A DNA stretch of 33,397 nucleotides from a virus. Below are positions 1-33,397 of this stretch, one piece after another. Within the stretch, counting starts at the first letter, position 1. Each line of letters begins with the position of its first letter. A program made the position numbers and the translations under genes. A model generated the notes under the pieces. The model ran no database searches, was not told the DNA's origin, and was given only the letters and a program-made list of their open reading frames with translations. The DNA lies in IMG/VR virus record IMGVR_UViG_3300028666_000077, positions 1-33,397 of that record. One strand, written 5' to 3'.

Positions 1-1122
1 GGCTAAGGTAATCTGGATTAGATTAATAAATATTCGAGGTGATTGTATTTGAATGGCTTGAGCCAACTGAAAAACAGAAACTGAAACCCCCGCCGTAAGC
101 CCTCTTAATCCATATTGAGAGAAAAGCGATCCGTTTGCATAATTTAAAATATCATTTGTTATTTCATCTTGATAATCGACACTTGCGCCGTTATCGGTTA
201 CATATACCTTTACCAAAATATCAATTGGATTTGGTCTATCAAATAGAACAGTATAGGGTACAGCAGAATAGGGATCGGTTATTTGTATTGATTTGTTAAT
301 TCCTCCCCCGTTATTCATGTTTACGCCATCACCTTTTGCGATCAACGCTACTGTTGCGACATCTATATCTGAACCGCCATCTACGCAAGCATAGACAGAA
401 TGGGGAAGAAGTAATACATTTGCCTCAATTACACTTTCATCTGTATCATTTTTAAGTGTTTGAACGCCTACAACACCACTCACCAGAAATAAATTTGAAG
501 CAAAAGCGTTGATGTTATAATAAGCATTACTTGCTATTTGATCTATTCTCCTTTGTCTATACGCATAATCACTTTCAGTATCAGAGCCTGCTAAAGCATC
601 CGCTGCATTTGTTACAGTTTCTAATCCAACTGCTCCCTCTATAATATTTGTAATAGTTCCCGCAGGTGAAGTAATAGCGCCTATATCAAGCGCCTGAATT
701 GTTGTTGAACCATTCCCTGAATCATCTAGCGTAACTTGATAAAGTGATTTAAAAATATCGCCGGTTTGATTTGAAACCAAAATACCTTCAGGCACAATAG
801 AATTTGGCATGCCTTGCAAGGACAATATCGCAGTTGTATAAGTCGCGCCAATATAAGGCGTTTGAGTTAATGAGCCAAGCGATCTTAAGAAAAATCCCTG
901 AGATAAAAAAGGATTAATTTGATTAGCAACAAGGGCATTATTATTGTAAATAAAATCTATAAGGTTAGTTATAGAAGAAATCATTACCCCTTGAGGAGTA
1001 GACGGATTTAAACTTAAATTTTCGCCTAATACAGCAATAAAGTCATTTTGAACCTGTTCTAACGTATCGGATGTGTCAGGAATGATAACGCCTGTAGAAT
1101 TGATATATTGATAAGAAGGCAT
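1..1122 (-). CDS. Baseplate J-like protein (Mu gp47 type), 3' end cut by window
   Basis: This is a baseplate wedge component that links the central hub to the outer plate and fibres. 374 codons are open to the window edge, so the C-terminus is missing. The start at 1122 gives MPSYQYINSTG followed by a region typical of J proteins (roughly residues 15-50, with NLSLNPSTPQG). Near the middle is SDTESDYAYRQRR, which fits the E-s-D-x(3)-R-x-R signature seen after the J core beta region. The start lies 10 bases past the stop of the gp25-like gene, and no strong Shine-Dalgarno is visible. The order gp25-like then J is the standard baseplate order. Family assignment rests on reading motifs and on context. 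Confidence 0.88.
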   Translation of the reverse strand, partial: MPSYQYINSTGVIIPDTSDTLEQVQNDFIAVLGENLSLNPSTPQGVMISSITNLIDFIYNNNALVANQINPFLSQGFFLRSLGSLTQTPYIGATYTTAILSLQGMPNSIVPEGILVSNQTGDIFKSLYQVTLDDSGNGSTTIQALDIGAITSPAGTITNIIEGAVGLETVTNAADALAGSDTESDYAYRQRRIDQIASNAYYNINAFASNLFLVSGVVGVQTLKNDTDESVIEANVLLLPHSVYACVDGGSDIDVATVALIAKGDGVNMNNGGGINKSIQITDPYSAVPYTVLFDRPNPIDILVKVYVTDNGASVDYQDEITNDILNYANGSLFSQYGLRGLTAGVSVSVFQLAQAIQIQSPRIFINLIQITLA

Positions 1123-1132
1123 TAAAAAATCA

Positions 1133-1480
1133 CTATGAGCTTATATTATTTGTACCATAAATTGTTTCAATCGTTAAAGAATATGATAACACATTATTTA
1201 AAAAACTAATATTCAAAGATTTGATATTCTTAATACCCTGAACATTTTTTATCGCTTTTCTGATCGATGCATCTAAAAATTGATACCCTATTTGAGAATT
1301 GATAAAGACATTATTCAGGTAATCTATTCCTAAGTCTTGCCTTAATGACATTTCTTGGTACTGAGTCCTTATAATGTTCTCGCATATTTTAGCGATAGCG
1401 TCTTTATTATAAACAGTTGCTAAGTTGCCGTATTTATCTAAATAAATATCGTTATTTTGATTAGTATCTAATGTAAACAT
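1133..1480 (-). CDS. gp25-like baseplate wedge protein
   Basis: This 115-residue protein probably forms part of the baseplate wedge and has a lysozyme-like gp25 fold by analogy. The N-terminal stretch DIYLDKYGNLATVYNKDAI resembles the usual opening of GPW/gp25 proteins (D-I-x-L-D-x-x-G-N-L-A). The following helix with RTQYQEMSLRQDLGIDY and the C-terminal alternating beta pattern (SLNISFLNNVLSYSLTIETIYG) also fit. Length matches the family (about 100-130). It sits between the spike gene and baseplate J, where gp25 homologues are expected. It is separated from the spike gene by about 36 bases. Confidence 0.75.
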   Translation of the reverse strand: MFTLDTNQNNDIYLDKYGNLATVYNKDAIAKICENIIRTQYQEMSLRQDLGIDYLNNVFINSQIGYQFLDASIRKAIKNVQGIKNIKSLNISFLNNVLSYSLTIETIYGTNNISS

Positions 1481-1516
1481 AAATTTCCCAAATGTTTTTT
1501 CGATTCTTATATTTAT

Positions 1517-2167
1517 TTAAGGAACGTCTGCCGTAATACTACCGCTCGCAGTAATATCCCCATTTGCTCTGATTGCTGGACTTCCGCCTGAAGAAACAAT
1601 TCCTTGTTGAACAGTTAATTCACCTGAAACCTGTAAATTAGAATTAATATAAATATTGGGAGCAGTTAATGTTATTGCATCTTGCCCCATTGATATTTTT
1701 ACAGTCCCGTCTTCATTTTGTATCACTAAGTTATCGGTATCTTCAGGCGCAATAATTATATTTTTTACAATATCAGGATAAAAAACACCGTCGCTAAAGT
1801 TATTTGTTCTTAAGGTATTGGGGGCGCTTAGATTGTTCGATTGCAAGAATAATGATATGTCATTGTCATTGCTTTTAATCCACCCCAGATCACCTTCTTG
1901 CAAATTAAAATCAAAGAAAAATCCTCCTCCCCCCATTCTATAAACGGGAATATTATTCAAAGGCGCCCTCTGAAAGGTCGTATAGTCTGATTTTAAGTAA
2001 GCTATAGCAATTTCAAGGTTAACGCGTTTAGATGATCTATCATAAGATTTAACTATCGCGGGCGCGCTGAAATCTTTATATAGCATCATTTTATCAAAAC
2101 AAAATCGTATGACAGGCTCTAAATCTTCCATGTCTTCAGGAATAACATAATTATTTACTACACTCAT
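1517..2167 (-). CDS. Baseplate central spike / membrane-puncturing protein (Gp138-type OB domain)
   Basis: This is a 216-residue probable central spike that caps the tail tube and pierces the outer membrane. The N-terminal half (about 25-125) has the pattern of the Gp138 OB-fold domain: an opening helix, APAIVKSYDRSSKRVNLEIA, then PVYRMGGGGFFFDFNLQEGDLGWI, where the G-G-x-F-x-x-x-x-x-Q-G-D-G/L-G motif is characteristic. The C-terminal part (about 155-216) is low-complexity with short beta repeats (KISMGQDAITLTAPNIYINS, LQVSGELTVQQG, NGDITASGSITADVP), as expected for a trimeric beta-helix needle. It overlaps the hub gene by 4 bases (ATGA). Confidence 0.8.
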   Translation of the reverse strand: MSVVNNYVIPEDMEDLEPVIRFCFDKMMLYKDFSAPAIVKSYDRSSKRVNLEIAIAYLKSDYTTFQRAPLNNIPVYRMGGGGFFFDFNLQEGDLGWIKSNDNDISLFLQSNNLSAPNTLRTNNFSDGVFYPDIVKNIIIAPEDTDNLVIQNEDGTVKISMGQDAITLTAPNIYINSNLQVSGELTVQQGIVSSGGSPAIRANGDITASGSITADVP

Positions 2168-2997
2168 AACCTTTTCGCCTCTGCGGTATAATAAAAAGGA
2201 ACATCCCTATTTGCTATATCAAAATCAAGCTTATAAATTAAATAATCGCCGTTAGCAGCAGGATTTAATTGACTTTTTATGGTTAATCCCCCTCCAACCC
2301 TGCTAAAATTATCTAAAAAGTACTTAACTTTAACGCCCTGCTCTGTTAATTCAGGTATGCCTATCATGCCAGAATCCATATCAATAACCTTGAATTGAGT
2401 AGCAAGCGGTTTATTTGAATTTTTTACAATGAGTTGATTATTATCAATGTAGACATCAAGATTATTGCTTAAATTCTTTAAACCGCTTATTTGAGCGGTA
2501 TTAGAACCCGAGAATTGATAATTAACGACTTGTTTATCAATTGCTTGATAAAGCAAGTTTAAATTCATGCTTTCTGCCGCTGATTTTGCAATATCCGATA
2601 ATTTTGCATTATTTGCCTGAGTGGTGCCGATCATATTACCTTTTTGATAATTAGCCGTTAAACATTTTAAGGTTAATGCAATATCGGGAGGCTGGGAAAT
2701 ATTGGCGCTTGTTATGTTGCCAACGAATACAGTCGAATATCCGTAGGATTCTCTTCCTGCTTCAACAATGAGTTGTTTAGGTGTTTTATTTGCATTAAAG
2801 GGTGACGTAGCGGTTAATAAAAAATCTCTATTCGATTGACTTAAATTAACAATAGTAACTGTACATTCATTTTGCTTTGTACTCGTTGACTTAGAGCCTA
2901 CCGCTTTGATTGAAAGCCCATTTGAACCTTCATAAACATTTAATTTATTGTTTACTTCTACACTAATTCTAACGATTCTAGAATCAATCTCATTCAT
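2164..2997 (-). CDS. Baseplate hub protein
   Basis: This 277-residue protein is a likely baseplate hub subunit (gp27/gp44-like) on which the spike sits. Visible features are an N-terminal beta domain (RIVRISVEVNNKLNVYEG, ECTVTIVNLSQSNRDFLL), a segment typical of tail hub domains (VFVGNITSANISQPPDIALTL), a helical stretch KLSDIAKSAAESMNLNL, and a C-terminal beta region. The assignment depends mostly on the pattern and on its place between the Dit-like/plug gene and the spike gene. It overlaps the upstream gene by 8 bases and the downstream gene by 4, so translation is probably coupled. Confidence 0.7.
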   Translation of the reverse strand: MNEIDSRIVRISVEVNNKLNVYEGSNGLSIKAVGSKSTSTKQNECTVTIVNLSQSNRDFLLTATSPFNANKTPKQLIVEAGRESYGYSTVFVGNITSANISQPPDIALTLKCLTANYQKGNMIGTTQANNAKLSDIAKSAAESMNLNLLYQAIDKQVVNYQFSGSNTAQISGLKNLSNNLDVYIDNNQLIVKNSNKPLATQFKVIDMDSGMIGIPELTEQGVKVKYFLDNFSRVGGGLTIKSQLNPAANGDYLIYKLDFDIANRDVPFYYTAEAKRL

Positions 2998-3934
2998 TTA
3001 AAATTGCCTGAATATCTGAATAACTTAAATAAATTATGAATTGACTAATGCCCAGCTCTGTCCAGCACGGATATTCATCATTATTAGTGATAAATAAAAA
3101 GTTTCCGCTTTCATTCGTTAATAAAAAAGGTGAATAAGGTAAGCATTGGATATTATCCAATAATAATACATTATTATGTGATATTGAATAAGATAAGGTA
3201 TTATCATTAATGGATTTTAAGCTTATTTCAAAATAGCTGTCATCTAAGCTTAAAGAAAAGGTTTGATTGGGTATAGCTTGTATATTGACCTGCCTATATA
3301 CTGGGCTTGATTGTTGAGAAGTTGAAAACTGAGCTGCAATAGCTCTACCTAATAGATTTTGATTCTGTTGGCTTGAACCAAAAAAATCTACTATAGGTTT
3401 TTTTCCTGTATATAACAATGAATCATCTATCTTTTTTTTCTCATCAGCGCTCGGATTTGCATTAGTCGTTTGTTTTTGACCTGTGTTTTTTGTATCAGAT
3501 TGGGAAGATTTTGAAGGCACTACTTTATTAACAGTAGTGGTTTGCGTTTCAGCTAGAACAACCTCTCTTAACTTTAATGTAATCTTAAAGGAGTCCATCA
3601 TATCAGTTGTTTCTATATCTGATATGCCTTCTATAATATTGGACTCAAAAATACCTGATTTTGTATAAATGTCTAATAAGGTAAACTCTTCTTTTAAATC
3701 ATTGATTTCATCATATAAACTTTTTGATTCGCTTCCCGATAGAATAATATCAAGCGTTAATTTATTCAGTTCATTGATAGCATGATCGCCCACTTCAGCC
3801 CCTATTTCTATAGGGCTATTCATTACCTTTACTGATAAATCTTTATTGACTGTGATAATATTAGCGAGTTGAAATACCTGATTTTGCGTACCTGATTCAA
3901 ATACGCCCGTAACTGGTAATGACTGGAAAAACAT
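2990..3934 (-). CDS. Baseplate protein: Dit-like N-terminal part fused to plug-like C-terminal part
   Basis: This is a 314-residue baseplate protein in two parts. The N-terminal part (about 1-130) ends in a Dit/DUF6046-like pattern: LLDIYTKSGIFESNIIEGIS followed by MMDSFKITLKLREV, resembling the 'local coordinates, effect, inner-tube' organisation of distal tail proteins. Residues 135-205 form a Ser/Thr/Gln/Lys-rich linker. The C-terminal part (about 215-314) resembles the baseplate plug family: FSLSLDDSYFEISLKSIND, LLLDNIQCLPYSPFLL, EYPCWTELGISQFIIYLSY. In related phages as I remember them these are often separate genes, so the fusion is notable. It begins inside the tape-measure stop (TAATG). 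Confidence 0.62.
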   Translation of the reverse strand: MFFQSLPVTGVFESGTQNQVFQLANIITVNKDLSVKVMNSPIEIGAEVGDHAINELNKLTLDIILSGSESKSLYDEINDLKEEFTLLDIYTKSGIFESNIIEGISDIETTDMMDSFKITLKLREVVLAETQTTTVNKVVPSKSSQSDTKNTGQKQTTNANPSADEKKKIDDSLLYTGKKPIVDFFGSSQQNQNLLGRAIAAQFSTSQQSSPVYRQVNIQAIPNQTFSLSLDDSYFEISLKSINDNTLSYSISHNNVLLLDNIQCLPYSPFLLTNESGNFLFITNNDEYPCWTELGISQFIIYLSYSDIQAILNE

Positions 3935-5517
3935 TAAGCAATTCTTCCGTCAGAAAACCCATTATAAGTAGTTTTTAATTTATCTTTTAATGCTTGATCA
4001 AAAGAGGTAGCTAACCCTTGAGAGTCTGTAGCCTGACTATTGATCGTAATATTATCGATTTTAAAATTGACTTCTTTAGTTGAGCTGGAATTACCTTCAA
4101 GGTTATTTGTCGTTGAAATACTATTACCATTTAATGCAGCGATAGGCGCTACTTGAGATTTTCTATTTAAATCTGATAAATACTCTTTATGTTTGAATTT
4201 ATTGCCAAATCTTGAAATTGCGCCATTTTTAGACTCGTTAACGACTTCCATTGAAAATTTACTGTTTTTCACTTCATCGCCAACGAATGAAAATAACCCT
4301 TTTATAAGCGGCGCAAATACATCTACTATAAATTGTATTTTATCTAAAATCTGCTCTACAAGCCAAAGAGCCGAAATAAGAGGCGATAATATAACTTTAA
4401 TCAAAAGTCTTCCTACTTCACCTCCTAATAATTCCCCCAATTTTTTTGCCAAATTGACAATTTTTAAAAACACTTCAGAAATTCCTTGTATAACATCTCC
4501 TAAAAAAGGCCACTTCTTAACCAGTTCACCTGTTATTGAATTTCCGCCACGCAAATAAACTACAATATCCTCTATTATTGCAGCAATTAAAGCGATAGTT
4601 CCAAAAGTCAAAAACAAGGGAGCAAACGATACAAGCGCCGCAGTAGCTGTTCTAATTAAAGCACCTCTAAATTTTAAAACAGCCGCTACAAGTGAAACGC
4701 CTATTGCATATTGCATATAATCTAGATTCGTTGCTATCTTATCAAAGATGTTCCTAACAACGCCTATTATTTTATTTAAATAAGGCAATATAAGCGAGGC
4801 TAATTTACGATACATTGCTTCAATAGCGAGATTAATATCTCGCCATAATGCAGAATAAACTTTTATATCATCAAGAAAACTTTTTTCAATTTTACCGTAT
4901 TTAGAAGCATTTCCCATTAATTCCTTAACTTTATCGCTCCCTTGAGATAATAGCCTAACCGTACTCCAGTCCAGACCTAAAGAAAAAGCTAATTGACCTG
5001 CTTGATCAGAATCTAAATGCTCAAATGCGCTTGCAAGATCAGGCATCATATCAACGAAGCCTCTAATCTCTCCTTTAGAATCTAAAAAATCTATACCTAG
5101 CTTAGTTAATGCTTCTTGTGCTTTATTAATAGGTTCAGAAGTATCTTTGAGCGCAGCACCAAAGGCTTGAATATAATAAGGCGCAGAGTAAGAATAGCCG
5201 CCCACAGCTTCTAGAGATTTTCCTAGAGCATCCAGTTCATTAATCTCTATACCAAATTGCTTTGAGCTAATGCTTAAGCTTTTAATAGATTCTATTTGAT
5301 TCTTTACGCCTTCAGCTACTTTTGTAAAAGCAAAAGCACCCGCAAACGTCTTACCTATATTTAATAGGCTATTGCCTAAATTTTTGGCTAAATTATCTAC
5401 TTTATAAAGTGATTGCTCTACGTCTTTTGTAACTTTTTTAGAATCTTCTAATCCTTTATTTAACTTTTTTGCATCGCCTTCAAATAAAAAATAAAATGTT
5501 TCTAGTACTGATTGCAT
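3934..5517 (-). CDS. Tape measure protein
   Basis: This 527-residue protein probably sets tail length and is ejected ahead of DNA. N-terminal heptad-like helices (about 10-60: AKKLNKGLEDSKKVTKDVEQ) are followed by a long helical region. A strongly hydrophobic segment lies at about 275-325 (AIGVSLVAAVLKF, ALVSFAPLFLTFGTIALIAA) and further helices follow. The C-terminus has KEVNFKIDNITINSQATDSQ, a pattern often seen at tape-measure ends. At 527 residues it is short for a myovirus, implying a short tail if the usual length rule holds. Its ATG at 5517 overlaps the stop of the -1 frame extension of the tail chaperone (TAATG), which supports both the start and the frameshift model. Confidence 0.8.
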   Translation of the reverse strand: MQSVLETFYFLFEGDAKKLNKGLEDSKKVTKDVEQSLYKVDNLAKNLGNSLLNIGKTFAGAFAFTKVAEGVKNQIESIKSLSISSKQFGIEINELDALGKSLEAVGGYSYSAPYYIQAFGAALKDTSEPINKAQEALTKLGIDFLDSKGEIRGFVDMMPDLASAFEHLDSDQAGQLAFSLGLDWSTVRLLSQGSDKVKELMGNASKYGKIEKSFLDDIKVYSALWRDINLAIEAMYRKLASLILPYLNKIIGVVRNIFDKIATNLDYMQYAIGVSLVAAVLKFRGALIRTATAALVSFAPLFLTFGTIALIAAIIEDIVVYLRGGNSITGELVKKWPFLGDVIQGISEVFLKIVNLAKKLGELLGGEVGRLLIKVILSPLISALWLVEQILDKIQFIVDVFAPLIKGLFSFVGDEVKNSKFSMEVVNESKNGAISRFGNKFKHKEYLSDLNRKSQVAPIAALNGNSISTTNNLEGNSSSTKEVNFKIDNITINSQATDSQGLATSFDQALKDKLKTTYNGFSDGRIA

Positions 5518-6109
5518 TAAATACTCTTCCCAGCTTTTTTCTTGGCTTTTTCGTGATTCAATATCTCATTATAACGTCTTGTGCATTCTATCTCGTAGAT
5601 GTTAAAAGCATCCTCCAAAGAGAGTTGATGCACCTCAGGATAAGAAATTAATTTTGAATCAATAATGCATGCCCAAAATGGGTCTATGTTTTTTGTTGAA
5701 ACAGCAATTTCTGAAGATTGCCAACGATCATATTCCGTTTCTTCTCGTCTAAAAAAAAACTAAAATTATAAGCAAGAATAGCAATCTCTAATTGAATTAA
5801 ATGTTCTGCATTTTTAACGTATTTATTTATAGGTGTTTCATGATTAAGTGGATGCTCTTGACCTTTCTCATCTACTGCAAAAATATAGCTAAATAGCTTT
5901 TTTGCTATAGACTCGCTTGCTTTTCCGTCAAGTTCTCTACAATCAATTTGTTTTAGATTAAAAATTTCTTCAGAATCATTGCCTATTTTTTTATTCCATA
6001 AAGAGCTTATAAATGCAATATAACCTAGAAATATCTCTCTAGAAGCAAATCCGCGGACTTTATGTAAAATAAATTTCTGATCTTCAATAAAAAATTCTTC
6101 AGTTTCCAT
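5517..6109 (-). CDS. Tail assembly chaperone, -1 frameshift product (GT-like, 197 aa)
   Basis: If ribosomes slip -1 on T TTT TTA (5756-5750), residues 1-120 of the chaperone are joined to 77 residues read from 5750 to the TAA at 5519-5517. I translated this frame by hand: it opens FLRREETEYDRW, continues DPFWACIIDSKLISYPEVHQ and ends AKKKAGKSI. It has no stop until one that overlaps the tape-measure ATG as TAATG. The segment with LISYPEVHQLSLEDAFNIYE resembles the C-terminal T domains of tail chaperones. Without the shift, 5518-5683 would be the only gene-free stretch in a tightly packed operon. Slippage efficiency and any downstream RNA structure are not known from sequence. Confidence 0.8.
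5684..6109 (-). CDS. Tail assembly chaperone, zero-frame product (G-like)
   Basis: This is a 141-residue protein lying between the tail tube and tape-measure genes, the invariant position of the tail assembly chaperone. It is mostly helical and acidic to neutral (KLFSYIFAVDEKGQEHPLNH, HLIQLEIAILAYNFSFFLDE). Codons 118-120 read TTT TTT TTA, which with the preceding T makes the slippery heptamer T TTT TTA at 5756-5750. Zero-frame ribosomes continue to a stop at 5684. It starts inside the stop of the tube gene (shared base 6109). No sequence family was recognised beyond the position and the frameshift architecture. Confidence 0.72.
   Translation of the reverse strand: METEEFFIEDQKFILHKVRGFASREIFLGYIAFISSLWNKKIGNDSEEIFNLKQIDCRELDGKASESIAKKLFSYIFAVDEKGQEHPLNHETPINKYVKNAEHLIQLEIAILAYNFSFFLDEKKRNMIVGNLQKLLFQQKT
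5750..5756 (-). promoter_or_regulatory. -1 ribosomal frameshift slippery site T TTT TTA
   Basis: On the minus strand nine consecutive T (5759-5751) are followed by A at 5750. In the zero frame the codons are AGT TTT TTT TTA GAC, so the last seven bases form the canonical X XXY YYZ heptamer T TTT TTA, the same heptamer used by HIV-1. The nine-T run could also permit polymerase slippage. It connects the 141-residue chaperone frame to the 77-codon extension. Confidence 0.78.
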
Positions 6110-6582
6110 TATGCAAGCACCAGTGATTCATCAATATCATTAAATTTAAAGCTGTAGGTTTTTGTCGCTTTTCTTCCCTCAGAAGTAACCGTATATCCAG
6201 GATTTGACTTTATCATTTTTCCATTTTTAAGGGTTACTATCCTATCAGGATAATTCACAACCAAATTAATAGTATCTTGAGCGGGTTTCCGACCATTAGA
6301 AGGACGATTTGCCTGAAAAATATTATTCAATATTGTATCAGTATCGGAATTTGGGAATGTAGAAATAGCAGCAGGTATAACCATTGCTTTTGACCAGCTT
6401 GCGCTATTAGAATTCAAGTCTAATACTTCATCGCCTATATCAATTTCTTCGAAGGAAATAGGCTCTTTATCATCCGAGAAGGTTGATAAAGTTTGAGGGA
6501 AAGGATATGTACCCCCTCCTGTTGAATTTTTAGCGGTAATTGACATCGAAATGCCTGTCGCGCCAATTTCAATATGAGCCAT
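6109..6582 (-). CDS. Tail tube protein (DUF3277-like)
   Basis: This 157-residue protein is likely the inner tail tube subunit. It shows the tube-protein pattern: an early loop containing TGISMSITAKNSTGGGTYPF (compare V-x-x-x-I-x-G-x-x-I-x-G-F/Y), a FSDDKEPISFEEIDIGDEVL segment, a central helix-strand region, then DRIVTLKNGKMIKSNPGYTV and SEGRKATKTYSFKFNDID at the C-terminus. Length fits. It directly follows the sheath gene (8 bases apart) and precedes the chaperone and tape measure. Sheath, tube, chaperone, tape measure is the classic order. Confidence 0.82.
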   Translation of the reverse strand: MAHIEIGATGISMSITAKNSTGGGTYPFPQTLSTFSDDKEPISFEEIDIGDEVLDLNSNSASWSKAMVIPAAISTFPNSDTDTILNNIFQANRPSNGRKPAQDTINLVVNYPDRIVTLKNGKMIKSNPGYTVTSEGRKATKTYSFKFNDIDESLVLA

Positions 6583-6590
6583 AAGATCAC

Positions 6591-8162
6591 CTATATTAAA
6601 ATATCAAGTCCTGTAACTTTTCTAACAATATTATCTTTAGTATACACTAATGTATAGCTTATATTATACTCTAATCTATTATTAACCACTTGCGTTACAA
6701 CAGTCGCATTTTTGTAATAACCTAAAGCCTGTACTTGGAAATAAGCATTATCATCGCCTGTAAATTCAGTAATTTGTGTAATTTGTAAAGGCGACAATGG
6801 ATTTCCTACGCTAATCACGCCATTTGATAAAGCCGATTCAATAGCATCCTGCATAACAGATAACACCTGAGAAACGCCTATAGGATTAGCAGAAACGCGA
6901 TTAAGTGCTATTAATAAATTCATGATGTTTGTTGAAATCTGATCTTTTAACCATATTTCATTAACGTACGTATTTAAATCTGTTATAGCTCCTGTAATGC
7001 CATTTCCAAACATGTAACCTCTTTGGAAAAAAGAGATGATTTTACCAGCGGTTTGCGTTGCTCCATAATAATTAATACCTAATACATCAAGGCTATTTGA
7101 TTCCTGCAAAGTGGTTACTTTTGGGGTGAGCGCTGAATATTGTTGAAACATAGGATTTACAGCGGAATTTGGCTTTGTATAATCAATTGCCGCAAAAACA
7201 TTTGATACAAATTCATCATCATATTGAAACGGAGTGAGGGTTTCATCGATCAAAGTTAAAAATGTTCCCTGTCCTCCGCTTGTAGAATTGGTCAATGCCG
7301 TCGTTAAAGCATTTTCATTTGATCTTGTAACAGGTATTAGATTGACATACTTAACGTTCTGCGCATAATTCCATGTCGCGCTTTCAACGAATTGATCATT
7401 TGTTAATAGGTTGTAAGGCATAAACAGATAGAATGCATAATTGTTTGAAATATTGTCTGAACTTGTTAAGACATCTGTTACAGATTGAGCATAAGCACCA
7501 TTAAGCCAATTTGCATTGGTAATTTGATTTTGTATGTTACCAGGATACCAACCTATTAAAGAAGATATGTCTGTGCCTACCGTTCCTTGAGAGACGGAAA
7601 TAGTAGAGTCATAAGTCTCTCCACCCTCAAAATTAAATCCACCTGTTACCTCATTAAAAGTAACCGAAGCATCTGCGAAAATAAGTCCTGACTGTGCATT
7701 AATAGCTGTTTCAATAATATTAGCTATGTCTGAATAAGTAATTGCTGTAGTAAAATTAAGACTCTGCAAGGTAGCTACAGAAGTAGTATTATTATAGGTA
7801 TCAGTTACAGTTATATTAAAGCTTCCGTTTGTAACTAATAACAAATTACTTAATGAAGCCGCTTTATATCCTACAATGCTTACTGGCGTATTAGCCTGAG
7901 CCCATCTAAAAAATGACAACAATTGAGGTCTTGTTGCAACCTTACTAATGAAATTAAAATAAAATAATGCCCTCAAGTATTCTTCACTCGATGAGCCAAA
8001 AAAAGTCGCTACATCATTTGCATTCGTAAACTCAATATAGCTATTAGGTGATAACAAAGAGTTGACTGTAAATAATCTTAAAATCAAAGCACGATTTAAT
8101 GCAAGCAGATTACCGCCCTGAAAAGAGGTAATATCAACATATTTATATTGAGGTATTGCCAT
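6591..8162 (-). CDS. Tail sheath protein (DUF3383-like)
   Basis: This 523-residue protein is the probable contractile sheath, which is what marks the phage as a myovirus. The opening VDITSFQGGNLLALNRALIL and the segment SYIEFTNANDVATFFGSSSEEYLRA match the usual start of DUF3383 sheath proteins (S-x-x-x-V-x-x-Y-F-G-x-x-S-x-E-Y). KPNSAVNPMFQQYSALTP in the middle resembles the conserved N-x-M-F-K/Q-Q. INYYGATQTAGKIISFFQRG and YVNEIWLKDQI resemble the conserved region where N-Y-Y-G precedes the helical C-terminal domain. It follows the neck terminator gene by 2 bases. Confidence 0.88.
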   Translation of the reverse strand: MAIPQYKYVDITSFQGGNLLALNRALILRLFTVNSLLSPNSYIEFTNANDVATFFGSSSEEYLRALFYFNFISKVATRPQLLSFFRWAQANTPVSIVGYKAASLSNLLLVTNGSFNITVTDTYNNTTSVATLQSLNFTTAITYSDIANIIETAINAQSGLIFADASVTFNEVTGGFNFEGGETYDSTISVSQGTVGTDISSLIGWYPGNIQNQITNANWLNGAYAQSVTDVLTSSDNISNNYAFYLFMPYNLLTNDQFVESATWNYAQNVKYVNLIPVTRSNENALTTALTNSTSGGQGTFLTLIDETLTPFQYDDEFVSNVFAAIDYTKPNSAVNPMFQQYSALTPKVTTLQESNSLDVLGINYYGATQTAGKIISFFQRGYMFGNGITGAITDLNTYVNEIWLKDQISTNIMNLLIALNRVSANPIGVSQVLSVMQDAIESALSNGVISVGNPLSPLQITQITEFTGDDNAYFQVQALGYYKNATVVTQVVNNRLEYNISYTLVYTKDNIVRKVTGLDILI

Positions 8163-8164
8163 AT

Positions 8165-8710
8165 TTATACTCTTTTAATATTGCCATAAATATCTGTAAT
8201 ATAATTAATAGAATTTACCCATACATTTTTATGAATAAATTTAGCATCGAAAGAAGGTAAATAATTAAAACGCTCCTGATCATCGGAAATAGGAACATTG
8301 TTTATCTCTTGTATTCTTAGTACATTTATATCATATTCTTTACATTTTAACAAAAACCATTCACTTATGAATAGATCGTGCAAAGCTCTTATAATATCAT
8401 TAGCTGTAAACTCGTTGGGATCAGCTGTTCTGACTCGCCAGCCCATATATTGAATTCTCGTAATATATACCTGAGTTTCTTCATGAACCATGACTTGATT
8501 CAGAGAATCCCATTTATTTTTACGCGAAATAAAACCATAAGCCTTATCACTTACTATTGAATAATAAATAGTAGGATTACTTTCTATACCCTGCTGTAAG
8601 GGCTGATCCATAACCAGATAATTCAAGCTATCGAATCCTTTAGAGGGCATTCCATTGTTACTATCAAGCATTAAATTCCTTATTGTTGTTAACAGCTCTT
8701 TATCTTTCAT
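8165..8710 (-). CDS. Neck/tail terminator protein (gp12-like)
   Basis: This 181-residue protein probably closes the top of the tail. The pattern LNYLVMDQPLQQGIESNPTI, then KAYGFISRKNKWDS and MVHEETQVYITRIQYMGWRV, matches a neck-terminator family of contractile phages (a Q-P-x-Q-Q-G motif and then a basic G-F motif). The C-terminal region DDQERFNYLPSFDAKFIHKN fits the conserved F-x-x-x-P-x-F-D end. It sits immediately upstream of the sheath and overlaps the collar gene by 4 bases (ATGA). Confidence 0.72.
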   Translation of the reverse strand: MKDKELLTTIRNLMLDSNNGMPSKGFDSLNYLVMDQPLQQGIESNPTIYYSIVSDKAYGFISRKNKWDSLNQVMVHEETQVYITRIQYMGWRVRTADPNEFTANDIIRALHDLFISEWFLLKCKEYDINVLRIQEINNVPISDDQERFNYLPSFDAKFIHKNVWVNSINYITDIYGNIKRV

Positions 8711-9096
8711 TCTATAATAAAAATAGGATTATCTTTTACTTCAACGCATAAAACGCTAGCCCAAGCATCAATGGTATACCAATCATCACTTGATAAGACA
8801 TCAAACTGTCTTACACCAAAAATGATTTTATCATTTGAAACATCTCTTGCAACATCTAATAAATCCTTATTTGCATAAAAAACCACGTAATCTTTTTGCC
8901 AGTCTAATCCATGCTGCTTAACAAGATTTCGGTTTACAGCCTGCAAGCTTCCTCTTATTGAAAAAGGAGGATTGTAATAAGTTTGGTATTCACCCACTTC
9001 ATTAACAACACGAGAATTATATTGATAATACTGTACTGTTTGAGGCGCTATAGTCCTCATTGCAATAGCTAATTGATTTGCGCCTGGGTTAAACAT
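8707..9096 (-). CDS. Neck/collar protein
   Basis: A 129-residue probable head-tail connector. The sequence opens MFNPGANQLAIAMRTIAPQT and continues YYQYNSRVVNEVGEYQTYYN, SIRGSLQAVNRNLVKQHGLD and KDYVVFYANKDLLDVARD. This is the recognisable pattern of collar proteins in phages with DUF4054/DUF3383 modules (G-S-I-Q-P-V-x-R-x-x-Y, G-L-D-x-x-K-x-Y). It shares its start base with the upstream gene's stop and overlaps the next gene by 4 bases. Confidence 0.68.
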   Translation of the reverse strand: MFNPGANQLAIAMRTIAPQTVQYYQYNSRVVNEVGEYQTYYNPPFSIRGSLQAVNRNLVKQHGLDWQKDYVVFYANKDLLDVARDVSNDKIIFGVRQFDVLSSDDWYTIDAWASVLCVEVKDNPIFIIE

Positions 9097-9620
9097 TATT
9101 CCACCTGATGAGTTACACTGCCTAATAATATTCCTGTATCAACTAATCGCCTTGTATAGGTTTCATTATTCATTAATCTATTCACGACGCTTTTTTTACC
9201 TTTTTTTGTTTTCGCGTCTATATATTCGGCGTCTCTATATATTCTTTGTCTTATAGTAGCTTTCTTTAAAGGAATAGATTTAAGAGATTCTATTTTTTCT
9301 CTTATATCCCCGCTAAATTTACTCCCTGATGCATTTAATGCCTCTTTTACTGTGTAATTACCAAGAACTATTTCTCTTGAAAATGCTTTTAAAGTCTTTT
9401 TCCATTCTTCTTTTTTATCATCAGCCGTTGAACGCATAAAGGAGGCTTTAGGGTAACTATATTCCTGTATCGCTGCAACCATTGCTACACTTAAACCACC
9501 TCTTTTGTCAGGGTATTTTTGATTTTCAAAAAACCCGACCTTTAACTGCTTTCCTTTTATTTCATTTATAAACTTATCTAAGTTTTCACCTAATGCGGTT
9601 TTTTTTTTAGTCACTTTCAT
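9096..9620 (-). CDS. Virion morphogenesis / neck protein (gp10-like)
   Basis: I place the start at 9620 (174 residues, MKVTKKKTALGENLDK), not at the further upstream in-frame codon at 9752. The 9620 ATG overlaps the preceding stop as TAATG, and the 44 upstream residues would run inside the preceding gene with no protein-like pattern. KQLKVGFFENQKYPDKRGGL, VAMVAAIQEYSYPKASFMRS and KKEEWKKTLK fit the family pattern K-V-G-F-x-x-x-x-Y-P-D-G, A-x-I-x-E-F-G, P-R-P-F-x-R of head-tail joining proteins. The C-terminus RRLVDTGILLGSVTHQVE matches the usual L-x-D-T-G-x-L-x-x-S-I ending. Probable tail completion or neck component. Confidence 0.75.
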   Translation of the reverse strand: MKVTKKKTALGENLDKFINEIKGKQLKVGFFENQKYPDKRGGLSVAMVAAIQEYSYPKASFMRSTADDKKEEWKKTLKAFSREIVLGNYTVKEALNASGSKFSGDIREKIESLKSIPLKKATIRQRIYRDAEYIDAKTKKGKKSVVNRLMNNETYTRRLVDTGILLGSVTHQVE

Positions 9621-10081
9621 TAATAAAAAACACCGTATACTTTTCGGAATCCTGCTCCTTCTGGAGAGCCCCCTACATAAAACCCCCCAACAGATTTTAT
9701 TTTTAACAAGGCTAATAATTGCTGTCCATATGGCGTTAAATTTAAAAACCAATCAAAATATTCTGTATCAACGGGAGGGGTTTTGTATTTATTATCAACA
9801 TTACCTACTTTTGATGACTCAGGTAAAGTAGGTAATCCATTGTAAGGCGTAATACCTAATTGATTCGATGCATCATTTAAATTAATTAAATGAGCTGTCA
9901 TTAAATTTAGAGCAAGCTGACGAGAAGAATTCCTTAAAGCGCCATAATTTAAATTGCTAATATAAGAAATAGCTTGATCCCAATAATTTAAAATAAATGC
10001 ATCGGGATATTTGACACTATCGGAATAAGCAGGAAAATTTAGTCTAAAATAATTAACGTCAAATTCAATTATTCCAGTCAT
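9620..10081 (-). CDS. Head-tail adaptor (DUF4054-like)
   Basis: This 153-residue protein is likely the first connector under the portal. It has the DUF4054 pattern: FDVNYFRLNFPAYSDSVKYP (F-R-x-x-F-P-x-F-x-d), DAFILNYWDQAISYIS, then RQLALNLMTAHLINLNDASN (L-A-L-n-L-M-T-A-H-L). The tail YFDWFLNLTPYGQQLLALLK with GGFYVGGSPEGAGFRKVYG fits the conserved T-x-Y-G-x-x-x-W/L region and the Gly-rich C-terminus of the family. It lies after the capsid block, at the start of the neck genes. Confidence 0.85.
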   Translation of the reverse strand: MTGIIEFDVNYFRLNFPAYSDSVKYPDAFILNYWDQAISYISNLNYGALRNSSRQLALNLMTAHLINLNDASNQLGITPYNGLPTLPESSKVGNVDNKYKTPPVDTEYFDWFLNLTPYGQQLLALLKIKSVGGFYVGGSPEGAGFRKVYGVFY

Positions 10082-10082
10082 G

Positions 10083-10478
10083 TTAGGTAATATCTATAGC
10101 CTTATCAAAGACCTGAACGCCTTGAGCCTCTTTGTTTTCTTTCTGGAGCTCATTTAATCTATTCTGATCCATTTGAGAAGATTTGATATCTTTTTTAAGG
10201 TCAGCCGCAACCCTTTCTAGCTTCTCCCTTTTATCCAGCACAATAATAAATCCTCTATCAATATGTGATTTAAATTGAGGAATTTTATTTAAATTCTCTA
10301 ATTCCTCATCGGTAACCTCTGTAACATTTGCCAAAGAAGCAGGCTCACCTGCTTTTTGAACAACGTTTGCATTGCCTTTTATTAATTTTTTCCATTTAAC
10401 TAAATGGGTAATGTCAGTATTTTTAGAATACAAAACATATTCGCAAGGACATGATAAGGTTGAATAGATTAAGTTCAT
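10083..10478 (-). CDS. Unknown virion-region protein with coiled-coil tail
   Basis: A 131-residue protein of unrecognised function between the major capsid and the head-tail adaptor genes. The N-terminal half opens NLIYSTLSCPCEYVLYSK. The C-terminal half is charged and helical (LDKREKLERVAADLKKDIKS, then NRLNELQKENKEAQG) with heptad spacing, so a coiled coil is likely. Position suggests a minor head component or a head-completion factor, but nothing in the sequence proves it. It lies 2 bases after the capsid gene. Confidence 0.6.
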   Translation of the reverse strand: MNLIYSTLSCPCEYVLYSKNTDITHLVKWKKLIKGNANVVQKAGEPASLANVTEVTDEELENLNKIPQFKSHIDRGFIIVLDKREKLERVAADLKKDIKSSQMDQNRLNELQKENKEAQGVQVFDKAIDIT

Positions 10479-10480
10479 AG

Positions 10481-11707
10481 TTACACTCCATAGACTCTAG
10501 TAACAGCAGTAGGTCGTTTAAGAACAACGCCCGCAGTTGCATTTGAATAATCTTCTAAAAATGATTTACTTTTCTTCTCAATACCTAAAGCGAATAGTTT
10601 TGCTGGGACATATTGATCAAATACTCTAAGATTATCTGTTGAATATTCATCTGATACAGATTCAGCATATAAATAGGCTATATCTTCACTTAAGTAAGCG
10701 CCGTTAAACTCAGGCGCAAACTCAACTCTTAATCTTGGGAAATTTTCTTTCATCCATTGCAGAACAGTTATTCCATAATCTGTCATTTTTGAAGATAAAT
10801 ATTGATAAGCTGTTTGAGATACACCCAAAATACAAGGCGTTTCTCTAACATTTACATGTCCGCCAGATTGAGTAAATACGGTATTAGCCATTAATGTAAT
10901 ATCGTATTGAATTTCCTGAAAGGTTTTTGTAGACCATTGAGTATGACCGCTGACTCCGTTTGGAAGGTTATAATAGGCCGGTAAATCTGGATCATTTAAA
11001 ATTCCATAGGTATTACCTAATCCAACGTTAAACCCATAAAATCCTACAAAATTTCTAATTATTTCAAGCGCTTTAATGATCGCCTTTCGCTTTGCTTCAG
11101 CGGTATTGATTCTAAACTCTGACGCAACCTGTTCTTCTAATATGCCAACTTCTAACCCGTGTTCAAAACGAACTATCTGTCTAAAATAGATTTGAGTTTG
11201 TAAATCAGATAAAGGAATATTACCAAAATCGCTATAGGTTGTAACATTAGAATCTAACTCTAGCTCTGTAAACACAACTTTAGAATCATGCCACTTTGCG
11301 GCTTGTGTAAATCCGACAAGTTTGTCGATCGTTAATACACGAGTTAAATAATAGATGATACCTGGCGCCCAATATTGTAAAAATTGATCAGGCGTAATAG
11401 GCGAAGCAGATATCTGGGCATCGGTTAAACTATCCATTCCGTAATGCATAGAATGGGTAGGATGATCATAAGATTTTATGTAATTCATCGTTTCTCTGCT
11501 AAAACGAGAAAAATTCTTAGAATCAATACCGATACTATTGAGAAATTCATTCTTTCTAAAAAAATTAAGATTTTTATTGTTAATCTTCTCTTTTAAAACC
11601 CTACTTGTAAAAGATTGTCTATTTTCTGCATTATCAAGAGCCCTTAGGACAGAAGGACTAAAATAAGTATTATTTTTAGTGTTTATATCCTGTTGTGTAA
11701 GTATCAT
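10481..11707 (-). CDS. Major capsid protein (DUF2184/HK97-fold type)
   Basis: A 408-residue probable major capsid protein. After a basic, helical N-terminal region of about 90 residues (candidate delta domain), HYGMDSLTDAQISASPITPD leads into PDQFLQYWAPGIIYYLTRVL, a pattern of the DUF2184 capsid group (P-x-x-L-x-x-x-x-P-x-V). Further support comes from TELELDSNVTTYSDFGNIPL, the central helix EVGILEEQVASEFRINTAEA, AIIKALEIIRNFVGFYG and GLGNTYGILNDPDLPAY, where T-Y-G-I/L-L-N-D-P is typical. It lies between the cement protein and the neck genes. Cleavage near residue 91 is possible but unproven. Confidence 0.85.
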   Translation of the reverse strand: MILTQQDINTKNNTYFSPSVLRALDNAENRQSFTSRVLKEKINNKNLNFFRKNEFLNSIGIDSKNFSRFSRETMNYIKSYDHPTHSMHYGMDSLTDAQISASPITPDQFLQYWAPGIIYYLTRVLTIDKLVGFTQAAKWHDSKVVFTELELDSNVTTYSDFGNIPLSDLQTQIYFRQIVRFEHGLEVGILEEQVASEFRINTAEAKRKAIIKALEIIRNFVGFYGFNVGLGNTYGILNDPDLPAYYNLPNGVSGHTQWSTKTFQEIQYDITLMANTVFTQSGGHVNVRETPCILGVSQTAYQYLSSKMTDYGITVLQWMKENFPRLRVEFAPEFNGAYLSEDIAYLYAESVSDEYSTDNLRVFDQYVPAKLFALGIEKKSKSFLEDYSNATAGVVLKRPTAVTRVYGV

Positions 11708-11720
11708 TTTTTATTGCCTC

Positions 11721-12239
11721 TTAAGATTGATATTTATTAATTTCAATTACACATAAATTGCCAGCTGATGGCTCATACTTACTTATAAAGGCTTTCGCAT
11801 AAGTCGTACCAAGAGGAGGAGTTGTATTTTTAGTAATAGCACTTAGCGCGCCTGTTGTATTATCAAATACAACCCAATCGCCCTCGCTGTTAACATTTAA
11901 AACAGTGGCGTAAATCCTTCCCATTGTACAAAATGCTGCTTGGACTCCGTTTGGTAATATTAATGTGTTGGCAAGCGGATTTCCGGAAACACCCAATAAA
12001 GGATGCTCCTTTGGACTTACCATGATTCCAGCAAAATCGTTAAGTCCTCCCGCTTGAACCGTTTGAGTTCCGTCATCGGAAGGATTTCCCGTAAAAGTAA
12101 ATGCTCTTCCAAACAGATTTGATAAGGGATTAGGGGTATTGATCGTATAGCTATCTACTTTTCTTGGTGTATTATCATAAAAATCGCCTATTACACCATT
12201 AGGCATGAAAATTGGTACACTTGTTTGCGGCATGGTCAA
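11721..12239 (-). CDS. Capsid cement / decoration protein
   Basis: A 172-residue protein likely stabilising the capsid surface. The pattern DFYDNTPRKVDSYTINT, then NLFGRAFTFTGNPSDDGT, GGLNDFAGIMVSPKEHPLLG, and a C-terminal beta-rich half with MGRIYATVLNVNSEGDWVVF, is that of structural cement proteins next to DUF2184 capsids (G-R-A-F-T, F-A-G-I-L-V-x-P-K-x-Y). It lies between the protease-scaffold and major capsid genes, the usual place for cement proteins. Confidence 0.78.
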   Translation of the reverse strand: MTMPQTSVPIFMPNGVIGDFYDNTPRKVDSYTINTPNPLSNLFGRAFTFTGNPSDDGTQTVQAGGLNDFAGIMVSPKEHPLLGVSGNPLANTLILPNGVQAAFCTMGRIYATVLNVNSEGDWVVFDNTTGALSAITKNTTPPLGTTYAKAFISKYEPSAGNLCVIEINKYQS

Positions 12240-12242
12240 CTC

Positions 12243-13607
12243 CTAAGATTTTAAAAAATCTAATGCAGATTTATCATTACTAATTGCTTTTCTTGAATCC
12301 ATGCTATACACAACAGATCGAGCCCCTTTTAGATAAGCCTCTACTAATGTTTCTTTTTTAGGAACTGAGCTAATTCCTAATTTTTTCAATGCGTAATCAC
12401 ATACTTGATCTAATGTTTTATCTGAATGATCAAAAGAGCCTATGTGATAACTTAAGCGTTGAACCAGTTCATTTTTCTTATTAACTTGCTTTACGTAATC
12501 AGACATATCAAAAGCTCGTTTTTTCTTAAGATGACTCATCTCTTTTTGAAGTATTTTGATTTTTTGATCCATTGATCTCGATCCTTCTTTTTTCATCTCC
12601 TCGTCCTTCATCTCTTCGTCAGATACGGTTACCTCTTCATCTTTATTATCTAATAAAGACTCTTCTTCAGCTTCTTCACCTTCTTTACCTTCTTTTTGAA
12701 GACATTCTTCTAGTTTTTTTGCAATTACCTCTAGCGCTTCTTTTATTTCAGCCAGTTCAGATTTTTTTTCAGTTGGCTCTTCCTCGTCCTTCATTTCCTC
12801 GTCCTTCATCTCTTCGTCCTTCATTTCCTCATCTTCCATTTCCTCGTCCTTCATCTTTTCTTTTATCTCTTCTGGCATTTTTAACTCCGCTGAATCAAAC
12901 ATAAAAACTTTTTTAGAAATACTTTTGTGATCAAAAATAGCAACATCTGAACCACAACGTCCTTCTTCAACAAGGGCTATATGATTGCCTCTTATGTCTT
13001 TTTGTATCATATCATACTTTATACCATTGTAAATACCATTTATTGATTCATAATTACATCTGTAGCCTACGGAAATATCGCGTTTACCACTTTTTATATC
13101 TTCAATAGACCTATCCGAATAAACATAAATATCCCCTTTTAAATAACCATTTTCAAAGTGAATATTTTTAACTGCGCCCTCAATCCCTTTATTTTCAGCA
13201 GGAATACCGTCTTTGCCCAGTAATAAATTAGGATGTTCATTGATGAAGGGCTTCATCTCAAAAGATTCTATGCACTCTTGGTTGTTAAGCTCTTCTTGAG
13301 GGCGATAAATGTAATAGATTTGATCAGGATTTAAATTCATTCTCTGACCGTTTGCAAAAAAAGAATTTCCGTCATCGATACTCCTTCCTAAATATTCAAA
13401 TACACCCACTTTTGACAAGTTAGTATTTTTTATTTCAAGAAATCCGTTTTCATCTTCATTTTGATGTGTTTCCATTTTGAAAACAGTTGATTCTTCATCT
13501 TCTACCTTACTATATGCAATGGCTTCAGCTTGTTTAGCGGGATAACCTGACCCAACTAACTCTTCTATGTTTCTTTTTATATTTTTCTTACCTTCTAATA
13601 ATGGCAT
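12243..13607 (-). CDS. Prohead protease fused to acidic scaffold (DUF2213-like)
   Basis: A 454-residue probable protease-scaffold fusion acting inside the procapsid. Residues 63-225 show the DUF2213 pattern with candidate catalytic residues: INEHPNLLLG (H125), KRDISVGYRC (S179) and NHIALVEEGRCG (H209). Residues 250-345 are extremely acidic, with repeats of MKDEE (about 252-276 and 330-340), as in internal scaffolds. Residues 345-385 look coiled-coil. The C-terminal part carries RAFDMSDYV (364-372) and VYSMDSRK (433-440). The motif FMFDS lies at 235-239, at the protease/scaffold boundary, so self-cleavage there would separate the halves. That last point is inference. Confidence 0.82.
   Translation of the reverse strand: MPLLEGKKNIKRNIEELVGSGYPAKQAEAIAYSKVEDEESTVFKMETHQNEDENGFLEIKNTNLSKVGVFEYLGRSIDDGNSFFANGQRMNLNPDQIYYIYRPQEELNNQECIESFEMKPFINEHPNLLLGKDGIPAENKGIEGAVKNIHFENGYLKGDIYVYSDRSIEDIKSGKRDISVGYRCNYESINGIYNGIKYDMIQKDIRGNHIALVEEGRCGSDVAIFDHKSISKKVFMFDSAELKMPEEIKEKMKDEEMEDEEMKDEEMKDEEMKDEEEPTEKKSELAEIKEALEVIAKKLEECLQKEGKEGEEAEEESLLDNKDEEVTVSDEEMKDEEMKKEGSRSMDQKIKILQKEMSHLKKKRAFDMSDYVKQVNKKNELVQRLSYHIGSFDHSDKTLDQVCDYALKKLGISSVPKKETLVEAYLKGARSVVYSMDSRKAISNDKSALDFLKS
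12779..12855. repeat. 15-bp coding repeat (M-K-D-E-E) in scaffold region
   Basis: On the plus strand the block TTCATYTCYTCGTCC and variants recurs about five times in tandem, with a related pair near 12593-12622. On the coding strand each unit encodes M-K/E-D-E-E. The period is a multiple of three, so it is a protein-level repeat and can expand or contract by slippage without changing frame. Confidence 0.8.
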
Positions 13608-13616
13608 ATCTCTTCC

Positions 13617-14474
13617 TCAATCAATCTTTATGTCTAGAATGGGTGTCATGGTACATTTGCAATTTATAGCTGTTCCAGGAATTCCTTGGTCATCGGTTGG
13701 AACATGCAAGTCAATTTGCTCTTGTATAATATTCTCAAATGTAAATATTTCGCCGCTTATTTTTTGATGGCTCTTTCTGGGCTTTTTACCCCCTCCGCTA
13801 TGAATCCATTTAAATTTTTTTATTTTTGCATCTTTCATTCTCGATTCATTTAACATGTTATAAGCCTTCCTTGTTTGATCTAATGCTAAATTTTTGGCGC
13901 GCCTTTCACTTATTTCCTCATATTTTGAAAAATAAGGCGTTAATTCTTTTAATCCTTCACCGCTTATAATTGACCTCATCACAGAGCCTTGTATATCATT
14001 CATATATTGCTTAGGAATAGATTTTATTAAATCAGCATTTATCTGGGTAATGGCTTTCATTTTTTCAGCTAAGTCTGCCCCCATTCTTCCAATTGAAAAA
14101 GGTATTTTTTCCATTTCCATAGATTTTATGCTGCTTTTAACAGTGTAATAGCTGTATTTATTTACATCTCTAAGCATCCTATGGAATAAATCCATTCCTT
14201 TAGTATTGAAAATATTTTGCAATATTATCTCTATCTCATTAAATAACATCCGTGCTTGGCTTCCAATGGTGTCATCCATGGCAAAATACGCTTTTGAAAA
14301 GCCCTTATTATAAAGAGACAGCACTCGTTTTCTGGTATAGATAGACATTTTTTTTATCAGTCTAGCCAATCCCCTTTTAAATTCGTTCTCAATTGAGATG
14401 TTATAACGGAGCTCCTTACCGGTTACCTGAATTTTCTCCTTCATTTGAGATTTCGATTTCGCTATTTTCTTCAT
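13617..14474 (-). CDS. SPP1 gp7 / MuF-type minor head protein
   Basis: I choose the ATG at 14474 (285 residues) because AGAGGA lies 8 bases upstream of it. A TTG 18 bases further up is the alternative. The C-terminal domain has the MuF/SPP1 gp7 pattern: RRAKNLALDQTRKAYNMLNE (A-x-T-E/D-x-x-R-A-x-N) then KFKWIHSGGGKKPRKSHQKI (W-x-x-x-x-D/G-x-R-x-x-H), VPTDDQGIPGTAINCKCTMT (P-G-x-x-x-N-C-R-C). The N-terminal half is helical. It overlaps the portal gene's end by about 60 bases and is likely associated with the portal inside the head. It carries FAMDD at residues 64-68, a variant of the motif seen in its neighbours. Confidence 0.85.
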   Translation of the reverse strand: MKKIAKSKSQMKEKIQVTGKELRYNISIENEFKRGLARLIKKMSIYTRKRVLSLYNKGFSKAYFAMDDTIGSQARMLFNEIEIILQNIFNTKGMDLFHRMLRDVNKYSYYTVKSSIKSMEMEKIPFSIGRMGADLAEKMKAITQINADLIKSIPKQYMNDIQGSVMRSIISGEGLKELTPYFSKYEEISERRAKNLALDQTRKAYNMLNESRMKDAKIKKFKWIHSGGGKKPRKSHQKISGEIFTFENIIQEQIDLHVPTDDQGIPGTAINCKCTMTPILDIKID

Positions 14475-15966
14475 CAGGTAATTCCTCTTCAATTTCTTCC
14501 AATTCTAAGCCGTTATAACCACTATCTTTATCTGAAATAATTTTTCTTTGTATATCAGACGCTGAAATAACACCCATTTCATGGTAAATTTGATCAGCCT
14601 GTGCTTTTTTCAGGTTTATATCGGCTTTTTCTATATCGGTCGAGCTATCAACGGGCTTAAATACAATATCGAAATTAAAAGGCTTTATGTTAAATTTTGG
14701 CAATATTTCTGATCTGATCAATATTTGATAATGTCTTTCGAGAAACTTAACTAAATGCGTTTCTTGTATGCTTTCCAGTGTTTCATGATAGTTTGATTCT
14801 TCATATTTTCCCGACGAATGAAATCCTTTAGGCGAAACACCCAATAATTTTGTTGCAGGCATTCCAGAAACGGCTGCGACTAATTGGTACTCTGTCATGA
14901 TGATATTGTCTAAATCACCTAAAGAAGTATCTATTCTTTGCATTTCTTCATTTGTATCTATAAGCTTTAGAGAATAATTGTTCCTGTATTTTGTATAAAA
15001 ATTAATTCTTTTTTCAGCTTCAGCTTGATTCGCTACAAATTCTCCTAAATTTGTTTTGAGTACATCTTGCCTTTTTGTAACCGCTAGGTTTGGTGCTTCA
15101 TTTGCTATTCTTTCACCTCCATACACTCTTTCAAATATTTTTTGAGTTAATGGTATGCCTCCATAAAAATAAGTAGGTTTCAAATAATCAGAAACACTTG
15201 AATTAATCATGACAACAAAGTGTGAATGATGAATTAATCTTCCCATAGCCATCCAATGCGTTGGTTTATAAAAACGCATTTTTGTTGGGTCAACTAAAGC
15301 CATTTCATCCAATTCTGGAACCATCCAATAAGGGTCTATTTGTCTAATTCCTTTATAACTTTTAGGTCTAACAGAATCTAAATTAAAAGGCTTTTCGAGA
15401 AACTCCCTCCTTTCATCTTCTTGCATATCAAATTCAAATAATGCATGTCTAACTCCAAATGTTCTCCCCTTATGAACAAATTCAATGGCATTATTTTTCA
15501 AATCAAATTTCTTATCATATTTCCTCATTGCATCTATTAATTCAGGAGGAATATAAGTGCCGTCATTAACTGTAATCTCATAATCATTACGCATCGCATC
15601 CTCAGCAGGAACTGCACATGCTTTATCAATCAACCAGTTCTGAGCTAATATTGAGCAATTTTGATACCCTATAAATCCTTGGTTAGCCAAAAATCCATAG
15701 ATAGAAGCAGGTAAAGATTCATTATTTGCCTGAAATGATGCTTTGATATTTTCATAATCTTCTACGGAATCCATTGCGAACTTACTTTTATTTACTACGC
15801 GAAAATCATCAAATGCGCTTCTCTGAAAATTCCTTTTATAGACTTCTTCAAAAAAATCACTGTTATCATCATTGTGATAATATTGATTCTTTATTGAATA
15901 TTTCTCTTCCTTTTTAATTTCTTCTTTTTTGCAATATCCAAAATAATTTAATAGCTCTTTTATCAT
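14416..15966 (-). CDS. Portal protein (DUF1073-like)
   Basis: A 516-residue probable portal, the dodecameric DNA entry ring at one capsid vertex. The DUF1073 pattern is clear: GYQNCSILAQNWLIDKACAV and PAEDAMRNDYEITV (the conserved n-x-x-i-d-k-x-x-x-x-p-a-e-D-a-x-r), WMAMGRLIHHSHFVVMINSS, then AAVSGMPATKLLGVSPKGFH (T-k-L-f-G-x-s-p-x-G-x-n/h) and the long helix SSGKYEESNYHETLESIQET. Its start overlaps the terminase stop as ATGA. The N-terminal ~60 residues are charged and unlike the rest, ending in KFAMDS (62-67), so they may be removed by the head protease. Confidence 0.88.
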   Translation of the reverse strand: MIKELLNYFGYCKKEEIKKEEKYSIKNQYYHNDDNSDFFEEVYKRNFQRSAFDDFRVVNKSKFAMDSVEDYENIKASFQANNESLPASIYGFLANQGFIGYQNCSILAQNWLIDKACAVPAEDAMRNDYEITVNDGTYIPPELIDAMRKYDKKFDLKNNAIEFVHKGRTFGVRHALFEFDMQEDERREFLEKPFNLDSVRPKSYKGIRQIDPYWMVPELDEMALVDPTKMRFYKPTHWMAMGRLIHHSHFVVMINSSVSDYLKPTYFYGGIPLTQKIFERVYGGERIANEAPNLAVTKRQDVLKTNLGEFVANQAEAEKRINFYTKYRNNYSLKLIDTNEEMQRIDTSLGDLDNIIMTEYQLVAAVSGMPATKLLGVSPKGFHSSGKYEESNYHETLESIQETHLVKFLERHYQILIRSEILPKFNIKPFNFDIVFKPVDSSTDIEKADINLKKAQADQIYHEMGVISASDIQRKIISDKDSGYNGLELEEIEEELPDEENSEIEISNEGENSGNR

Positions 15967-17531
15967 CTAATCATTCCCCATATTCCAGTTTTTGGAACAA
16001 AACACATCATCAAAGAATCGGCTAAATTAGGTGATTTAGAACCCTCTGGACTTTTATCAATTAAAACTTTACCGCTTGAATTGGTTGAAAAAGTAGGCTG
16101 AGAAAGCTCTACTGTTAATTGATTTATTTCTTTTATTTCACTACTTATAGAGATAAGATCATCTGGATTAAAGTCTGATTTTTCTGTTACAGCTCTATAA
16201 GTTTTTAGAAATTTTAGCCTTAAATTCCACCAGCTTTGCGCTTTAAGATTGGCGAAAAAATCCTCATTATTGATTCCATTAACCATTTGCGATCTTGGCG
16301 AAATAACCGAAGAGGAGCCTATAAATGGGTCGAATGCTATTTTTTTGCTTCTCTTTTCGTTAATTATTCTCGCATCACCCCTCACGCCTGCGCCTATAGG
16401 GGAAGAATCATAAATAACCTTTTCGCATTCGTTTAAATCAGCTATCGTGAAAGTTTTTGCAACACTTCCAAAAACATCGTTACCCTTACCGCTCCATGAT
16501 TCGACATGTTTAATTAATATTCCATGTCTAACGCATACTGCATTAAGGTCTTTTCCTTCATCTGCTATATCGAATCCTATTAGCTTAATGCCTGTAATGT
16601 CTATATTTAGTTTTTTGTGCGCATCAATAGAAGCTTGAACCCAAGCAGAAGGTATCAAAATACCTTGCGTAGAGGCGTTATAATCAATATCTAATTCTTG
16701 GGCAATGATAACAGGATCAATGAGTATATCTTTTTGTTTTTGATACCATTCTTCACTTTTACGTAGATCATCTCGCCAATGAAAGGTAAAAACTGGTATT
16801 TTCCCGCTATGCCTCCTTTGCGCAAAGACATTATTCATTCCATTGGGTGTTGAAATTTCAATTCGGCAAGGTGTCGTTTGAGAGAGCGCTGCATCTACTT
16901 TTTCATAATGATCAATAAATGCTGCTTCATCAACAAAGTAAAAGCTTGATCTTGCGCCTCGTCCTATATTGTAACCGCTTTCGCCCTCAAAATATGATCC
17001 ATTGTTAAATTGAATTAAATTTTCTTTAGCGTGCGTTCTTTCCGACCACTCGCCCGTAAATTCCTTAGGTAATAACTCAGTGAAAAAGATAGCTTTTGTA
17101 AACAATGCCTTTGGAGAGCCTTTCATCGAAATGAGCTCTTGTTTTCTAGAGCCAAAGCCAGCAACAATTCCTGAATTGAATAAACAAACTGTTGCGGCTG
17201 TTGCAATCATTAGCCAGCTTAACCCTACTTCTCTTGTTTTTTCTGTAATCCAATTTTCTTGATTTTTCCAATAAGTTAAAAAATCTCGAATCCATTCTTC
17301 TTGCTTAGGCATTAAAATGAATGGTAATATTGCAGGTAATCCTTTTTCAGGATTTCTTGGGTCAAATGTGCAACCCCAATCTGTAATAAATTGAGCTGGA
17401 TTTTCTCTATAGAATACTTTAAGGCTTTTTAAAATGCTTGGATTTTTTCTTATTTTCTTAAGTCTATCTAATCGCCATTTAATAATGCTTGTGTAGTCTG
17501 GATTTTTAAAGTCGAATTCAAGAAAATGCAT
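15963..17531 (-). CDS. Terminase large subunit (ATPase-nuclease)
   Basis: A 522-residue packaging motor protein. Degenerate Walker A lies in EKTREVGLSW (97-106, of the K-s-R-q-x-G-x-S-W type) and Walker B in SFYFVDEAAF (196-205, D201, E202). Motif III-like ISTPNG is at 226-231. The C-terminal RNase H-like nuclease is marked by IGFDIADEGKD (D321), VIYDSSPIGAG (D375) and NLADSLMM (D505), giving three acidic residues for metal binding. It lies immediately upstream of the portal with a 4-base ATGA overlap, but about 7 kb from the small subunit. Confidence 0.93.
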   Translation of the reverse strand: MHFLEFDFKNPDYTSIIKWRLDRLKKIRKNPSILKSLKVFYRENPAQFITDWGCTFDPRNPEKGLPAILPFILMPKQEEWIRDFLTYWKNQENWITEKTREVGLSWLMIATAATVCLFNSGIVAGFGSRKQELISMKGSPKALFTKAIFFTELLPKEFTGEWSERTHAKENLIQFNNGSYFEGESGYNIGRGARSSFYFVDEAAFIDHYEKVDAALSQTTPCRIEISTPNGMNNVFAQRRHSGKIPVFTFHWRDDLRKSEEWYQKQKDILIDPVIIAQELDIDYNASTQGILIPSAWVQASIDAHKKLNIDITGIKLIGFDIADEGKDLNAVCVRHGILIKHVESWSGKGNDVFGSVAKTFTIADLNECEKVIYDSSPIGAGVRGDARIINEKRSKKIAFDPFIGSSSVISPRSQMVNGINNEDFFANLKAQSWWNLRLKFLKTYRAVTEKSDFNPDDLISISSEIKEINQLTVELSQPTFSTNSSGKVLIDKSPEGSKSPNLADSLMMCFVPKTGIWGMIR

Positions 17532-17536
17532 TAAAT

Positions 17537-17833
17537 TTACATCCTAAAATAAAATTTATTCACTAAATAATATCCTTCTACGCTTTTTGATATTATGCAA
17601 TATTTTATAAGCTCTTCTATGATTAATAAAGAGGTAAAATCATCTACACCCTCTTTCTGCATGATATGAAGCAAATCAATAACTCTAAAAGAATTATCTA
17701 TTCTGAAGAGAACTAAACAACTGATTGCATTAAGAGCTATTCTTAAAGCCTTGTTTTTCTTAAGGCTCCTGTTTATCTCATCTTTCAAAGTAATAGAAAA
17801 TAAAGAAAAAAGTAATACTATTATTAATTTCAT
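17537..17833 (-). CDS. Unknown small protein between holin-like gene and terminase
   Basis: A 98-residue protein, function not recognised. The first 17 residues (MKLIIVLLFSLFSITLK) look like a signal anchor or short signal sequence. The remainder is helical with RVIDLLHIMQKEGVDDFTSL and EELIKYCIISKSVEGYYLVN, which resembles a small winged-helix fold. The start overlaps the stop of the holin-like gene (TAATG), and TerL starts 5 bases after it. A lysis role (for example spanin-like) is possible from position only. I see no lipobox. Confidence 0.55.
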   Translation of the reverse strand: MKLIIVLLFSLFSITLKDEINRSLKKNKALRIALNAISCLVLFRIDNSFRVIDLLHIMQKEGVDDFTSLLIIEELIKYCIISKSVEGYYLVNKFYFRM

Positions 17834-18504
17834 TAGCGGTCATATTTTGGGTTTATTTTATTACCAAAATGATCTGATTCATACTTTTCAGAAAACATTT
17901 TATTTATTGATGCATTAACTGATTTATTAATCAAATCTGTAATACTCTTCTCATCAAATGAGTTTTTCATCAGTGATTTCACGTAAGAAGCGCCCCAATA
18001 AAAGCTAATCATCATTATTAAAGCGCCTGCTACTAGATTTAATAAATTGGCTAATACGGGCAATTCATCTTTGTTGATTCCGTCTGCGAAAACCAATGCG
18101 CCAATACACAAAAATACTATTAAAAATACTCCTATCACTAAAATCATTTTAATTTTATTGTCAACAGGGCTTTTGTTAATATTTTCTGAATTAAAGCGCG
18201 AGCTTATTCGGTCTTGCACTTCAGAATCAATTATTTTTTCTTCATGTCTATTTTCTTCCTGAGTGGTCTTTAAGCATAATTCTCTCAAAGCTAGATTATT
18301 TTGCATTTCGCCTAAAATTAATTCTTGAGCTTTCTTTGGGTCTCCTTTAATAGCATCCATTATTTTCTCAGGCGACGCTTCTACGCCAAATAAGCTAGAA
18401 AAAACACTTCCTACTGCGCCTGCTGCGCCCAATGGAGAGCTTAATGCTCCAGCAGCAAGGGGGGCGTATTTAACTATAGCATTTCCAATATCTGACCAGT
18501 TCAC
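17833..18504 (-). CDS. Holin-like membrane protein (3-TM type)
   Basis: A 223-residue membrane protein that probably controls endolysin release. It has an N-terminal hydrophobic/glycine region (AAGALSSPLGAAGAVGSVFS, about 17-36) and a central charged helical domain (about 45-112). Two transmembrane segments follow: about 118-140 (MILVIGVFLIVFLCIGALVF) and about 148-170 (LANLLNLVAGALIMMISFYW), then GASYVKSLM. The late F-Y-W-G-A-S is like the F-G-S-S at the second TM exit in GTA/phage 3-TM holins. It lies beside the endolysin and a small Cys-rich ORF. Confident as a membrane protein, moderate as a holin. Confidence 0.62.
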   Translation of the reverse strand: MNWSDIGNAIVKYAPLAAGALSSPLGAAGAVGSVFSSLFGVEASPEKIMDAIKGDPKKAQELILGEMQNNLALRELCLKTTQEENRHEEKIIDSEVQDRISSRFNSENINKSPVDNKIKMILVIGVFLIVFLCIGALVFADGINKDELPVLANLLNLVAGALIMMISFYWGASYVKSLMKNSFDEKSITDLINKSVNASINKMFSEKYESDHFGNKINPKYDR

Positions 18505-18527
18505 TTTTTATCATTTACCCTTATAAT
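18500..18527 (+). promoter_or_regulatory. Candidate promoter of the rightward gene
   Basis: TTCACT (18500-18505, 4/6 of the -35 consensus) and a perfect TATAAT (18522-18527) are separated by 16 bases. They point at the lone rightward gene at 18562. A 16-bp palindrome, TATAAAT-CA-ATTTATA, follows at 18531-18546, around the expected start of transcription. Confidence 0.45.
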
Positions 18528-18530
18528 ACC

Positions 18531-18546
18531 TATAAATCAATTTATA
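18531..18546. promoter_or_regulatory. AT-rich palindrome between divergent genes (possible operator)
   Basis: Arms TATAAAT and ATTTATA with a 2-base centre form a perfect inverted repeat. It lies between the leftward holin-like gene (start 18504) and the rightward gene (start 18562), just past the candidate -10 of the latter. AT-only palindromes arise easily by chance in this DNA. Confidence 0.3.
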
Positions 18547-18561
18547 AGCATTTTAAATCAA

Positions 18562-18870
18562 ATGGACATAGTCACGCAACAAGAACGAGATTTATTCAAT
18601 AAATTCTTTAAAGAATTAAATCAACATTTAGTAAAAATAGAAAAAAACAATGAAATTAACTCAGAGGATATTCGAGAGTTAAAGGTAGAGGTTCGTGTTT
18701 TAAGTAAAATAATAAATGATAAACGATTAGATCAATTGAATTCTCATCCTATTAATTCAATTTTAAATTTTATAGCGAAACACAAGGCTATTGCTTCACT
18801 TGTTTGCTTTGCTTTTATTGCATTTGTCTTTGAATCTATCATTACCCGATTTTTTCATCTATTTAAGTGA
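18562..18870 (+). CDS. Lone rightward gene: small single-pass membrane protein (moron candidate)
   Basis: A 102-residue protein transcribed against all its neighbours. Residues 1-72 are charged and helical with coiled-coil character (ERDLFNKFFKELNQHLVKIE, DIRELKVEVRVLSKIINDKR). Residues 76-98 form one transmembrane segment (AIASLVCFAFIAFVFESIIT), followed by a short RFFHLFK tail. The gene has a candidate promoter at 18500-18527 and hairpins after its stop (18883-18962), so it looks like a self-contained unit inserted in the lysis region. Such units (morons) often encode superinfection exclusion or other lysogen functions. That role is inference. No clear Shine-Dalgarno precedes the ATG. Confidence 0.7.
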   Translation: MDIVTQQERDLFNKFFKELNQHLVKIEKNNEINSEDIRELKVEVRVLSKIINDKRLDQLNSHPINSILNFIAKHKAIASLVCFAFIAFVFESIITRFFHLFK

Positions 18871-18882
18871 TTAATTAAGCAA

Positions 18883-18934
18883 TCAAGTAATCCTTGACTA
18901 CTGAACTGTCAAGTAATCCTTGACTATTGAACTA
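18883..18934. repeat. Two tandem 26-bp units, each with a small hairpin
   Basis: Units at 18883-18908 and 18909-18934 differ at only a few positions. Each contains TCAAG-TAATC-CTTGA, a 5-6 bp stem with a 5-base loop. A fragment of a third unit runs into the larger hairpin at 18938. They lie just past the stop of the rightward gene (18870) in a convergent intergenic region. Confidence 0.75.
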
Positions 18935-19046
18935 TTGAACTGTTGCAATATTCGCAACAGTTTGGACAATGTCTAATTCCCATCCATTCGCAATCAGAAT
19001 TACAATCAGAGCGATTACCCCAATAATTAGGACATAGTATAGTCAT
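18924..19046 (-). CDS. Small Cys-rich ORF after endolysin (40 aa)
   Basis: This is a short frame that starts 2 bases after the endolysin stop (TGA-TT-ATG) and ends at 18924. Hand translation gives 40 residues with seven cysteines (5, 15, 19, 27, 30, 31, 34) and a histidine at 26, including CNSDCEW and HCPNCCEYC. The spacing suggests a small zinc-binding knuckle. The tight junction with the upstream stop and the non-random Cys pattern favour a real gene. There is no strong ribosome binding site, so it would depend on coupling to the endolysin. Function is unknown. Confidence 0.5.
   Translation of the reverse strand: MTILCPNYWGNRSDCNSDCEWMGIRHCPNCCEYCNSSIVQ
18938..18962. terminator. Hairpin between convergent genes (possible bidirectional terminator)
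   Basis: AACTGTTGC and GCAACAGTT form a perfect 9-bp stem with a 7-base loop. It lies between the end of the rightward gene (18870) and the end of the leftward lysis gene. No long T-run follows on either side, so intrinsic termination would be weak. It overlaps the last codons of the small Cys-rich ORF. Confidence 0.4.
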
Positions 19047-19048
19047 AA

Positions 19049-19456
19049 TCAATATATCTCAAAATGCACTAAATCATTAAAATTATTATACTTAACATGG
19101 GTGTCATCGCTCCAATTTCCGCCCCATTTTATAGAATTCCTTATTTTTCCTTGCGCTTTTAGCAAAGCAGCCATTCCTTTTACAAAACCTGCGAAATAGT
19201 AAAAACGCTTTGAGTCTTCAAAATCTATAGGATAGGGATAAACATCAACAGCCTTTGAAGGAAAGGTATTATGATTACCCTTTGGAAAAGGAAGCTGACT
19301 TTTACCTTCTTCAAAGGCTTTATTTTGATCCTTTTCGTTTCGATAGCCTTCTACTACTGAGCAATCAAAATATTTGATAACTTCTTTAAATAATATTTGC
19401 AAATCAATATCACAGGTTTGCAATTGTTTAATTGATTTTTCACTGAATTTTGGCAT
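19049..19456 (-). CDS. Endolysin, peptidase M15 family (L-alanyl-D-glutamate endopeptidase type)
   Basis: A 135-residue enzyme predicted to cleave peptidoglycan cross-bridge peptides during lysis. The M15C motifs are clear: GYRNEKDQNKAF (38-48), GNHNTFPSKAVDVYPYPID (60-78, with zinc ligands H62 and D71), the helix RFYYFAGFVKGMAALL (84-99), IKWGGNW (109-115) and NFNDLVHFEI (125-134, catalytic D128, ligand H131). The length is typical of single-domain phage M15 endolysins. There is no signal peptide or membrane anchor, so it needs the holin to reach the wall. It follows a stem-loop at 19475-19499. Confidence 0.9.
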   Translation of the reverse strand: MPKFSEKSIKQLQTCDIDLQILFKEVIKYFDCSVVEGYRNEKDQNKAFEEGKSQLPFPKGNHNTFPSKAVDVYPYPIDFEDSKRFYYFAGFVKGMAALLKAQGKIRNSIKWGGNWSDDTHVKYNNFNDLVHFEIY

Positions 19457-19474
19457 ATGTTATCCTTATATATT

Positions 19475-19499
19475 AGATGGTTAAAAAATGTAACCATCT
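19475..19499. other. Stem-loop upstream of the endolysin gene
   Basis: AGATGGTTA and TAACCATCT form a perfect 9-bp stem around a 7-base loop. A second AT-only palindrome, CTTAATT-T-AATTAAG, lies at 19498-19512. On the leftward transcript the hairpin falls between the 152-residue gene and the endolysin ATG. No T-run follows on that strand, so it may be a processing or translation-control element instead of a terminator. Confidence 0.45.
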
Positions 19500-19518
19500 T
19501 AATTTAATTAAGATTTTT

Positions 19519-19977
19519 TCAACTTAATCCCAATAAAGCCCATATCTCATCTGTTGTCTGAGTAGTCATATATTGAGCACCGTCAGTACAGAATATCATC
19601 GTATTAATTGTATAATTTTCTGTCTGGATAAATGTAGAAGTAAAGTAAGAAATCAAATTTACATTGATCCAAAATGTGAAAGGAGTGTAAACAGGTGTTT
19701 GTTGCTGAAAAGTACTTAAAAATCCTGTCAGCTCAATAGAGGATTCACTTGAAGTTTGAGCGCTATCTATTGCCGCCAACGCATCTGAATAACTCGTTAA
19801 TGAGTTTAAAAACATGGGAGCAGATTGATAACCGCTCTGAGCTTTAATAGCCGTTGTTTGTCCTAATATAGACAATAAAGGCGATTTATCAGGTTCATTT
19901 GCTATTAATTTAATAGCAGCCGTATTGATGCACATATTAGAGCCTGAAACGCTTTGAATTATACAGAAATTAGTCAT
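19519..19977 (-). CDS. Unknown protein after the fibre gene
   Basis: A 152-residue protein rich in Ser, Thr and Gln, with no recognised family. It opens MTNFCIIQSVSGSNMCINTA and has a region of short strands (FWINVNLISYFTSTFIQTEN, TINTMIFCTDGAQYMTT). GGGG-T upstream of the ATG is a good Shine-Dalgarno. Composition is like the fibre's, and it follows the fibre directly, so a fibre-associated or fibre-assembly role is plausible but unproven. Confidence 0.6.
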   Translation of the reverse strand: MTNFCIIQSVSGSNMCINTAAIKLIANEPDKSPLLSILGQTTAIKAQSGYQSAPMFLNSLTSYSDALAAIDSAQTSSESSIELTGFLSTFQQQTPVYTPFTFWINVNLISYFTSTFIQTENYTINTMIFCTDGAQYMTTQTTDEIWALLGLS

Positions 19978-20028
19978 TATTTACCCCGAAATTTGATATT
20001 ATTTTAAATTTATAAGTGAAATTAATCA

Positions 20029-23000
20029 TTATTCTATGCCTAATTTATAATTAACTGGTGTAAAATCAGCAGAAATTGAAGCTGTTCCAGCAGAAGCATA
20101 AGCAAATAAGCTAGCCCCATTCGGAACATTTACCCAAGCCCAACATGATAATTGCGCAATTTGCCCAGCAGCCAAACCATAATATTGCGTAGAATTCATT
20201 ATTGATAAACCATTTAAATAAATATAGATTGATATATTTTGATTTCGATTAGCCGCCGTGCCTGCTATAGAGTAATCTAATGTAAATCTTGCTAAAACGT
20301 TTAATGTATAGCCTGTATTATTTTGGAATTGATTGTTCGCTGGCATGCTCCAGCCATTAGCATTTAATAATGTAGTAGGATTAGAAAAGGGTGTTGGAGT
20401 TGTGCCAACATTATAGGCAGTTGAGCCTCCTGATAAATAAATCATTCCTCTTGGTCTATCAGAATAGATAGTAGCACCTGCATTGGCTCCTATAACTGCC
20501 TGCGAAGGATCAAATCTTAAAAACTCTGTAGAAGCTGTTGGGGATGTTGCATATTCTGCGGTTATAGCGTTGGTATTATTAGGTATACCCAAAACCATTG
20601 CGCTAGTTTTAACCCCAATCCTATGCGCTTGAAGTGTATTATCACCGCCCCATAAAGCTACTTTAGAAGGGTTATTATTGCTATCAAATGTAATGACGCC
20701 AGAAGTTTGGGGAACAGAACCGTTAACGCCTATTGAACCATTAGTTATCCGCGCTAATTCTTGTTTTGCTGTTGGGCTTGTAGCGCCAAAAACAATAAAT
20801 GAATCACCGCTTACGCTAGGCATCTGTACAAATGTTTGACCCGAAGCAGTTCCGAATCCTTTTATTTGATATGCATTATAAGTTCCTGAGTTATAGGTAT
20901 TAAAAACAATTAAATCTTGCTTTTCCCCATAATAAAATTGAATCGATCCGTTAACGAAAGTAGAAAAAGGAGGCGTTCCGCCTATTGCTATTCTACCTAA
21001 ATTAGGATTTACGCCCCCTACATATAATATACTCGAAGCGCTATCGTATTGATGATAGTTGGAGCCGGTAATATTCGATCCGTTTCCGAAAGCAACTTGA
21101 CCGTTTGAAATACTTCCTCCAATTCCAGCGCTTCCATTGGCAGCGGCTGTAACCCTTCCTTTTGCATCTACTGTAATATTAGAATTTGTATAATTTCCTG
21201 CTGAAACTCCGCTTGCTGCTAGCGAAGCAGCTAAAGAACCTGAAGAAGTAGTAACATCGCCTGTTAAAGCTGGGAATTGAGAAGCTTGCAATGTTCCAGA
21301 AGCTTGACTTGTTAAATTAACGCTTCCAGCTATTTGATTAAAATTATAATCATTTGCTTGAGCCACAACTGCGCCCGTTCTTCCAAAAACAGAGCTAACA
21401 GGAGCGCTTGGGAAAACAATAGGTGTATTAGTAGCGGCTGTAACCCTTCCTTTTGCGTCCAAAGTAACAGTAGGAACATTCGTAGAATTTCCGTAATTAC
21501 CCGTATTAGAATTAACACTTGCTAATGTTACTGGAACATTAGATGAACCAGACCCTGTCGCATCGCCCGTTAAAGAAATGGTTTGATCACCTGTGTTAGT
21601 TCCTGACAAATTAGAACCTACAACAGTTCCGCTTGATGTAACACTAGAAGGTGCAATATCACCCAAAGCAATTTCAAGATTTGGTGTTGTGTTAGGATTT
21701 GTAACGGTTCCTATTACGCCATTTGCATTAGTGAAAGAAAAAGAAGAAACATCACCCTCGCTAATATCAGCAACTTCCCATGTTCCGCCGCTTAATGTGT
21801 TATCGATTAATCTTAAGTTTATTTGAGACCCATATGCCAACGTAGTTATTAAAGCACCTTGTACAGCAGTAAAAATTTGTATTCCTTTAGTAGGATCAAC
21901 TGAAGTGTTTCTGATTGATATTACCTTTCCAACCTGCAAACTATTTAATTGATCTACTCTGGGAAGAGTAATTATTCTTGAAGTAATAAGCGTTGTAATA
22001 AAAGTCGCTTCTACTAAATCAGGAACAGGGTTTGTTAAAATAATAGGCGAAGTTTGAGAAGAATAGCTTTGAACGCCTGTAGGTAACCCTATGTTTCCTG
22101 TCGAAGCAATTCTATCGTCTACATCACTTAAATTATTATTAGCTAAAAGAGGAACGCCTATCAAATTAGTAATATCACTTCCAGAAACTAATTGATAACC
22201 TATTATTCTTCCTTCTTCATCATTTGCTATCTTCAAAAAAGATAAAGAATTTGAAGCAACTATTTCAGGCATATCAACTGTAACAGTTCCTCCAGGAGGC
22301 AATACATTACCATTCATCACGTCTAACGTAGAAGAATCGATATTAATAAATTGCAGGCTAGTATTTGGAAATGCGATCCTTTGCCATGTTGAAGTTCCAA
22401 AGATAATCCAATCTCCCGCATTCCATGTAGAATTACCGTCTATAGTAGTTGTTCCAGAAACAGAAACTATATAAAAATCACCTGTAGTGCCAACTCCTGA
22501 TGTAATAGTAGGCGTGTTTGTTGAAGCGTTCCAAAGTCCTAAATACCTTAATCCACCCGATAAAGTTCCTAGCGCGCTATCAATTCCTGATAAATGAGAT
22601 AATAATTTATTATCCATTACCATATAATTAGAAGGCGTATAGTTTGCGTTAATGTTGTTGCTTAATGTAACAAGGTTAATAATTCCTCCGTTAGGATTGG
22701 AGGGAGGACTTGTAGTACTTATGCTATCCAGATTGATAATAGAATTTTCACCGCTTGAAACAATATCTGTATAGCGAGACCCAATCAAATTAGTTGTTAC
22801 TGGATTCCCCGCATTAATCTCTGTTTGTCCGAATATCCTTCCTTTGCACCCGACAATCAGATTATTATTAGCTACTGATGGGAAATTTCTTTCTTGCACA
22901 ATAAAGTCAAAATGAGAAACATTCGAGCAATTTACATTAAAGTCTTGAACAGTAATATCAGATGAACCGCCTAAATCAATATTATCAAGGTAAGCGATTT

Positions 23001-24603
23001 CGGTTCCTGTCCCTCTAAATGAAAATACCGTATTTGCGCTTACTGCGAAGTAATATTTTAAATTATTAAAATTAAATATAGTAAAATTACCCGTTAGCAG
23101 GGATGTATCAATCAATAACTGTTGAGCATTAAAATAACCATTAAAAATACCACAGATAGCTTGTATTCCTCCAAATCCACTACTAGCACCTAAAACCTGT
23201 ATGGGATTACCTGGAACAATATCTAAAAGCAATCCATTTAAATTAATTAAAATATTGGGCTTCAGATTTAAAGGCTGTCCGCTATCTTCATAAATTCGAC
23301 CAAAGCACTGAATGGTATAAATTTTATCTAGTGACGCATCGGTTATAGTACTTAATGCATAGGTAATTGTTTTATAGGGATTTCCGTAGCTTCCGTTGGC
23401 TGAACTGCTGTCTGAGCCAAAGAGATAAGAAACCCATATATTAGTATAAACATGCTCAACAGGAATAAGTCCTGTTAATGCATTGTCAATACCAACAAGA
23501 TTATCAAATACTCTTTGAGATGCGGTTGTATAATTTATAGGCGTATAAGGATGAATCATGCCTTTTGTTTGCCCTAGAATGGTGAAATTATTATCTAGAG
23601 TAGGCGTTTGAGAACCTAACGTTATTAGATTTGGATCGCTTAATAATCGATCTGTTTCGACCTGAGAATTACCGGAAACGCTTAATGTGCCGTAATTTGT
23701 GTTGTAAAGATATAGATATTGAACCGTTGTAACAGATGACACCGAAACAGTTGGTTTATTTCTAGGGTTAGATATAGTCGTATAAGATGCGTAAGTAGTA
23801 TTTCCACTATTCGAGGAATTAACCGATTCAAAATCTGAATCTATAATGTCTAAATTAATATCTTGAGAAGTAATAACAGGCTTCCCAACGACATTATTTA
23901 ATGAAACATATTGCTGCCCATTTCCTGTTATCGTAATGTTGAGCTGTCCTGTTGTTGTGATGATGTTTAAATTATCAAAATAAATTTTTGAATTAATAGC
24001 ATTAATCGCATTAAAATTGAGAAAGAAATCGCTTGAGGCTGAAATTATAGTTCCGTTAGCAATGTAGCAAATTCCGCCTGAAAGCCAGCTATTATCTATA
24101 TAAAGGTTACCAACATTTAATGTCCCATTATTTAAGTCTATAAAGATATTAGGCTTTAAATCGATAGAAGATTCATTAAAATTACCGAATGCATTGATTA
24201 AATAAAATTTAGAAGGACTATTATCTGTAATAGAATCTAAAGCTTGAGAGATTGTTGCGTAAGGCGCTTCAATCGTTCCGTTTCCAGTTGTGTCGTTACC
24301 TCCTGTGCTTCTTACTTCTATGACAGTAGTAGAAGGAAACAAGCTACTTCCTTGAGCAATTCTTTGCCACGCTGCCCCATTAAATAAAGCCCAATCTCCT
24401 ATATTCCACGTTGTAACGCCGTCTAAATTAGTATTTCCTGCAACGCTTACAATATATAAATCACCGCCATTACCTATCCCAGATTGCAAAGTAGGTGTAT
24501 TGGTCGAGGCGTTCCATGTACCTTTATAATTAAGAGGATTTTGAGCCCCTGTTTCAACTTTAAATATTTTTAGGTATTTTAAAAACTCTGCTGCTGTTGT
24601 CAT
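20029..24603 (-). CDS. Large tail fibre/spike-like protein with duplicated modules
   Basis: A 1524-residue probable receptor-binding or virion fibre protein. An N-terminal module (about 27-83: GTWNASTNTPTL, GDLYIVSV, WNIGDWALFNGAAWQRI) recurs at about 687-743. Two parallel beta-helix-like blocks with NGTIEAPYATISQALDSIT (108-126) and NGSYGNPYKTITYALSTIT (403-421) precede right-handed helix repeats (NLYIDNSW, DLKPNIFIDL / NLKPNILINL). Two linkers of the Y-T-P/T ... G-I-D-x-A-L type (about 358-378, 654-679) separate them. The second half has fibre shaft repeats with TLDAKGRVTAA and TVDAKGRVTAA, and a final beta-rich domain of about 110 residues like a C-terminal jelly-roll knob. It overlaps the 62-residue gene by 4 bases. 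Its site between TerS and TerL is unusual for a fibre. Confidence 0.82.
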   Translation of the reverse strand: MTTAAEFLKYLKIFKVETGAQNPLNYKGTWNASTNTPTLQSGIGNGGDLYIVSVAGNTNLDGVTTWNIGDWALFNGAAWQRIAQGSSLFPSTTVIEVRSTGGNDTTGNGTIEAPYATISQALDSITDNSPSKFYLINAFGNFNESSIDLKPNIFIDLNNGTLNVGNLYIDNSWLSGGICYIANGTIISASSDFFLNFNAINAINSKIYFDNLNIITTTGQLNITITGNGQQYVSLNNVVGKPVITSQDINLDIIDSDFESVNSSNSGNTTYASYTTISNPRNKPTVSVSSVTTVQYLYLYNTNYGTLSVSGNSQVETDRLLSDPNLITLGSQTPTLDNNFTILGQTKGMIHPYTPINYTTASQRVFDNLVGIDNALTGLIPVEHVYTNIWVSYLFGSDSSSANGSYGNPYKTITYALSTITDASLDKIYTIQCFGRIYEDSGQPLNLKPNILINLNGLLLDIVPGNPIQVLGASSGFGGIQAICGIFNGYFNAQQLLIDTSLLTGNFTIFNFNNLKYYFAVSANTVFSFRGTGTEIAYLDNIDLGGSSDITVQDFNVNCSNVSHFDFIVQERNFPSVANNNLIVGCKGRIFGQTEINAGNPVTTNLIGSRYTDIVSSGENSIINLDSISTTSPPSNPNGGIINLVTLSNNINANYTPSNYMVMDNKLLSHLSGIDSALGTLSGGLRYLGLWNASTNTPTITSGVGTTGDFYIVSVSGTTTIDGNSTWNAGDWIIFGTSTWQRIAFPNTSLQFINIDSSTLDVMNGNVLPPGGTVTVDMPEIVASNSLSFLKIANDEEGRIIGYQLVSGSDITNLIGVPLLANNNLSDVDDRIASTGNIGLPTGVQSYSSQTSPIILTNPVPDLVEATFITTLITSRIITLPRVDQLNSLQVGKVISIRNTSVDPTKGIQIFTAVQGALITTLAYGSQINLRLIDNTLSGGTWEVADISEGDVSSFSFTNANGVIGTVTNPNTTPNLEIALGDIAPSSVTSSGTVVGSNLSGTNTGDQTISLTGDATGSGSSNVPVTLASVNSNTGNYGNSTNVPTVTLDAKGRVTAATNTPIVFPSAPVSSVFGRTGAVVAQANDYNFNQIAGSVNLTSQASGTLQASQFPALTGDVTTSSGSLAASLAASGVSAGNYTNSNITVDAKGRVTAAANGSAGIGGSISNGQVAFGNGSNITGSNYHQYDSASSILYVGGVNPNLGRIAIGGTPPFSTFVNGSIQFYYGEKQDLIVFNTYNSGTYNAYQIKGFGTASGQTFVQMPSVSGDSFIVFGATSPTAKQELARITNGSIGVNGSVPQTSGVITFDSNNNPSKVALWGGDNTLQAHRIGVKTSAMVLGIPNNTNAITAEYATSPTASTEFLRFDPSQAVIGANAGATIYSDRPRGMIYLSGGSTAYNVGTTPTPFSNPTTLLNANGWSMPANNQFQNNTGYTLNVLARFTLDYSIAGTAANRNQNISIYIYLNGLSIMNSTQYYGLAAGQIAQLSCWAWVNVPNGASLFAYASAGTASISADFTPVNYKLGIE

Positions 24604-24788
24604 TGCTTAATCCAATTGGATGAACCTACTAAATTACTTCCTGAATAAGTAAAAGTTTGTATATAGGTATTTCCCCTATAAATAACTGTAATAGTCGTTA
24701 AATTTCCGCTTCCGTCATAACCATATTCAGCAGGCAAACTTGCAATATCAAGCTGAACGCCGTCAGAACCTGTTACATATTCAGCCAT
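24600..24788 (-). CDS. Small beta-rich virion protein preceding the fibre
   Basis: A 62-residue protein opening MAEYVTGSDGVQLDIASLPA, then alternating beta sequence TITVIYRGNTYIQTFTYSG and ending SSNWIKQ. Small proteins of this type (start M-A-x-Y-V-T-x-S-D-G, then T-I-T-V-x-Y-x-G-x-T-Y-x-Q) are familiar beside phage fibre genes. The stop overlaps the fibre start (ATGA), so the two are probably made together. It may be an attachment adaptor for the fibre. That role is inference. Confidence 0.68.
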   Translation of the reverse strand: MAEYVTGSDGVQLDIASLPAEYGYDGSGNLTTITVIYRGNTYIQTFTYSGSNLVGSSNWIKQ

Positions 24789-24791
24789 TCA

Positions 24792-25259
24792 TCACCTCAT
24801 AAAATCTTTATAAATATTCGTTGCTTCATTGGGATTGACAGGAATATTACCTGTATCAATTTCTTTTAAAATGGGCTTATTTTGTTCTATGCTTTGCTTC
24901 ATTAGCTCTAATTTCTTTTCTTCTATTTTTAATCGTTTCCTTCTTTCATATTCCATGTATTTACCACGTGTTTTGAGAAGGAAAATCTGAGCCGTTGTGT
25001 CGCCTTCTTCTACAGCTTTTTTGTAAATTGCATTAGAGATAGCTTTTACTACAGCGATTCGCCCTCTTTTTATTGCTGATACCAATTCGGGATCGTTATG
25101 ACGGCGTTTTCTAAATCCGTCTGGAGTCATTCCTATTGATTCACCCATTTCAGCATAAGTAAGTCCGCACCTAGAAAGCTCCTCAATTTCTTTGTAATTT
25201 ATCGGAGTGTCAGGTCTTCCTACTTTTTGTAAATCTTCAGGGTTCTTTGGTTTAGTCAT
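24792..25259 (-). CDS. Terminase small subunit (HTH protein)
   Basis: A 155-residue probable DNA-recognition subunit of packaging. GRPDTPINYKEIEELSRCGL then TYAEMGESIGMTPDGFRKRR (about 35-55) is a helix-turn-helix of the small terminase type. The following long helix AVVKAISNAIYKKAVEEGDT with TAQIFLLKTRGKYMEY matches the conserved A-x-x-G-x/D-x-x-A-x-x-F-x-L-K-x-x-x-G-W/Y-x-E of many TerS proteins. The codons for the recognition helix overlap a 27-bp sequence repeated 302 bases upstream, outside the gene. It is the first gene of the late operon. Confidence 0.82.
   Translation of the reverse strand: MTKPKNPEDLQKVGRPDTPINYKEIEELSRCGLTYAEMGESIGMTPDGFRKRRHNDPELVSAIKRGRIAVVKAISNAIYKKAVEEGDTTAQIFLLKTRGKYMEYERRKRLKIEEKKLELMKQSIEQNKPILKEIDTGNIPVNPNEATNIYKDFMR
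25094..25120. repeat. 27-bp exact direct repeat, copy inside the small terminase gene
   Basis: The 27 bases starting CGTTATGACGGCG and ending CTAAATCCGT are identical to 25396-25422. This copy encodes the recognition-helix segment DGFRKRRHN of the TerS-like protein. Confidence 0.95.
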
Positions 25260-25282
25260 AGAATTTAAATAAATTAAAGAAT

Positions 25283-25311
25283 AGTTTACCTAAACCTATG
25301 CAGTAATGCAA
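25283..25311 (-). promoter_or_regulatory. Weak candidate promoter for the late operon
   Basis: TTGCAT (25311-25306) and TAAACT (25288-25283) are spaced by 17 bases and sit just upstream of the TerS start at 25259. Matches are 3/6 and 4/6 to the sigma70 consensus, so in AT-rich DNA this is only a suggestion. A late gene may depend on an activator. Confidence 0.25.
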
Positions 25312-25341
25312 TAATTAAGTTAATAGTTAGGAAATTAAGAA

Positions 25342-25384
25342 GGGAAAAATGAGGGGAAGGGGAAAATTGGGAAAAATGAGGGGG
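25342..25384. other. G-run cluster with 15-bp direct repeat upstream of the small terminase
   Basis: The plus strand has five G-runs (25342-25344, 25353-25356, 25359-25362, 25369-25371, 25380-25384) with short A/T-rich loops, which satisfies a loose G-quadruplex pattern. The unit GGGAAAAATGAGGGG occurs twice, at 25342-25356 and 25369-25383. The leftward transcript would be C-rich here. Confidence 0.7.
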
Positions 25385-25395
25385 TGAATAATTTT

Positions 25396-25422
25396 CGTTA
25401 TGACGGCGTTTTCTAAATCCGT
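25396..25422. repeat. 27-bp exact direct repeat, non-coding copy upstream of the small terminase gene
   Basis: Identical over 27 bases to 25094-25120, in the same orientation, 302 bases away. Flanking bases differ on both sides. A chance match of this length is implausible. It may be a remnant of a duplication or recombination, or a packaging-recognition site. Confidence 0.95.
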
Positions 25423-25622
25423 TATGATTCAAACAAATCGCCCTTCCTTTCGTCAACAATAATAATTGTGCTAGCTAGGTTCGACACCATTAATAATTGA
25501 TTAAATAGAAAGGAATATGGCGAGGAAGAGAGAAAAACAGCTTACTCCCCTCCTCTATCTTTCCTCTATTATATTAATACATTTCTAAGAAAATATCAAC
25601 TAAAAAATAAGAACGACCTTTA

Positions 25623-25940
25623 TTACTGAGCTGGTATATTGGCTAGCATATACTTATAAAATCTTTTAATCGATTCATCACATAAAATATCTCTTAAAGC
25701 TCTCAAAACATCATAACTTCTAGAATCATCAGCATATTTAATCAAATCATAGTAATGTTCAAAAAGCTTTTCCGGTAAATTAATTTTTTCCATTCCGTCT
25801 ATATTATAGAATATATCAGGCTTAATACGATAAAGTATTTTTAAGACATCTTTAACTCTATTATCAGAGATAGCCTCAGCTAATAAATCTTTTAAGTCTT
25901 TTCTTTTGTAATCTTTTAAATAAACGATATTATCTTTCAT
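25623..25940 (-). CDS. Unknown helical protein
   Basis: A 105-residue, highly helical protein with no recognised family. It starts MKDNIVYLKDYKRKDLKDLL, where N-I-V-Y-L-x-D-Y is like the N-termini of small proteobacterial regulatory proteins. The rest is charged with Leu/Ile spacing (VKDVLKILYRIKPDIFYN, YDVLRALRDILCDESIKRFY). It is the third gene of the unit driven by the promoter at 26431-26459 and the last before the TerS control region. Confidence 0.55.
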   Translation of the reverse strand: MKDNIVYLKDYKRKDLKDLLAEAISDNRVKDVLKILYRIKPDIFYNIDGMEKINLPEKLFEHYYDLIKYADDSRSYDVLRALRDILCDESIKRFYKYMLANIPAQ

Positions 25941-25956
25941 TTTTTTACGTCCTCTA

Positions 25957-26160
25957 TCAATTTATATTGATACATCTAAGCTCTTTTCCCTCTATTATTG
26001 TATAGGTTCCGTCCTTTATTACATGCTTTATAAGCCGCAAAATAAGCTCTTTATTTTGTTCTTTTATCCATACACGAAGATTGATATAACCTTGCTCACG
26101 CATTTTTTCTCTAAATATGCGCTGTCTTAACCTTGCGTTACTTTTAGATTCTTTTTTCAT
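25957..26160 (-). CDS. Small ribbon-helix-helix-like DNA-binding protein candidate
   Basis: I place the start at 26160 (67 residues, MKKESKSNARLRQR). GGAGAG lies 6-7 bases upstream and the ATG overlaps the preceding stop (ATGA). An upstream ATG at 26175 has no such signal. The sequence KMREQGYINLRVWIKEQNKE followed by LILRLIKHVI resembles small phage and plasmid ribbon-helix-helix regulators, in which R-M-R-x-x-G-x-x-x-V-x-V-W-V forms the strand. Such proteins bind palindromes, and a perfect palindrome lies in the promoter of this very unit. Autoregulation is inference. Confidence 0.6.
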   Translation of the reverse strand: MKKESKSNARLRQRIFREKMREQGYINLRVWIKEQNKELILRLIKHVIKDGTYTIIEGKELRCININ

Positions 26161-26384
26161 AAAAAAGCTCTCCATTTCTTGTAAAGTATAAAAGTTGACA
26201 TGTCTTTTTCATCGAATTTTTCTTTATATTTTCTTATTTTTTCAAGGTTTTCTCTTTGTTTAGCAGCGATTAATCCTAACTCTCTTTCTTTTGGATCAGT
26301 AATTAATATTTTTTTCATATCTCTAATTAAATGACGTCTTAAACGAATAATTTTATCTAATTTTCCTTCTTTTTTAATGGTCAT
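26157..26384 (-). CDS. Unknown small basic helical protein
   Basis: A 75-residue protein rich in Lys, Arg and Glu (KIIRLRRHLIRDMKKILITD, LIAAKQRENLEKIRKYKEKF), predicted to be almost fully helical, with no recognised family. AAGGAG lies about 7 bases before the ATG. It is the first gene of the unit read from the promoter at 26431-26459, with a leader of about 40 bases. It ends in an ATGA overlap with the ribbon-helix-helix-like gene. Confidence 0.6.
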   Translation of the reverse strand: MTIKKEGKLDKIIRLRRHLIRDMKKILITDPKERELGLIAAKQRENLEKIRKYKEKFDEKDMSTFILYKKWRAFL

Positions 26385-26430
26385 TTTTAACTCCTTAAAA
26401 ATTTATGAATCATCATTAACTTATGAAACA

Positions 26431-26459
26431 ATTCTATCCGTTACGCGTAACGATGTCAA
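26431..26459 (-). promoter_or_regulatory. Strong sigma70-like promoter with palindromic spacer
   Basis: TTGACA (26459-26454, perfect -35), a 17-base spacer, and TAGAAT (26436-26431, 5/6 of -10) drive the leftward unit starting at 26384. The spacer contains the perfect palindrome at 26439-26452, so a protein bound there would cover the promoter. Confidence 0.82.
26439..26452. promoter_or_regulatory. 14-bp perfect palindrome (operator candidate) inside the promoter spacer
   Basis: CGTTACGCGTAACG is its own reverse complement and sits exactly between the -35 and -10 hexamers. It is G+C-richer than its surroundings. I saw no second copy in the window. Confidence 0.72.
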
Positions 26460-26464
26460 GATTT

Positions 26465-27007
26465 TTATTCATAAGCTTTTATCTGTTCATTCGTAAGCAA
26501 ATGACCGTGCTCATGAATATTTCCTAATACTTCAAAAGAAATGTTATGCGAATCATTAGCTTGAAATAATTTATAATCTTCCGCCATCTGAATTAACTCC
26601 CCATTACTAAAAAATCCTTCTTCTTTCAAGTAATCAACTCTATAACCTCCGAATTCTGGGTTATACCTAACAATTCCAACAGCTTCTGTATCAATTTCTT
26701 TCAAACATTCATAATCTTCAAAATATTCCTCTGTAACTTTAATAACAATACGCTTGTAAATTTTTACGATAAAATCGGTGTAAATCTCTACGCCGTTCTT
26801 ATCTTTTATGCCTGTGCTCACCATAGGTATAAGCCTAGACACTCTACCTGTATTCTTAATCCAGCCCTCAGACCAAAAAATTATAGTCTGAGTGCCGTCA
26901 TAATAATCTGAATATCCCACTAATCCTTTGTTAGCCTTCAATAAACCAAATCCGTTAATCATTTTTTTATTGTCTGGATCATAGACTATTAATTTAAGTT
27001 GTTTCAT
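26465..27007 (-). CDS. YopX-like protein
   Basis: I place the start at 27007 (180 residues, MKQLKLIVYDPDNKKM) because AGAGGGA precedes it by 6 bases. A start 36 bases further up would overlap the previous gene and lacks a site. The pattern matches the YopX family, found in many phages: W-T/x-G-I-K-D-K-N-G-V-E-I-Y in MVSTGIKDKNGVEIYTDFIV, VGIVRYNPEFGGYRVDY, and the C-terminal SFEVLGNIHEHGHLL (the conserved E-V-I-G-N-I-x-E-N). Biochemical function of the family is unknown. It is the last gene of the early operon. Confidence 0.85.
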   Translation of the reverse strand: MKQLKLIVYDPDNKKMINGFGLLKANKGLVGYSDYYDGTQTIIFWSEGWIKNTGRVSRLIPMVSTGIKDKNGVEIYTDFIVKIYKRIVIKVTEEYFEDYECLKEIDTEAVGIVRYNPEFGGYRVDYLKEEGFFSNGELIQMAEDYKLFQANDSHNISFEVLGNIHEHGHLLTNEQIKAYE

Positions 27008-27017
27008 GTTTATCCCT

Positions 27018-27350
27018 CTAATTGTAAAAATGAAGTGAATCATGAAGTGAATAAAGCGAATCTATTTTTTTATCCGAATAAACTTCCTCTTTCGATAATA
27101 TCTCATGAAGTTCATCTACTAATCCCTTAACTTTTGAATCATAGATAGGTAATTTAACTAATTCTTTTAGCAAAACACTCTTTCTATTTTCAACCTTTCC
27201 CATTTTTTCCATTCTTATGGCTCTTAGCGCATCATTAAAGTGCCTTACAATTATCTTAATTTCATCGCTATCCAATTCGGTCAATTCTTCAAATATTTTA
27301 GCTAATTTTAATACTATATTGCTTACTTTTATTTGTTGAAACATACTCAT
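27018..27350 (-). CDS. Unknown small helical protein
   Basis: A 110-residue helical protein with no recognised family. It contains KLAKIFEELTELDSDEIKII and VDELHEILSKEEVYSDKKID. GAGG lies about 10 bases before the ATG. It follows the annealing-protein gene by 18 bases and precedes the YopX-like gene by 10, so it belongs to the same transcript. Confidence 0.55.
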   Translation of the reverse strand: MSMFQQIKVSNIVLKLAKIFEELTELDSDEIKIIVRHFNDALRAIRMEKMGKVENRKSVLLKELVKLPIYDSKVKGLVDELHEILSKEEVYSDKKIDSLYSLHDSLHFYN

Positions 27351-27368
27351 ATTTTAATACCTCAAAAT

Positions 27369-28367
27369 TTAAATTACATAATTAAAAGCTTGTTCTTTAT
27401 ATAGCCTACCGCTCGCTATTTCTTTTCCTGTTTCTACCATGAAATTAATCTCGTTTTCGCCTATCTGTTCTTTTGATTCAAAACTAAAATAGTTAAGTAT
27501 TTTTTCCTCGCTGATTCCCATTGATTCAAACATTTCTAAAATGGATGATAAATTAGGTTCTTTTTTTTCTTCAGAATGGGTTTTATTCAAAATTTCTTCT
27601 AAAACAGACTCTTTATTAGATTCTGTAGAAATTAAGAAAGCTTTTTCCAAAGATAAATGACCCTCATTAATATTAGTGCCTATTCCTATCATCTCCTCAA
27701 TTTGATTGATATTGACTTGTTCAATGCTTTTTATTGAAAAATAGTTAAATATTTTATTTTGATCAATTCCCATTTTACTAAAACGATCTATTAAATTTTT
27801 TGCTTTATTAATTATTCGTTCATGTGAAATTACAGGATTAGATTTGTCTTTTGTTATGGAAAAATTAAGTGCTTTTTTATAAAGTATATCAATAAATGAG
27901 CGGGGAATAATGCTAAATATTGCATTGCGAAGGGCTATTGATGAAGCTGCGTTACCTGTTACAGTTTGCATATCTTGAGAATAAGTTTTCCCATTTTTTG
28001 TTAAAATACTTCTTTTAACTTGTTTAGCTATTTTTATGTTTTTTTCTAAATCCCAAGCAACCCCCTCTGCTGTAATCATCTTCCCGTCATTTTCAACAAT
28101 GCGCGTCGCTGCATGAATATTTCCCCAGCACGCTGCTGCTATTTCCGCTAATCTAACAGACGCTCCTTTTATGTGATTCTTATTTCCGTCTTGACTGCTT
28201 CGCTCAAGGGAATAAATGCATGATTCAGCAGTTTGCTCATCGAGCGTTACTAATTCCTCTGCATCTTTTATAAATTGCGTAATACTTCTCGGATAAGCTT
28301 TAGCGGTATTAATTTGCTTGTCTAATTCAAGCCCAATGGCTGAATCAATTATTGCTATTTCAGACAC
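27369..28367 (-). CDS. Putative single-strand annealing recombinase with duplicated C-terminal module
   Basis: A 332-residue protein whose first ~165 residues follow a conserved phage pattern: ESCIYSLERSSQDGNKNHIK, GASVRLAEIAAACWGNIHAA, NDGKMITAEGVAWDLEKNIK, TGNAASSIALRNAIFSIIPR. In related phages such proteins accompany a RecE-like exonuclease, and a single-strand annealing role is inferred. The C-terminal part contains two copies of a ~50-residue module, at 195-244 and 279-328 (F-x-S/K-M-G-I-x-x-x-K-I-x-N-Y-F-S ... G-x-L-x-x-E-x-A-F). Its start overlaps the exonuclease gene's end by 8 bases. Confidence 0.65.
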   Translation of the reverse strand: MSEIAIIDSAIGLELDKQINTAKAYPRSITQFIKDAEELVTLDEQTAESCIYSLERSSQDGNKNHIKGASVRLAEIAAACWGNIHAATRIVENDGKMITAEGVAWDLEKNIKIAKQVKRSILTKNGKTYSQDMQTVTGNAASSIALRNAIFSIIPRSFIDILYKKALNFSITKDKSNPVISHERIINKAKNLIDRFSKMGIDQNKIFNYFSIKSIEQVNINQIEEMIGIGTNINEGHLSLEKAFLISTESNKESVLEEILNKTHSEEKKEPNLSSILEMFESMGISEEKILNYFSFESKEQIGENEINFMVETGKEIASGRLYKEQAFNYVI

Positions 28368-29193
28368 AATAAACCTCTCTTAAGTTGTTTAAATAATCAC
28401 GATTGTTAAGTAAATAAGGCGGCATTTTTGCTATTCTTATTTTATGGGTATCGGCTTTCCATAGATCAGACTCAAAACACTTTTTTAATGCTTTTAAGGT
28501 GGTTTTATACTCTTCTCTACCCTTTTCTATGGTTTCTGAGTCCATTTCATAGACATACGCATTGAAAGGCTCTTCGGTTTGAACTACAAAGAAAACATAG
28601 CAATCTATATTTCTTATAGAATCAATTTGCATAGCAGCCTGTATGTGATACCCGTATTCTTCAATTGAGTACTGAAAACTAGAAATATTGCTGATAGTTT
28701 TTAAATCACAAACAATCCTCAATTTCGGGTTAAAAATATCAGGTTTAGCTTTGCAAAAAATTTTAGTTTCTTCATCTTCCCAAAAAACACAACACTCAAA
28801 TAAAGCGTCTTGGGTTAATTTTTTGAACATAGGATGAACCATAACGTTTGAACTAATTAGCATCGCTTTATCGAGTTCATCTTGATCAACTATGATTAGC
28901 CCTTTATTTTCCATTTCCTTAATTACTTCCGATTGTTCTTTTCCTTCCTTAGTTCGTCCATCCAATTTTTTTTTTATAAAATACTCCTGCTCAAATTTAT
29001 CTTTTTCTAAGCATAGCGTGTGAACCAGTGAACCAAGATTAGTCTGTTTTGACTTGGTTGGTTCTATTGTTTTTTGTATATTTTTTAGATAAAAATACAT
29101 AGGTGATTTTTTAAAATCATTGACCATACTTCGGCTTATCGCAGTATGAGCATGATAATCTTTATTGCTAATATCTTTTATAATTTCATTCAT
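28360..29193 (-). CDS. RecE-like PD-(D/E)XK exonuclease (DUF3799 type)
   Basis: A 277-residue probable 5'-3' double-strand exonuclease for phage recombination. KDYHAHTAISRSMVNDFKKS (11-30) and GSLVHTLCLE (54-63, H58) match the N-terminal signature of RecE C-terminal-domain proteins. The catalytic core shows E133 (FECCVF), CKAKPDIF (D152) and VCDLKTI (D163, K165), then YHIQAAMQID (182-191) corresponding to the conserved Q-x-x-x-Y helix. It is paired in an operon with the putative annealing protein, as RecE is with RecT. Confidence 0.87.
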   Translation of the reverse strand: MNEIIKDISNKDYHAHTAISRSMVNDFKKSPMYFYLKNIQKTIEPTKSKQTNLGSLVHTLCLEKDKFEQEYFIKKKLDGRTKEGKEQSEVIKEMENKGLIIVDQDELDKAMLISSNVMVHPMFKKLTQDALFECCVFWEDEETKIFCKAKPDIFNPKLRIVCDLKTISNISSFQYSIEEYGYHIQAAMQIDSIRNIDCYVFFVVQTEEPFNAYVYEMDSETIEKGREEYKTTLKALKKCFESDLWKADTHKIRIAKMPPYLLNNRDYLNNLREVYCV

Positions 29194-29386
29194 AATCTTT
29201 TTCCTCTATTTTTTTAGATTTCCTACGATTAGATGAGTCATAGCTTGAGTTCTTTTTTTTCTTTTGGTATCTACATCTACTATTAATACCAAAAAAATTA
29301 TCTTCCTCTATTATTGGTTTAGCCATAACCTCTAAAAAGAACCTACTTCTTTGTTGTTCATCTAAAATATTATCAAGAATTCCCAT
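29186..29386 (-). CDS. Unknown small protein
   Basis: A 66-residue protein with no recognised family. The N-terminal half (ILDNILDEQQRSRFFLEVMA) is helical. The C-terminal half is very basic (CRYQKKKKNSSYDSSNRRKS). AGAGGGA precedes the ATG. It overlaps the upstream gene by 14 bases and the exonuclease gene by 8. Confidence 0.5.
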   Translation of the reverse strand: MGILDNILDEQQRSRFFLEVMAKPIIEEDNFFGINSRCRYQKKKKNSSYDSSNRRKSKKIEEKDYE

Positions 29387-29564
29387 TGATTGTCCCTCTC
29401 TCGACTAAATGTCTTATTTCTGTGTATTTTTTTAATGCTTCTTCAATGCTTAGCATTGTCAAAGATTCTTTTCTTTTTTTTGAACCTTCAATAAAACCTT
29501 CAAAAAAAGAATCAAATTCTTTTATTCCTGTTTTTTTAAGTCTTAATTCAAAATAATCGTTCAT
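29373..29564 (-). CDS. Unknown small protein
   Basis: A 63-residue protein, no family recognised. It is charged and helical: LRLKKTGIKEFDSFFEGFIE and SIEEALKKYTEIRHLVERGT. It overlaps the neighbours at both ends (4 bases upstream, 14 downstream), consistent with a coupled operon of small early genes. Confidence 0.5.
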   Translation of the reverse strand: MNDYFELRLKKTGIKEFDSFFEGFIEGSKKRKESLTMLSIEEALKKYTEIRHLVERGTINGNS

Positions 29565-29830
29565 TGATCCCCCATTTTTATAACTCTGTCATGTATAAAA
29601 TTTATACCCTTTATTTTATCCTTCAGTGAAGAAATTTTCTTATCTGCGAGTTTAAATGCATGCTTTTTAGCGAGCCCTAAATCTTCAAATACAAATTCTT
29701 CATCTATATAAGTGTGAAGAAGCCCTATTTTTAATATAAAAAATGTATCGCCTGCTCTTTTTAAAATTTCTTCACATACCTCGATTATACCCTTTGAGCA
29801 GGCATACTTAGTTATGTAGTATTTTTTCAT
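29561..29830 (-). CDS. Small phage protein of the 'YYITKYA' type
   Basis: An 89-residue protein. The opening MKKYYITKYACSKGIIEVCE is a pattern seen in many small phage hypothetical proteins (Y-Y-I-T-K-Y-A-L-T-K-G-I). FVFEDLGLAKKHAFKLADKK fits the conserved A-x-x-x-A-x-x-x-R-x-K-K-I-x-S-L-K-K that follows. Function is unknown. A good ribosome binding region (GGAAATGGGAAATTAAC) precedes the ATG. Confidence 0.62.
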   Translation of the reverse strand: MKKYYITKYACSKGIIEVCEEILKRAGDTFFILKIGLLHTYIDEEFVFEDLGLAKKHAFKLADKKISSLKDKIKGINFIHDRVIKMGDQ

Positions 29831-29831
29831 G

Positions 29832-29909
29832 TTAATTTCCCATTTCCTTTAGTTTCTTCCTTATATATCTCAATCGTTTTTTTATGCATAGCTTTAAACG
29901 CCTTATCAT
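29832..29909 (-). CDS. Possible 25-residue basic peptide
   Basis: This is a short frame that fills the only gap in this stretch exactly. Its ATG overlaps the previous stop (ATGA at 29909-29906) and its TAA ends one base before the next ATG. The 25 residues (MIRRLKLCIKKRLRYIRKKL then KEMGN) include 11 Lys/Arg and would form an amphipathic helix. Composition of AT-rich DNA could also give this by chance. Confidence 0.35.
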   Translation of the reverse strand: MIRRLKLCIKKRLRYIRKKLKEMGN

Positions 29910-30097
29910 TGTAACCCCATTGATTTACCGTAATTTTCACTCATTATTTCTATTTCTTTACTCATAATTTCAGAATCGATAATGGCATAGAGCGCCTCTA
30001 TTGATATCGGTTTATTTGGTAAATTTTTAATAAACTCTTCAACTGATTCCGAAACACTCGATCTCTTTATGTTCAAAACAATAGTTTCATCATTCAT
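29906..30097 (-). CDS. Unknown small protein
   Basis: A 63-residue protein, no family recognised. It starts MNDETIVLNIKRSSVSESVE, a beta-strand then helix layout common in small regulators, and ends in an acidic helix (IIDSEIMSKEIEIMSENYG). It lies one base after the previous gene's stop and overlaps the 25-residue frame by 4 bases. Confidence 0.5.
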   Translation of the reverse strand: MNDETIVLNIKRSSVSESVEEFIKNLPNKPISIEALYAIIDSEIMSKEIEIMSENYGKSMGLQ

Positions 30098-30098
30098 A

Positions 30099-30452
30099 TT
30101 AATCTCCTATTTTATTAGGTACTCTTTTAAATTTATAAAAATTTATTTGAATATTTGATTCAGATTCATTCTTATCGAAAATTACATCAACATGAAAAAC
30201 CTTAAAAGGCTTTCTTTTTCGTAGATTACTTATCATTATCTCAGTAATAATAAAAAATAACTTTATGTCAAAGTAAGTAATTTTAATCTTATCCTCATTG
30301 GATTTAATTTCATTGATATATTCATCGAATATCTCCTTATCTATATGCATTTTCTCAACATGAAATAACTTCATGCTTTTTAGTTTTTTTGGAGCTAAAA
30401 TAACACCTGTTTTGTTTTCAACAGTTTGTATAACATCATTTATATAAAACAT
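30099..30452 (-). CDS. Unknown small protein
   Basis: A 117-residue protein, no family recognised. N-terminal YINDVIQTVENKTGVILAPK and KKLKSMKLFHVEKMHIDKEI suggest a small helical DNA- or protein-binding domain. The C-terminal half is beta-like (FKVFHVDVIFDKNESESNIQ, NFYKFKRVPNKIGD). AGGAGGAAT upstream of the ATG is a strong ribosome binding site. Confidence 0.52.
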   Translation of the reverse strand: MFYINDVIQTVENKTGVILAPKKLKSMKLFHVEKMHIDKEIFDEYINEIKSNEDKIKITYFDIKLFFIITEIMISNLRKRKPFKVFHVDVIFDKNESESNIQINFYKFKRVPNKIGD

Positions 30453-30466
30453 AATTCCTCCTAGAA

Positions 30467-30979
30467 TTAATTCTCGTCTTTAAAAAAACCAATTGGGTTT
30501 TTAATACCTTTTTTTCTAACTTCTAAATAATCAAGTGTCCCATATTTTTTTTTAATATCCTCCTCAAAAAAATTAAAATAATTTCCACTTATTAAAAAAT
30601 TATATTCTTCACGATATTGAAAATCACATTGATGACAAAATAATTTATTTCTATCTGTTATTTCTCTACCACACCGAACTCCATTAACCCATGAAACACA
30701 TCCTTTTTCTAATATTTTTTGAAATTCTTGTTCTTTTTCTTTAGCTTCAAAATATTCAATTTTTTCTTTCAAAACTGAAATTAAAATTTTCCCTCCCTTG
30801 TATTCCAAAATATAGTTTTTTACAGCTTTTTCGATAGCGATAAGGCTGTATTGATAAAATATTTTACAGCACATCTCAGTAAAATCTTTTCCCAATTCCT
30901 CGCGAACACCCACTCCTAAAACGTGAAGAAGTTCATTTATTTTTTTATTTTTATCAATATAAATTTCTACATCATTCAT
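30467..30979 (-). CDS. Zinc-ribbon protein next to the replication initiator
   Basis: A 170-residue protein. Residues 1-85 are helical (ELGKDFTEMCCKIFYQYSLI, AVKNYILEYKGGKILISVLK). Four cysteines, C94, C103, C115 and C118 (GCVSWVNGVRCG and LFCHQCDF), form a C-x8-C-x11-C-x2-C zinc ribbon. The C-terminus is aromatic and charged. It overlaps the end of the initiator gene by 8 bases, the place where lambda-type phages carry a helicase loader. That role is inference from position, and I recognise no ATPase motif. Confidence 0.6.
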   Translation of the reverse strand: MNDVEIYIDKNKKINELLHVLGVGVREELGKDFTEMCCKIFYQYSLIAIEKAVKNYILEYKGGKILISVLKEKIEYFEAKEKEQEFQKILEKGCVSWVNGVRCGREITDRNKLFCHQCDFQYREEYNFLISGNYFNFFEEDIKKKYGTLDYLEVRKKGIKNPIGFFKDEN

Positions 30980-32375
30980 CTAACGAAACGCCTTTAACGA
31001 ATAATTTTGCTTCCTCCTCAATTTTTTTATCCACCGCCAAGCGATCTTGCCTTAGTCTCTCCTCGCGAATATCTGCCCACGAAGGAGGCAAAGAAGATTT
31101 GATAGGCATCGTATTTTTTTTTAAAACATGGCGTTCATAGCGATTTAGATTTGTTTCGATGTTTATCATGATCGATTCAAGCTTGTACTGCCCGTTTTGG
31201 ACGCACCAATCATTCGAGAAACACCCGAGTATGGCATTCAAACAATCCTGCAAAGCCAATTTTTCATCGCCTTTGTGGATTTTTTTTCGTTCGGTAAACG
31301 CCTCACATATTTTTTTCAATCGCAGTTTGTTTGCCTTCGTTCGGATTTCGATGTCAAGACCTTCAACCCCATCTCCCAATTTTCTTTTTTGTTCGGTATA
31401 ATAGGCGAAAACCACTCTTTGCCACTCGGTGAAAGCATCCCTATTATTTTCGGGTTTAATCGAAGAATCGTTTTCTTGCCCTCTAACAGGCTCGTCAGAG
31501 CACTTTTCTAAGCCACCCGCCACTATCCCCTTACCTGACCCATTTTCTATCACTGTTGAGCTCGTATCAGCTTCACAGGTGGCATCAAAGAGCAGATATA
31601 CATCCTCACTTTCTGTTTTTTGATCAAAATCAAAATTATCTTCCCCAAAAAAACGTTGTTCCTGCGCAGCAGGGGCAACAAGCGGAAGCGAAGCTGGAGC
31701 AAATAAAACACCGTCGTCATTTCCACCTTCGTTCGAGGTTCCCCCTGCACCCCCTCCTAGTATTTGTTTTTGTTGTTTGTTATTTGTTGTTTGTTGTATG
31801 TTGCATGTTGCATGTACATAGAACCCCTTCGAGACCCCTTCGAGACCCCTTCGAGACCCCTTCGAGACCCCTTCGGAAGGGGTCTCGAGATTTTCCGATA
31901 GGTATCGACTTTTTTCAAATCGATTATAATCTTCATGGTAATGAGAATGGTAATCTTCATGGTAAATTAAATGATTCATAATATTTTTATTCCTTTCTAA
32001 AAACCTATTTTTGAATGACAACTCTTCAGGTAGTTTTTTGAAAATTTTGAGGGCTGTCTTTAATTGATTGTCAGTTGGCTTTAAATTACCTATATCCTCT
32101 TCAGACCTATCGCATACCCATACATAACTGTTTTCTTCGTCATATTCACAAAACCCCACTTCACAAAGCGATTTAACTGTATCGATTACCTTATCTATAG
32201 AAATTCCTGTTTCATGAGAAAGAAGGGCTGCTGGCATTTTATATATACCTATTAAGTTGGAATAAGGAGAAGTCATCAAATAAAGCGAAATCGCAACGCA
32301 TTCTGCGCTAATTTTAGTTATTTTCTTCCAAGTTTTTTTCTCGAAGAAATTACTGCTTATTTTTGAATAACTCAT
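30972..32375 (-). CDS. Replication initiation protein (phage O-like) with internal iterons
   Basis: A 467-residue probable origin-binding protein. Residues 1-100 look like a winged-helix replisome organiser: FFEKKTWKKITKISAECVAI, SLYLMTSPYSNLIGIYKMPA, LLSHETGISIDKVIDTVKSL, then FCEYDEENSYVWVCD. Residues 135-185 carry repeats encoded by DNA-level repeats. Residues 190-310 form a low-complexity linker. Residues 310-467 form a helical C-terminal domain (AFTEWQRVVFAYYTEQKRKL, KLRLKKICEAFTERKK) ending with a charged tail. Having the origin inside the initiator gene recalls lambda O. It is the first gene of the leftward early operon. Confidence 0.72.
   Translation of the reverse strand: MSYSKISSNFFEKKTWKKITKISAECVAISLYLMTSPYSNLIGIYKMPAALLSHETGISIDKVIDTVKSLCEVGFCEYDEENSYVWVCDRSEEDIGNLKPTDNQLKTALKIFKKLPEELSFKNRFLERNKNIMNHLIYHEDYHSHYHEDYNRFEKSRYLSENLETPSEGVSKGSRRGLEGVSKGFYVHATCNIQQTTNNKQQKQILGGGAGGTSNEGGNDDGVLFAPASLPLVAPAAQEQRFFGEDNFDFDQKTESEDVYLLFDATCEADTSSTVIENGSGKGIVAGGLEKCSDEPVRGQENDSSIKPENNRDAFTEWQRVVFAYYTEQKRKLGDGVEGLDIEIRTKANKLRLKKICEAFTERKKIHKGDEKLALQDCLNAILGCFSNDWCVQNGQYKLESIMINIETNLNRYERHVLKKNTMPIKSSLPPSWADIREERLRQDRLAVDKKIEEEAKLFVKGVSLDE
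31759..31815. other. Skewed AT-rich tract beside the iterons (candidate unwinding element)
   Basis: The plus strand is a run of TTGTTTGTT-like words with almost no C up to 31803, then TTGCATG twice. It lies directly next to the iteron array. Iterons flanked by an AT-rich tract are the usual layout of a phage or plasmid origin. Confidence 0.5.
31828..31871. repeat. Four tandem 11-bp iterons within the replication gene
   Basis: TTCGAGACCCC is repeated four times without gaps at 31828, 31839, 31850 and 31861, with a partial CCCC before the first. The period of 11 is not a multiple of three, so the repeat passes through all frames. It matches the helical repeat of DNA and suggests selection on DNA. 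An inverted copy follows. Confidence 0.92.
31862..31888. repeat. 12-bp inverted repeat at the end of the iteron array
   Basis: TCGAGACCCCTT (31862-31873) and AAGGGGTCTCGA (31877-31888) are perfect complements with a 3-base centre, CGG. The right arm is an inverted copy of the iteron unit (10 of 11 bases). It could extrude as a cruciform or form a strong RNA hairpin. Confidence 0.92.
31927..31965. repeat. 15-bp direct repeat with 24-bp period in the replication gene
   Basis: TAATCTTCATGGTAA occurs at 31927-31941 and 31951-31965. The 24-bp period is in frame and encodes YHEDY twice (residues 138-142 and 146-150). It lies about 40 bases from the iteron hairpin. Confidence 0.85.
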
Positions 32376-32400
32376 CGTTATTGCCTTGCATTAAAAATAA

Positions 32401-32420
32401 TTGCGCATATATTTGCACAA
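32401..32420. promoter_or_regulatory. Imperfect 20-bp dyad near the replication operon promoter (operator candidate)
   Basis: TTGCGCA-TATATT-TGCACAA has 6 of 7 matching arm positions. It lies 4 bases downstream of the candidate leftward -10 (32429-32424), so a bound repressor would block initiation. Confidence 0.45.
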
Positions 32421-32423
32421 ACA

Positions 32424-32452
32424 ATTGTATTTAGCAATAGCAAAATGAACAA
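32424..32452 (-). promoter_or_regulatory. Candidate leftward promoter for the replication operon
   Basis: TTGTTC (32452-32447, 3/6) and TACAAT (32429-32424, 5/6) with a 17-base spacer. It lies about 50 bases upstream of the initiator ATG and beside the dyad at 32401-32420. Confidence 0.42.
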
Positions 32453-32525
32453 ATTTTTGTGGGAAAAAAGAATCACGACATGTGCTCTTTTTATCTTATG
32501 TCTTAATCTTTTGGCGTGAACATCT

Positions 32526-32556
32526 GCGATAATTTATCGCGCTTTCTTTGTATAAT
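32526..32556 (+). promoter_or_regulatory. Rightward -10 with overlapping dyad (repressor promoter candidate)
   Basis: A perfect TATAAT lies at 32551-32556. No good -35 is present. In its place is the 15-base dyad GCGATAA-T-TTATCGC (32526-32540). A regulator bound there could activate or repress this promoter. The dyad TCTTAC-GTGTTT-GTAAGA follows at 32558-32575. Confidence 0.42.
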
Positions 32557-32630
32557 TTCTTACGTGTTTGTAAGATGACTCACATTTTTTAAAAATGTTA
32601 GAAATTTTAAGGCTTGATTTCTATTTATAG

Positions 32631-32642
32631 ATGTTATAACAT
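32631..32642. promoter_or_regulatory. 12-bp perfect palindrome upstream of the repressor gene
   Basis: ATGTTATAACAT is self-complementary and lies 47 bases before the repressor ATG, inside its likely leader. It could be an autoregulatory site. The AT-rich composition weakens the case. Confidence 0.35.
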
Positions 32643-32689
32643 GATTACATACATCAAATAAATTTGAAGGTATTTATGGTTTTTATTCG

Positions 32690-33073
32690 ATGAATAGTAA
32701 TAAAAATGAGTTCATTTTACGATTAAAATCGATTCGCAAAAAAACTAAAATGAGCCAACGTGATTTCAGTAAGTTTTGCGGAGTAAAGGCTAATTTAATT
32801 AGTCAGTATGAATGCGGAAAAAGATACCCAAGTTCTTACAATTCGATAAAGATATGCAGAGCCGTCAATATATCGCGAGACTGGCTAATTGGAGGCTTAG
32901 GTTCTGATAATGATCCTTACGAAGGAAATGAATTAAAAAATGTGTCTTTCAAGACTTTTAGGGATGGTTCTATTCGTATTATGTATGACGCCTATCCTTG
33001 TAAAATACAGCTAGATTTAACGCCTTCCCAGAAAGAAAGATTGGTGAGTTTTATTGCTAATAAAGAGTATTAG
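32690..33073 (+). CDS. Xre-family helix-turn-helix repressor
   Basis: A 127-residue probable phage regulator. Residues 8-70 form an HTH_3 domain: RLKSIRKKTKMSQRDFSKFC, GVKANLISQYECGKRYPSSY, NSIKICRAVNISRDWLIGGL. The M-S-Q-x-D-F-x-x-x-x-G-V-x-x-x-x-I-S-x-Y-E-x-G-x-R-x-P core is diagnostic. The C-terminal ~55 residues are not a LexA/CI-type peptidase: no S-K pair or cleavage site is visible. So it would not be inactivated by RecA-assisted self-cleavage. It is divergent from the replication operon and is followed, 23 bases later, by the Gly-rich gene. Confidence 0.85.
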   Translation: MNSNKNEFILRLKSIRKKTKMSQRDFSKFCGVKANLISQYECGKRYPSSYNSIKICRAVNISRDWLIGGLGSDNDPYEGNELKNVSFKTFRDGSIRIMYDAYPCKIQLDLTPSQKERLVSFIANKEY

Positions 33074-33096
33074 AAATAAGAGAACAGGAAAAATTC

Positions 33097-33397
33097 ATGA
33101 TAATTAATAAAGAGTTTTTTTTAGATTGTGAAGACAGCTTCTGCGGCGGAGGCTACGACGGTGGCGGAAGAGGAAGCGGATTCGGCTACGGAGGCCGCTT
33201 CGGCTACGGAAGCGGAAGCGGCAGCGGCGGAGGAGGAGACCGAGAAGGATACGGCTGCGGCTGCTTCTACGACAGCGGAGCAGACAGCGGCTGCGGAGAC
33301 GGAGACGGAGAAGGAAGCGGAAGCGGCGCCGGCTACGGAGACGGCAGAGGAAGAGGCTGCGGCTACGGAGACGGCTACGAAGACGAAAGCGGCGACG
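33097..33397 (+). CDS. Glycine-rich repetitive protein, 3' end cut by window
   Basis: The frame opens at an ATG 23 bases after the repressor stop, preceded by AGGA at about 8 bases, and stays open for 100 codons to the edge. After MIINKEFFLDCEDSFC the sequence becomes G-x repeats with Ser, Asp, Tyr, Arg and Cys between glycines: 39 of 100 residues are Gly, with six Cys. Almost every codon ends in C or A (GGC, GGA, AGC, GAC, TAC, TGC), so this DNA is far richer in G+C than the rest of the window. No enzyme domain is visible. Gly-rich proteins of this style occur in other phages and prophages, but their role is unknown to me. Confidence 0.72.
   Translation, partial: MIINKEFFLDCEDSFCGGGYDGGGRGSGFGYGGRFGYGSGSGSGGGGDREGYGCGCFYDSGADSGCGDGDGEGSGSGAGYGDGRGRGCGYGDGYEDESGD

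Follow-up and report, generated by a model that had tools for sequence, protein, structure and literature searches.

A predicted intragenic iteron origin in the replication initiator gene of a contractile-tailed phage and its relatives

Iteron plasmid origins of the RepA/RepE type are recognized by winged-helix initiators that bind direct repeats located beside the opening region; such iterons, of about 17-22 bp, are generally located outside the rep gene. In phage lambda and the Stx phages, the iterons occupy the mid-section of gene O, next to an AT-rich tract, and the smallest fragment that can be unwound contains two iterons together with the adjacent tract (PMC7466680). A putative iteron origin has also been predicted in the fhv_0043 replication gene of the Francisella phage vB_FhiM_KIRK (PMC7924643). 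Origins of this kind are already known. Here we analyze a phage genome with a similarly placed array of 11-bp repeats which, judging from the sequences of the locus and its relatives, is very probably the intragenic iteron replication origin of this phage, working like ori-lambda.

The phage and its initiator gene

The analyzed stretch of DNA (the window) comprises one virus record, 33,397 bases long, with ~67% A+T (33% G+C). The phage is identified as contractile-tailed from a profile scan of its genes, which matched baseplate, tape measure, sheath, capsid, portal, and terminase proteins. Several other features of the record are worth mentioning. Two adjoining genes on the minus strand (27369-29193) match exonuclease VIII (phrog_412) and phrog_3657, and are perhaps a recombination pair; the locus L218 contains a homolog of the phrog_3657 gene, and its initiator differs from that of this phage while the iterons are the same. 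A 26-bp tandem duplication is located in an intergenic region (18883-18933). The right end of the record (33097-33397, plus strand) has 67% G+C, in a phage with 33% G+C, contains CGG/GAA-type repeats, and is covered by a Gly-rich open frame that runs off the end of the record, being either a candidate gene or an assembly artefact.

The replication initiator gene, P0001, spans positions 30972..32375 of the minus strand (467 codons) and was recognized as an open reading frame with PHROG matches to the N-terminal domain of its product. This domain matches phrog_1701, 'DnaD-like helicase loader' (2.6e-23, residues 2-134), and, about as strongly, the unnamed families phrog_25210 and phrog_12196; phrog_25711 is also among the PHROG matches of the initiator. 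By the sequence of its N-domain, the initiator is a homolog of the phrog_1701 DnaD-like helicase loader family. A Pfam search of the initiator matched no family, and the O-like phrog_678 is absent from its PHROG matches, so that membership in the lambda O family was not found. The gene had originally been predicted to encode an O-like initiator; the protein is predicted to be functionally O-like, and by sequence it falls outside the lambda O family. The early genes of the phage scanned against Pfam and PHROG included no recognizable helicase or loader gene, and the neighboring gene (30467-30979) has no match in phages.

The AlphaFold2 model of residues 1-135 (codons 31971..32375, minus strand; pLDDT 94, pTM 0.86) is a winged helix, in which several helices are followed by helix 60-72 and a two-strand wing (76-79/84-87). 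A search of solved structures with the initiator sequence gave no match, and the Foldseek fold search yielded weak matches (E above 0.01), mostly to generic MarR-type winged-helix regulators; therefore, the fold is taken from the model and not from any named relative. From its position before the wing strands in the model, helix 60-72 (codons 32160..32198, minus strand) is the likely recognition helix. A linker predicted to be disordered (about residues 166-308, codons 31452..31880, minus strand; pLDDT below 50) holds the repeat array and the adjacent tract. The C-terminal region (residues 308-462, codons 30990..31454, minus strand) consists of helices predicted with mixed confidence (308-333, 340-366, 371-386, 390-421, and 433-462) and is a candidate contact for the helicase or its loader.

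The iteron array, hairpin and adjacent tract

Tandem Repeats Finder reports a repeat of period 11 at 31823-31875, with 4.8 copies and 100% matches. On the minus strand, the iteron array (31823..31873) resolves into four perfect 11-bp copies of AAGGGGTCTCG, at 31863-31873, 31852-31862, 31841-31851, and 31830-31840, and a partial fifth copy reaching 31823. An inverted copy of the unit lies on the plus strand (31877..31887), so that one inverted copy stands ahead of the four direct ones and forms a hairpin with the nearest of them. Exact AAGGGGTCTCG occurs five times in the 33.4 kb record, and every copy, four direct and one inverted, is at the array. The arms of the inverted repeat are 13 bp long, with 1 nt between them (31862-31874 / 31876-31888); folded as single-stranded DNA, the hairpin has a 12 bp stem and a 3-nt loop (-13.4 kcal/mol, z -4.2). 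An Rfam search gave no match. The G+C content of the array is 64% against 38% in the flanks, a value reached by 0.015% of the 66-mers of the record.

The period of 11 is out of the reading frame. In the gene, exact period 11 persists for up to 42 nt, and the maximum in 2000 shuffles that swapped synonymous codons, with the protein and the codon usage fixed, was 18; an explanation of the array by a repetitive peptide is rejected by this comparison. The original prediction of four perfect tandem repeats, G+C-rich against their surroundings and not accounted for by protein repetition, is thus borne out at 31830-31873, with a partial fifth copy added. Its inverted copy is present as well, and the 12-bp stem that it proposed is the stem of the single-stranded fold, the inverted-repeat arms being 13 bp.

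Downstream of the array on the minus strand is a tract of period 7 (31763..31815; 6 copies by Tandem Repeats Finder), which reads CAACAAA on the G-poor coding strand. As predicted, the tract is C-poor on the plus strand (2 C in 53); it is not strikingly AT-rich, with 72% A+T compared to ~67% in the phage, and its stability is ordinary. Because 45% of the 42-mers of the record are less stable than the tract, the name of a classical AT-rich unwinding element is not applied to it, and AT-richness was dropped as its defining mark in this phage. The corresponding tracts of the relatives are among the less stable stretches of their genes, with a median of 11% of 36-mers falling below them in stability. 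The tract of this phage is placed like the period-6 CARGAR tract of the relatives, and two AT-rich relatives (L019 and L023) share period-7 tracts. It is a candidate unwinding or loading tract.

On the 5' side of the gene, 40 bp from the array, there is also a 12-bp repeat, TAATCTTCATGG, in about 3 copies (31927-31965); just past it (gene nt 372-413) comes the 42-mer with the lowest stability in the gene. These two elements are possible extra parts of the origin.

Relatives, their repeat unit and selection on the DNA

Using tblastn, homologous N-domains (~36% identity, E about 1e-19) were found in phages of Klebsiella, Escherichia, and Acinetobacter and in a few plasmids. Alignment-based searches produced hundreds of relatives among viral contigs and 61 loci among genomes, mostly prophages, from beta- and gammaproteobacteria for the most part, with some from alphaproteobacteria and some more distant cases. 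The closest N-domains are only about 37-43% identical to that of this phage; no close relatives of the whole protein were found in the viral and genome collections, and the exact 22-mer of the array was found in none of the viral contigs searched.

Most of the loci L004-L158 contain an 11-bp-spaced unit consisting of AAGGGGCTT plus two bases, or its reverse. The linker copies are located at gene nt about 430-475 and are followed, within a few bases, by the short-period tract, usually CARGAR. Most of the loci L004-L147 have, in addition, a cluster of two or three copies (cluster 1; gene nt about 177-210). The codons of cluster 1 are those of the predicted recognition helix, which is thus encoded by one copy of what is putatively the binding site. 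The gene after the initiator in the relatives encodes a DnaC-like protein or a primase/helicase. A hairpin formed by an inverted unit is not general among them.

Compared to the initiators of proteobacterial prophages and of the Klebsiella, Escherichia, and Acinetobacter phages (MK448237, PV340546, and OR180314), that of this phage has a homologous N-domain and likewise contains an 11-bp-spaced unit in the linker before a short-period tract. However, its unit, AAGGGGTCT, mismatches AAGGGGCTT at 2 of 9 core positions, and there are zero copies of AAGGGGCTT within one mismatch in its gene. Unlike those initiators, it has no copies of the unit in the recognition-helix codons; the longest near-match between the helix codons and the linker is 7 nt, compared to an average of 18 in a sample of the main family. 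Furthermore, the tract has a period of 7 (CAACAAA) here and 6 there, and the C-terminal parts differ. Because the unit differs and cluster 1 is absent, this phage is tied to the family by position, period, and a partial likeness in sequence. Comparing the unit among relatives, the check suggested with the original proposal, strengthens the candidate origin as a prediction, an 11-bp unit being present in the same linker of the relatives.

The repeats could, in principle, be a copy-control or autoregulatory site for the initiator or another regulator rather than a replication start, given that plasmid iteron arrays serve both purposes. We consider this improbable: promoter control would more naturally lie upstream of the gene, and the constant placement by a short-period, strand-asymmetric tract, along with the likeness to ori-lambda (PMC7466680), favors an origin.

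Across the family, selection acts on the DNA and not on the peptide, as shown by comparison with synonymous-codon shuffles. In 62 non-redundant genes (less than 90% identical in the N-domain), there are 226 copies of the unit, with one mismatch allowed and both strands counted, compared to an expectation of 50.4 from gene-by-gene shuffling of synonymous codons. At least two copies are present in 48 of the 62 genes, and p≤0.05 was obtained for 47. These copy counts were taken from the shuffle comparison, a de novo motif finder run at fixed gene positions being noisy for such short segments. Successive copies are separated by 11 bp in 95 intervals, and all three frames are occupied. The linker copies of 7 genes are in the forward orientation, those of 37 are reverse, and another 7 genes have both; forward copies read EGASKGL and reverse copies APSKPL, the DNA site being unchanged by the switch. 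Forward and reverse orientations interchanged at least four times on a tree of the N-domains, which was built with a quick method, excluding the recognition-helix residues, and has many weak forks, with this phage on a long branch. Because the copies occur in all frames and in both orientations and exceed those in the shuffles, what is kept is the DNA rather than the peptide.

The relatives had also been expected to show co-variation of the unit with the DNA-binding domain. This is clear in subfamily 2 (L149, L152, L154, and L155), which has a different unit that changed together in both clusters: the helix codons of these genes match their own linkers over 12-13 nt, compared to about 9 nt for the linkers of the main family. 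In subfamily 3, the covariation is weak, the helix codons fitting subfamily-2 linkers as well as their own.

We then have to consider a repetitive protein linker that grew by slippage, with no role for the DNA. The linker is predicted to be disordered, tandem repeats in linkers arise by slippage, and the perfect copies in this phage are what recent slippage would leave. However, the period is out of frame, the repeat is lost in synonymous shuffles, and the relatives keep the DNA in the opposite orientation, with other residues and in all frames; moreover, a scan that uses DNA only reaches initiator genes. Slippage is therefore a highly unlikely explanation.

In that scan, viral contigs were searched for three spaced units, with no reference to proteins, and 80 loci were obtained. 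In 54 of these, the array lies inside a gene of this initiator family, as identified by profile search. Among the other 26, L165 is an incomplete family gene, by inspection, L217 and L221 are in unclear frames, and the remaining loci are distant initiator-like genes, often ahead of a short-period tract. Of ten distant genes scanned, six have hits to PHROGs with the names replication initiation protein, replisome organizer, or O-like; for a seventh, the sole hit is to an unnamed family, and the other three have no hit, the initiator-like label of the genes unmatched in PHROG being our own reading of their sequences. Loci with the 11-bp-spaced unit and weak or no detectable similarity to the family include L160, L168, L172, L174, L175, L180, L190, L193, L198, L200, and others, in which the unit may reflect either common ancestry or convergence. 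Because the search for spaced units reaches initiator-type genes almost every time, the repeat can be used to locate candidate origins and offers a sequence-only route to them in many phages and prophages in which the replication start is unmapped.

It is also highly unlikely that the array is another cis site of the phage, such as a packaging (pac) site or the recognition site of a parasite: small terminases also use direct repeats, but the terminase genes (24792-25259 and 15963-17531) are at least 6 kb away, and it is the initiator gene that the site accompanies, even where plasmids and prophages have other flanking genes.

The proposed origin and its comparison with known systems

As in the intragenic origins of the lambda type, the tandem repeats of this phage lie inside the initiator gene, in the linker between the domains. 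The GC skew changes sign near the array, but this change coincides with a flip in gene direction and was therefore given no weight. Within the iteron origin reading, we infer initiator binding, strand opening, helicase loading, and origin firing in this phage as follows. The winged-helix N-domain would bind the 11-bp units, building a nucleoprotein complex on the linker-coding DNA; 11 bp being approximately one helix turn, neighboring initiator molecules would lie on the same face of the DNA. The duplex would then open beside the iteron complex, and the strand-asymmetric tract downstream would probably serve, once single-stranded, as the place where the host replicative helicase lands; the helicase might be brought by the C-terminal region of the initiator and/or by host or phage loaders.

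An extended version of this origin reading, which we hold with clearly less than even confidence, is that the DNA encoding the recognition helix is itself a binding site, with the second cluster ~240 bp downstream, in the linker, and that the two clusters may loop together. This phage would have escaped the arrangement, keeping the linker sites with a shifted unit, and the role of the period-6/7 tract would be that of a single-strand register for the initiator or the helicase, rather than a classical AT-rich element. With the site and its reader sharing the same bases, any change in the helix would immediately alter the site as well, and the linker cluster would have to follow. The recognition-helix cluster is a natural system for studying how a protein and its site change jointly when one stretch of bases specifies both. 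Neither the unit nor the arrangement of two clusters of 11-bp units, one of them encoding the recognition helix, is described in the open-access papers searched, and the novelty of the two-cluster family is accordingly provisional.

Compared to the iteron plasmid origins, the array described here is inside the initiator gene and has an 11-bp unit. The resemblance to vB_FhiM_KIRK is by description: both phages are low-GC, about 34 kb in size, and encode a YopX protein; KIRK is temperate, and its replication protein is classed as the Phg_2220_C type (PMC7924643). The origins of lambda and the Stx phages share the layout seen here, in which tandem iterons midway along the initiator gene lie beside a tract and are translated as protein (PMC7466680). 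In contrast to ori-lambda, where the iteron itself is an inverted repeat and the tract is AT-rich (PMC7466680), the unit in this phage repeats every 11 bp and the tract is C-poor on the plus strand, with a period of 7; the PHROG that its initiator matches is named DnaD-like helicase loader, not O.
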